Below are positions 1 to 47,741 of a DNA stretch of 47,741 nt, in pieces; the stretch's first letter is position 1; each line of letters opens with the position of its first letter. Below the pieces are notes generated by a model. That model saw nothing but the letters and a program-made list of their open reading frames with translations, searched no databases and had not been told where the DNA came from. Source of the DNA: Gammaproteobacteria bacterium (GTDB lineage: Bacteria > Pseudomonadota > Gammaproteobacteria > Methylococcales > DRLZ01). Position numbers and translations under genes: made by a program. Location: positions 1 through 47,741 of the forward strand of contig JAHZJL010000277.1 in assembly GCA_022600935.1 (NCBI GenBank), in the 5' to 3' direction.

Positions 1-2
1 AT

Positions 3-386
3 GACATCCAGTTCAGGAATGTGCAAGTCCTGAACAATCCACAGATCACAACTGTGACTCGAACTGCTTTTCAGTTTACTCCCACTCAAACTGGTGATTA
101 TGTACTGGCTTCTCGCCCGATACTATTCAACGGCTTTGCAGGGCAGTGGAGTGAAGCATTCGCTGTCAGTGTTCAGGGAAATTTAAACACGGATACGAAT
201 AATCCTGATCCAGTGACAACTCCGGTACAGGTCTCAAATCCGGGAATTGCAGATCTGGGCGGCAGTCATCAGGTCATCTTCAAGTCGAATGATGGGACCG
301 AGCGGGTGTGTGAATATTCCAGAGCTACGCTGGATTTGAACGGGAACATTCAATTGAAACTGACTGACTTGTCCTGTCTGCGTTAA
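3..386 (+). CDS. C-terminal end of a secreted or surface protein (5' truncated)
   Basis: The frame is open to the left edge of the window, so only the last 128 codons or so are present and the true start is outside. The first part has the look of a fibronectin-III-like beta sandwich ending (a G-D-Y-V-L stretch, then G-Q-W-S-E before a V-S-V strand). A Thr/Pro/Asn-rich linker follows, then a short C-terminal module with two cysteines (V-C-E-Y and L-S-C-L-R) that could form a disulfide. This composition suits an extracytoplasmic protein, but I do not recognise the family. It converges with the TrpD2-like gene; the 61 bp between them hold no clear terminator. Confidence 0.6.
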   Translation, partial: DIQFRNVQVLNNPQITTVTRTAFQFTPTQTGDYVLASRPILFNGFAGQWSEAFAVSVQGNLNTDTNNPDPVTTPVQVSNPGIADLGGSHQVIFKSNDGTERVCEYSRATLDLNGNIQLKLTDLSCLR

Positions 387-447
387 GCCTGCATAACAGT
401 GGTCGGTCAGTCAAGTCATGAGTAATAACACAGAATAACTCGCGGAT

Positions 448-1545
448 TCAGCCTGCATCAAACCGAGCTTTGGCATGTCCGTTGACAAGCACACGTCTAA
501 CTGCATCTGCAGCTTGAGCAAGGGTTGGATATTTTCCAATGTGCAGTAAAACAGTTGCTGCTCCATACACCAGACTATTGTATGCATATCCGTGCTGGCC
601 ATTCAATGCTGCTAGTCCTGCATCTGCTGCACTCTGAGCGTATTTGCTTAACTTATCTGGATTATCAGCATCTATTAAGTCTTTTAAATCATTGGGTATT
701 GGCTGAGCGCGCTCTGTACACTGAGCACCGCTGTCAGAGGGATTCAAGGGTATCATCTGTTCAGATTGTTCTGCATGACAACTGATCATTTTACTGTGAT
801 CTCTCAGGGATGGAATAATGCCGCCTTCTACTCCTTTAACAAACATGCTGGACGTGAACCCGGAATAATCAGCCAGCATCCGGTAAATTCGCGGATAGGC
901 TTTATGCACATAACTGCTGACCAGGTGTGTTTTAAGTGAGCCTCGAACAGGGCCAATCATTCGTTCACACGTGGCGATGACCGGGCGTTTGACCATCAAG
1001 GTGCGTAACGGCAGCAATGCATGCAGCCCCTGACAGTATTGTGATTGATCAAGATAACTCCAGCCAATGTCCGGGTTTTGTATATGCCGGATTGCTTGTT
1101 CCGGATTGAGATTGACAGATTTACCGGCAGCGCTCAATACAGCATGATGAGTGATTCCAAATTTTGGCGCGACAGTGATAACACCTTCAGAGATAGTCGG
1201 TAGTCCCAATGCAGCGAGTACAGCCGGAAGGAATGGTGAAGCCGGTAGATGTCTGGTGAATCCGTTGAAGGGATCAGACAAGCAAATGACTTCTTCGACA
1301 TTTGCAGTGATTCGGGTACTGTGCCGGTTGAGTGCGTACTGAATACCTTTGAATTCATCATCGGATTCACGCTTCATGCGCAAACCAATCAGGAATAATG
1401 CAGACTGGACCGGGTTTGCCTTGCCATTGAGGATCAATTGCATGGCGTCCCTGGCATGTTCAAAACTCAGGTCTTTGCTGAGCTCAGGTCCAGTGCAGAT
1501 TTTCTGAATGGCTTCTTGAAGGACGGTAGGATCTGGTGTAGTCAT
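448..1545 (-). CDS. TrpD2/YbiB-type glycosyltransferase-family protein (anthranilate phosphoribosyltransferase fold)
   Basis: The 365-residue protein has the TrpD fold: an N-terminal helical domain (about residues 25-65, with N-G-K-A-N-P-V-Q and G-L-R-M-K) followed by the nucleoside-phosphorylase-like domain. The phosphoribosyl-diphosphate loop of true TrpD is not conserved; instead there is D-P-F-N-G-F-T-R-H-L-P near residue 90, and V-K-G-V-E-G-G near residue 235. This fits the TrpD2 (YbiB) subfamily, whose E. coli member is reported to bind nucleic acid rather than make tryptophan. There are no trp genes nearby. The ATG directly abuts the ftsX stop codon (TAA then ATG, no gap), so it is probably translated from the ftsEX message. 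Substrate unknown. Confidence 0.8.
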   Translation of the reverse strand: MTTPDPTVLQEAIQKICTGPELSKDLSFEHARDAMQLILNGKANPVQSALFLIGLRMKRESDDEFKGIQYALNRHSTRITANVEEVICLSDPFNGFTRHLPASPFLPAVLAALGLPTISEGVITVAPKFGITHHAVLSAAGKSVNLNPEQAIRHIQNPDIGWSYLDQSQYCQGLHALLPLRTLMVKRPVIATCERMIGPVRGSLKTHLVSSYVHKAYPRIYRMLADYSGFTSSMFVKGVEGGIIPSLRDHSKMISCHAEQSEQMIPLNPSDSGAQCTERAQPIPNDLKDLIDADNPDKLSKYAQSAADAGLAALNGQHGYAYNSLVYGAATVLLHIGKYPTLAQAADAVRRVLVNGHAKARFDAG

Positions 1546-2463
1546 TTAAGACAGTAAGTCAATTCGGCGCAAATGACTGTTAGCATACAACCAGGCACCG
1601 ATGATACCGGCACACATGCCGCTGATGACAATGATCAGAATGTCGCTGATATCCAGAAATGATAACTGAAATTGACTTTGATATAACCCGGACAACTGAT
1701 CTGCTGGTGACTGAATCGACGAATAAATTGCAGTGACCAGTAAACATGCCAGTATACTCCCGAAAAGCCCCAGCCACGCTCCCGTGTACAAAAACGGGCG
1801 GCGCACAAAACGATTGGTTGCGCCCATCAGTTTGGTGACCTCGATTTCGTTGTGACGAGTTTGCAACTCCAGTCGTATGGTATTGCCAACAATAAAAATC
1901 ACCGCAAAGCCAAACAATAAACCGATAATTCTGACCAGTGTCTGCCCAATATCAAGTGTTGCTCGCAGTCGTTTAACGACCATTAAATCCAGTTGAACCA
2001 GGTCGATGCCTTTCATTGTTCTCAATTCAGTCATGATGGAATCCAATTCATCAGCGCTGTTAATACGCTTGATGGGTTTAACATCGAGAACAATCGGCAG
2101 GGGGTTTTCCTTTAATGCAATGATGGTATCCGCATAACCGCTGTACTGAGCCAGTTCATCCAGACCTTGTTGCTTGCTGATGACCTCGACATGGGTGATA
2201 TCACGGCGTTTGTTGATTGTCCTGGCCAGTTGCCGGGCTTGTTTGAGATTGATTCCGGTATCCAGGAACACGGTCAGTTGATTACTGTCACCAAGATGCT
2301 GGCTGATCTCGGACAGATTGTGTACTGCCAGATAGAATACTGCAGGCAAAGTCAGCGCGATAGCAATGACGACGCTGTTAAACAACGTGGAAAAGCGCTT
2401 TTCGAACAATTGACCCAGGCTGTGCAATGCAGCTCTGGCGTGCAGGGAGAGATAATGCTTCAT
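1546..2463 (-). CDS. ftsX: cell division ABC transporter-like permease FtsX
   Basis: FtsX is the membrane partner of FtsE. The complex activates periplasmic amidase control at the septum and helps assemble the divisome. The 305-residue protein has the expected plan: a cytoplasmic N-terminus, TM1 near residues 28-50, a periplasmic domain to about residue 170, then three TM segments (I-I-G-L-L-F-G-F, G-A-W-L-G-L-F-G and I-L-I-I-V-I-S-G) with the charged R-H-N-E-I-E-V-T-K-L-M-G loop typical of FtsX/MacB permeases. It starts 6 bp after the ftsE stop, so the two are one operon. Identification rests on topology, the loop motif and the ftsE neighbour. Confidence 0.95.
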   Translation of the reverse strand: MKHYLSLHARAALHSLGQLFEKRFSTLFNSVVIAIALTLPAVFYLAVHNLSEISQHLGDSNQLTVFLDTGINLKQARQLARTINKRRDITHVEVISKQQGLDELAQYSGYADTIIALKENPLPIVLDVKPIKRINSADELDSIMTELRTMKGIDLVQLDLMVVKRLRATLDIGQTLVRIIGLLFGFAVIFIVGNTIRLELQTRHNEIEVTKLMGATNRFVRRPFLYTGAWLGLFGSILACLLVTAIYSSIQSPADQLSGLYQSQFQLSFLDISDILIIVISGMCAGIIGAWLYANSHLRRIDLLS

Positions 2464-2469
2464 AGCTGC

Positions 2470-3156
2470 TTAACGTTCAGTTCGGGATGATTTATCAGCA
2501 CTGTCGCGAATCAAAACACCTTGTTTAAGTACTAAAACACGACATCCGATTTTTTTGATCAAGTACTGATCATGGGAAGCGATCAGAATTGAAATACCAA
2601 CTTGTTGCAAGCGCACGAACAGCTTCATGATTTCCCATGCCAGTTTTGAATCCAGATTGCCGGTGGGTTCGTCTGCAATAATCAACTGGGGTTTGTGAAC
2701 CAGCGCTCTGGCAATGCCGACCCGTTGTTGTTCACCACCGGATAAAGCCGGGGGACGTCTGTTGCTTTTGTCGAGCAGGTTGACCAGATCCAAAGATGCA
2801 TGAACCCGGTTGCGAATTTCCTCGACTGCATATCCCGAGACCAGTAACGGTAAAGCGACATTTTCGAATACAGTTCTTTGCTCGAGCAGCTTGTAATCCT
2901 GAAAAATCAACCCAAGTTTACGCCGTACATAAGGAATTTTGCGGCTGGCCAGTCCATGCAGGTTTTGCTTGTCAAATACAATTTGCCCCTGAGTTGGTCG
3001 CTCCATTAAGGAAATTAATCTGAACAATGTACTTTTGCCTGCTCCTGATGGCCCGGTCAGACAAGCCATTTCACCTTTGGCCAGTGAAAAACTGACCCGA
3101 TCCAGCGCATCAATTCCGCCGGGGTATCGCTTAACAACATGATTCAGTTGTAACAT
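2470..3156 (-). CDS. ftsE: cell division ATP-binding protein FtsE
   Basis: This is the cytoplasmic ATPase of the FtsEX divisome complex. The 228-residue ABC domain is complete: Walker A G-P-S-G-A-G-K-S-T at residues 35-43, Q-loop in L-I-F-Q-D-Y-K, signature L-S-G-G-E-Q-Q-R-V near residue 140, Walker B I-I-A-D-E-P-T-G-N-L-D-S, and the H-loop S-H-D. The length is normal for FtsE. It begins 6 bp downstream of the heme A synthase-FtsY fusion and is followed after 6 bp by ftsX, so the order ftsY-ftsE-ftsX known from other gammaproteobacteria is kept. No strong Shine-Dalgarno is visible, which suggests translational coupling. Confidence 0.97.
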   Translation of the reverse strand: MLQLNHVVKRYPGGIDALDRVSFSLAKGEMACLTGPSGAGKSTLFRLISLMERPTQGQIVFDKQNLHGLASRKIPYVRRKLGLIFQDYKLLEQRTVFENVALPLLVSGYAVEEIRNRVHASLDLVNLLDKSNRRPPALSGGEQQRVGIARALVHKPQLIIADEPTGNLDSKLAWEIMKLFVRLQQVGISILIASHDQYLIKKIGCRVLVLKQGVLIRDSADKSSRTER

Positions 3157-3162
3157 TTTTGA

Positions 3163-5175
3163 TTATTCGTTAAACAATGCATCAACAAATCGTTCAGCAT
3201 CGAAGTCTTGCAAATCATCAATTGCTTCGCCAACTCCGATAAAACGTACCGGTTTGCCAAGTGTCTTGGCCAGTGCAAAAATCATCCCGCCTTTTGCAGT
3301 ACCATCCAGCTTGGTTAATACAATTCCGGTCACGCCTGTGGCCTGGTCAAACTGTTTGGCCTGTTCCAGCGCATTTTGCCCGGTGCCTGCATCAAGAACC
3401 AGTAATACTTCATGCGGTGCATCTTCATCCAGTCTGCTCAGGATGCGTCTGATTTTGCTTAACTCATCCATCAGGTTATGTTTGGTGTGCAGGCGCCCGG
3501 CTGTATCTGCAATCAAGACATCAATTTTTTTGGCCTTTGCAGATTCGCAGGCATCAAACACCACTGATGCCGAGTCGGCGCCAGTATGTTGCGCAACTAC
3601 CGCAATCTCATTGCGCCGACCCCATTCCTGGAGTTGTTCAACTGCTGCAGCCCTGAAGGTATCACCGGCAGCCAGCATCACGGACAAGCCTTGTTGCTGA
3701 AATCGTCTGGCCAGTTTGCCAATTGTGGTGGTTTTACCGACGCCGTTGACGCCGACAACGAGAATTATATAGGGTCTGATATCAGTATCGACAATAGACA
3801 ATGGTTCACTCACAGGTTTCAGCATTTGATGCATTGTCGATTTCAATGTGTTGGACAAGGCGTCCGGGTTATTCTTGTTGTCTGCACTGCCTTGTTTGAC
3901 AGCGTCGAGGATTTCATTTGTGGCATCGACGCCAACATCGGCCATTAGCAAGCAGGTCTCGGCATCTTCAAGCCATTCTGCATCGATTTGGCTGCGACTC
4001 AGTAATTCAGACATTACACCTGAAAAACCGCCTCTGGTTTTACCTAACTGATTTTTCAGGCGCTGATAAAGAGACTCCGGAGTAGGAGGGATATACTGCT
4101 CAGGAACTGCAGCGGCTTGAATTGCACTGGTTGGTTGTTGTAAAACATCCTGACCAGTTTGCACATCAGTTGCCTGGTCAGCGTCTGTCTGACGTGTATC
4201 AATAAATCGCAGCCAGAACCAGATAGACAGCAGGCAGAATAACAGTAACGCTGTGATAGTGCTGTGAGCGACGCCAAGTTCTACCATATAATCACGGTAC
4301 ATACTGACAGCAATTCCTGATCCGATTTGTAATAGCAAAAACAGGCTCAGGAAATTACCGGCGATACGGACTTTGCGGGGTTTGTTTCTTGACGTCGAAC
4401 TTAATGCGACGAATGCCAGCCATAAAAATACGACCAGGCCCGACACTCGATGGGTCCACAAAATTGCGGTTCTGGCTTCCTTGGATAATGCGTTGACCCG
4501 ATCGATACCGAACACAAACGCATCGTGAAATCCTTGCAGATAGTCAGCCTTTGGCCACCATTGGCCGTAGCAGGTTGGAAAATCGGGGCATGCGGAATAC
4601 GCAAAATTAGCGCTGACCCAACCGCCCAGGGCAATCTGGATAAACAATAAAAAAATCCCCAGCCAGACAGCTTGAATACCGCGCAGTGCGACCTCACGTT
4701 TTTTTACAAACAGGCTGGAACGCATGGATAGCCAGTACAGACACCCAAGCAGAGCCATTCCGGTCATCAGGTGGAGCGTAACAAACACCGGTGACAACAT
4801 GCGGGTGATAATTGAGATGCCCAAGCCGACTTGTGTGCAATAGAGCAGCAGGGTAATAATCGAAAGTGATAGCAGTGCCAGTCGTGATTGTTTTCTGAAC
4901 AAAGCGATACTGGACAGAATAATCAGCAAAAAACCCAGACCAAAAGCAATCAATCGATGTGACATATGTTTCCAGGCACGAGTCTCACTGAATCTGAAGC
5001 CGGGAAATTTCTGTAAATCGCTTTGCTGGACTGCGTTTTGGTCAGGTAACATCATTTCACCAATGCAGCCTGGCCAGTCCGGACATGCCAGCCCGGCTCT
5101 TGATAATCGCATATAGCTCCCCGATACAATGACTATCAGGCAGATTAACAAACAAAACAGTGTCAGTTTTCTCAT
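3163..5175 (-). CDS. ctaA-ftsY: heme A synthase (CtaA/COX15) fused in frame to signal recognition particle receptor FtsY
   Basis: One uninterrupted 670-codon frame carries two complete proteins. Residues 1 to about 327 are a heme A synthase: eight predicted TM helices in two four-helix halves, histidines H73, H135, H242 and H304 at the heme-ligand positions, and cysteine pairs C31/C37 and C196/C202 in C-P-D-W-P-G-C and C-P-D-F-P-T-C. Residues 328-360 are a polar Gln/Thr/Asp-rich linker. Residues 360-670 are an FtsY NG domain: G1 G-V-N-G-V-G-K-T-T at 475-483, D-T-F-R-A-A-A at 505-511, D-T-A-G-R at 557-561, T-K-L-D-G at 621-625, and a closing G-V-G-E loop. The membrane enzyme stands where the acidic A domain of FtsY normally lies. 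There is no ATG between the modules, but a GTG at residue 338 has a weak AGG 8 nt upstream and could give a separate 333-residue FtsY. The gene sits between SURF1/SCO-like genes and ftsEX, matching both halves. Confidence 0.93.
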   Translation of the reverse strand: MRKLTLFCLLICLIVIVSGSYMRLSRAGLACPDWPGCIGEMMLPDQNAVQQSDLQKFPGFRFSETRAWKHMSHRLIAFGLGFLLIILSSIALFRKQSRLALLSLSIITLLLYCTQVGLGISIITRMLSPVFVTLHLMTGMALLGCLYWLSMRSSLFVKKREVALRGIQAVWLGIFLLFIQIALGGWVSANFAYSACPDFPTCYGQWWPKADYLQGFHDAFVFGIDRVNALSKEARTAILWTHRVSGLVVFLWLAFVALSSTSRNKPRKVRIAGNFLSLFLLLQIGSGIAVSMYRDYMVELGVAHSTITALLLFCLLSIWFWLRFIDTRQTDADQATDVQTGQDVLQQPTSAIQAAAVPEQYIPPTPESLYQRLKNQLGKTRGGFSGVMSELLSRSQIDAEWLEDAETCLLMADVGVDATNEILDAVKQGSADNKNNPDALSNTLKSTMHQMLKPVSEPLSIVDTDIRPYIILVVGVNGVGKTTTIGKLARRFQQQGLSVMLAAGDTFRAAAVEQLQEWGRRNEIAVVAQHTGADSASVVFDACESAKAKKIDVLIADTAGRLHTKHNLMDELSKIRRILSRLDEDAPHEVLLVLDAGTGQNALEQAKQFDQATGVTGIVLTKLDGTAKGGMIFALAKTLGKPVRFIGVGEAIDDLQDFDAERFVDALFNE

Positions 5176-5217
5176 GTTATTTTTTTCTTGAGTGTTCAGT
5201 GTCCGGTTTTAGAACAG

Positions 5218-5820
5218 TTAGCCGATTCTGGACGATTTAAACAATTGTGTCAGATCTTTTTTGACTTTATACGGGTCAAAATCAGGTGTATACCATAACA
5301 TGAGATTCCCAAGCGGGTCGCAAATCACAACTGTACCCGCTTTCAGTGGTTGTGGCAGCCTCTGGTTAACCCGCTGAAACAGTGAATCACTGCCCAGTGC
5401 ATGTAAAAGATACTGGTCATCGAGATTCGACTTCAGTTTCTCAACCTGTTCTATTGAGTGATACAGCGCCAGTCTGCGTATCCGCATCAGATTTTGATTT
5501 AACATCAGCCATAACTGGTGTGATTGATATATTGCTGTTTCACATTGCTGATCACAGTCTTGCTCTTGCCTGGGAATAAGGTGAATCAAAATCCAGCGAT
5601 TATCGAGTTCGGAAAAATTCGAGATTGAAAACTCATCGGCTGGAGTTAATTCATTCTTTTTAAATTGAACAGGAGGCTGTATTAGGTTCCCGTAATTTTT
5701 ATAACGGCTGATCCACTGTGGATTCAGATAAAGCAGTAATGCAATGAGAACCGGAAGCAAGGTGATCACAAACATCAATATGATGGTTCGCCGGGCACTA
5801 TTGTTTGATTTGATTGTCAT
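5218..5820 (-). CDS. membrane-anchored SCO-like protein with a CxxxC motif, probable cytochrome oxidase assembly factor
   Basis: The 200-residue protein has one N-terminal TM anchor (about residues 12-30, I-I-L-M-F-V-I-T-L-L) and a periplasmic domain. Near residue 90 lies D-C-D-Q-Q-C-E, a C-x3-C spacing like the copper site of SCO1/thioredoxin-fold assembly proteins. A later stretch, A-G-T-V-V-I-C-D-P-L-G-N-L-M-L-W-Y, is where thioredoxin folds place the cis-Pro strand and where SCO1 has its histidine; I do not see an obvious SCO histidine. It overlaps SURF1 by 23 bp and precedes the heme A synthase fusion by 42 bp. Small proteins of this type commonly sit between surf1 and COX15 in proteobacterial cox loci. 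A role in copper or thiol chemistry for oxidase maturation is inferred from position and the CxxxC. Confidence 0.75.
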   Translation of the reverse strand: MTIKSNNSARRTIILMFVITLLPVLIALLLYLNPQWISRYKNYGNLIQPPVQFKKNELTPADEFSISNFSELDNRWILIHLIPRQEQDCDQQCETAIYQSHQLWLMLNQNLMRIRRLALYHSIEQVEKLKSNLDDQYLLHALGSDSLFQRVNQRLPQPLKAGTVVICDPLGNLMLWYTPDFDPYKVKKDLTQLFKSSRIG

Positions 5821-6523
5821 GTCTTGTGATGTATTTCCAGAGACTGATCATTACCAGGACAATGGCCATGGCGAACCATTGAACAGCATAAGCCTTATGT
5901 TTTTGTGGGGAAATCGTTGGCTTGATTTGCCAGTTTCTGATAAAGCCGTGTTTGTTATCGGGATCTGATAAAACCAGGTAATCTGTGACCGGGTATCCCA
6001 GCGCATATGATAATTTGACAGCATCCAGTTCCAGTTCAATTTTCGGCCATTGATTATATTCGCTATCAGCGGGTGATTCAAAATGAAATCCAAGTGCCGG
6101 AAACGCAGTGGCTGTTCCTTCAACACGGACAACTTGTTTCGGACACTGCTGGTATAAAGATTCCGGCTGACGATTGGACTGCATCGGAATCCAGCCCCGA
6201 TTAATCAAGATAGAAGTCTTGCCTTTTGAACCGGACAATGCCGTAATCACATGAAAACCAGGTTTGTGTTGATAATGTTTGTTATCCAGCAGAATTTGAT
6301 GTTGGCAGTCATACCGGCCATGCATGACAACTTTTCGATAGTGAATGTCTTCAAGGTTTTGGTAATCCGGATTGAATTCAATCGCGGGTAAAGCCAATTG
6401 ATGTTGTTGCTGGTCCAAAATGTTTTGTTTTTGTTCAGCTCGCTGTAATTGCCAGAATCCCAGTGTAATCAACAATGAAACCAATACGACAATGAAACAA
6501 ACCAGTACAGCTTTATTTGTCAT
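5798..6523 (-). CDS. surf1: SURF1 family cytochrome oxidase biogenesis protein
   Basis: SURF1 proteins help insert heme a into subunit I of heme-copper oxidases. The 241 residues show the family layout: an N-terminal TM (about residues 6-26) ending in the hallmark L-G-F-W-Q-L-Q-R-A-E-Q-K, a periplasmic domain with H-G-R-Y-D near residue 70 and the conserved I-L-I-N-R-G-W-I-P strand near residue 106, then a C-terminal TM (A-V-Q-W-F-A-M-A-I-V-L-V, about 210-228). It is first in the leftward operon with the SCO-like protein and the heme A synthase fusion. No oxidase structural subunits lie in the window, so the main cox operon must be elsewhere or was separated from this cassette. Confidence 0.93.
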   Translation of the reverse strand: MTNKAVLVCFIVVLVSLLITLGFWQLQRAEQKQNILDQQQHQLALPAIEFNPDYQNLEDIHYRKVVMHGRYDCQHQILLDNKHYQHKPGFHVITALSGSKGKTSILINRGWIPMQSNRQPESLYQQCPKQVVRVEGTATAFPALGFHFESPADSEYNQWPKIELELDAVKLSYALGYPVTDYLVLSDPDNKHGFIRNWQIKPTISPQKHKAYAVQWFAMAIVLVMISLWKYITRHDNQIKQ

Positions 6524-6860
6524 ATGTGGTATTCATGGATTAATCAACTAATGGCGATTTGTCAGTTTAATATTGATTCAGGCAATAGATCAGCTGAATG
6601 ATTGATAATGTGTTGGCTTTCAATGCAGTTATTACTAGGGACAATTCTTTACTTAGTGAATGGGTGATTGCTGACGTATGCCGCAACAGCTTGTTTGCAA
6701 ATTTAATCTGCATGTCACGTCGTTATTTGGTTTGCTGATTTTATGCTCAGCTTATTTTCAGGCGAAACATATTATACTTGTGTCTCACCAATCTCACTAT
6801 GTCTATCATGCAGTTGACATGAACAGAACGGTAAAAATTTTCAATATGAGGCATTTGTCT
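6524..6860 (+). other. divergent intergenic region between SURF1 and the lipoprotein gene
   Basis: These 337 bp separate two divergently transcribed units and must hold both promoters. A TTGACA hexamer lies at 6814-6819 in the rightward direction, but no good -10 box follows at 16-18 bp. A TATACT at 6773-6778 lacks a convincing -35. An in-frame upstream extension of the lipoprotein frame (back to 6678) runs through this region but has no Shine-Dalgarno and would bury the signal peptide, so I treat it as non-coding. Confidence 0.4.
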
Positions 6861-7529
6861 ATGCTTGACACATATAAAATACTCCTGGTCATTTTGTCGA
6901 TTGGATTGATCACCGGGTGTCAACAAAAATCCTTGATGCCTGGCGAAGTTGCGCAGGAATACTGGAATGCTGTGAAATCAGGTAATACCGAACAGCTCCG
7001 AAATCTGTCCATCGATGCAGCGAATGCTGCCACAGATCCAGAAATCAGTGAATTAAAACTGAAGGATTTCAAGATCAAGAGGATTATCATCGAGGACAAG
7101 GATGCTGTCGTTGAAGTCGATTTGCAACTGGCTGAAGCCGATTCAATTCCGGTTCCGGTCAATACAATTCTGGTAAAGCAGAATCAAACATGGCTGGTTG
7201 ATCATGCGACGACTTTTGCGTCACTCAAAACAAAAAGTGATCTGGGTAATGCCATAGCTGCATTGCATCAGTTCAGTCGCATACTATCGCGGGATCTTGA
7301 TCAGTCACTGACCGAACTGGAGAAAAAAGCTCCGGTTATTCGTAAAGATATCAACAATCTTATCGATAAAATGTCAACTCGATTACCAACACTGAAAAGA
7401 GAATTTCAACAATTGCTTGAAGACATTGATCAATCCGTCAAATCATTCGCCGAGAAATCGCAAAGTCAAGACATTAAGCCAAAGATGAAACGCAAACAGT
7501 CGCCGCAATTAAATCCCGAAGTACTTTAG
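6861..7529 (+). CDS. predicted lipoprotein with NTF2/DUF4878-like domain
   Basis: The 222-residue product has a lipoprotein signal peptide: a hydrophobic stretch I-L-L-V-I-L-S-I-G-L then the lipobox L-I-T-G-C, making Cys20 the lipidated residue. I chose the ATG at 6861 because GAGG (6848-6851) lies 9 nt upstream and the signal peptide then begins correctly. After the anchor, P-G-E-V-A-Q-E-Y-W-N-A-V-K-S-G-N resembles the start of DUF4878/NTF2-like lipoproteins, with an alpha+beta domain to about residue 120. The rest is helical and rich in Lys, Leu and Asp, possibly coiled coil. Function unknown. It lies between the divergent SURF1 operon and rpoH, in the same direction as rpoH. Confidence 0.75.
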   Translation: MLDTYKILLVILSIGLITGCQQKSLMPGEVAQEYWNAVKSGNTEQLRNLSIDAANAATDPEISELKLKDFKIKRIIIEDKDAVVEVDLQLAEADSIPVPVNTILVKQNQTWLVDHATTFASLKTKSDLGNAIAALHQFSRILSRDLDQSLTELEKKAPVIRKDINNLIDKMSTRLPTLKREFQQLLEDIDQSVKSFAEKSQSQDIKPKMKRKQSPQLNPEVL

Positions 7530-7673
7530 CACAGCAACAATTTTTGACATGCCTGGGTAACTTCAATAGGAGCAGGCTATCAAATAATTACTATCTTGTA
7601 GATTTATGGGGTGAAAATTGTTTCTGGCAAAGATTACGGTGTGATTGTCAACGAAATCAAGTCTGAGAACTTT

Positions 7674-7679
7674 TATAAT
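7674..7679 (+). promoter_or_regulatory. -10 box of the rpoH promoter
   Basis: A consensus TATAAT lies 3 bp before the CIRCE element. A transcript starting about 7 bp downstream would begin inside the left arm of the operator, the usual arrangement for HrcA repression. No good -35 is seen at 17 bp spacing (ACGAAA); a TTGTCA at 7645-7650 is too far away. Confidence 0.5.
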
Positions 7680-7681
7680 TA

Positions 7682-7708
7682 TTAGCACTCTAATCAGAAG
7701 AGTGCTAA
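7682..7708 (+). promoter_or_regulatory. CIRCE operator (HrcA binding site) upstream of rpoH
   Basis: TTAGCACTC at 7682-7690, a 9-bp spacer, and GAGTGCTAA at 7700-7708 form a perfect 9-9-9 match to the CIRCE consensus. HrcA binds this inverted repeat and represses chaperone operons such as groESL and dnaK in many bacteria. Here it lies 41 bp before the rpoH start codon and directly after a TATAAT -10 box, so the inference is that HrcA represses rpoH. No hrcA, dnaK or groE gene is in the window. Confidence 0.92.
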
Positions 7709-7749
7709 AATTAGCAATAATGGTTTTATTTAGCGGAGTATCGCACACT

Positions 7750-8625
7750 ATGGGACAATTAATGACAGCTACTAATCATTTACCGTCACCGATCGGTTCA
7801 TTTGACGCTTATCTGGCAATCGTCAATGGTTTTACCAGGCTTGATGCTGAACAGGAATATGCGTTGGCTTGCCGGTTTCGTGATCAAAATGATCTGGATG
7901 CAGCGCAACAATTGATTCTGGCTAACTTGCGGCATGTTCCTTATATTGCCAAAAGTTATTCTGGTTACGGATTGCCACAACCAGATCTGGTTCAGGAGGG
8001 CAACGTGGGCTTGATGAAAGCGTTGAAGCGTTTCGATCCTGAACAAGGTGTTCGACTGATTTCGTTTGCTGTTCACTGGATACGTGCTGAAATGCACGAG
8101 TTCATTATCAAGAATTGGCGAATCGTAAAAATCGCCACAACCAAAGCCCAACGTAAGGTATTTTTTAATCTTCGCAAATCCAAAAAGCAATTGGGCTGGA
8201 TGACTGAATCTGAAGCCCGGAAAATCGCTGCTGATCTGGATATTGATGTCGATACTCTGCGCCAGATGGAAGGGCGTATGGAACGCTCTGACATGGCGTT
8301 TGACAGCTCACCGGATGATTCTGATCAAACGCATCAATTTTCTCCATCCACTTATCTGCAGGACACAAACCTGGAGCCTTCTGCCCAGGTAGAAGCCTTG
8401 GAGCAGGAAAAAATGCAACTATCCGGTTTGTCCAATGCCTTGCAACAACTGGATGAAAGAAGTCGTGATATTATCAAACAGCGTTGGCTGTCAGAATCAA
8501 AGTCAACCCTGCATGAACTGGCTGATCAATATCAGGTTTCTGCAGAGCGTATTCGACAGCTGGAAAATAACGCAATCAAAAAATTAAAAAATGGTTTGTC
8601 TAACGTGTATTCTGTTGAGTTATAA
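7750..8625 (+). CDS. rpoH: RNA polymerase sigma-32 (heat-shock) factor RpoH
   Basis: RpoH directs RNA polymerase to heat-shock promoters. The 291-residue protein has region 2 (N-L-R-H-V-P-Y-I-A near 59-67, D-L-V-Q-E-G-N-V-G-L-M-K near 79-90, F-A-V-H-W-I-R-A-E-M), the RpoH box A-Q-R-K-V-F-F-N-L-R-K at about 133-143, and region 4 with an HTH (L-H-E-L-A-D-Q-Y then S-A-E-R-I-R-Q-L-E). The start at 7750 has GGAG 11 nt upstream; the ATG at 7762 is an alternative. Longer in-frame extensions would cross the operator and are rejected. A perfect CIRCE and a TATAAT box precede it. Unlike the usual arrangement it is not directly behind ftsX; it lies over 4 kb away on the opposite strand. Confidence 0.97.
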   Translation: MGQLMTATNHLPSPIGSFDAYLAIVNGFTRLDAEQEYALACRFRDQNDLDAAQQLILANLRHVPYIAKSYSGYGLPQPDLVQEGNVGLMKALKRFDPEQGVRLISFAVHWIRAEMHEFIIKNWRIVKIATTKAQRKVFFNLRKSKKQLGWMTESEARKIAADLDIDVDTLRQMEGRMERSDMAFDSSPDDSDQTHQFSPSTYLQDTNLEPSAQVEALEQEKMQLSGLSNALQQLDERSRDIIKQRWLSESKSTLHELADQYQVSAERIRQLENNAIKKLKNGLSNVYSVEL

Positions 8626-8672
8626 ACCGCTTAAAATTGATCATTATATTTGACCATCATTGTTAATGATGA

Positions 8673-8714
8673 CTGACTCATTGAATTATTTAACGGGATA
8701 ATTCATTGAGTCAG
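8673..8714 (+). repeat. 17-bp near-perfect inverted repeat downstream of rpoH
   Basis: The arms 8673-8689 and 8698-8714 (starting CTGACTCATTG and ending TGAGTCAG) pair with a single mismatch around an 8-nt loop. A smaller hairpin (CATCATT, GTT, AATGATG, 8655-8671) precedes it. There is no T-run after the right arm, so it is not a standard intrinsic terminator; it may still end or stabilise the rpoH transcript, or mark an old insertion edge. The right arm overlaps the beginning of the decayed sulfotransferase frame. Confidence 0.6.
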
Positions 8715-9478
8715 GCCAGGAAGATTATATTTGTACACATCCCCAGAACAGCCGGCACTGCATTAACCCACTATCTCTGCGCATTTTATCCAGAACATCG
8801 TATCTATTCCGGCATGACTATGCTGGATTACTCTGCCGATATTAACTGTCTACAGGAATTTGATTGACTTAATAGTCATATCTTTTATCAAGTTATCGAG
8901 CCCAATCTTAGAAGCTGTCTGGTTAAAAAGATATCCGCTGCAAAGCCCTTGAAATCGGTGTATTGTTTCACTGCTTCTCGTTAAACAGCACAACTATTCG
9001 TCTCGAAGCATCAATAAAATCCCCTCGATTCAATAACTTTTCGCTTGGACATTTGTTTACCAGACAGCTTCTTAGATTTGATGATTACAGTTTGATCACT
9101 GTATTTCTGAATCCCTTGCTACGAATGATTTTTCTGTCGTTTCCATCCAAAACATTTGTCACTGATCGATCAATTCATGTTGCCATTCGGCGTCGTATTG
9201 AACTGGCTCAAACGTTTTCACTCTATGATTTTGTTCATTCTCAAGAACAGATTGTGAGAAAACAGGATAGTCAATTCCCAGACAAGGCAATTATCCTCAG
9301 CTAAGGTTTTCAAGGACTTTTACCTGCACTCTGAAAACACAGTGCATTACGATGTAATGAACAATTTAAGCCGATTTGACAGTGTCGGAGTTGTAGAAAA
9401 TCAGTTCTGGTTTTCAATGCATTGAAACAGCAATGTGACTTTCCTGATGAATATAAGCTACGGAGAGCAAACGATTAG
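8706..9478 (+). pseudogene. decayed sulfotransferase-family gene
   Basis: Pieces of one sulfotransferase can be read in order, but in different frames and with stops. In frame 3 the start reads K-I-I-F-V-H-I-P-R-T-A-G-T-A-L, the 5'-phosphosulfate (PAPS) binding loop of the family, and ends at a TGA at 8865. In frame 2 the middle reads D-D-Y-S-L-I-T-V-F-L-N-P-L-L-R-M-I, matching the family's second motif (V-x-R-N-P-x-x-R) with the arginine already lost. Frame 3 returns at 9306 with Y-D-V-M-N-N-L-S-R-F then V-G-V-V-E-N, and frame 2 gives C-D-F-P-D-E-Y-K-L up to 9478. There is no ATG at the head. At least two frameshifts plus stops mean it cannot make an active enzyme. Such enzymes modify surface glycans. 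Confidence 0.75.
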
Positions 9479-9667
9479 TGACAAGAGTGAACAGTTGTGG
9501 CACGATCAAGACGAATATTTGCAGATTAACAGTGAATAATCGAGTTAATCACCGTGGATATACGAATTTACCAACACTATAAAGAAAACCTGTCTATGGT
9601 TTGACAGTTTAATGTTGTTTTTGCTTGACTGATGGTCGATATAAAATGCACGATCCTGGAGATCGTT

Positions 9668-10210
9668 ATGTATCCAATATTCCGCGTGTTTCAAAATGTG
9701 AGCTTTATTAGTTTAGCAGGACTGATAATGACAGGCTGTATGGTCAATATGCCTGTTTACCGGGCTTTTTCCAATGGGTCAGGTTATCAGGAGGCTAAGC
9801 TGGAGAACAATCGATATTCAGTATCATATACTGGAGAACATTTCCTGAATGCCGAGACCACTACCCGGTATTTTTTATTCCGGGCGGCTCAATTGACACA
9901 AACAGCCGGTTATGATTATTTTATCGTTTACGATAAATTGGTTCGCCAGCGATCACGTTTTCGAAGTGACCCTTATTCAAACGGTCGATATGGATATTTT
10001 AACAGTTGGGACTATGCACATTATCATTATGATTATTATACATATTGCTGTGATAACGTCTGGTATGAAGTGAGCGCGGATATAGTCATGCACAAAGGCA
10101 AAAAACCTGTAGACAATCAAAATGCATATTATGCACAACAATTGACTGATTTTTTAAATGATGAAGTACAACATTCAGATTCAGTTACTCAACCTTTGAT
10201 GAGTGACTGA
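9668..10210 (+). CDS. CC0125/CC1285-type lipoprotein
   Basis: The 180-residue product starts at the ATG at 9668, which has GGAG 6 nt upstream; the longer in-frame start at 9632 is less likely. The signal peptide ends in the lipobox G-L-I-M-T-G-C. The core G-Y-Q-E-A-K-L-E-N-N-R-Y-S-V-S-Y-T-G, then Y-F-L-F-R-A-A-Q-L-T and G-Y-D-Y-F-I-V, is the conserved pattern of the small lipoprotein family first named from Caulobacter CC0125/CC1285. The middle is unusually rich in Tyr, His and Asp (around residues 120-140), with two adjacent cysteines. Function unknown. It is a single gene followed by an intrinsic terminator. Confidence 0.8.
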   Translation: MYPIFRVFQNVSFISLAGLIMTGCMVNMPVYRAFSNGSGYQEAKLENNRYSVSYTGEHFLNAETTTRYFLFRAAQLTQTAGYDYFIVYDKLVRQRSRFRSDPYSNGRYGYFNSWDYAHYHYDYYTYCCDNVWYEVSADIVMHKGKKPVDNQNAYYAQQLTDFLNDEVQHSDSVTQPLMSD

Positions 10211-10263
10211 AAAGCAATCATGATTAGGGATTGAAGTATTTCAAGAAACCATAAACATATCTG

Positions 10264-10298
10264 AAGGCTGTTATGACAGATGTCATAACAGCCTTTTT
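10264..10298 (+). terminator. Rho-independent terminator of the lipoprotein gene
   Basis: A perfect 14-bp stem (left arm 10264-10277, right arm 10282-10295, beginning AAGGCTGTTATG) with a 4-nt AGAT loop is followed by a T-run (10294-10298). It lies 54 bp after the stop at 10210. On the other strand the stem begins with an A-run complement, so it could also stop leftward transcripts of the small gene at 10354-10452. Confidence 0.92.
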
Positions 10299-10353
10299 AT
10301 TGTCTGATGTCATTCAGAAGAAATTATTATGACAATCACTGAAGTATTTTTAA

Positions 10354-10452
10354 TTAGTTATTCATCAGAGAAATCAGGTTTAGTGCTGAAAAAATCACCA
10401 TCAGAAAAATAACCACATAAAGTGGGTTAAGCTTTTTTTTAAACAATTTCAT
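10354..10452 (-). CDS. small single-pass membrane protein (32 aa)
   Basis: The frame is short, but the signals are strong. A near-ideal Shine-Dalgarno AGGAGG (10459-10464 on the complement) lies 6 nt before ATG. The product begins M-K-L-F-K-K-K-L-N-P-L-Y, a positively charged head, followed by an unbroken hydrophobic stretch V-V-I-F-L-M-V-I-F-S-A-L-N-L-I-S-L, and ends M-N-N before TAA. This is a typical small inner-membrane protein with the N-terminus in. It stands alone, and the terminator at 10264-10298 lies 56 bp downstream in its direction. Function unknown. The ribosome-binding site is better than most in this window, which argues against chance. Confidence 0.65.
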   Translation of the reverse strand: MKLFKKKLNPLYVVIFLMVIFSALNLISLMNN

Positions 10453-10817
10453 GGATGTCCTCCTCGACAAGCGAATACATTTTTTTTAAGTTGACATTGG
10501 TTACACAGATATCAATGTTTTCAATGAGTCTTTTTACAATCAGTGTGTATCTATCACACATCAGAAGTGAGTCAATTGCTTAAACAAGATTCAGGAATCA
10601 AGGCAATTGCAGAGTAAATCTCATCTTTGCAAAGTGTATCACAGGGATTTTGGTTTAGTCTGAATTTGATACATACCATAGTAAACATTCAGCGTTTCAA
10701 GCGGTTATTGGCTTGATTCAGTGACAGCCAAACGAACATTGCTGCTGTAAAAAGGTCACAAAGATTCAAGCTGTCAATTCATGCAAAATACAATACAAAT
10801 ACAGAAGGGAGAACATT
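10453..10817. other. intergenic region before the beta-helix gene
   Basis: These 365 bp lie between the divergent small membrane-protein gene and the beta-helix gene and should hold both promoters. A TTGACA at 10491-10496 (rightward) has no convincing -10 at the proper distance. A GTGTG/CACAC dyad is visible around 10541-10560. I see no RNA gene and no further coding frame. Confidence 0.35.
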
Positions 10818-11939
10818 ATGGAGGACACAGATAACTCAGTTCAAGGCGTTAAAATATTCCCGAGTTCATTTAATATCATGCCCACCTTACATCAAAGACG
10901 AAATGATATGTCAGGTTTTCTGCAGGATGCAATCGACTATTGCCTGGAAAACAAAATTGGCACTTTACAAATTGAACCGGGCTTTTATCCGATAGCCAGA
11001 CCATTGGTGATTCGTTCGTCCAGATTGACAATTACATCGACAGGTCAGGCTAAAGCTTCTATCTTTGATGCCAAGCGTGTACCTATCATTCAACTGGTTA
11101 AAGATGCTGATCAGGCAATTCTGGTATCCAATCAAGGCCGGACTTCTGGTGACCTATTGATCGGAGCCGTGATATTTCGTGATATTGCAATTCGTTCGAT
11201 TGGCAAGGCAACCCGGATGGGATTGTTAACATTTTACAATGCCCACAGCTGTGAAGTGAATCGCTGTTATATCGGAGGGGCATTTACCAAAGGAGGCCTC
11301 AACAATCAAAATATTCATGTGAACACAAAAAATGCCCATCATGGTCATCTACTGATGATGCTTGTTGACAGAACACGTGGTTCAAAAGCGATCAGCTGGT
11401 TGAATCGAGTGTCTTACAGCTATTTGCACTGGTCGGTTCGAAGTGCTCTGATTATGGAATCAAGCGACAGCTGGATTGAACGAAATTATATTTCTCATAC
11501 TGCAGGGGTTGTTGAAAACGATCATTCAGGCAACGAATATGCAGGCAATCACATTGACCAATCTTTAGGATTGAGTGGCCAGACAGCGTTATCGTTCAGG
11601 GAGCGCAATGCAACAGTCAATTCTACAGATGGCGCAACGATGGTACATGGCAATTATTTTGATATCCATGAATATGGCATCAGATTATCAGATGCATCAA
11701 AAGGTACGGTGATTTCTGCCAATCACTTCCGAGCATGTAACCGAGCGTATATTCATCTTGCCAGTGCCAATCATATTGCAGTGGCATCCAACAGCTTCAG
11801 AGCCTTGCGCGCAAGACATTTTACCCCTATAGAGTCTGGAGCCCCCAGAAATATCACTATTGCAAACAATATCAATTTTAATCCCTTTCATCAAAATTTA
11901 ACTCCTTTTTTAACTGGAAATACACTGGAATTGAAATAA
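10818..11939 (+). CDS. right-handed parallel beta-helix (pectate-lyase-like) protein
   Basis: The 373-residue product begins at an ATG with AAGGGAG 6 nt upstream. The N-terminus resembles pectate_lyase_3/tail-spike entry domains: a F-L-Q-D-A-I-D-Y-C segment followed by G-T-L-Q-I-E-P-G-F-Y-P-I, the usual helix-then-first-coil arrangement. From about residue 110 there are repeated coils of the N-x-I/V-x-x-N type (R-N-Y-I-S-H, A-G-N-H-I-D, H-G-N-Y-F-D, S-A-N-H-F-R, A-S-N-S-F-R, I-A-N-N-I). There is no signal peptide, which is odd for an exopolysaccharide lyase and would fit a phage-tail-derived or intracellular protein. No phage genes are nearby. Catalytic activity cannot be assigned. Confidence 0.8.
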   Translation: MEDTDNSVQGVKIFPSSFNIMPTLHQRRNDMSGFLQDAIDYCLENKIGTLQIEPGFYPIARPLVIRSSRLTITSTGQAKASIFDAKRVPIIQLVKDADQAILVSNQGRTSGDLLIGAVIFRDIAIRSIGKATRMGLLTFYNAHSCEVNRCYIGGAFTKGGLNNQNIHVNTKNAHHGHLLMMLVDRTRGSKAISWLNRVSYSYLHWSVRSALIMESSDSWIERNYISHTAGVVENDHSGNEYAGNHIDQSLGLSGQTALSFRERNATVNSTDGATMVHGNYFDIHEYGIRLSDASKGTVISANHFRACNRAYIHLASANHIAVASNSFRALRARHFTPIESGAPRNITIANNINFNPFHQNLTPFLTGNTLELK

Positions 11940-12091
11940 AGTCGAGCTATCAAAATTTACACATTTGTTTTGCAGTGTCAGCGTTGATACCGTGTTATTT
12001 TGGAGAGGATCAGCACATAGGAACAGACACTAACCAACAACACCTTCATTTTGATAAAATAAGCACTGACAACACTTAAAGGATAACTTGC

Positions 12092-12367
12092 ATGACTCGA
12101 ATGATAGATTGTTTAAAACTGGGTATTCAGGCTGAAGGACTCGAAGAGCCTCCGTTTCCAGGTCAGAAAGGTATGGAAATCTTTGAAAATATTTCCCGAC
12201 AAGCCTGGCAGCAATGGCTGGAACACCAAACCATGGTGATTAACGAGAATCGATTAACACCTTTCGAACCTGAAGCTAAACGCATGCTGGAAACAGAACG
12301 GGATAAATTCTTGTTTGGAGAAGGAGTTGATAAACCTGAAGGCTATAAGCCTCCAGAGACAGCTTGA
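12092..12367 (+). CDS. yggX: Fe(2+)-trafficking / oxidative damage protection protein YggX
   Basis: YggX is a small cytoplasmic protein that protects iron-sulfur clusters under oxidative stress and is linked to iron handling. The 91 residues match the family throughout: Cys7 near the N-terminus, A-E-G-L-E-E-P-P-F-P-G, then A-W-Q-Q-W-L-E-H-Q-T-M-V-I-N-E near residue 50, and K-F-L-F-G-E-G. AAAGGA lies 8 nt before the ATG. In many gammaproteobacteria it sits next to mutY; here it stands alone between unrelated genes. Confidence 0.96.
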   Translation: MTRMIDCLKLGIQAEGLEEPPFPGQKGMEIFENISRQAWQQWLEHQTMVINENRLTPFEPEAKRMLETERDKFLFGEGVDKPEGYKPPETA

Positions 12368-12556
12368 TTAATATCTAGATTTTCTCGACTTAAATGTCGT
12401 TGAGCAGTTGGTTTGATTAGAATATAAAACACTGACACGCATTTTCATAATTGCTTACTTTAAAACTAATCTAGGTTGATGAATCGAGTGGTTTTCTTTG
12501 GTTGATAATCTTGATAGACTTCAGTGCTTTATTGTGTCGCTAATTGAGGAATATTG

Positions 12557-13660
12557 ATGAAGTTTTTCATTCATTTTCAACGTTCAATCGCTGTGTATTT
12601 GTTAGTTATTCTGTCGTTGATCAATATTCCTGTCCATGCAGAATTTATTGCCAAGGATCAATGGAGTCGCTCAACTGTTAATGGTGTCGCTGATGCAAAA
12701 GAAGCAGTAATCAAGATTATTGGCCTCAGTGCAGATGTTGACCTGTATGTGCGAAAAGGACAGCAACCATCGTTACAAGCTTATGATTGCCGACCCGCCT
12801 TGCAAGGTACGCTTGATGAAACCTGTGTCATCCCACTCTCTAATGGAGAGACAGTCAATGTTGGGGTATACGGTGCTGAAGCCGGTGAGTTTTTTCTGGA
12901 CATCAGTTACAGGTCGTTTGTACCTGCTGCCAATGAGCCTGTACCCTTGATTTTGGGGAGAAAAACAGCAGGTTCTGTTGCATCGAATCAATTCAAGTAT
13001 TTTGTTGTTGACTCATCTAAGCTACCTGCGTTATCCGATGAATTCCTGCTTCCTTCTGCAGAGAATCATCAGGGCTTTGGTGTAGAGCTTGTAGCAAAGT
13101 TAACTGAGTTGAGCGCGGATGCTGATTTATACATTGGAATAGGTGAATTTCCCACTACAAATAACGGTGTTGATCAGTGTTTTACCAAACCGGGTGGAAC
13201 TGATAATGAACAATGCGGTGTATTTTTAAAAGACCTTAAAGATCGTCCGGTATATATCGGTATCAATGGTTTCAACTCTGATGCCAGCTTCAATGTACAG
13301 GCCATGATTCAAAAAACAATCAATGTTGCACCTGGAGATATACCAATTGTCGGTAATGGATTTACAGCGACGACAACAGTTTTGAAAGATCATTGGAATT
13401 ATTATCAAGTGAACGCTAACCAGGTAGCGACTGCAAAATCAATATCGATAACCATGACTCCGATAAGCAGTGACGTTGATTTGTATGTGCGAACTCAGGC
13501 ACCACCAATAGCTCTGCACTGGGACTGTTTTGCCAATAAAGCAGGAACAATTGTAGAAGTGTGTACTAAAAACAACCCTGATCCAAATCAATCATTTTAT
13601 TTTGGTGTTTTTGGGTTTACCAGCTCGGAGTACACTGTTGCAGTTGCTATCCAACAGTGA
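12557..13660 (+). CDS. secreted protein with three PPC-type (pre-peptidase C-terminal) domains
   Basis: The 367-residue product has a signal peptide (S-I-A-V-Y-L-L-V-I-L-S-L-I cleaved near V-H-A-E). It is followed by three repeats of a beta-sandwich resembling PPC domains, each with a D-V/A-D-L-Y signature: D-V-D-L-Y-V-R near residue 62, D-A-D-L-Y-I-G near 190, D-V-D-L-Y-V-R near 313. Each repeat is followed by a C...C pair and a G-V-Y/F-G-like strand. There is no peptidase domain, so the protein consists only of the accessory module, suggesting adhesion or calcium/glycan binding. I chose the ATG at 12557 (TGAGGA 6 nt upstream) rather than the preceding TTG. Confidence 0.8.
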   Translation: MKFFIHFQRSIAVYLLVILSLINIPVHAEFIAKDQWSRSTVNGVADAKEAVIKIIGLSADVDLYVRKGQQPSLQAYDCRPALQGTLDETCVIPLSNGETVNVGVYGAEAGEFFLDISYRSFVPAANEPVPLILGRKTAGSVASNQFKYFVVDSSKLPALSDEFLLPSAENHQGFGVELVAKLTELSADADLYIGIGEFPTTNNGVDQCFTKPGGTDNEQCGVFLKDLKDRPVYIGINGFNSDASFNVQAMIQKTINVAPGDIPIVGNGFTATTTVLKDHWNYYQVNANQVATAKSISITMTPISSDVDLYVRTQAPPIALHWDCFANKAGTIVEVCTKNNPDPNQSFYFGVFGFTSSEYTVAVAIQQ

Positions 13661-13798
13661 TTGATTTCTGGTTGAAGATGCAAATACAAGAGTTGAGTAA
13701 AACTATCAAAATTCATAGAGCATTGAATCATAGACGATAATACTCAGTAATTATCTGAATCATTAAAACGGATACTGAAAGAACAGGTTTTTAAAGTC

Positions 13799-14671
13799 TT
13801 ATAAAAATCGTTCTTTCATCATGCGTTCGATAATTGGTGTAAAAATCAATTCCATTGCCAATTCCATTTTACCTCCAGGGACAACGATAGTATTTGATCT
13901 TGACATGAAAGATTGATGGATCATGGCCAGTAACCAGGGGAAATCTATCTTGAATCGGGCTGGGTCTTCAAATCGAATAATCACGAAACTTTCATCAGCA
14001 CTCGGGAGATCGTTTGCGATAAATGGATTTGATGTATCGATAGTCGGGACTCTTTGAAAGTTGATATGTGTTCTGGCAAACTGTGGTGTGATGACATTGA
14101 CATAGTCATTCATGCGTCTAAGTATAGTTTTTGTGACATCTTTGGAGCTGGATCCCTCAACTGCTGTATCACGATGAATCTTCTGTATCCATTCCAGATT
14201 GACGATAGGCACAACACCAACGATCAAATCCGCATATTTGGGGACATTGACATGTTCGGTTTTAACCGCTCCATGCAAGCCTTCATAAAATAAAACATCG
14301 GTGCCAATCGGAATATCTTCCCACTCTGAAAATTCACCAAATTTCCCCTTGAATTGGGTAGCCTGTAACAAACTGCCCAGATAATATCTGCGTTTAGCTG
14401 TACCTTTTTCTCCAAATTTCTTGAAAGTCTGTTGCAACTCCTTTAATAGATTTGCTTCTATTGAAAAATGACTGAAGTTTTCACCATGTTGTAATGCAAG
14501 GTTAATTTTGGCTTGCATCTCCTGGTGTGGATAGCGATAAAAGCTGTTGCCTTCGATGACAGCTGACAGCAGATTCAAGCGTTTGAATATATGTTCAAAA
14601 GTATATTTGACTGTAGTGGTTTCGGAGCCTGATGAACCGGTGATAGCGATGACAGGGTATTTTTTTGACAT
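13799..14671 (-). CDS. phosphoribulokinase-like protein with degenerate active site
   Basis: The 290 residues align end to end with class I phosphoribulokinase (PRK/PrkB), including F-Y-E-G-L-H-G-A-V, V-N-L-E-W-I-Q-K-I-H-R-D, N-F-Q-R-V-P-T-I-D-T-S-N-P-F and V-V-P-G-G-K-M-E-L-A-M. Numbering matches the Rhodobacter sphaeroides enzyme, so losses can be read directly. The P-loop is G-S-S-G-S-E-T-T (residues 12-19), with Glu17 for the invariant Gly. Residues 40-46 read E-G-N-S-F-Y-R, with Asn42 for the catalytic-base Asp and Tyr45 for the ribulose-5-phosphate-binding His; residue 49 is His for Arg. After H-R-D the substrate-binding Arg173 position is Glu. Walker B Glu and Asp169 remain. The frame is intact, so this looks like a pseudoenzyme or a protein with a new role. 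No RuBisCO gene is near. Confidence 0.9.
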   Translation of the reverse strand: MSKKYPVIAITGSSGSETTTVKYTFEHIFKRLNLLSAVIEGNSFYRYPHQEMQAKINLALQHGENFSHFSIEANLLKELQQTFKKFGEKGTAKRRYYLGSLLQATQFKGKFGEFSEWEDIPIGTDVLFYEGLHGAVKTEHVNVPKYADLIVGVVPIVNLEWIQKIHRDTAVEGSSSKDVTKTILRRMNDYVNVITPQFARTHINFQRVPTIDTSNPFIANDLPSADESFVIIRFEDPARFKIDFPWLLAMIHQSFMSRSNTIVVPGGKMELAMELIFTPIIERMMKERFL

Positions 14672-15170
14672 GATATTTTGAACGAAGTAAATGAATGATG
14701 TTTTGTCGAGAAAAGTGAACTATTCAATTCTGATATGAACTAATGTTTTTAATAGGTAAGCGTCAACATTCCAGTGCCGATTCCAATCGATACATCAGGT
14801 AAGCGTAGATGAATTACCATTTAATTTCAGTAAGTTAATTGAAAGGTGATTGGTCAGTATGAAATTTTATCGGAGTGTTTGAAAAGATGGACAAGATTTC
14901 TCAAGAATATCCAATGAGTTATCTGGGCCACTATTGGAAATATCAAAAAAGACTGCTGCTTTGGTAATATTTCACAGATTCTGAGAAGTATTTTCTATAC
15001 ACTGCAACTTTTAGGGGTTGAAGTACGTTTTATTTAATAAGGGATCTTAAACATTTACTTGAGTTTTTCTTTGATAGCGATGGTTTCAAAGGAGTGAAGT
15101 GTTTTCGAAATCAATAAAATGTTCATCAATTGAGTATTTTGACCAATTCAGAGTCGCATAGTCATTTATC
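14672..15170. other. intergenic region between the PRK-like and DUF523/DUF1722-like genes
   Basis: These 499 bp lie between divergent genes. The decamer AGGTAAGCGT occurs twice in direct orientation, at 14754-14763 and 14797-14806, 43 bp apart (about four helical turns), upstream of the PRK-like gene. That is a possible regulator site but could be chance. A 26-codon frame at 14887-14967 has no Shine-Dalgarno and I do not call it. No terminator or RNA gene is seen. Confidence 0.35.
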
Positions 15171-16073
15171 ATGAGTTACGTAAATTCTTTTAGTCAGGTA
15201 TCAGCTGGACAATTAAATAAAACCGAAGTATTGGTTGGTGTCAGTGATCGTTTGCTCAATGCGTCGAACCAGATTGAGTCAGAATTATCAAATACCGCCT
15301 CAATATTAAAATATTTAAAGCATTATTTTGTTTTAATATCGATTGATCTGAGTGACGTTGTGTTATCAGCGGATCAGCAGGATCATGCTTTGTCTTGGAA
15401 AAATGGAAAATTAACCAGACTTTCGGGGTTGATTATTGAATCAGACTATACAGATTTAATCAACAATCAACGTAAAAACCAGCAAAATGGCACGATATCG
15501 TTGTCTCAACTGTTACAGTCAAAGTTGCCTGTGATTGAGATGTCGGATTTGAATCAGGTTGAATTAAAGGAGAATTTTATTCAACAGTCATTGACGATGA
15601 GCCGCTGGAACCAATTGCAAAGGAAGGAGGACAAGACCAAATATCCATTATCCAGGTTTCATCAAACGCATTCACATGTCTTCCAGTGCCATGCACCTGA
15701 GAAGCTGGTCGAGCTGAAGGAGATTATCGACAATAAGCAGAATCTGGATATGTCACAGGTTTATGATCGCTACATCGATTTGGCATTGCAGACAATCAGA
15801 ACGCCGGCAACCCGGGAAAACAATTATTCTGTTTTAAAAGCGATTGCATTGTTACTGTCAGCTCATGTCAGTGTTACAGCGATGAATGAAATAGATGCCA
15901 GTATTGAACAGTTTGTATCCGGGAAATCAATGTTGTCAGCGCCATTGAAATTGATGAGAGCACAAGTCATGCAGCTGGTTATTCCTGAACTGATGAATTC
16001 TGCGTATTTATTTCCTTATCCACAACATATCAGCAGAACGGAAGTTAGCGGAGAATCTGCTATTGCTGTTTAA
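15171..16073 (+). CDS. degenerate DUF523-DUF1722 (YbgA-like) protein
   Basis: The 300-residue product follows the two-domain plan of DUF523-DUF1722 proteins. Residues 20-145 match DUF523 in outline, ending L-L-Q-S-K-L-P-V-I-E and E-N-F-I-Q-Q. Residues 155-288 match DUF1722: R-F-H-Q-T-H-S-H near 162, T-R-E-N-N-Y-S-V-L-K, G-K-S-M-L-S-A-P-L-K-L-M, and the closing A-Y-L-F-P-Y-P. The DUF523 cysteines are gone: the C-L-L-G motif reads S-D-R-L-L-N (residues 25-30) and the C-P-E motif reads D-L-S-D (59-62). DUF523 proteins include the [4Fe-4S] desulfidase TudS, so this copy should be unable to hold a cluster. Only one Cys (173) remains. The frame is open and full length. No clear Shine-Dalgarno is visible. 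Confidence 0.7.
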   Translation: MSYVNSFSQVSAGQLNKTEVLVGVSDRLLNASNQIESELSNTASILKYLKHYFVLISIDLSDVVLSADQQDHALSWKNGKLTRLSGLIIESDYTDLINNQRKNQQNGTISLSQLLQSKLPVIEMSDLNQVELKENFIQQSLTMSRWNQLQRKEDKTKYPLSRFHQTHSHVFQCHAPEKLVELKEIIDNKQNLDMSQVYDRYIDLALQTIRTPATRENNYSVLKAIALLLSAHVSVTAMNEIDASIEQFVSGKSMLSAPLKLMRAQVMQLVIPELMNSAYLFPYPQHISRTEVSGESAIAV

Positions 16074-16183
16074 CAGAGGCTCTTAATTCCCGGTTGTCTG
16101 ATTTTTTTATATCTGGGGCAGGGCATATTGACCAATATGTGCTGTGGTGTAACTATCTGTTATTTCAACCCGTTTAATTTTGA

Positions 16184-18688
16184 TTAACCGCCAGGTGGCG
16201 GTGGGGCCAGGACAGTTCTCGAGCCATTGGTTTCTGCGGCTGAAACGACACCACTGTTTTCCATGTCTTCAATAATCCTTGCAGCGCGGTTGTATCCAAT
16301 TCTGAATTTTCTCTGCACACTGGAAATTGATGCTTTGCGCGATTGAGTAACGAAGTAGACAGCTTGATCATACAATGAGTCCTGATCCTGTGCAGCTGCT
16401 TCTGATCCGCTATCAAACCCAGAGCCTTCAAAATCGGGTTCCAGTATTGTACTGATATATTCGGGGCGCCCAGTCCGTTTGATAAAATCCACAACCCGAT
16501 GCACTTCATGATCGGATACAAACGCACCGTGAGCTCGTATAGGTAGACTTGTGCCCGGCGGTAAAAACAGCATATCACCGTTGCCCAGCAATGATTCAGC
16601 GCCACCCTGGTCCAGGACAGTGCGGGAATCAATTTTAGACGAGACCTGAAATGATATTCTTGACGGCACATTAGCCTTGATTAAACCGGTCAACACATCA
16701 ACTGAAGGTCGCTGGGTTGCTAGAATCAAATGCAGTCCCGCAGCTCGGGCTTTTTGAGCCAGTCTGGCTATAAGAACTTCAACTTTTTTACCGACAATCA
16801 TCATCATGTCTGCCAGCTCATCGATCACGATGACTATCAGTGGCAACGGTTCAAGTGTCGGAATTTCTGTTAATTCTTCAGGGTTTTCAGCCGAATTGAA
16901 CAGAGGATCCTTAATCGGTTGTCCTGTAGCCTTTGCCATGTCGACTTTTTGATTGAAACCCTTGAGGTTCCTGACGCCAAGCATGGACATCAGTTTGTAG
17001 CGACGTTCCATTTCTGCGACACACCAGTTCAATGCCTGAGAGGCCAGTTTCATATCGGTGACCACTGGCGTCAATAAATGAGGGATATCTTCATAAACTG
17101 ACAATTCAAGCATTTTAGGGTCGATCATGATGAGTTTGACTTCATCCGGTGAAGCCTTGTACAGCAGGCTCAATATAAATGCATTGACGGCAACAGATTT
17201 ACCTGACCCGGTGGTTCCGGCTACAAGTAGATGCGGCATTTTGGCAAGATCAGCGACTACAGGTTGTCCGCTGATATTTTTACCCAATACCATGGTAACC
17301 GATGATTCCTGTTCCTGATATTCCTGGGATGACAACACTTCTTTCAATGTGACAATTTCACGCTCAGCATTGGGGATTTCAAGACCAACCAAAGGTTTAC
17401 CAGGTATGACTTCGACCACGCGCACACTGGTTACCAGTAACGCACGCGCTAAATCTTTCGACAAATTGGTTACCTTGCTGGCTTTGGTGCCGGGTGCCAG
17501 GTCCAGCTCAAACCGGGTAATAACCGGACCGGGATGGACTTCCTTGACGTGTGATTTGACTCCGAATTCGCCGAGTATTTTTTCTACTTTGACAGCCATA
17601 TCTTCCAGGTTTTGTTTTGAATAACCTTTTACGCGTTGTTGGTGGCTGTCTAATGTATCTAAAGGTGGAATTGTTCCTCTGGGTAATAATTTGCGTGAGG
17701 TATCCGGTTTTGACTGCTGAAAGTTGGTGACAGGTGCAGGCTCTGATTCCTGTCGTTCCAGGATGAACAGTCCGGGGTCCTTAAGGGTGCTTCCTGAAGC
17801 AGCCTCAGGTTCGTTAATCTCTGGTTCCGGGTCCCTGAAATCAAGCGCTTCCTGCTCGTTAAACGCATATAATTCGTCGGTATCGATATCATCACTGAAC
17901 ATCTGATTGGTATCATGTTCGTTTTCGCTGACTTTTGACTGTGAAAGCTGGTTGTCAATCATTTGAGGAGCGTCAATGATCTCTTCTGGGGTGGATTGAG
18001 CATCACCCGTGGTGTGAAAATCAGGTGGTGACAACGCGCTAAAATAATCACTGTCAAAATCTGGTTCAGTTTCCAGATCTGATGTTGTTTTAGATTTTCG
18101 ATACTTTTCAATCCGGGTTTTAACCAGGTTGTGCAATGTTAAGATAAAACGCCCTGTTGTATCGATTGCGTTCAACCATGACATTCCGGTTAACACTGTT
18201 ATGGCTGATGCAAGTCCAGCTAGCAGGATTAAGGTGGCTCCACTCATGCCAAAAGAGCTGGCACAGAAATCGCCGAATTCCTTGCCAAGAATTCCACCTG
18301 CTGATTTGGGTAATTGATTGCCATAATTCCAGAAATGCAAGTAGATGATTGTTGCACTGAAAATGATAGTCATGATCAATCCCAGCCAACGCAGCGGGAT
18401 GACATGATTCATGTCTTCATCCTGAGTGTTACGATAGAAATACCAACCCTGGTATATCAGCATAATCGGAATCAGGTAGGCAGAGACGCCAAGGAAACTG
18501 AGCATGAAGTCGGAAATCCATGCTCCGACTGTCCCCCCGGCATTCTGGATTGGCAGACCTGTGCCGGTATGAGTCCATCCGGCATCATCCAGGTTAAAGG
18601 TTAGAAGACAGAGAAGAATGTAAAATGCAACAGTGAAATAACCAACAAATATGATTTCGCGTAAGCCGTTTGATTGCAACCCAAACAT
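16184..18688 (-). CDS. ftsK: DNA translocase FtsK
   Basis: FtsK anchors at the septum and pumps chromosome DNA to the dif site for XerCD recombination. The 834-residue protein has four or five TM helices in residues 10-175, a variable acidic linker (about 200-340), and the RecA-like motor with Walker [10 protein letters not shown] near residue 490 and Walker [12 protein letters not shown]. The C-terminal winged-helix gamma domain ([15 protein letters not shown]) recognises KOPS sequences. The linker is short compared with E. coli FtsK. It ends P-P-P-P-G-G. It converges with the DUF523-like gene. Two TATAAT hexamers lie on the complement at 18721-18726 and 18731-18736 but lack clear -35 boxes. 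Confidence 0.97.
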
Positions 18689-18954
18689 AATACACCAGTT
18701 AAACTAATTTCTATAAAGCTATTATAACTGATTATATAGGAAGATTTTTAGTCTTTCTAATATTGAAACGAAAGGTGTTGTTAAATATCAACAATTGACT
18801 CAGAAAAGGCAATAATTGGATCTGCAAGCTGATATTATTGTATTCAAAGATATGAATGAATGTAGTCCGAATCGTAAAAAAACTCAATGATTGGCAGGGT
18901 GCGGTGCAGAATCACTCAAAACATTCCTTGTTAAACTGAAATGGCATTATTTGA

Positions 18955-20388
18955 TTAATGAGTTCGCAGCGCAATGATTTCATTGTAGCTTTGCCTGTTT
19001 AACAGCAGTGTCAGAACAATATAAATCCCCGCTCCAATACTGATTTGAGCCAGCATCACAAGAATTGGTGGCAATATAGCAGACAGTTGATGGTAACTGA
19101 GTGTGACAGCAGCAAACATGCAGATGGATGTCATCATTGGGGTTAACAGTTCACTGGTGAGTTTGATAATGCCAAACCCGAAATAAGATTTTGAGCTATA
19201 TGCAATGATCAAATTACACAGCGGTACTGTAATCAACCAGGAAATACAAATTCCTTCCATGTCCCATTGAGCACCAACAAGAAAGCCGATGACCAGAATG
19301 ATTCCTGTCACAGTGGTTAATATGACGCTTAATCCTGCTTTGCCAATACCGCGCAGTGTCGATGAATAAATATTAGCTATCATTCTTAATGGCATGACCA
19401 GGCACAGTATTGCCAGAGGATAAGCTGCTTCAGCCCATTTACTTCCTAAAACGATCTCGACAAATACCGGAGCTATACTGGCGATCCCGACAAATACCGG
19501 GAATGCAAAAAAACTGATTAAGCGAATTGCTTTGAGTAAATACCATTGAATTTTGTCGCGATCTGATTGAATGCTTGAAAACGCAGGGAAGGCAATTTCA
19601 TTTAACAATCCGTTGATTTTCTGCATCGGCATGGATGCAATATGCAAGGCCACAGAATAGATTCCGAGAACGTTTGTACCCAATAACTTTCCGATGATGA
19701 ATGCATCAGCTCGCGCATACAGATACCAGGCGAGATGGTCTAATGTAACCAGGCCTCCGAATCGGAGTATGTGTTTCCCTTCTCTAAAGGAAAATCGGGG
19801 CCAGACATGAATGGGAGAAATAAAATTTAAACCGATTGCACGAATCGCCCAAATACTGACAAAACCATATACCATTGCCCAGATTCCATGGCCAAGATAG
19901 GCAAATACCAGCGTGATCAAGCCGCCGCTAAAATTAGATACCAATTCAACAATGGATTTGCGTTTAAAATCCAGTTTACGGGTCAGGTATGATTCCGGGA
20001 TTACAATAAATGCATTGGTCATAAACCCAATAGAGATGGTTTGAAGAATTGGAGTTAGCTTCGGCTCGTTAAAATAGTGTGCAATGAGGGGCGACAATAA
20101 GACTAACGTCAAAGAAAACAGCAGGTTTGTGACGATCACGACACCGAACCCGAGGCGAAAATCATGTGGAGTGATGTTTTTTTTCTGAACCAGAGCGGCT
20201 CCAATGCCTAACTCATTCACCCACATGAGTAAACCGCCAAAAATCATCGCTAATGAATACAATCCGTAATCATCAACCGATATCAGACGGACGACGTATA
20301 AAGTCATTGCCCAGGTCATAAATTGACTGAGCAGCCTCAAACTCGCTGTCCAACGTAATGCGTGAAGTACTTTCCCTTTTAGTTCCAT
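18955..20388 (-). CDS. Wzx/WzxC-type lipopolysaccharide or exopolysaccharide flippase
   Basis: The 477-residue protein is a MOP-superfamily transporter: 12-14 TM segments, starting with a short amphipathic K-G-K-V-L-H-A-L-R-W-T-A-S, then a G-L-Y-S-L-A-M-I-F motif after V-D-D-Y (residues 38-49), which is typical of polysaccharide biosynthesis proteins that flip undecaprenyl-linked oligosaccharides. L-T-R-K-L-D-F-K-R near residue 135 and a G-I-G-A-A-L-V-Q-K-K loop are also family features (WzxC/CapF-like). There are no glycosyltransferases next to it; the nearest glycosylation genes are 15 kb away. It appears to be a monocistronic gene with 177 bp before the TetR gene. Confidence 0.88.
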   Translation of the reverse strand: MELKGKVLHALRWTASLRLLSQFMTWAMTLYVVRLISVDDYGLYSLAMIFGGLLMWVNELGIGAALVQKKNITPHDFRLGFGVVIVTNLLFSLTLVLLSPLIAHYFNEPKLTPILQTISIGFMTNAFIVIPESYLTRKLDFKRKSIVELVSNFSGGLITLVFAYLGHGIWAMVYGFVSIWAIRAIGLNFISPIHVWPRFSFREGKHILRFGGLVTLDHLAWYLYARADAFIIGKLLGTNVLGIYSVALHIASMPMQKINGLLNEIAFPAFSSIQSDRDKIQWYLLKAIRLISFFAFPVFVGIASIAPVFVEIVLGSKWAEAAYPLAILCLVMPLRMIANIYSSTLRGIGKAGLSVILTTVTGIILVIGFLVGAQWDMEGICISWLITVPLCNLIIAYSSKSYFGFGIIKLTSELLTPMMTSICMFAAVTLSYHQLSAILPPILVMLAQISIGAGIYIVLTLLLNRQSYNEIIALRTH

Positions 20389-20565
20389 GCTGATTTTAAA
20401 CCGGTTTCAAGATGAATCTTGAGTTCGTAAGCGTGAATTCAAGAAGATGAAAATGCTGAAGCCAGGTTTAGTGGTTAACCGCAGGCCAGACAGCTTCTTA
20501 GTCATCTGACGTGCAATTAAGCTTGAATTGGTCAGGATAGAAGCAAGTGAGGATGAAAAGCACAG

Positions 20566-21354
20566 TTAAGTTGCAGGGCGATTAGGGTTTTTGCTTAACG
20601 CTCTCCATAATGGATACCAGACTTCCGGTAAATAATGATCCAGTGAGTCAGGAAGCAAGCCCTCCAGATGCAGGCTGATAACATTGGAAATCAAGCCCAT
20701 GAATGAAGCATAGGCTAGATGAGGATCAATTTTTTCAAGTTCACCGCTATTCATACCGGACTCAAGTATGATGACCATTTGAGAAAGACCAGGGAACAAA
20801 TCATTGTCACTTTTGTTTTGTTGTAAACCCTGGTCTTTTGGGCAAAATAACAATTGTGCGACATCCGGCGCTTGTTGAGTGAGATCAAGCAGGAATTCAA
20901 CAATAGAGCGTAAACATGCAATTGATGTGGTGCTGTTTTTATGAATATCGATCAGGGTTTGATCAAGGCGGGCAGTCAAATCGTCGAACAATGCGTCGGC
21001 AATCGCTTCCTTGTTCTGAAAATGTTTGTAAATTGATGTTTTGGATAATTCAGACTTAGCAGCGATATCAACCAGTGATGTCTGGTGAACGCCTTGTTTG
21101 GCAAAGAGGTGAAGAGATGTATCCAGGATCTTGTCTCGATCCTGTTGAGAAAGGTCACTTTTTACCACTGGGGTCGTTTCAGAATCGTCATCAACGGCGT
21201 CCAGTTCAGTGCCTGGTTTGATAACTAACGATACTTGTTCAGTCTCAGTTGGTTGTGTCGATGCTGAATCATCGTCGGAAAGCACAGTTTCCTTAATATC
21301 GATCTCGATCTTATCAGGTGTTAATTCGGTCTTTCGCTCTGCATTTTCAGACAT
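20566..21354 (-). CDS. TetR/AcrR family transcriptional regulator with acidic N-terminal extension
   Basis: The 262-residue protein has a TetR N-terminal HTH at about residues 72-120 (R-D-K-I-L-D-T-S-L-H-L-F-A-K-Q-G, then S-L-V-D-I-A-A-K-S-E-L-S-K-T-S-I-Y-K-H-F) and a helical ligand domain after it. Unusually, about 70 residues of low-complexity acidic, Ser/Thr-rich sequence precede the HTH; TetR proteins normally begin 10-20 residues before it. The first in-frame ATG with this frame is used; a later start (TTG/GTG just before the HTH) is possible. It follows a small membrane-protein gene by 36 bp in the same direction. A palindrome at 21931-21945 upstream of that pair is a candidate operator. 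Confidence 0.9.
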   Translation of the reverse strand: MSENAERKTELTPDKIEIDIKETVLSDDDSASTQPTETEQVSLVIKPGTELDAVDDDSETTPVVKSDLSQQDRDKILDTSLHLFAKQGVHQTSLVDIAAKSELSKTSIYKHFQNKEAIADALFDDLTARLDQTLIDIHKNSTTSIACLRSIVEFLLDLTQQAPDVAQLLFCPKDQGLQQNKSDNDLFPGLSQMVIILESGMNSGELEKIDPHLAYASFMGLISNVISLHLEGLLPDSLDHYLPEVWYPLWRALSKNPNRPAT

Positions 21355-21390
21355 GGATACAATGATTGGACAAAATGGGTTTAATGACGA

Positions 21391-21738
21391 TTAATCTTGT
21401 GATGCCTGATTTTTTGCGTCGATAGCCATTTGTTCCATACCTTTGACTTGCTCGACAGCGAAATTAAACAGGGTTTTTCCGGTATCCAGTACATATTGCC
21501 AGATCTGCGGCTTTTTCCATAATGTCAGTCCGATATAACCAACCAAGCCACCGGCAACCAATACCGCAAGTATTCCCGGAACTCCAAAAAAGACTAATAC
21601 TCGTTGTAACTGATAAAGCAGGTCCAGAGGAATGAATAACAAGGTACCAAAATAAACAAGTACAATAAAAATGAAGACTGCAAACAGAATAAATTGAAAA
21701 AAACGAATCAGAACTAAGTCAATGTTTACTTGTTTCAT
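21391..21738 (-). CDS. small inner-membrane protein, probably co-transcribed with the TetR gene
   Basis: The 115-residue product has two strongly hydrophobic stretches (about residues 11-37 and 50-72, the second with G-V-P-G-I-L-A-V-L-V-A-G-G) and a polar C-terminus (K-G-M-E-Q-M-A-I-D-A-K). I do not recognise the family. It lies 36 bp upstream of the TetR regulator in the same direction, so the two likely form an operon and this protein may belong to the regulator's target set. Confidence 0.7.
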   Translation of the reverse strand: MKQVNIDLVLIRFFQFILFAVFIFIVLVYFGTLLFIPLDLLYQLQRVLVFFGVPGILAVLVAGGLVGYIGLTLWKKPQIWQYVLDTGKTLFNFAVEQVKGMEQMAIDAKNQASQD

Positions 21739-21930
21739 GGTGATTATTCACAAAATTACTGGTGATTAATGAAATTTAAAGTGATTGCAAAAACCAGGGT
21801 CTGATCAGAATACTTGCGTAGTGCAGTGGCAGTCTCTTCAGATGTTCACTTTATGGTGTATCACTTAACTGATCTCGTGTTTTAAACCATTGCCAAAAGG
21901 CGCACCGGCTTTCAAGCCAGCAAGTGTACA

Positions 21931-21945
21931 GGTTACATTGTAACC
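21931..21945. promoter_or_regulatory. perfect palindromic candidate operator upstream of the TetR operon
   Basis: GGTTAC-ATT-GTAACC is a perfect 6-3-6 inverted repeat about 190 bp upstream of the membrane protein-TetR pair. TetR dimers bind palindromes of this size and often repress their own operon. The link to this TetR is inferred from position only; the distance is larger than usual, and the site could instead serve another regulator. Confidence 0.4.
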
Positions 21946-22019
21946 GGGTCTTGAAATCAGTCAAATCAACAGGGTATTGTACACTAATTGCCAACTCCAT
22001 ACTATTCGGTTTCCAGAAT

Positions 22020-22041
22020 TTTAACCACTAAAATGGTTAAA
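22020..22041 (-). terminator. weak terminator-like hairpin after the rhomboid gene
   Basis: TTTAACCA (22020-22027) and TGGTTAAA (22034-22041) pair over 8 bp with a 6-nt loop. On the complement, in the direction of the rhomboid gene, the stem is A/T-rich and followed only by a short A/T tract, so it would be a weak terminator. It lies 52 bp after the rhomboid stop. Confidence 0.35.
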
Positions 22042-22093
22042 CCCTGTGTGTTTTATCTAATATCTATTAAAAACAAATGCTTATGATATTGAG

Positions 22094-22789
22094 TTATGGC
22101 TGATGTTGAGGAGTATGAGTGGTTGGCAGTAACAGTCGGAAAATAATTGCACCTATAAAAAAACCGGCGAGATGTCCGACCCAGGATAACGATGTTGCTG
22201 ACTCATTACTGAATGTGGTTGTTGCATCGTTTAATTGAAAGATAACCCAGACTCCTAAAAACGATATTGCAGGGAGTTCAATAAAAATCGGTAAAAATAA
22301 AATTGGTATCCAGATGACGATTTTTGCGTACGGAAACATGAACATATAAGCGCCTAAAATTCCGGCCAGGGCACCTGACGCACCGACAACTGGAACCGGT
22401 GATTTTGAGGCAACACAGTACAGGGCTATATTTGCGCCGATTCCGCAAATAAAATAGAACACAACAAACCGGTTTTTGCCCATAACATCTTCCACATCAT
22501 CTCCAAATATCCACAGCATCCAGATATTCATGATCAGATGCATCCATGTTGAATGCAAAAACAGATTACTGACAAAGGGCAGGTAATTGTCCGGGGAAAC
22601 CTTGGTGATTGCTGACCATAGAGGATTTGAGTAACGTGCCGGCACCAATCCGTATTCCTGGAATAATGCAAATGCTCTGCCTTCAGGAATGATTTCCAAG
22701 TAGCCGAAGATCAGGAAATTGATAATAATCAAACCCCAGGTAATATATGGCGTTTTTTCTACAGTGAGTGTGTCGCGGAATGGAATCAT
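22094..22789 (-). CDS. rhomboid family intramembrane serine protease
   Basis: Rhomboids cleave TM segments of other membrane proteins. The 231-residue protein has the seven-helix plan of the larger bacterial rhomboids, with the catalytic Ser in V-V-G-A-S-G-A-L-A-G (about residue 138) and the catalytic His in W-V-G-H-L-A-G-F (about residue 209). Also conserved are the H-x-x-W-M-H-L-I-M-N-I loop-TM2 motif (H80-S-T-W-M-H) and the early R-D-T-L region. All catalytic elements are present, so it should be active. It is a single gene with 106 bp before rlmB. The substrate cannot be inferred. Confidence 0.94.
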   Translation of the reverse strand: MIPFRDTLTVEKTPYITWGLIIINFLIFGYLEIIPEGRAFALFQEYGLVPARYSNPLWSAITKVSPDNYLPFVSNLFLHSTWMHLIMNIWMLWIFGDDVEDVMGKNRFVVFYFICGIGANIALYCVASKSPVPVVGASGALAGILGAYMFMFPYAKIVIWIPILFLPIFIELPAISFLGVWVIFQLNDATTTFSNESATSLSWVGHLAGFFIGAIIFRLLLPTTHTPQHQP

Positions 22790-22895
22790 GATCTACATTA
22801 GTGGTTGAGTTGATCAGAACAAACCTCTGAAAACAGACTATTTTGTGGTGGTCCGGTTGAGCAAAGCCATTAGATTTTATCTCTAATTGAATCGT

Positions 22896-23642
22896 TTAGT
22901 TTAAGTGACGTTGTCTGAGCGCTTCATACAACATGACACCTGTAGCGACAGAAACATTCAAGCTGTGTACATGACCCAGCATGGGGATTTTGACCAGAAA
23001 ATCACAAGCATTTTCGGTCAGCCGGCGTAAACCGCTTTGTTCCGAGCCCATGGCAATAACAATCAAGCCGTTAAGATTGACATCGTAAAGACTTTGTTCG
23101 GCTTTGTCGCTGGTACCGACAATCCACGCGCCTTTTTGCTTCAAAGTCTTGAGTGTACGACTCAGGTTGGTGACCTGGTAAACGGGAACAAAATCTATAG
23201 CACCTGATGAAGTTTTCATCACAGTCGGTGTAAAACCTACAGAATTATCCTTGCTGATAATAACGCCATTAATTCCGGCTGCATCTGCAGTTCTCAGGCA
23301 GGCGCCAAAATTATGTGGATCCTTGATCTGGTCAAGCAATAAGTACAGCCCGGTATCGGGAGTTTTGTCCAGCGCTGATATCAAATCCTGTTCATGCAGT
23401 ATCGAAGCCGCCAGCAGTGTTGCCACAATGCCTTGATGGTTGGTGTGTTTGCCAATCTTGTCAAGAGTCTGCTTGTCAGTTTGGACGGTTTTGATGCAAT
23501 GTTTTTCAAGCATATCAATGATTGCCAACATGCGTTTATCATGCCTGTCCTGGGCAACAAATACTTCAACAATGCGTTGTGGCTCCCAGTCGATAATGGA
23601 TTGAATGGCATGAAAGCCACATACAGTGATTTCTTGGCTCAT
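22896..23642 (-). CDS. rlmB: 23S rRNA (guanosine-2'-O-)-methyltransferase RlmB
   Basis: RlmB methylates the ribose of G2251 in the P-loop of 23S rRNA. The 248-residue protein has an N-terminal RNA-binding domain (G-F-H-A-I-Q-S-I near residue 10; H-Q-G-I-V-A near residue 70) and a SpoU/SPOUT catalytic domain with its three motifs: D-P-H-N-F-G-A-C-L-R-T-A-D-A (about 108-121), I-A-M-G-S-E-Q-S-G-L (about 195-204) and I-P-M-L-G-H-V-H-S-L-N-V-S-V-A (about 215-229). It follows rnr by 9 bp, the usual rnr-rlmB operon. Confidence 0.97.
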   Translation of the reverse strand: MSQEITVCGFHAIQSIIDWEPQRIVEVFVAQDRHDKRMLAIIDMLEKHCIKTVQTDKQTLDKIGKHTNHQGIVATLLAASILHEQDLISALDKTPDTGLYLLLDQIKDPHNFGACLRTADAAGINGVIISKDNSVGFTPTVMKTSSGAIDFVPVYQVTNLSRTLKTLKQKGAWIVGTSDKAEQSLYDVNLNGLIVIAMGSEQSGLRRLTENACDFLVKIPMLGHVHSLNVSVATGVMLYEALRQRHLN

Positions 23643-23651
23643 TCAGAGGAT

Positions 23652-25961
23652 TCAGTTTTTTGGTTTTTTCCTGGATTTTGTATTGGCGCGTTTGGACGGT
23701 TTTCTACCTTTACGTTTGACCGTTTCACCAGAGTCTAACAGTCCAGGTGATAATTCAAAATCGATTTTGCGATCATCCAGATTGACTTGAACAACCTTGA
23801 TGCTGACCGGATCTCCGATTTGCAGTATTTGTCCGGACCGCTCGCCTATCAGACGATGCGCGATCGGATCAAAATGATAATAATCTTTGCCCAGGCTGGA
23901 AATATGAACCAGTCCTTCAACCCTTGATTCATCGAGTTCGACAAAAAGACCGAATGATGTGACAGAACCGATATGCCCGGAAAATGTCTGATTGACCTTG
24001 TTTAACATGTATTCACATTTAAGCCATCCAATCACATCCCAGCAGGCTTCATCGGCACGCCGCTCATTGGCAGAGCAATGTTCTCCCATCATGCTCATTT
24101 CACGTTCGGAATAGTGAAATTGTTCAACCGGTTGTGCACTTAAACAATGACGTATCGCGCGATGAACCAGTAAGTCGGGATAGCGCCGGATCGGGGAGGT
24201 AAAATGTGTATACGGATTCAAGGCAAGACCAAAATGACCTTTATATTCCGGGGAGTAGACAGCTTGCGACAAGGAGCGCAATAACACCATTTGAATAACC
24301 TGGGCATCCGGACGCTGTTGAATACTGGACAGTAATTGTTTGAAATGGATTGGTTTGGGTTTTTTCCCGCCTTCCAGAGTCAATCCCCGCTCACTCAGAA
24401 AAGTCTTGAGCTCAATGATTTTTTCCGATTTTGGTCCATCATGCACGCGGAATAATGCCGGCAATTTGTTGCGTTTAAGATATTTGGCAGCAATCGTGTT
24501 GGCCAGAATCATGCATTCTTCAATTATGCGATGTGCATCATTGCTTTCATAGGGGACGATTTTTTCAATTTTGCGTTGATCCCCAAACACGAATTTGAAT
24601 TCTCGGCTGTCAAAATCAATCGCACCGCGTTTTTCCCTCTGCTGGCGCAAGACTTGATACAGTTGGTATAGCTGATCCAGATGAGGGATCAAAGACTTGT
24701 GCTTTTTGCGTTGTTTCTGATCCTGGTCAACGAGGATGGCGGCAACTTCTGTGTAGGTTAAGCGTGCATGTGAATGCATCACGGCTTCAAAAAACCGGGA
24801 ACGTTTGACTTTACCTTCCTTGCTGATATAGATTTCGCAGGCAATACACAAGCGGTCCTGCTCAGGCAGCAACGAACACAAACCGTTTGATAATCCTTCT
24901 GGCAGCATCGGGATCACTTGTTCGGGAAAATACACAGAGGTACTGCGCAAATATGCTTCCTCATCCAGTGCCGAATCCGGTTTCACATAATGTGAAACAT
25001 CAGCGATGGCTACGATTAATCGCCAGCCGTTTGGTGTGGCCTGGCAATACACTGCATCATCAAAATCCCGCGCATCTTCACCATCGATAGTGACCAGTGG
25101 CAGGGAGCGTAAATCAGTCCTGTTGTGGAGATCGGATTCACTGATCTGGTCAGCAATTGTCTGCATATGTTCAGTGACTTCCACTGGCCATTGGTGGCGC
25201 AGATCATGAGTGCGCATGGCAATTTCGATTTCCATGCCGGGACCCATATGATCGCCCAGTATTTCAACGACTTTACCAATTGGACGACTGTTTCGGCTGG
25301 GTTGCCTGATCAGACCGACAACCACAACCTGACCAGGTTTGGCTTGATTGAGATGATCAGACGGAATAACAATATCCAAAGCGGTATATTTGTTATCAGG
25401 CGCGACAAAAAACAATCCACTTTCTTCTTGTAAGCGACCAACTACTTCACTGGTATTGCGTTCCAGAATTTCGACCACTGCTGCTTCGCGTCGACCACGT
25501 CGGTCAATATTGCTGACTCTGGCCAGTATGCGATCATTATGAAACAGCGAACGCATTTCCCGTGGCAGCAGGAACAAATCATCTCCGCCTGTATCTGGTT
25601 TGAGAAACCCGAATCCATCCTTATGACCAATGACTCTCCCTGCAATCAAGTCTGTATTATCAACCCGGCAATACAGCCCTTTACGGTTGAATAGCAATTG
25701 ACCATCGCGTTCCATAGCGCGTAATCGTCTCCGCAAGGATTCCAGGTCATTGTCATCCTTGACGCCCAGTTCTTCAGCGACATCACTGCGTGATAGCAAG
25801 GTTTTCTTTTCCTTGAACAATTCCAGAATACATTCCCGACTGGGAATGGGTTTCTCATATTTCACAGACTCCCGGTTATAGTAAGGATCATTGACTTTAA
25901 ACGGTTGTTTGGACTGTTTTCGTTGTTTTGGCTTGGAGGGTGCTGATTTTTGTTTTGACAT
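23652..25961 (-). CDS. rnr: ribonuclease R
   Basis: RNase R is a 3'-5' exoribonuclease that degrades structured RNA and works in RNA quality control and the cold-shock response. The 769-residue protein has the full domain order: an N-terminal winged helix (V-A-E-E-L-G-V-K near residue 60), two cold-shock/OB domains (G-F-G-F-L-K-P-D near 115), the RNB catalytic domain with D-G-E-D-A-R-D-F-D-D-A-V-Y near residue 290 (metal-binding aspartates intact), S1 domain (G-S-V-T-S-F-G-L-F-V-E-L near 665) and a Lys/Arg-rich tail. The first 30 residues are also very basic. It heads the rnr-rlmB operon. Confidence 0.97.
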   Translation of the reverse strand: MSKQKSAPSKPKQRKQSKQPFKVNDPYYNRESVKYEKPIPSRECILELFKEKKTLLSRSDVAEELGVKDDNDLESLRRRLRAMERDGQLLFNRKGLYCRVDNTDLIAGRVIGHKDGFGFLKPDTGGDDLFLLPREMRSLFHNDRILARVSNIDRRGRREAAVVEILERNTSEVVGRLQEESGLFFVAPDNKYTALDIVIPSDHLNQAKPGQVVVVGLIRQPSRNSRPIGKVVEILGDHMGPGMEIEIAMRTHDLRHQWPVEVTEHMQTIADQISESDLHNRTDLRSLPLVTIDGEDARDFDDAVYCQATPNGWRLIVAIADVSHYVKPDSALDEEAYLRSTSVYFPEQVIPMLPEGLSNGLCSLLPEQDRLCIACEIYISKEGKVKRSRFFEAVMHSHARLTYTEVAAILVDQDQKQRKKHKSLIPHLDQLYQLYQVLRQQREKRGAIDFDSREFKFVFGDQRKIEKIVPYESNDAHRIIEECMILANTIAAKYLKRNKLPALFRVHDGPKSEKIIELKTFLSERGLTLEGGKKPKPIHFKQLLSSIQQRPDAQVIQMVLLRSLSQAVYSPEYKGHFGLALNPYTHFTSPIRRYPDLLVHRAIRHCLSAQPVEQFHYSEREMSMMGEHCSANERRADEACWDVIGWLKCEYMLNKVNQTFSGHIGSVTSFGLFVELDESRVEGLVHISSLGKDYYHFDPIAHRLIGERSGQILQIGDPVSIKVVQVNLDDRKIDFELSPGLLDSGETVKRKGRKPSKRANTKSRKKPKN

Positions 25962-26320
25962 ACTTGAAAAGCAATTAGGGGGTATCGTGATTAGCAGGGA
26001 TCAATTGAAGAGTAACAACCAATCTCGTGAAAGATTTTGAATTGACCGGGTGATTAGTCAATTTTTTTTGATGTTTCAATCAGTTATTATACATAACATC
26101 ACGATTGAAAAAGGCTGTTGTTTGCAATTATCTGAACTGGCAGCGATAAAAAATACAGTTTCCGTCATTCCATATCACTGCATGAATCAATCAAATTGGC
26201 ACAAACAGGAATTTTTAAACCGGTAAAAAAGAGTGTTTTACCGATAACAATTCAAAATGACCCTCAAGGATTGTTTAAACAGTATACCGGAGCTGATGGA
26301 ATGAAGTGTTAATTATTCTG
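25962..26320. other. intergenic region upstream of rnr
   Basis: These 359 bp hold the candidate rnr -10 box (26086-26091) and no convincing coding frame. A short A/T-rich dyad (AAAACAC/GTTTTACC-like, around 26219-26245: GGTAAAAAA with TTTTACC) lies before the MITE-like element. Otherwise nothing is visible. Confidence 0.3.
26086..26091 (-). promoter_or_regulatory. candidate -10 box for the rnr-rlmB operon
   Basis: A TATAAT lies on the complement 125 bp upstream of the rnr start codon. The hexamer at the -35 position with 16-17 bp spacing is only T-rich (CTTTTT/TTTTTC), so the call rests on the -10 alone. Confidence 0.3.
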
Positions 26321-26419
26321 AGGTTCTTGCAAAATTACACATGATGTAGATAAAAATGATATAGAACCACAGTATATAGTGGAATCTATACGGCATTACG
26401 TTAATTTTGCAAGAACCTT
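26321..26419. mobile_element. MITE-like element with 17-bp perfect terminal inverted repeats
   Basis: The ends 26321-26337 and 26402-26418 (beginning AGGTTCTTGCAAAA) are perfect 17-bp inverted repeats enclosing about 64 bp without a coding frame. TTCTG flanks both sides (26316-26320 and 26420-26424), as expected for a 5-bp target duplication if the element ends at 26419. The end sequence is reminiscent of IS6-family ends (GGTTCTGTTGCAAA-like) with a small deletion, but that similarity is from memory. No transposase is present, so it would be a non-autonomous element or IS remnant. An alternative is a long regulatory hairpin. Confidence 0.6.
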
Positions 26420-26530
26420 TTCTGAATTAAAAGCTGTCTGAACTTGTCGGGGAATTTTAAGCATAGTATGAATCAGATTTAATTGAAGTTTTGCGATGTC
26501 TGATATGTAGACAATTCAGTACATGATGAT

Positions 26531-27412
26531 TCAGGTCGGACTGTTTGTATTCAACGCATTGTCTTTTCCTGAATAAACAAATGGGAGATTGACATTTACT
26601 CGAGAATAGGTGCGTGGATACAAGGCCAGCAACATACGCACGTACTGGAGAGTTTCGATATAGGGCGGTATCCCTTTGTTGCGGATAACCGCTTTTTCAC
26701 CGGCATTGTAAGCAGCCCAGGTCTTGGACAGATCACCGTTAAACAATCCCAGCAAATACCGTAAATAGGTCATTCCGCCAATCATGTTTTGAACCGGATC
26801 AAGTGGATTTTTAACACCAAAACGTTTCGCAGTGGACGGTAATAACTGCATTAATCCTTGCGCATTTTTTGGCGAAACAGCTTTCGAATTGAAGTTTGAT
26901 TCCACTTTAACAACAGCATAGACCATGGCCGGGTCCAGCCCGAAAGTGGGTGCCAGGACCGAGATCCATTTCATGATATCCTCTTTGGACAGAGCCTGTT
27001 GTGGGTCGTATTTAGGGCAGGAGATATCGGTTTCAGTTTCAATCTCGATATAGTCTTCAAGTATATTAATGGCATCAAGGTTTCCGAGACTGGCGGAATA
27101 CAGAAACCAGCTTTTTGCAACCCCAGTATTGTTAGGTACACCATTGCCTTTCAAATAAAGATGACCCATTGCAAGTGCCGACCGGTCATTGAGCATTGCC
27201 GTTGAGACACAATAGAAGTGATAAGCCTTGTTGAAATCGGGGTATTTTTGACTGGCTAATTGTTCACCATAATGATAAAACGCGTCAGCCTGGTCCTGCC
27301 AGACCCCAGCCTGTGCAGGCCCCCAAATAACCCAAACCAGAATCAACAGATAGTTGATATTGATTGTTGAATGATTCCTTTTATTAAACATATTGTCTCG
27401 ATTGTAATGCAT
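26531..27412 (-). CDS. lytic transglycosylase (SLT domain) with Sel1-like repeat region
   Basis: The enzyme cleaves peptidoglycan glycan strands with formation of 1,6-anhydro ends. The 293-residue protein starts with a signal peptide (Y-L-L-I-L-V-W-V-I-W-G cleaved near A-Q-A-G). Residues about 45-125 are Sel1/TPR-like (M-G-H-L-Y-L-K-G-N-G-V-P then A-K-S-W-F-L-Y-S-A-S). Residues 155-275 are an SLT domain with catalytic Glu in V-K-V-E-S-N-F-N, A-Q-G-L-M-Q-L-L-P-S-T-A and A-A-Y-N-A-G. A second Met at residue 8 (27391) has a GAGA 5 nt upstream and may be the true start. It is a single gene, divergent from folB. Confidence 0.92.
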   Translation of the reverse strand: MHYNRDNMFNKRNHSTININYLLILVWVIWGPAQAGVWQDQADAFYHYGEQLASQKYPDFNKAYHFYCVSTAMLNDRSALAMGHLYLKGNGVPNNTGVAKSWFLYSASLGNLDAINILEDYIEIETETDISCPKYDPQQALSKEDIMKWISVLAPTFGLDPAMVYAVVKVESNFNSKAVSPKNAQGLMQLLPSTAKRFGVKNPLDPVQNMIGGMTYLRYLLGLFNGDLSKTWAAYNAGEKAVIRNKGIPPYIETLQYVRMLLALYPRTYSRVNVNLPFVYSGKDNALNTNSPT

Positions 27413-27584
27413 GTAACCGTTATTTTAAAAAACACGTACAAGTATATTCTGTCAAGCTGAAAGAAACGTGATTAACGGGATGTTTTGTTGCATGTGGTTT
27501 TGGTAGTTGACCATAAATCTTGTAGACTGAGAAGAGTTGAATATAGACTTTTAATTGAATAGACAAAGAGCGACACTAAATTAC

Positions 27585-27941
27585 ATGGATATTATATTTC
27601 TGAGAGGACTGGAGGTCGAAACGACCATAGGGATTTATGATTGGGAGCGTAAAATCAAACAGGTTGTGTTAATTGACCTGGAGATGGCGACTGATATACG
27701 AAAAGCTGCAGCCAGTGATGACATTACTGATACCATTGATTACAAGACAGTATCCAAGAAAATGATTGCATTTATTGAAAACAGCCAGTTTTTACTGGTT
27801 GAAACATTAGCTGAAAAACTTGCAGATTTGATATTGGAAACCAGTGGTACAAGCTGGTTGAGGCTGTGTGTCAATAAAAAAGGTGCGATCAGAGGCGCGC
27901 TGGATGTTGGTGTGATAATTGAGCGTGGTGAAAACGTCTGA
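27585..27941 (+). CDS. folB: dihydroneopterin aldolase FolB
   Basis: FolB cleaves 7,8-dihydroneopterin to 6-hydroxymethyl-dihydropterin in folate synthesis. The 118-residue protein is standard: M-D-I-I-F-L-R-G-L-E-V-E-T-T-I-G-I-Y-D-W-E start, T-I-D-Y-K-T-V near residue 54, the catalytic/substrate Glu in L-L-V-E-T-L-A-E and the Lys-containing V-N-K-K-G-A-I strand. I took the ATG at 27585 because family members begin at this point; a TTG 30 bp upstream adds nothing conserved. folK follows one nucleotide after the stop. Confidence 0.96.
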   Translation: MDIIFLRGLEVETTIGIYDWERKIKQVVLIDLEMATDIRKAAASDDITDTIDYKTVSKKMIAFIENSQFLLVETLAEKLADLILETSGTSWLRLCVNKKGAIRGALDVGVIIERGENV

Positions 27942-27942
27942 C

Positions 27943-28452
27943 ATGTCTACAGTGTATATTTCCATCGGTAGTAATCTGGAGCGTGAAAAAAACGTTGCTC
28001 AGTCGATTCGATTGCTGAATGAGCATTTTGATCATCTACATTGCTCGACGATTTACGAAACTGTACCCGTCGGATTCGAGGGTGGCCTGTTTTACAATCT
28101 GGTGGTCAGATTTGAAACTGAATTGTCACCCGAAGACGTTGTTAACGCATTGAAATCCATCGAAACGACTTGCGGACGTATTCATAACCAAAAAAAATTT
28201 TCCAACCGTTCCCTGGATCTGGATTTGTTATTGTACGATGATCTGGTCATCAACCAGGGCAAAGTCAATATACCGCGTCAGGAAATTCTCGACTATGCGT
28301 TTGTTCTCGAGCCGCTTGCAGAAATTGCTCCAGATTTGATTCATCCACAGATTGGTAAAAGCTATGCAGAATTATGGCAGGCGTTTGACCAATCAGACCA
28401 GGCTCAACGACCATTGACAGGATTGCTTGAGAGGATGTTATTTGATCAATGA
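27943..28452 (+). CDS. folK: 2-amino-4-hydroxy-6-hydroxymethyldihydropteridine pyrophosphokinase FolK
   Basis: FolK (HPPK) transfers pyrophosphate from ATP to the pterin made by FolB. The 169-residue protein begins S-T-V-Y-I-S-I-G-S-N-L-E-R and carries the Y-E-T-V-P-V-G-F loop, F-Y-N-L-V-V, the L-L-x-x-L-x-x-I-E-x-x-x-G-R-type stretch, and the metal-binding R-S-L-D-L-D-L-L-L-Y-D. The chosen ATG lies 1 nt after the folB stop, implying coupled translation. It converges with the pteridine reductase gene, so folate functions cluster here on both strands. Confidence 0.96.
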   Translation: MSTVYISIGSNLEREKNVAQSIRLLNEHFDHLHCSTIYETVPVGFEGGLFYNLVVRFETELSPEDVVNALKSIETTCGRIHNQKKFSNRSLDLDLLLYDDLVINQGKVNIPRQEILDYAFVLEPLAEIAPDLIHPQIGKSYAELWQAFDQSDQAQRPLTGLLERMLFDQ

Positions 28453-28527
28453 TCATTTTGAACACAATCCCCTGTGAATCAGTTGGCCAAGGTTCGATGT
28501 TGTTGGCCAATATCAAGAGTTGTCGTA

Positions 28528-29280
28528 TCAGCTGTATAACGTTCTGCCGCCATCGACAGAGATTACCTGACCTGTGATGTAATCGGCATCATGTGCCAGA
28601 AAGTTAACTGTTTTGGCAATATCTGATGGTTGACCAACGCGTTTTAACATGGTTTTTGTCAAAATGTCCTGTTTCTGTTGATCCGAAAGGGCTTGTTCCG
28701 GCCACAAAATAGCGCCTGGCGCAACGCCATTGACACGAACGTCCGGTCCAAATTCTTTTGCCAAGGATTGGGTCAGCGATCGCAAGGCAGACTTGGATAC
28801 ACTGTAAACCAAATGGTTTTCGAGCGGGCGCTGAGCATGAATATCATCAATGTTGACGATGCAGCCATGTTGTTGCTTGATCAAAGATGCAGCAGCGCGA
28901 GACAGAAAAAAAGGGGCTTTGAGGTTGGTCGTCATCACCTGGTCCCAGGTTGCTTCATCAATGGCAGAGATCGGTGTTGGATAAAACACCGAAGCATTGT
29001 TGACTAAAATATCCAGCCGTTTCCATGTGTTGAAGGCTTTTTCAATCAGCTGATCAAGTGTTTTGATCTGTGTGAGATCAGCTTGTAGTAAGACGGCAGA
29101 ATGCGCGCGCTGATGATTCAATTCCTCACATAATTGCAAGGCCTGTGATGCTGAATTACAGTAGTGCAGAATGACGTTGTCACCGGCTCTGTGCAGGCTC
29201 CGGGCAATTTCAGCGCCGATGCGACGTGCTGATCCTGTAATTAGTGCAACCTTGTGTTCAGATGGGTTGGTTTGGTTCAT
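28528..29280 (-). CDS. pteridine reductase (short-chain dehydrogenase, PTR1/FolM type)
   Basis: The 250-residue SDR carries the T-G-S-A-R-R-I-G cofactor loop, whose Arg marks NADPH-dependent pteridine reductases (T-G-x-x-x-R-x-G) as opposed to the T-G-x-x-x-G-x-G of ordinary SDRs. It also has D-L-T and [10 protein letters not shown], the catalytic Tyr/Lys in Y-S-V-S-K-S-A, and P-G-A-I-L-W-P. The Ser of the catalytic triad is replaced by Asp in I-V-N-I-D-D-I-H-A, which is also the pattern in PTR1. It likely reduces dihydropterins/dihydrofolate, fitting the adjacent folB-folK. Its ATG overlaps the cca stop by 4 bp (ATGA), so it is in the cca transcript. Confidence 0.93.
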
Positions 29281-30533
29281 TGTGATCGGTTATCTTTAAA
29301 AGATTTAATCGCTGTTTTAACAGCGTGTATGCGTTCTATTCTCAACGCCTCCCCGATTTCTGATCCTTGCAGACCTTTTTCAATCAGAGGCAGTACGTTG
29401 ACAGACATTGCCGCTTTTTGTGCAGTTTTGAACAATTCCCGTTGAGGATAGTCACGTTCCTCGAATCCTGTGCGACCGCGGGCATCAGCTTCACACGCCA
29501 GTAAAAACAACTCCAGACTGGTATTGTCTTTACGCAGTGCATCAAGTGCATGCAGGGTATCGACAAGAGTCGACGGTTTCAGGTCAAACGCACGATGACA
29601 GTTGGTATGGTAGCTCATCACTTGCAGAGCCAGGCGTTTGTATTGTTCGGGGACAGGCAGGCGTTTGCAAACAGATTTAAATACATTCACTCCGGCTTGC
29701 TCATGTCCATGATGACTGGGCAGTATCGCTTGAGGTGTTGTACCTTTACCGATATCGTGCATCAGCGCTGCAAAACGCACCAGAGGGTTGTCACTGAGTC
29801 TGGCTGCTTGTTCCAGTACCATCAAGGTATGAATTCCGGTATCGATTTCCGGGTGGTGTTGTGCTGGTTGTGGTACACCGAACAAAGCATCCAGTTCCGG
29901 AAACAACACCTGCAATGCCTGGCACTCTTTTAAAACCCGGAAAAACTGCTGTGGAGATTGTTCAGACAGAGCTTTGATCAGTTCTGCCCAAACCCGTTCC
30001 GGGACCAATGCATCGACTTCTCCTTGTTGTGTCATTTCGATCATCAAGGCTTGGGTTTCTTCAGCAATGGTAAAGCCTAAATGTGCATATCGTGCGGCAA
30101 ATCTGGCAACCCGCAAAATACGGACCGGGTCTTCAACGAACGCCTCCGAAACATGGCGTAAAATGCGGGCTTGAATATCTTGCTGACCACCATAGGGATC
30201 AATAAGTCGCCCATTAGTATCTTCTGCAATGGCATTGATGGTTAGATCACGGCGTTGTAAATCCTGCTCGAGAGTGACAGATGGTTCGGCATGGAAGGCA
30301 AAACCTTTGTACCCAGGCGCGGTTTTGCGCTCTGTTCTGGCCAAAGCGTACTCTTCCTTGGTTTCTGGATGCAGAAAAACCGGGAAATCCTTACCGACGG
30401 CTTTGAATCCGCAAGCCCGCATCTCTTCAGCAGTAGCACCAACCACAACCCAGTCACGTTCTTGAACTGGATATTGCAGGAGTTTATCCCGCACAGCGCC
30501 ACCAACGAGATAAATTTGGAAATGATTAAGCAT
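29277..30533 (-). CDS. cca: CCA-adding tRNA nucleotidyltransferase
   Basis: The enzyme adds or repairs the 3' CCA end of tRNAs. The 418-residue class II protein begins with the nucleotidyltransferase head [12 protein letters not shown] and E-R-D-W-V-V-V-G-A, has the neck motif [11 protein letters not shown] near residue 93 and [14 protein letters not shown]-terminal HD domain (H-T-L-M-V-L near residue 225; [10 protein letters not shown] near 255) gives the phosphatase/phosphodiesterase activity typical of gammaproteobacterial Cca. Length is normal. Its stop overlaps the pteridine reductase start. Confidence 0.97.
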
Positions 30534-30640
30534 TAAAGGGATGGACAGTGATAATTGAAAGGATTGACAAGTCTAAAAGTGTTCTGATGTCTTCAAAAGT
30601 ATTGTTGAGGATTGAGTGTTGAGATCAGGAATTTCCTTGT

Positions 30641-32065
30641 TTAATTGTTGAATTGCTTATGATGATCAGCAATCACATTAGCAACACAACACGTCAGTTT
30701 TTTTGCTGTCGGGATATGCAGGAATTCATTGGGTCCGTGCGCATTGGACCCGGGTCCCAGAACTCCGGTAATCATGAACTGAGCGTCTGGAAACTTGTCT
30801 CCGAGCATTCCCATAAAAGGGATTGATCCACCTTCACCCATATGTACTGACGGTTTCCCGAAATAATCCAGTGAAGCGGCATTGATTGATTGTTCCAGCC
30901 ATGAATCAAACGCTGGGGCATTCCAGCCGGTTGCTGACCAGTCAGATTTGAAGTTGACTTTGGCCTGATAGGGAGGGTCAGTTTCCAATATCTGTTTCAA
31001 GGTCTTGGCAGCCTTCGATGCATCACAGGTCGGAGGTAATCTCAGTGATAGTTTGACACTGGTAGCAGGGCGTAATACATTACCGGCATTCTCAATTTCC
31101 GGCAAGCCATTGGCGCCTACAATCGTCAATGACGAGCGCCAGGTGCGATTCAGGATCAACTCTGTCAAATCGGATGTTGTTGGTTGACCTGAATCACTGA
31201 AGGGAAAACGATGATAGACGTTTTTGCCTATGACTTCAGCTGCAAGCCTGGCCTGTTGCGTGCGGTCTTCAGGAATCCTGGCATTAAACTGCTGGTGTTG
31301 CAGCGCTCCGGTTTGAGTATCTTCAATTCGATCCAGCAGGATTCTCAGTATTCGAAACGTATCAGGCACAATCCCGCTGGCATCCCCGGAGTGTACGCCT
31401 TCATCAATTATCTGTATACTCAGGTCACCGCCAGCCAGACCGCGCAGTGAAGTTGTACACCATAACTGATCGTAATTGCCACAGCCTGAATCCAGGCAAA
31501 TCACCAGGTCGGGCTGGCCGATGCGATCAGACAATGCATCGATGTAAACAGGCAAATCGAAACTACCACTTTCCTCACAGGCTTCGATAATCACCACGCA
31601 GCGCGAGTGTGGGATATTTTGGTCCTGCAATGCAGCGATTGCAGTAAGAGACGCAAAAAGCGCATAACCATCGTCAGCTCCGCCACGTCCGTATAACTTG
31701 TCACCATCCACAACCGGTGTCCAGGGGCCAAGACCGGGGTTCCAGCCACTCATCTCTGGCTGCTTGTCGAGGTGACCGTACAATAAAACGGTATGATCCG
31801 AATCTCCTGGAATTTCGATAAAGATCAATGGTGTCCTGTTCTCCAGCCGCACAATATCCAGTTTCAGGCCTTGAATATTCCGGGTTTTTGACCAGCTTGC
31901 GAATTGCTGCACAACCTGTTCCATAAAGCCGTGTTCTGCCCATTGGCTGTCAAACAATGGAGACTTGTTGGGGATTTTAATGTACTCGATTAGTTCGTGG
32001 AGAATCGATTGATCCCAGGTTTGGTCAACCAGAGCGTTGAGTTGTTGTTTATTCATGATCGACAT
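30641..32065 (-). CDS. M20 family metallopeptidase (dipeptidase-like)
   Basis: The 474-residue cytoplasmic hydrolase has the di-zinc ligands of M20 peptidases: His in L-L-Y-G-H-L-D-K-Q-P-E-M (with its Asp), Asp in Y-G-R-G-G-A-D-D-G-Y, Glu-Glu in E-A-C-E-E-S-G-S, Asp in V-I-C-L-D-S-G, and the late His in G-P-G-S-N-A-H-G-P-N-E. A central dimerisation domain lies at about residues 210-350. The overall arrangement resembles carnosinase/CNDP-type dipeptidases. The start is uncertain between ATGs at 32065 and 32056; neither has a good Shine-Dalgarno. It looks monocistronic. The natural substrate cannot be told. Confidence 0.92.
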   Translation of the reverse strand: MSIMNKQQLNALVDQTWDQSILHELIEYIKIPNKSPLFDSQWAEHGFMEQVVQQFASWSKTRNIQGLKLDIVRLENRTPLIFIEIPGDSDHTVLLYGHLDKQPEMSGWNPGLGPWTPVVDGDKLYGRGGADDGYALFASLTAIAALQDQNIPHSRCVVIIEACEESGSFDLPVYIDALSDRIGQPDLVICLDSGCGNYDQLWCTTSLRGLAGGDLSIQIIDEGVHSGDASGIVPDTFRILRILLDRIEDTQTGALQHQQFNARIPEDRTQQARLAAEVIGKNVYHRFPFSDSGQPTTSDLTELILNRTWRSSLTIVGANGLPEIENAGNVLRPATSVKLSLRLPPTCDASKAAKTLKQILETDPPYQAKVNFKSDWSATGWNAPAFDSWLEQSINAASLDYFGKPSVHMGEGGSIPFMGMLGDKFPDAQFMITGVLGPGSNAHGPNEFLHIPTAKKLTCCVANVIADHHKQFNN

Positions 32066-32291
32066 CAAGCATAACGTATATGGAAGATATAACAGGCATA
32101 CAGAAGACTAAATAACACTGCCAACATGTATTTTCAGGCTGCAGGTGAGTATGTTGAACGTTAGAATAGCATATCAACTTCAATTGCAGATTGTTCTGGT
32201 TTTCAAAATAGTCAGCTTACAAACTGTAAGACGTTTACAGGATTATTCTTAATGTATATCAGTATTGTGATAGAGAGTAACAACTGAATTT

Positions 32292-33632
32292 TCAATTCCC
32301 TGATAAATTTTTCATGGTTACATTGTTAATAAGCCAGTGACCGCTCAATGGGTCGGTTAAGGTGATATCAGTATTGACAACGATATGATTTGAGAACACT
32401 GTTCTGTCGAGAATACCTGTTGGTCTTGATTCAATTGAGGAGATCGGACACGTCGGACAGTATCCGGTTAAGGAATTCAGTGAGTAACTGGCACCGCATT
32501 GATCGGTTGATCCGGTGACCCAGGTTGGTTGTCCGTGCTGATCAAAAAAGTACAGAACAGAAAATTCGATGCTACCCTGGGTTGCCAAGGACAAGCCATA
32601 TCCGGGTTGATTCGTCTGGAAATACACTCCTGAATAATCAAAAGGTGAGGCTTCGGATGAGATACGAAAAAATTCGAACACTTCTTTGTGACGGGGTTGT
32701 TGATCAAATTGCCACCAGAATTCAGCATGTGTTGAATCGATAAAATCAAAACCGAATTGACCAACTGATGTTGGGGTAGCCTGTTCACCATCCCATTGGT
32801 ATGAATCCATGCTCGATGACCAGGAATTACCGGAATAGTCATGGCTGCCAAGATACCAAATTGGTTGACGATTATGCAGATAGGTGTACCAAACTGCAAA
32901 CACTGTCTTGCCCTGAACAATTTGCAGATCGATGCCGTGACCGGGACGCTGAGGATTCCACCAGAATCCCTGAGCCGGTACAAATTGTGTCGCTGACGTA
33001 TCGGGACTGAATGTAGACAAGGAAGTGGAATAAGTCCCTTGTCTGCTTTGAATACTGATTCGAGTGTTGCCGGCATGGATGGCAGTGGAATTGGTTACAA
33101 TAGACAACAATGGCAGTTCTGTCGATGAAGAGCCGGGATTTTGAGTGAATACAATGTCAATTTGCCCCCCGTTTTGCGGCGATCGGGAAATTTGCTCGGG
33201 TGTGATATTACCAATACCTATTGATAAATAATCGGCGTCTGTCTTCAAGTGTTCGTATCCTAGAACGCTGATTGTTAAGGTGTCAATCGGTGTCGTCGAT
33301 GTCAATTCACGAAGTCGCCCCTGAAAAATATATGAACCGGTATCGGACGATTGAACGACACGATCTTCATACACGCCTCTAACGATAACAGTCTCGTTGT
33401 TATCAAGCATTTCAAAAGGGATCAGGCGGTTAGCGACAATTCGGCCAATCAGAACAGGTTGTTGAAAACTGCTGGTGCCTCTTGGATTGATTGTCTGGCC
33501 GGGGGCAAGAGGAGTGGCCAGAGCAAAATCTGGCACCAAACACAGGCAGATAAGGACAACAATCTGTGCACCGTGATTCGACAGGGTGGCTGGATCTGAG
33601 CCTGCACGTGTCCCGGCGCCATGGTTATCCAT
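32292..33632 (-). CDS. secreted protein with duplicated W/G-rich (GxGxxxQ) repeats
   Basis: The 446-residue product has a hydrophobic export signal (V-V-L-I-C-L-C-L-V-P, about residues 25-34, cleaved near A-L-A-T) preceded by an unusually long, weakly charged N-region. Residues 50-200 form a beta-rich domain of unknown type. Residues 225-350 carry a repeat I have often seen in gammaproteobacterial secreted proteins: G-F-W-W-N-P-Q-R-P-G-H-G-I-D-L-Q, then F-A-V-W-Y-T-Y and Q-P-I-W-Y-L-G. A second, shorter copy follows (G-V-Y-F-Q-T-N-Q-P-G-Y-G-L-S-L, then Q-P-T-W-V-T-G). Cysteines cluster late (C-G, Y-C-P-T-C-P). Its start is 7 bp after the dienelactone hydrolase stop. Function unknown. Confidence 0.75.
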   Translation of the reverse strand: MDNHGAGTRAGSDPATLSNHGAQIVVLICLCLVPDFALATPLAPGQTINPRGTSSFQQPVLIGRIVANRLIPFEMLDNNETVIVRGVYEDRVVQSSDTGSYIFQGRLRELTSTTPIDTLTISVLGYEHLKTDADYLSIGIGNITPEQISRSPQNGGQIDIVFTQNPGSSSTELPLLSIVTNSTAIHAGNTRISIQSRQGTYSTSLSTFSPDTSATQFVPAQGFWWNPQRPGHGIDLQIVQGKTVFAVWYTYLHNRQPIWYLGSHDYSGNSWSSSMDSYQWDGEQATPTSVGQFGFDFIDSTHAEFWWQFDQQPRHKEVFEFFRISSEASPFDYSGVYFQTNQPGYGLSLATQGSIEFSVLYFFDQHGQPTWVTGSTDQCGASYSLNSLTGYCPTCPISSIESRPTGILDRTVFSNHIVVNTDITLTDPLSGHWLINNVTMKNLSGN

Positions 33633-33639
33633 AAGCGTC

Positions 33640-34362
33640 TTACATCAACACTTCACTGAGAAAATTGGTGATGCTGATCCAGGATCGTTGATCAGTAATC
33701 TGGTGATACACAGTCCCAAAATCGATATCGTTGGCTGATGGGTTGCTAAACGCATGCATTGCCTGACCATGGATTTGAACTTGCCAGTCTGCCTGGCGTT
33801 CATTGAATTCCTGCTGCAAGGCAATCAGTTCATCCGCTGGAGCCAGCGGGTCCAGATATCCATGCTGGACCAGGATGCTGGCTCTGATCGGGTGTTCATA
33901 CTCGATGTCATCCGGTGCTTTTAACAAGCCGTGAACACTGATTACGCCTTTTAGTTGAATGCTGCTTCGTGCCAGATCCAGCACACACAGTCCTCCGAAA
34001 CAATAACCCAGAGCAGCAATGCATTTTGAGTCAACCATAGTCAGCTGACGAAATGTTTCAAACGCTGTAATCATGCGGGCCTGCACAAGTCCCCGATTGT
34101 CGACAAACGGCTGCATCAAGGCACTGTTTTGTTCTGTACTGGTCCCGAGAACACCTTTTCCATACATATCCAAAGCGAATCCCACATAGCCCAGTTCTGC
34201 CAGTTCAATGGCTTTATCGCACATGGCCTGATTGCGTCCGGCCCAGGGGTGCGCGATCATGACTCCGGGCAAAGGTCCGGTTAATATACTATCAAATGCC
34301 AGAAAGCCTTCGAGTAATGTTCCGTTATCATAATACTCAATATGTTGTGTCTCAATACTCAT
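33640..34362 (-). CDS. dienelactone hydrolase family protein
   Basis: The 240-residue alpha/beta hydrolase has the DLH features: A-H-P-W-A-G near residue 37, the nucleophile cysteine in A-L-G-Y-C-F-G-G (about residue 121), the Asp in H-G-Y-L-D-P-L-A-P (about 171) and the His in A-M-H-A-F-S-N-P (about 203). The Cys-Asp-His triad is complete. The real substrate of such genes in non-aromatic degraders is generally unknown. It lies 64 bp after the ubiF-type gene and 7 bp before the secreted protein, all leftward, so these three may be co-transcribed. Confidence 0.93.
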   Translation of the reverse strand: MSIETQHIEYYDNGTLLEGFLAFDSILTGPLPGVMIAHPWAGRNQAMCDKAIELAELGYVGFALDMYGKGVLGTSTEQNSALMQPFVDNRGLVQARMITAFETFRQLTMVDSKCIAALGYCFGGLCVLDLARSSIQLKGVISVHGLLKAPDDIEYEHPIRASILVQHGYLDPLAPADELIALQQEFNERQADWQVQIHGQAMHAFSNPSANDIDFGTVYHQITDQRSWISITNFLSEVLM

Positions 34363-34426
34363 GGATTGAATGGTCAGTTGGTTCAGAAATTATTATTGAA
34401 TCCGGTTCTGGAATGAGTCGCCAGCT

Positions 34427-35668
34427 TCAAGACGCTTGAGATTGGGAAAATTGCTTGTTGTCACCACGCGCCAGACGCGGCAGATTTCCTTCCAGGCCCA
34501 TGGCATAGCGTATGATTTTGTGTTTGGCCGGTCCGGATTTATTGGCCAGTCCAAGTCCCAGATTGCGGAGCAGACGCACAGGCCGGAAATTATTGCTGAA
34601 AACACGATAAAAAGCGTCCATCGTGGTCATCATCATTAAATTGTCCATTTTTCTTTGCTTTTCATAGCGCTTGAGCACAGGCAGGGCAGCAAAATCCTGA
34701 CCATTACGAGCTGCATCGAGAATCACTTCAGCCAGTGCCGCAGCGTCAAGCAAGCCAATGTTGACGCCTTGCCCTGCGAGTGGATTGATAGTGTGTGCTG
34801 AATCACCAATCAGAGCCACGCCGGGTTTAACATAATCCAGGGCATGCTGGCGCTTCAAGGGAAAGCTGCCGCGTTGCAGGATTTGTTTGATTTTGCCCAG
34901 ACAGGCCGGAAAAGCCAGACTCAGCTCATTGAGCAGGGCGGTATCATCAAGTGTTTTCAGGCGGGATACTTCATCGGGCGTGTTGTACCAGACCAGTGAG
35001 GCGTAAGAACCGTTTAATGGCAGGAAGGCTTGTGGTCCCGAAGGCCTGAAACGCTGCCAGGTGACGTCTTGTTGACCGTAAACAGTTTCGACATTGATAA
35101 CCATCGCATGTTGTTTGTAATCCCAGCTGCTGACCCCGATTCTGGCAGCTTGCCTAGCCTGGGAGTTGGCACCATCTGCTCCAATGATCAAGCGCGCTTG
35201 AATGCTGCCATTATCCAGCTCAATGGTTGATGTCTTGCCATTGTAAAGAATGCGTTTGGTTACAGCCGGGCAGATTAAATCAATTCCAGGCAGTTCTTCA
35301 ACCCGCTCCAGCAAGGCCAGTTGCAGTAAGCGGTTTTCCACAATATAACCCAGTTCGTCTCGACCAATCTCGTTTGCTCTGAACTCGGTATTACCGGCTC
35401 CCTCCCAGACACGCATGGTTTTGAAGGGGCAATAACGTTTGGAGGTAACCTTAGCCCAGGTTTGTGTGGATTCAAGAATATAGCGGGATGCCATGCTCAA
35501 TGCCGAGACTCTCAAATCCGGTGGTTGCTCCGGGCTGTATTCTGAAGGTCTGACAGCTTCAAGCAACGCAATTTTCAGTCCACTGTCGACCAGACAGGTG
35601 GCCAGTGTGGAGCCGACCATGCCGCCACCGACAATGGCAATGTCATAAACCTGGTGTGTACTATTCAT
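34427..35668 (-). CDS. ubiF: UbiF-type FAD monooxygenase of ubiquinone biosynthesis
   Basis: UbiH/UbiF/COQ6 enzymes hydroxylate the quinone ring of ubiquinone precursors. The 413-residue protein has the FAD Rossmann motif V-G-G-G-M-V-G-S at its N-terminus, L-R-V-S-A-L-S near residue 55, the V-I/I-I-G-A-D-G-A-N-S-Q-A-R motif near 165, and G-D-S-A-H-T-I-N-P-L-A-G-Q-G-V-N-I-G near 290. F-L-P-L-N-G-S-Y-A-S-L-V-W-Y and F-Y-x-x-F-S-N-N are closer to E. coli UbiF (demethoxyubiquinone hydroxylase) than to UbiH or UbiI, from memory of those sequences. Its ATG is only 2 bp from an ATG of the divergent frame. Confidence 0.88.
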   Translation of the reverse strand: MNSTHQVYDIAIVGGGMVGSTLATCLVDSGLKIALLEAVRPSEYSPEQPPDLRVSALSMASRYILESTQTWAKVTSKRYCPFKTMRVWEGAGNTEFRANEIGRDELGYIVENRLLQLALLERVEELPGIDLICPAVTKRILYNGKTSTIELDNGSIQARLIIGADGANSQARQAARIGVSSWDYKQHAMVINVETVYGQQDVTWQRFRPSGPQAFLPLNGSYASLVWYNTPDEVSRLKTLDDTALLNELSLAFPACLGKIKQILQRGSFPLKRQHALDYVKPGVALIGDSAHTINPLAGQGVNIGLLDAAALAEVILDAARNGQDFAALPVLKRYEKQRKMDNLMMMTTMDAFYRVFSNNFRPVRLLRNLGLGLANKSGPAKHKIIRYAMGLEGNLPRLARGDNKQFSQSQAS

Positions 35669-35718
35669 GAATGATAAACGCTTGTTCTGAGAACCTTATG
35701 CTACAGGAAGCAGTCAAT

Positions 35719-37551
35719 ATGATCCAGTTTGGTATTGACAGGATGAACCATGGAAAAAACGTGCAGGACAGTGACGACATAACTGCGCTCACGTATAATT
35801 GCCGCAGTTTTAATAATCATGTTGTTTTTAAACAGGACTATCAAATTATTAACCGTTTCACGTTCCCAGAGTTGTCAGATCGATATAATCATTTTATCTC
35901 AAACTATCTGCATATCGTTCTGTTGATACTGTGCATGCTTACCGGTATTGCGCTGCGGTTTGATCAGTATTGGGAGCAAATCCTGATTGATGATGAATGG
36001 CACGCAGTTCATCAGCTATTACGAAGCACTCCCGAGCGCATTGCGACCTCGTTTGGTCATGCTGATTACAGTATTCCTCTGACACTGTTGTACTGGATGG
36101 AAGCCAGATATTTCGGTTTGAGTGAATTTTTGATGCGCTGGCCGATGATGCTGTTCGGGCTGGCCACTTTAATTGGTTTCAGTGTTTATGCGTATCAACA
36201 GTTTGGACGTTGCACGGCACTGTTGTTTTCAGTCTTACTGGCGCTATCACCGTTGCTGATCATCTACAGCAGGACGGCACGACCCTATGCGATTACTTTG
36301 TTTCTGGTGTATTGCAGTCTGTGGTTGTTTTACAAAGTCGTCAATCATCCGCAAAATAAATTTGCAATCAAAATACTGATGTATCTGGTTGTGTATTGGT
36401 TGTCAGTTTCGCTGGCGATCTGGATGCACCTCGTTGTTGCTTTGTTTGTCGCTGCTCCGTTCCTGGTTGAGCTGACAAGATTGTTATTCAGAAGAGGTGA
36501 TCATTGTAGATACAAACTGATCAGTATGTTCTGGCTTGCAGTACCGGGTCTGTTATTGACACTGTTACTTGTATTGCCGCCATTGCTTTCCAACCTGCAG
36601 GATTTAACGGTTAAATCAGGTGCACATTTTCCTGGACTGGATACTGTAGTTGGTGCGATATATTTATGGTATGGCTCGTATTCTGGTCTGGTTGTCCTGA
36701 TGTGCTGTGTATTGACAGTTATCGGGTTGCGGCAATTGATGCGCCGTTCTCGGATGCCGATATGCATCTTGATCGGATTTATACTGACATTACTGCTGAT
36801 ACTTGCGACTCAGCCTGCCTGGGTTAATCATCCGCTAACTTTGGCGCGTTATTTATTACCGATTCTTCCACTGCTGTTGTTATCAACAGCAGCAGGTCTG
36901 TCAATGCTGCTGAAATATCTGAACACAATTACTCGGGACTATGGTCAGGTTATTCAAAGCCTCATTGTGCTGACACTGGTTACAGGCTTTATCATGACTT
37001 CACCGGTATCAGCGTTGATCCATCAACCTAATTCAAACACCTTGCACCCGTTTTACACGTTTGAATTCCGACCTGAGAAAAATTTAATTGAGCTTGCTTT
37101 GCGCGAGCGGACATATTCTGAATTCTGGAAGCACATTCAGAATCAGCCACTTGATGTAAAAGTTACCGTGTTGCCATGGTATTTTGAAAGCCATTTCTGG
37201 GATGCTCCAGTCTGGGAGGAAATCAGCGGGCATTATGTTGTTCCGGGTTTTCTCACTGGATTGTGCGTGCAGGAGAGGGCAGGTGAAGTGCCTGATAATG
37301 AACGATTTGATTTTCGTAATGTCAGTTATCCGGGACAACGGGGAGATTTACAACGGCTTGGAATTCATTACATCGTGTATCAAAAACCGGCCAGATTGAA
37401 AATTTCCAGACCGTATACAGATATCAGGCATTGTGGTCAGGTTCTCAGAAAGCATTTCGGAGAACCGTTTTTCGAAGATCAGATGATTGTTGTGTTTCAA
37501 CCTGAGCCAGGACACAAAGCAGATACTATCCGAAAGGAATTCGAAAATTGA
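35719..37551 (+). CDS. GT-C superfamily (GT39/ArnT-like) membrane glycosyltransferase
   Basis: The product, about 610 residues, is a polytopic GT-C enzyme using a polyprenyl-phosphate sugar donor. After TM1 (V-L-L-I-L-C-M-L-T-G) the first periplasmic loop carries the catalytic acidic motif I-D-D-E-W-H-A-V. About 10-12 further TM helices and a C-terminal periplasmic domain (about residue 460 onward) follow. An earlier ATG at 35671 is just 2 bp from the ubiF start and leaves no room for a promoter; I prefer the ATG at 35719, with AGGAAG 8 nt upstream. The GT2 and GtrA genes follow with overlaps, so the three form one cassette for transferring a sugar to a periplasmic acceptor (lipid A, glycan or protein). 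Confidence 0.85.
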   Translation: MIQFGIDRMNHGKNVQDSDDITALTYNCRSFNNHVVFKQDYQIINRFTFPELSDRYNHFISNYLHIVLLILCMLTGIALRFDQYWEQILIDDEWHAVHQLLRSTPERIATSFGHADYSIPLTLLYWMEARYFGLSEFLMRWPMMLFGLATLIGFSVYAYQQFGRCTALLFSVLLALSPLLIIYSRTARPYAITLFLVYCSLWLFYKVVNHPQNKFAIKILMYLVVYWLSVSLAIWMHLVVALFVAAPFLVELTRLLFRRGDHCRYKLISMFWLAVPGLLLTLLLVLPPLLSNLQDLTVKSGAHFPGLDTVVGAIYLWYGSYSGLVVLMCCVLTVIGLRQLMRRSRMPICILIGFILTLLLILATQPAWVNHPLTLARYLLPILPLLLLSTAAGLSMLLKYLNTITRDYGQVIQSLIVLTLVTGFIMTSPVSALIHQPNSNTLHPFYTFEFRPEKNLIELALRERTYSEFWKHIQNQPLDVKVTVLPWYFESHFWDAPVWEEISGHYVVPGFLTGLCVQERAGEVPDNERFDFRNVSYPGQRGDLQRLGIHYIVYQKPARLKISRPYTDIRHCGQVLRKHFGEPFFEDQMIVVFQPEPGHKADTIRKEFEN

Positions 37552-38326
37552 TTGTGAATCATGTCAACCGGAGCTGCACTCATTGATTAATCATAAATCT
37601 GTCATGGTTGTTATGCCGGCATTTCGGGCTGCGATGACACTGGAGAAAACCTGGAATGCCTTGCCTCACGATATTGTCGATTCTGTATTGGTGGTTGATG
37701 ATGCCAGTGATGATAATACCGTGCAAATCGCAAGAACACTCGGTGCCGAGGTTGTGACACACCCCTCAAATCGCGGTTATGGAGCCAATCAGAAAACGTG
37801 TTATCAGACCGCACTGGAACATGGTGCGGATATTATTGTGATGGTCCACCCGGATTACCAGTACGAGCCAAGGTTGGTGACGGCAATGGCGGCGATGATT
37901 GAATCAGAAGTCTATGATTTTGTACTTGGTTCAAGAATTCTCGGTGGTAAAGCCAGACAAAGTGGGATGCCGCTCTGGAAATACATCGCCAATCGAATGC
38001 TGACGGCAATCGAAAATCTGCTGCTGGGTGCCAAATTATCTGAATATCACAGTGGTTATCGGGCGTATTCAGCAAAACTTCTCAAGCAGATTCACTGGCA
38101 ATCCAATTCAGATGACTTTGTGTTTGATAATCAATTACTGGTCCAGGTGATACTGGGAGGCTACGCAATTGGTGAAATTTCTGTGCCAACAAAATATTTT
38201 GCGGAAGCCAGCTCAATCAATCTGCCCAGATCAATTCAGTACGGTGTTGGTGTGTTATACACATCTGTACTGGGTTTTTTACAACGGACTGGTCTGTACC
38301 AACATGCGTTATTCAATCGACATTAA
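37547..38326 (+). CDS. GT2 family glycosyltransferase, polyprenyl-phosphate sugar synthase-like
   Basis: The protein has a GT-A fold of the dolichyl-phosphate mannose synthase/GtrB group: V-V-M-P-A-F-R-A near the start, V-L-V-V-D-D-A-S-D-D-N-T, G-Y-G-A-N-Q-K-T and the metal-binding H-P-D-Y-Q-Y. It probably charges undecaprenyl phosphate with the sugar used by the upstream GT-C enzyme. The start is unclear. The frame is open from inside the upstream gene, the first in-frame ATG (37604) would cut the first strand short and has no Shine-Dalgarno, and AGGAA sits 7 nt before an ATT at 37547 that overlaps the upstream TGA. A TTG at 37487 is the other option. The C-terminal TM hairpin of GtrB is absent or reduced. 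Confidence 0.82.
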   Translation: MDCESCQPELHSLINHKSVMVVMPAFRAAMTLEKTWNALPHDIVDSVLVVDDASDDNTVQIARTLGAEVVTHPSNRGYGANQKTCYQTALEHGADIIVMVHPDYQYEPRLVTAMAAMIESEVYDFVLGSRILGGKARQSGMPLWKYIANRMLTAIENLLLGAKLSEYHSGYRAYSAKLLKQIHWQSNSDDFVFDNQLLVQVILGGYAIGEISVPTKYFAEASSINLPRSIQYGVGVLYTSVLGFLQRTGLYQHALFNRH

Positions 38327-38714
38327 GCGCCAAAAGTCAGCGCAACAACCAACCTGGATGGTTGGTCTGGTTTTGCATATCGTAACCGGAGTTATCGCGA
38401 CAGCGGCTCATTACCTGGCAATGTGGGGATTTTTACAAACAGGGATGTCCTCACTGGCAGCAACGTCATCAGGTTTTGTATTTGGCGCTATAACGCGTTT
38501 TTTATTGTCTTATTTCCACGTGTTTTCACCAACAACAGCAGTTCCCCATGCAGTCTGGCGTTTCATTCTTGCACTGATGTTTCAGATGCTTTGCAATACC
38601 GCATTGGTAGCGTTGTTTTTGCATATTCTGCCACTATGGTATGCACAGGTTGCAACAACAATAGTATTGACTGTCGTCAATTACATGATTTACCGCACCT
38701 GGGTCTTCAAATAA
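38304..38714 (+). CDS. GtrA family membrane protein (polyprenyl-linked sugar flippase-like)
   Basis: The 136-residue protein has four TM segments with the GtrA pattern: the first helix with H-Y-L-A-M-W, S-G-F-V-F-G-A-I-T-R-F-L-L-S-Y between helices 2 and 3 (family F-x-x-N-R/K-x-W-T-F), and the closing V-V-N-Y-M-I-Y-R-T-W-V-F. GtrA proteins are thought to flip undecaprenyl-phosphate-linked sugars. I chose the ATG at 38304, which overlaps the GT2 stop by 23 bp, because GtrA proteins begin just before the first helix. It completes a GtrA/GtrB/GT-C three-gene set. Confidence 0.88.
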   Translation: MRYSIDIKRQKSAQQPTWMVGLVLHIVTGVIATAAHYLAMWGFLQTGMSSLAATSSGFVFGAITRFLLSYFHVFSPTTAVPHAVWRFILALMFQMLCNTALVALFLHILPLWYAQVATTIVLTVVNYMIYRTWVFK

Positions 38715-39112
38715 AAATCAGAAATCTCTGATTGATTTCCTCTTCTGTTTAAGGGTTTGATAATCACTTGATATCTTGCGAGTATTTGTTATTCATCCTT
38801 ATTGATAGATCAAAACAACTCCCAAGATTAACTTTCAAGTTACAGCCAGTTTGTATCTTTTTTATTAAATCGTTGTGTCCATCAGGCTTGCCAATTCAAA
38901 TTAATGCATTATTCAGAAAGATAATCATTCTTTCTTTTCAACGCTTATCCAGGTGCTTTACATACTTTTACTCAGGTTGAATTTAATTGACTTGTCCATA
39001 GAGCAGTGTTGATGTAGAATCCAAGCAAATATTAAGCCAAATGCTCGCTGTATTTGCCTTTGTTTCAACCTGTAACGTATAAAAAAACAGTTTAACAAAC
39101 TGGAAAAAAATT
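38715..39112. other. intergenic region before the kelch-like secreted protein
   Basis: These 398 bp hold a small hairpin after the GtrA stop (AATCAGA/TCTGATT, 38716-38733, no T-run) and, just before the next gene, CAGTTT-AAC-AAACTG at 39088-39102 flanked by A-runs on both sides. The second hairpin ends 10 bp before the ATG at 39113 and touches the only Shine-Dalgarno-like GGA, so it could limit translation. A 70-codon frame at 38768-38980 has no coding character. Confidence 0.35.
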
Positions 39113-41311
39113 ATGAAAAGAACAATTGTTGAAATGATTTTAAGTATCTTGCTGCTTGTTTTTACAAGTCACCTGGTTAATCCTGTACTCGCTGTATCCA
39201 GTGATTCAGCAATGATCAAGCGATTGACTGAGGCTGAGGAAGACCAGTGGGTGCGACTCAACAATAATCAATTCCAGGATGTATGGACTCCTGAATCACA
39301 ACGACCTTTTATTGATGATCCAAGATTTTTATCAGGGATTCCGCATTCTGTAATTGGCGCATGGAGTTCAATGGCCTGGGACAGTAGCCGCTGGCATCTG
39401 ATTTTCTGGGGTGGAGGACACGCTAACTACACTGGGAATGAAGTATACCGCTGGAATGCCAACACTTTGCTGTGGGAACGCGCATCATTACCAAGTGAGA
39501 TCAAGCAGGTCAACACGGCAGTTAACGAAAACTGGTTTGAAACTGTGGGCGGCATATTTGATGCCCCGATTTCATCACACACGTACGACAATTCTGAATT
39601 TTTGCCCATTGCCGATCGTTTTATCACATTCGGAGGTGCTTCATATACATTGGGCGGGTCGTTTAATCATACAAATTTGATTACTCAAAATACGGGTCCT
39701 TATCTCTGGGATCCCTCGCGTGCAGATCCCAACAAAACTGGTGGTAGCGACAGTACACAAGTCAATCCAGAGTTGTTTCCGGGGGTTGCTGGCGGAAAAA
39801 TGTGGGAGAATCGGGACAACTGGCCACAACAAGATACAAATACCATTGTCGATATTATTGAGGAAACTACAGCGTATAGCGAAGAAAATGGCAAGGATGT
39901 GATTTTCTTTACAATGAATCAGCAATTGTTTAAATACACTTTGAATGATATTACATCCGCTGATCTGGATAGTTACGAGCTAATCGGGAGGCCAGAAGCG
40001 TTTACTTATTCCGGGCAGGGTGCCGGGGCTTATGACCCGACACGCAAACTATATGTACGTACAAGCGGCGATGAAGTTGCTTTTTGGGATTTGAATGAAT
40101 CTAACCCAATCACGACCAAAGCAATACTCAGTAATCCGGAAAATTTTGATTTATCCCGCTTGTTTGAATACGGAATGGATTTTGACTCACGTCGATCCCG
40201 GTTTGTGTTATGGGGTGGAGGACAGGATCTATGGGCATTGAACCCTCCTGCAAACAGTTTGAGGAATGTCTGGCAGCTTCGAAAAATTAAGGAACCAGGA
40301 AAACTCAATGAATTCAATCTTGGATTTGTCGGTGTTTTGGGTAAGTGGAAATATATTGCCGAACTTGATGTATTCCTTGGTGTCGCTGATTCTTTGACAG
40401 GTGATGTTTGGGCCTATAAACCAACAGATTGGGCTGGTGTATCAGCAGCACCTCCTGAATTACCCAGTCCGATTGATACCCCGACGCCACCGAGTTTTGA
40501 TCCGGAACCGGCCGATACTCCGAGCAATCAATGTGCAAATCTGGTTTGTGCATCAGAAACCGGAAACCTATTCGTCAGCCACCTTGAACAAACAATACAG
40601 TTTTCACAGACTATGGCGGAAACACCTGTGGTCATAGCTGGCGTCCCCAGTTTTTTTGGAACACAACCAGGAGTCATTCATCCTTACGCGATTACTGGTT
40701 CTGAATTTAAAATACGTTTTAGGGAATGGAATTATCTTGATGGTGTTCATATTGAAGAAACTGCCGGATATCTGGCGATCATGCCTGGGCTTTATCAACT
40801 TGAGGATGGAGGTCTGCTTGAAGTCGGTCGTACTCAGGTTGATGGCAATATCAAATGGAAAAACGTGGATTTAATCACGTCATCAAATCAGACTCCATAC
40901 CTGTTTGCAACTCTGCAAACACAAAATGGTGCTGATATAGTAATGACTAGAATTCGCAACGTGACAAGCAGATCTTTTGAAATAGCATTATTTGAGCAGG
41001 AATCACTCATTGAGACCAATCACCTCAAAGAGACTGTCGGCTATATTGCTTTTTATCCTGCCCAGGACAATGGTTTACTACCAATCGGCAATCAGATTCT
41101 CAATTATTCACTGGCTCTGATGACCATGAATACTGGTGGGACAAGCGTGTTTGGTCACAGGGTTGTTATGGAGGAGGAGCAATCTGCTGACCAGGAGCTG
41201 GGACATGTTGCTGAAAAAGGTTATTTTATGATACTTGGTAGCGAAGAAACATTGTATGGGCAAGTTGCCAGTGACCATGGGTTGGACCCTTTCAGTTTAA
41301 GGCGAAAATAG
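39113..41311 (+). CDS. large secreted protein: kelch-like propeller plus two C-terminal beta-domain repeats
   Basis: The 732-residue product has a signal peptide (M-I-L-S-I-L-L-L-V-F then L-A-V-S). Residues about 60-445 show kelch-like propeller features: W-H-L-I-F-W-G-G-G-H near 100, R-F-I-T-F-G-G-A near 175, and R-F-V-L-W-G-G-G-Q near 360. A Pro/Thr-rich linker (about 450-475) follows. The C-terminal part has a tandem module with S-Q-T-M/Q-T-Q-N-G, P-V-V-I/A-D-I-V, I-R-F-R-E-W-N-Y-L-D-G-V-H-I-E-E-T-A-G-Y-type and H-L-K-E-T-V-G-Y-I-A signatures, a lectin-like repeat seen in bacterial secreted proteins. It is probably a cell-surface or exported glycan-binding protein. It is monocistronic. Confidence 0.75.
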   Translation: MKRTIVEMILSILLLVFTSHLVNPVLAVSSDSAMIKRLTEAEEDQWVRLNNNQFQDVWTPESQRPFIDDPRFLSGIPHSVIGAWSSMAWDSSRWHLIFWGGGHANYTGNEVYRWNANTLLWERASLPSEIKQVNTAVNENWFETVGGIFDAPISSHTYDNSEFLPIADRFITFGGASYTLGGSFNHTNLITQNTGPYLWDPSRADPNKTGGSDSTQVNPELFPGVAGGKMWENRDNWPQQDTNTIVDIIEETTAYSEENGKDVIFFTMNQQLFKYTLNDITSADLDSYELIGRPEAFTYSGQGAGAYDPTRKLYVRTSGDEVAFWDLNESNPITTKAILSNPENFDLSRLFEYGMDFDSRRSRFVLWGGGQDLWALNPPANSLRNVWQLRKIKEPGKLNEFNLGFVGVLGKWKYIAELDVFLGVADSLTGDVWAYKPTDWAGVSAAPPELPSPIDTPTPPSFDPEPADTPSNQCANLVCASETGNLFVSHLEQTIQFSQTMAETPVVIAGVPSFFGTQPGVIHPYAITGSEFKIRFREWNYLDGVHIEETAGYLAIMPGLYQLEDGGLLEVGRTQVDGNIKWKNVDLITSSNQTPYLFATLQTQNGADIVMTRIRNVTSRSFEIALFEQESLIETNHLKETVGYIAFYPAQDNGLLPIGNQILNYSLALMTMNTGGTSVFGHRVVMEEEQSADQELGHVAEKGYFMILGSEETLYGQVASDHGLDPFSLRRK

Positions 41312-41520
41312 AGTGTTGAAAGAGAAGACTGTGAAGCTGTTCTACTTGAATTTATTGTGTTAGGTTAAGCGTAAGTGTTTAAATCATCAAACGATGATAA
41401 AACGTTAATGTACGGGAACAATACAAATTATTTCTCGATGCAGATGCTTTAAAAATTCAAAAGTTACTGGTTGATGCTTATGTTTTATGACAATAGCTGT
41501 TGTGCCAGCGCCTGAAAAAC

Positions 41521-42657
41521 ATGCAGCCAAGCAAGCACCCGGAATTTCCTCAACTGGATTCAATCAGCTATCTCAACCATGCTGCGGTCGCACCGTTACC
41601 TCAGAGAACAGGTCATGCTATCAAGTGTTTTGCCGATGAAAATGTCGAGCGAGGGACTCAAAATTATCCATCCTGGCTGCAAACCGAAAAACAGTTAAAA
41701 CAACAGTTACAGACTTTGCTCAATGCTCCTGCGATTGATGATATTGCATTGGTTAAAAATACTTCCGAAGCGTTGTCTTTCGTGGCTTACGGTATCGACT
41801 GGAAATCCGGCGATTCAGTGGTCAGCAGTGTACATGAGTTTCCATCCAACAGAATTGTCTGGCAATCTCTGGCCAACCAGGGTGTACAGTTCAGGGAGGC
41901 TGATCTGTTTTCAGGAGATAGCCCAGAACAGGCTTTACTTGACTGTGTTGACAAGTCGACGCGACTGATTACTATCAGCTCCACTCAATTCAGCAGTGGA
42001 TTGCGAATCGACTTGAATCGCATCGGTGAGTATTGCAAGCAGCACGACATCTTGTTTTGCGTTGATGCGATTCAAAGTTTAGGTGTGCATCCATTTGATG
42101 TTCAGGCCTGTCACGCTGATTTTGTCATGGCAGATGGCCATAAGTGGATGTTGGGGCCGGAGGGACTTGGTGTTTTTTATACCAAGCCATCTGCGCGTGA
42201 TCAGTTGCGGCTCACTCAATACGGCTGGCATATGATTGAAGACTGTGGGAATTATGAAAACAGTCCCTGGGAAATTGCCAGATCAGCGCGGCGTTTTGAA
42301 TGTGGGAGTGGAAATATGCTTACGATCCACGCCTTGTCAGCCAGTTTGTCTTTATTACTGGAAACAGGAATGATTTCTGTGGAGCATGATGCGCTGGAAT
42401 GCGCTGGATATTTACGTGATCGAATTAAACACAATAACAATCTAAAGCTGTTGAATAACCAGGATGATTGTCTTCAATCCCCGATTGTTGTCTTTCTACA
42501 CAACACGGGAGATAATCAGGCGTTGTACCGCTATTTACAGCAAAATGGAGTCATTTGCGCGCTTCGAGGCGGCGGTATCCGGTTGTCTCCACATTTTTAT
42601 CACACCAGATTACAGCTTGATCATGCCTTGGATATTATCCATGCATATTCTGGCTGA
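41521..42657 (+). CDS. class V aminotransferase (PLP-dependent, cysteine desulfurase-like)
   Basis: The product, about 378 residues, has the fold I PLP layout: Y-L-N-H-A-A-V-A-P near the start, K-N-T-S-E-A-L near residue 77, F-C-V-D-A-I-Q-S near 180 (Asp that contacts PLP) and the PLP lysine in A-D-G-H-K-W-M-L-G-P-E-G (about 209). The C-terminus has L-R-G-G-G-I-R-L-S-P-H-F-Y. SufS/IscS enzymes have a reactive-loop Cys at about residue 325-365 of their chain; here I see no such conserved loop, and C-G-S-G near 262 is not at that place. It may be an isopenicillin-epimerase-like lyase/aminotransferase. A GTG at 41500 is an alternative start. No Fe-S genes are adjacent. Confidence 0.85.
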   Translation: MQPSKHPEFPQLDSISYLNHAAVAPLPQRTGHAIKCFADENVERGTQNYPSWLQTEKQLKQQLQTLLNAPAIDDIALVKNTSEALSFVAYGIDWKSGDSVVSSVHEFPSNRIVWQSLANQGVQFREADLFSGDSPEQALLDCVDKSTRLITISSTQFSSGLRIDLNRIGEYCKQHDILFCVDAIQSLGVHPFDVQACHADFVMADGHKWMLGPEGLGVFYTKPSARDQLRLTQYGWHMIEDCGNYENSPWEIARSARRFECGSGNMLTIHALSASLSLLLETGMISVEHDALECAGYLRDRIKHNNNLKLLNNQDDCLQSPIVVFLHNTGDNQALYRYLQQNGVICALRGGGIRLSPHFYHTRLQLDHALDIIHAYSG

Positions 42658-42676
42658 ATCTGATCAGTGTGTTGAT

Positions 42677-43402
42677 TCAGTGTGATGATCCGCTAAAGTG
42701 TTCAGCAAGTGCTGAGATTGCTTCACTCTGCCTGACTATCGATTTCCAGGGTGTTTGACTGTCAGGGTAGGAGTCTATGCAGAATAACGGGCAATCCAGC
42801 CATTGTTTTAAATCATCGGCGTTATTCATATCCGTATTTGTGGATTGTTCGACAGTGTTGAGTACCACGGCGCTTAATTCCAGTCCGGCGTGTTTGATGG
42901 CCTGGGCAGTCAATAAAGTATGGTTGATACAACCAAGACGGTTTGCTACGACCAGCAGCACTGGCAATTTCAATTGTTGCGCCAAATCCGAGCATCGGCT
43001 TTGATGTGCCAGCGGTGAGAAAAATCCGCCAGCTGCTTCGACCAGTAAAAAGTCATCAGGCTTGATATCATTTAAACACACAGTTTTCAGCTCAGACAGG
43101 GTGATTTTGATGCCAGCTTGTTGAGCTGCTCGTTGCGGAGATATCGCTGGTCGTAGTGGATACGGGCAGATTATATCCAGCGGGTCAGAACACTGCGCAG
43201 CTTGTTTAAGCGTCAAAGCATCCTGAGGCAGGAATTGCTTGTTATCATCAATCGGACACCCTGATTCAACCGGTTTTCGTGGCCGGACTGAGATCTGTTG
43301 TTCACTTAAACGGGCAGCCAAGGCTGCCGAAATCTGGGTTTTACCAACACCGGTGTCAGTTCCGGTAACAAACACGCCGTATTGCTTACTGGTTTTAGTC
43401 AT
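42677..43402 (-). CDS. bioD: dethiobiotin synthetase BioD
   Basis: BioD closes the ureido ring of dethiobiotin from DAPA, CO2 and ATP. The 241-residue protein has the P-loop G-T-D-T-G-V-G-K-T near residue 14, the R-K-P-V-E-S-G segment with the catalytic Lys near residue 41, V-E-A-A-G-G-F-F-S-P near 120 and V-V-L-N near 185. The second-loop E-A-A-G-G typical of BioD is intact. It is not in a bio operon here; the class V aminotransferase next to it is convergent. The 19 bp between their stops hold part of a short dyad (CTGAATC...GATTCAG). Confidence 0.95.
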   Translation of the reverse strand: MTKTSKQYGVFVTGTDTGVGKTQISAALAARLSEQQISVRPRKPVESGCPIDDNKQFLPQDALTLKQAAQCSDPLDIICPYPLRPAISPQRAAQQAGIKITLSELKTVCLNDIKPDDFLLVEAAGGFFSPLAHQSRCSDLAQQLKLPVLLVVANRLGCINHTLLTAQAIKHAGLELSAVVLNTVEQSTNTDMNNADDLKQWLDCPLFCIDSYPDSQTPWKSIVRQSEAISALAEHFSGSSH

Positions 43403-43493
43403 GTAAATTATTCATACTGGAAGAGGGATGTTTTCGGCAACATCAGATAAATCTTGCCGAAATGACAATGTCGCAGGTTTATTCTTGAAAACT

Positions 43494-43886
43494 TTAAAAT
43501 AACTGGTGTTGAGGATTTTTCATACGTATCAAAGCCATCACGGATATCGATAAACCTGATCCCAGGGTATCAGCCAGCCAGTCCAGAATATCAACATGGC
43601 GATTTGGTATAAACCATTGATGAAACTCATCGAGAGCGCCATATACGCTGCAAAACAACAGACTTAACAGAAACAAGGTGTGAATATTTTTCACATGATG
43701 ACGAAAGCAACGCCAAGCCAGTATGCCCAGAACTGCGTATTCTCCGAGATGCACCACCTTATCCTGATGAGAGAAAAATATGACTGCTGGTAACCCGCTT
43801 TGATGAGACAGTAAAAATATTAACGCACAAAACAGTGTTAAGATTCCGGTATCAAAATATTCGAGATTATCAATAGTCCTGTTCAT
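43494..43886 (-). CDS. VanZ family membrane protein
   Basis: The 130-residue protein has four TM segments and the VanZ-like signatures D-K-V-V-H-L-G-E-Y-A-V-L-G (about residues 42-54) and Y-G-A-L-D-E-F-H-Q-W-F-I-P-N-R-H-V-D-I-L (about 84-103), followed by D-W-L-A-D-T-L-G-S. VanZ-family proteins are small membrane proteins of unknown biochemical role, named after a teicoplanin-resistance gene; resistance should not be inferred here. Its ATG shares the sequence CATG with the ATG of the divergent DUF455 gene. Confidence 0.92.
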   Translation of the reverse strand: MNRTIDNLEYFDTGILTLFCALIFLLSHQSGLPAVIFFSHQDKVVHLGEYAVLGILAWRCFRHHVKNIHTLFLLSLLFCSVYGALDEFHQWFIPNRHVDILDWLADTLGSGLSISVMALIRMKNPQHQLF

Positions 43887-44685
43887 GAATCTGTTTGAAA
43901 TAGCTGATCAATGTTTGCATTATTCTACGTTAAACGAAAAAGTAATGCTCAGTAGACATGCAGCGCAATTGGCTAAGCAGAGTGTATTATCGTTTGACCG
44001 TCAAAGTACGGTTAAAAGTATAGACCAGGTCAGTTTTCCGGGTAAACCGGTATTGGTCGCTCCTAAAGCTCTGCCTCGGCGGCGCTTGGGAACCTTAAAC
44101 GGACGTATTGCCTTGCTGCATGCGGTCGCACATATAGAATGTTATGCAATCTATCTGGCCTGGGATATTATTTATCGGTTCGATAATCAGCCGCAGCAGT
44201 TTTATCTGGACTGGTTAAGTGTCGCTGCGGATGAGGCAAGGCATTTTGCAATGATCAAGCAGCGTCTTCAAGATCTTGGCTCAGATTATGGTCAATTGCC
44301 TGCGCATCAGGGATTATGGGATGTCGCAGTTGATACTGCAGACAATTTACTTGCCCGCCTGGCCCTGGTGCCGCGTTATATGGAAGCTCGCGGGCTTGAT
44401 GCGACTCCGGGTATGGTTGAGCGTTTGACAATGCACGGTGATCTTGAAAGTGCTGCATTGCTGCAACAGATTGTTGATGAAGAAGTCGCTCATGTCGGCT
44501 TTGGCAGCAAATGGTTCGATACTATTTGCCAACAACGCGGATTGGATTCTGAAGCGACTTATTTCAATCTTTTGCAGCGCTATTTAAATGGCGATGTTCG
44601 TGGCCCTTTCAATCACTCTCTTCGCAAACTGGCTGGTTTTAGCGACGACGAGATTAAACGCCTGACAAAACTCAGTGTCTGCTGA
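43885..44685 (+). CDS. DUF455 ferritin-like protein
   Basis: The 266-residue protein matches DUF455 throughout: R-R-R-L-G-T-L-N-G-R (about residue 66), then a ferritin-like four-helix bundle with carboxylate/His pairs in A-H-I-E-C-Y-A-I, D-E-A-R-H-F, E-A-R-G-L-D and D-E-E-V-A-H-V-G-F-G-S-K-W-F. These pairs are placed like the di-iron ligands of ferritin-like oxidases, so a di-metal oxygenase or hydroxylase role is plausible but not established; it is related at the fold level to MiaE-type tRNA hydroxylases. Its start codon overlaps head to head with that of the VanZ-like gene (shared CATG), so its promoter must lie inside that gene. Confidence 0.9.
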   Translation: MNLFEIADQCLHYSTLNEKVMLSRHAAQLAKQSVLSFDRQSTVKSIDQVSFPGKPVLVAPKALPRRRLGTLNGRIALLHAVAHIECYAIYLAWDIIYRFDNQPQQFYLDWLSVAADEARHFAMIKQRLQDLGSDYGQLPAHQGLWDVAVDTADNLLARLALVPRYMEARGLDATPGMVERLTMHGDLESAALLQQIVDEEVAHVGFGSKWFDTICQQRGLDSEATYFNLLQRYLNGDVRGPFNHSLRKLAGFSDDEIKRLTKLSVC

Positions 44686-44724
44686 AAGTCAAAACTGATT
44701 TCAGATTGCAGGAGCAGCAGCTGA

Positions 44725-45945
44725 TTATCCGTAATGTGATTCAACGTAACGTTCTACCAACTCTTGAAATTCTTCTGCAATGTGATCACCTTTTAGTGTC
44801 ACTGTGCGTTTCCCGTCTTCGAAGACCGGTGCAACAGGGGTTTCACCAGTACCTGGTAAACTGATTCCAATATTGGCGTTTTTACTTTCTCCGGGTCCAT
44901 TGACTACACAACCCATCACTGCAACTTCCATTTCCTCAACACCTTGATACTGTTCACGCCATTCCGGCATTTTATGGCGTAAATAACTCTGGATATCCTG
45001 TGCCAGATGCTGGAAATAATCGCTGGTTGTCCGGCCACAGCCGGGGCATGCAATCACCATTGGAGTAAATGAACGGACCCCCATTGTTTGCAGGATCTCC
45101 TGTCCAACTATCACCTCCTTGCTTCGCGATGTGCCTGGAGCCGGTGTCAAAGATATTCGAATCGTATCACCAATCCCTTGCTGCATCAGAACGGCGAGTG
45201 CCGCAGTGGAAGCGACAATGCCTTTGGTTCCAATTCCAGCTTCGGTCAAGCCAAGATGCAGTGCATAGTCACAACGTTCAGCTAGGCTCTGGTAGACAGC
45301 GATCAGTTCCTGTACACCACTCATTTTACAGGACAGTATAATGCGTTCTCTGGGCATACCAACATCCTCAGCTTGCGCAGCGCTTTCCAGAGCCGAGGTA
45401 ATCACCGCTTCACGCATGATTTCAGGTAACTCTTTGGGATTGCCAGCTTGAGTGTTTTCATCCAGCAACCTGGCCAGAACCGCTTGATCCAGACTGCCCC
45501 AGTTAACGCCGATTCTGACTGGTTTGTCATAGCGGCAGGCGACTTCAATCATTTGTTCAAACTGGGTATCACGGCGCTGGCCTTTGCCGACATTGCCAGG
45601 ATTGATCCGGTATTTTGCCAATGCCTGGGCACACTCTGGATACTCGGTTAATAAACGATGACCGTTAAAGTGAAAGTCACCAATCAAGGGGACGTGACAG
45701 TTTTTTGCATCCAGTGCAGCGCGAATATCCGGCACCGCTTTGGCAGACTCTTCATTGTTAACTGTCACCCTGACCAGTTCGGAACCAGATTGGGCCAGTT
45801 CAAGCACCTGGTTGACTGTACTGCTGACATCAGCAGTATCAGTATTGGTCATAGACTGAATGACAACCGGGTGATCTCCGCCTATTGTGACAGAGCCAAC
45901 ATTAACTGCAACGGATTTGCGACGCTTGATATTGATTTGAGACAT
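44725..45945 (-). CDS. ispG: 4-hydroxy-3-methylbut-2-enyl diphosphate synthase IspG (GcpE)
   Basis: IspG is the [4Fe-4S] enzyme that converts MEcPP to HMBPP in the MEP isoprenoid pathway. The 406-residue protein has the N-terminal TIM barrel ([32 protein letters not shown]) and the C-terminal Fe-S domain with cluster cysteines in C-P-G-C-G-R-T and [10 protein letters not shown], and the catalytic Glu after it. It is full length for the bacterial short form. In many gammaproteobacteria ispG is close to hisS and the bam genes; here it is convergent with the DUF455 gene and stands alone. Confidence 0.98.
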
Positions 45946-46046
45946 AACTGAATGGGTTGACTATAGTTAAAAGGATATAAATTAAACCACTCTGGCCTAT
46001 ACCGGAGGGTTGCGTACCTGGTTACACCAGAGAAGTGAGTTAAAAC

Positions 46047-46766
46047 GTGTTAATACAATATTTTTCAGATTTGCATCTTGAATTCGGGCCTCTGATTTAC
46101 CCCCAGACAGAGGCAGACCTTATTATAGCAGCCGGAGATATCGGCATCTATCAACAAGGTATCGAGTGGCTGAATACGATCGACAAGCCTGTGCTCTATG
46201 TCGCAGGTAATCATGAATTCTACCATCATGAATATTACGATACGATGGAAACATTACAGACATCCTGTGAAAATACCAATATCCAGTTTCTGGATAAAAA
46301 AACAGTGGTCATGGGAGATATCCGTTTTCTGGGTTGTACATTATGGATTGATGCAGAGAAAGCGTTGTCAGAAGGCAAAAAATCCGGTAGCAACGATTTT
46401 AAAAAAATTCGTTTTAAAAATGATTTGCTGACTCATCAGGCTGTTCAACACTTGAATCAGGTCGATGTTGAGTGGTTGACCAAAGAGCTGGCGCAACCTT
46501 TCGACGGTAAAACAGTGGTGATTACGCACCACGCCCCGACATTCTGGAGCTGGGGTGGGTCGCCTATGGCACCAGGACGCTACAGCTATTGTAATGATTT
46601 ACGTCATTTAATGTATCAACACAATATTCATTCATGGGTTCACGGCCATACTCATCAGTTTCGGGATTACTATTGCTCAGATACCCGGGTTTTATGCAAC
46701 CCCAGGGGATACTGGGGTCACCACGCGGTTAATGATTTTCAGGCTAAACAGCTGGTTGAGGTCTGA
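46047..46766 (+). CDS. metallophosphoesterase (calcineurin-like)
   Basis: The 239-residue protein has the five metal-binding blocks in order: F-S-D-L-H-L-E (residue 6 on), A-A-G-D-I-G near 30, A-G-N-H-E-F-Y near 53, T-H-H-A-P near 157 and G-H-T-H-Q near 196, so it should bind two metals and be active. The family includes phosphodiesterases and Ap4A-type hydrolases; the substrate cannot be assigned. The start is GTG at 46047, since the first metal motif begins 6 codons later and no ATG precedes it in frame; AAGTGAG lies just upstream. Confidence 0.93.
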   Translation: MLIQYFSDLHLEFGPLIYPQTEADLIIAAGDIGIYQQGIEWLNTIDKPVLYVAGNHEFYHHEYYDTMETLQTSCENTNIQFLDKKTVVMGDIRFLGCTLWIDAEKALSEGKKSGSNDFKKIRFKNDLLTHQAVQHLNQVDVEWLTKELAQPFDGKTVVITHHAPTFWSWGGSPMAPGRYSYCNDLRHLMYQHNIHSWVHGHTHQFRDYYCSDTRVLCNPRGYWGHHAVNDFQAKQLVEV

Positions 46767-46812
46767 ATTTATAAAGTAATGAGAATTGTTTGAATAGCTC
46801 ACTTTAGCCTTG

Positions 46813-46842
46813 ATTTGTATATCATTCCTTCAATATACAAAT
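46813..46842. terminator. inverted repeat between the convergent metallophosphoesterase and glnS genes
   Basis: ATTTGTATAT (46813-46822) and ATATACAAAT (46833-46842) are a perfect 10-bp inverted repeat with a 10-nt loop, in the gap between two convergent genes. It is A/T-rich and lacks a long T-run on either side, so it would be a weak bidirectional terminator at best. Confidence 0.4.
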
Positions 46843-46925
46843 TGTTTGAACTTATAAGCATCCTGCTGGGTGTTCATGGTAGCAACCTTGGGAAATACTG
46901 ATTGATCCTGGTGTTATGCATTTGC

Positions 46926-47741
46926 TTAAGAAAAAGATTTTTCAATTTTAGCCCAGGTATCGCGCAAGGTAACGATGCGGTTGTATATCGGTTGTTGATC
47001 GCTGGAGTTTGCATCGAGGCAGAAATAACCTTCACGCTCAAACTGGTACTGCTCTCCGGGTTTAGCTTCTGCAAGAGTTGACTCGAGATAGCATGCATCA
47101 AGTGTGATCAATGAATCAGGATTAATGTGATCGCGATAGTCGCTGCCGTCTTTCGCTGCATCCGGGGCAGGGTGGTTAAACAGTCTGTCGTACAAGCGAA
47201 CTTTGGCTTTAATCGCATGGGCAGAGGAAATCCAGTGAATGACCCCTTTGATTTTTCTGTCTGGTGGGTTTTGACCGAGGGTCGATGCATCGTAACTGCA
47301 ATGTAATTCAGTCACATTGCCTTGCGCATCCTTGATGACCTGGTCGCATCGAATCACATAGGCATTGCGCAAGCGTACTTCACCACCTGTGACCAGTCGC
47401 TTGAATTTTTTGTTGGGGGCAACTTCTTGAAAATCACTGCGGTCGATATAAATTTCCCGGCTGAAGGGGATTTGTCGGGTTCCCATCGATGGATTTTGTG
47501 GATGGTTGTCTGCGTTGAGTTGTTCAACCTGATTGTCCGGGTAATTTGTCAATATGATTTTTAACGGATCCAGTACCGCCATGCGACGAGGTGCATGGTT
47601 GTTTAAATCGGTGCGTATGCAATCTTCCAATACGCCCATTTCAATGACGTTTTCAACTTTGGTTACTCCGATACGGTTGCAGAAATCCTTGATTGCGGCT
47701 GGTGTATAACCACGTTTGCGCAAACCGGCAATCGTTGGCAT
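46926..47741 (-). CDS. glnS: glutaminyl-tRNA synthetase, C-terminal part (cut by the window edge)
   Basis: The visible 271 residues begin inside the protein at the conserved M-P-T-I-A-G-L-R-K-R-G-Y, directly after the catalytic K-M-S-K-S-type region, so the N-terminal Rossmann half lies beyond the right edge. What remains covers the helical connector (I-K-D-F-C-N-R-I-G-V-T-K) and the anticodon-binding beta-barrels (R-R-M-A-V-L-D-P-L-K near residue 52; S-R-E-I-Y-I-D-R-S-D-F; G-V-I-H-W-I-S). The end Y-N-R-I-V-T-L-R-D-T-W is normal. Presence of glnS fits a beta/gammaproteobacterium. Confidence 0.97.
   Translation of the reverse strand: MPTIAGLRKRGYTPAAIKDFCNRIGVTKVENVIEMGVLEDCIRTDLNNHAPRRMAVLDPLKIILTNYPDNQVEQLNADNHPQNPSMGTRQIPFSREIYIDRSDFQEVAPNKKFKRLVTGGEVRLRNAYVIRCDQVIKDAQGNVTELHCSYDASTLGQNPPDRKIKGVIHWISSAHAIKAKVRLYDRLFNHPAPDAAKDGSDYRDHINPDSLITLDACYLESTLAEAKPGEQYQFEREGYFCLDANSSDQQPIYNRIVTLRDTWAKIEKSFS

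Follow-up and report, generated by a model that had tools for sequence, protein, structure and literature searches.

A perfect CIRCE element upstream of rpoH overlaps putative sigma-E and sigma-70 promoter elements

The rpoH locus and its CIRCE element

The stretch of DNA analysed here (47,741 nucleotides, called the window) contains rpoH, the gene for the heat shock sigma factor sigma-32. The following features were found in and directly upstream of this gene.

7666 to 7672, forward strand: sigma-E (RpoE) -35 element AGAACTT, 16 bp before TCTAA
7674 to 7679, forward strand: TATAAT, pointed out in an earlier note and not favoured as the main promoter
7682 to 7708, no strand assigned: CIRCE, the HrcA operator, perfect consensus with arms at 7682-7690 and 7700-7708 and a 9 bp spacer at 7691-7699
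7689 to 7693, forward strand: sigma-E -10 element TCTAA, composed of 2 bases at the end of the left CIRCE arm and 3 spacer bases
7703 to 7711, forward strand: sigma-70-type extended -10 TGCTAAAAT (hexamer 7706-7711), made of the right CIRCE arm plus AAT
7735 to 7738, forward strand: GGAG, likely the ribosome-binding site as read from the sequence, with the ATG 11 nt further
7750 to 8625, forward strand: rpoH, sigma-32, 291 amino acids (TIGR02392, 372.6 bits, cut-off 323.1)

The equivalent ATG is used as start codon in the closest relative, a congeneric Crenotrichaceae metagenome-assembled genome (locus L004), whose RpoH is 78% identical. The host protein has 147 residues identical to E. coli RpoH and keeps L47, A50, I54 and the QRK-FFNLRK stretch with one L to V change, which we take to be residues used in the stability control of E. 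coli sigma-32. Since these residues are kept, it is likely that control of RpoH at the protein level is still present. Just 5' of rpoH lies a small lipoprotein-like gene (6678-7529, forward strand), which is conserved in L004 and gave no confident family match. Further upstream, on the reverse strand (3163-5175), one frame of 670 amino acids combines a COX15/CtaA heme A synthase (amino acids 3-315, PF02628) with FtsY (amino acids 397-668, TIGR00064) and adjoins ftsE, ftsX and a SURF1 gene; this is either a real fusion or an assembly effect, the locus of the relative (L004) ending before the junction.

The earlier note had described a perfect CIRCE directly 5' of rpoH, and this was borne out: TTAGCACTC-N9-GAGTGCTAA at 7682-7708 shows 0 mismatches to the consensus and, as noted, is separated from the rpoH ATG at 7750 by 41 bp. 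No other CIRCE with 3 or fewer mismatches occurs in the whole window, and the expectation from shuffled sequence is 0. From the base composition of the 3.89 Mb genome about 6e-5 perfect sites are expected, and two were observed, one upstream of rpoH and the other upstream of groES-groEL. A pattern search of this genome, which is 85% complete, returned exactly these two at up to 3 mismatches as well, so that the search for further CIRCEs, proposed in the same note, yielded one, in front of groESL.

Distribution of the site in Gammaproteobacteria

Conservation was assessed in a class sample of 140 GTDB Gammaproteobacteria genomes, nearly all from different families, 130 of which had a readable rpoH upstream region; in GTDB, this class includes the former Betaproteobacteria. 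With about one genome per family, the statistics of this sample ignore phylogeny. A CIRCE with up to 3 mismatches precedes rpoH in 90 of the 99 genomes that encode hrcA and in 4 of the 31 that do not (Fisher P=3e-16), leaving nine hrcA-containing genomes without such a site and four genomes that carry a CIRCE-like site but no hrcA. In shuffled sequence, the best CIRCE match usually has 7-8 mismatches and never fewer than 4. Nearly all relatives from the same order have a CIRCE before rpoH, and in most of 39 named loci from GTDB species, such as Lysobacter and Thermomonas, a CIRCE with 0-2 mismatches is located closely upstream of the gene. Thus the site is kept in relatives, where the earlier note had suggested looking for it, and throughout the class. 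A CIRCE before rpoH is the usual state in gammaproteobacteria with hrcA and is not peculiar to the host, and control of rpoH by HrcA is well supported by conservation.

The strict combination of an exact GAACTT with a near-perfect CIRCE was found in 56 of 369 class genomes, with 0 matches in the reversed control. In a phylum-wide sample, rich in groups expected to lack HrcA, 9 of 398 genomes matched the strict pattern, all of them within the class. A chance or one-off site was therefore dismissed: none is expected in shuffled sequence, and the strict pattern recurs across the class and tracks hrcA.

It might also be argued that the rpoH CIRCE is an ancestral relic, retained since it provides the -10 elements of both promoters, and that HrcA matters little there. 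The CIRCE letters do serve also as sigma-E -10 and extended -10, some genomes without hrcA retain CIRCE-like sites, and text resembling TGCTAAAAT persists in two genomes in which no CIRCE is recognisable. However, those arm positions that belong to neither -10 element hardly vary across the 94 rpoH sites of the class sample, and the difference between genomes with and without hrcA implies that the rpoH CIRCE decays once HrcA is lost. We therefore regard a mere relic as quite improbable.

Two genomes carry doubled sites. In a single-cell genome (L033:2892-2947), two back-to-back CIRCE-like sites before rpoH together form a larger palindrome, and in genome G070 (L274) a second, degenerate CIRCE adjoins the first one.

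Promoter elements overlapping the CIRCE

When the rpoH CIRCEs were aligned, (G)GAACTT emerged as a further conserved block, located at constant spacing upstream of the CIRCE. Together with the TC of the left arm and the three following spacer bases it yields GGAACTT-N16-TCNNA, the form of a sigma-E promoter, for which the published RpoE consensus is GGAACTT / TCAAA (PMC4890791). The host sequence AGAACTT-N16-TCTAA fits GGAACTT and TCNNA at a spacing of 15-17 bp; it is unique in the 47.7 kb, and the chance of such a match in 450 bp is about 0.007. Of the 94 rpoH CIRCEs in the class sample, 63 have GAAC at positions -14 to -16, as against 0 of 40 CIRCEs of groESL and hrcA (P=6e-15). The 40 controls all come from one order and the rpoH test set is class-wide; equal enrichment is seen at the rpoH sites from the controls' own order and from the named loci, with GAAC followed by T or C 16-17 bp from the TC of the CIRCE in 61 of 79 regions. 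Because GAACTT is absent at that offset from all 40 groESL/hrcA CIRCEs, we dismissed it as a general component of the CIRCE. An A occupies the third spacer position in 58 of the 63 rpoH CIRCEs with the -35 element as compared to 11 of the 40 control CIRCEs (P=9e-12), and it is at this position that sigma-E requires an A.

The overlapping layout is also linked to the sigma factor itself: among the CIRCE-bearing genomes it was found in 63 of 84 with rpoE and in 0 of 10 without (P=5e-6), so that in the class sample a sigma-E -10 inside the CIRCE occurs only where rpoE is present. The host encodes RpoE (309.7 bits) and, adjacent on the same contig, an RseA-type anti-sigma gene (RseA_N, 42.6 bits). 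The other 31 of the 94 rpoH CIRCEs have no GAAC at -14 to -16. In about ten of these genomes a sigma-E motif is displaced, mostly to 29-42 bp upstream, the CIRCE then being located downstream of the -10; the remaining ones may use sigma-70 only.

The right arm of the CIRCE contributes to a second element. The last position of the hexamer, three bases past the CIRCE, is T in 83 of 94 rpoH CIRCEs and in 6 of 40 controls (P=2.7e-16), and this T results in TGCTAAAAT or close variants at the rpoH sites. The pattern TGnTAnnnT is conserved to a greater degree than the CIRCE accounts for, TGCTANNNT being found in 81 of 94 rpoH CIRCEs compared with 4 of 40 control CIRCEs, and the extended -10 is retained in 27 of the 31 rpoH sites without sigma-E elements. 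This sigma-70 element consists of a -10 only, and most of its letters come from the CIRCE itself.

The earlier note had pointed to the TATAAT at 7674-7679, given there as 3 bp before the CIRCE; the spacing is really 2 bp. HrcA would then repress rpoH through an ordinary sigma-70 promoter, as at groESL, with the sigma-E match being incidental. The closeness of TATAAT to the CIRCE fits such an arrangement, as do the control CIRCEs, which mostly follow TTGACA-type promoters (TTGACA-N17-TATTA(T) for groESL in the relatives), and one family of the order has TGCTATAAT immediately 5' of its rpoH CIRCE. However, the consensus scan found no -35 at 16-18 bp from the host TATAAT, which is missing in the congeneric L004 although GAACTT is kept there, and its columns (-6 to -1 relative to the CIRCE) show no conservation in the class sample, whereas the sigma-E elements have a fixed spacing and are linked to rpoE. 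We thus rejected TATAAT as the main -10, lacking as it does both a -35 and conservation, and consider this reading unlikely; TATAAT is a weak candidate, and what is conserved is the sigma-E type promoter and the sigma-70 extended -10 inside the CIRCE.

Could the repeat act in the RNA instead? RNA structure governs rpoH in E. coli, and an inverted repeat close to the rpoH start codon might form a hairpin in the 5' leader that serves stability or temperature sensing rather than being a DNA operator. The sigma-E start is, however, predicted to lie within the repeat, so that the left arm would be untranscribed, and the exact CIRCE letters are conserved beyond mere pairing and track hrcA. Since the predicted starts fall inside or just past the repeat, a hairpin as the main role of these letters seems very improbable to us.

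We therefore favour, with good confidence, the interpretation that 7682-7708 is an HrcA operator embedded in a pair of rpoH promoters, one of sigma-E and one of sigma-70 type. Similar pairs are known from P. aeruginosa and E. coli. In P. aeruginosa, AlgU (sigma-E) transcribes rpoH from P3, and RpoD does so from P1 and P4 (PMC13104619). E. coli K-12 has TGAACTT-N16-TCTGA at the equivalent place before rpoH, without a CIRCE. The host and E. coli both have, shortly before rpoH, a sigma-E promoter whose spacing is 16 bp, and in view of P3 and P4 of P. aeruginosa the two elements of the host are probably a P3/P4 pair. Unlike the host, in which the CIRCE extends across both, E. coli has no repressor operator over its rpoH promoters, and a control profile search gave no match for hrcA there. 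After TGAACTT-N16-TCTGA in E. coli K-12 (L309), CAGTG stands near the place where the right arm of a CIRCE would be expected to start, possibly a trace of a lost CIRCE and too weak for a claim.

HrcA, RpoH targets and the proposed circuit

The earlier note had made its proposal depend on hrcA, and the gene is present (TIGR00331, 302.4 bits, cut-off 197.2), located before grpE and dnaK. The operator in front of it is damaged, reading TTAGCAGCACTCAATTAACAGTGCTAA with 4 mismatches (L003:1418-1444), and for this reason HrcA may have lost control of its own gene in the host, unlike in the congener. A repeated GCA converts TTAGCACT-N8-AGTGCTAA into TTAGCAGCACTCAATTAACAGTGCTAA; the congener site is perfect (L149).

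A scan of the host genome for sigma-32-type promoters gave 8 matches, versus 0 in the reversed control, of which only those before htpG and grpE-dnaK were convincing:

L310:1501-1525, at the end of hrcA and 242 bp before grpE: sigma-32-type promoter TTGAA-N14/15-CCCCAT, candidate RpoH target
L315:1501-1526, 46 bp before htpG: sigma-32-type promoter TTGAA-N14/15-CCCCAT, candidate RpoH target

These promoters suggest that RpoH has targets of its own beyond the HrcA sites and reaches genes that are not bound by HrcA directly. Given the damage to the hrcA operator, dnaK may come under HrcA mainly through RpoH. The two-layer circuit that the earlier note had put forward, with HrcA above the sigma factor, is thus likely, since RpoH probably has its own targets.

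Release of HrcA would depend on the occupancy of GroEL, as established in other bacteria. A circuit drawn from the sequence features could then operate as follows. Without stress, HrcA bound to the CIRCE would, on the simplest view, sterically exclude RNA polymerase from both promoters, that is, from the P3-like promoter AGAACTT-N16-TCTAA, whose -10 and predicted start lie inside the CIRCE, and from the P4-like extended -10 TGCTAAAAT formed by the right arm. Once GroEL is occupied by unfolded protein, HrcA would become inactive and leave the CIRCE, allowing basal transcription of rpoH by sigma-70, and strong transcription if envelope stress also frees sigma-E. The rpoH promoter would thereby resemble an AND gate, its output requiring release of HrcA and, for P3, envelope stress. 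RpoH would direct transcription of its own targets (htpG and grpE-dnaK in the host), with groESL repressed directly by HrcA, and restored GroEL would re-arm the repressor. The departure from the E. coli scheme claimed in the earlier note thus holds in part: a layer of HrcA control has probably been added to the E. coli scheme rather than put in its place, as the P3-like promoter and the stability residues are kept.

We lean slightly towards a broader reading, in which in most hrcA-containing gammaproteobacteria the CIRCE provides the -10 elements of a sigma-E and a sigma-70 promoter of rpoH, inputs from protein folding (HrcA) and the envelope (sigma-E) merge at a 45-bp site, and the P3/P4 pair of E. 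coli is a remnant left after loss of HrcA and the CIRCE. Textbook accounts of sigma-32 control draw on E. coli, a bacterium without HrcA, and those of HrcA on Gram-positive bacteria, which to our knowledge have no sigma-32. If the broader reading is true, the two systems, usually described separately, are wired in series in most hrcA-containing gammaproteobacteria, HrcA gates the master heat shock factor itself at a promoter shared with sigma-E, and E. coli is a derived case. The rpoH site would then offer a small, testable case of how stress signals from the cytoplasm and the envelope come together.

The host rpoH site resembles the classical HrcA/CIRCE systems of groESL and hrcA-grpE-dnaK in operator consensus, repressor family and heat shock target. 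It differs in that the target is the heat shock sigma factor and that the CIRCE overlaps a sigma-E -10 and an extended -10, whereas in the relatives the groESL CIRCEs and most hrcA CIRCEs follow TTGACA-type promoters. For Geobacter sulfurreducens, HrcA control of rpoH has been predicted from a perfect CIRCE 51 bp upstream (Rodionov et al. 2004, PMC545781, Table 8). That prediction concerns a single delta-proteobacterium and, in the part of the paper that bears on it, names neither a promoter class nor a dual-promoter geometry, whereas the arrangement described here is class-wide in Gammaproteobacteria. The two-layer idea is therefore not new in principle, as HrcA/CIRCE on rpoH was already known from this prediction, but the twin-promoter geometry, the link to rpoE and the class-wide spread appear to be unreported. 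Term searches across 5.39 million openly available papers found neither HrcA control of rpoH beyond the Geobacter prediction nor the sigma-E overlap; Permina and Gelfand 2003, reportedly on gamma-proteobacterial HrcA regulons, may list some of the sites. RpoH and HrcA also meet in one cell in Agrobacterium tumefaciens, where both are used by groE (PMC11764788). Their roles in that bacterium have been called differential and independent, whereas in the host HrcA would sit above RpoH.
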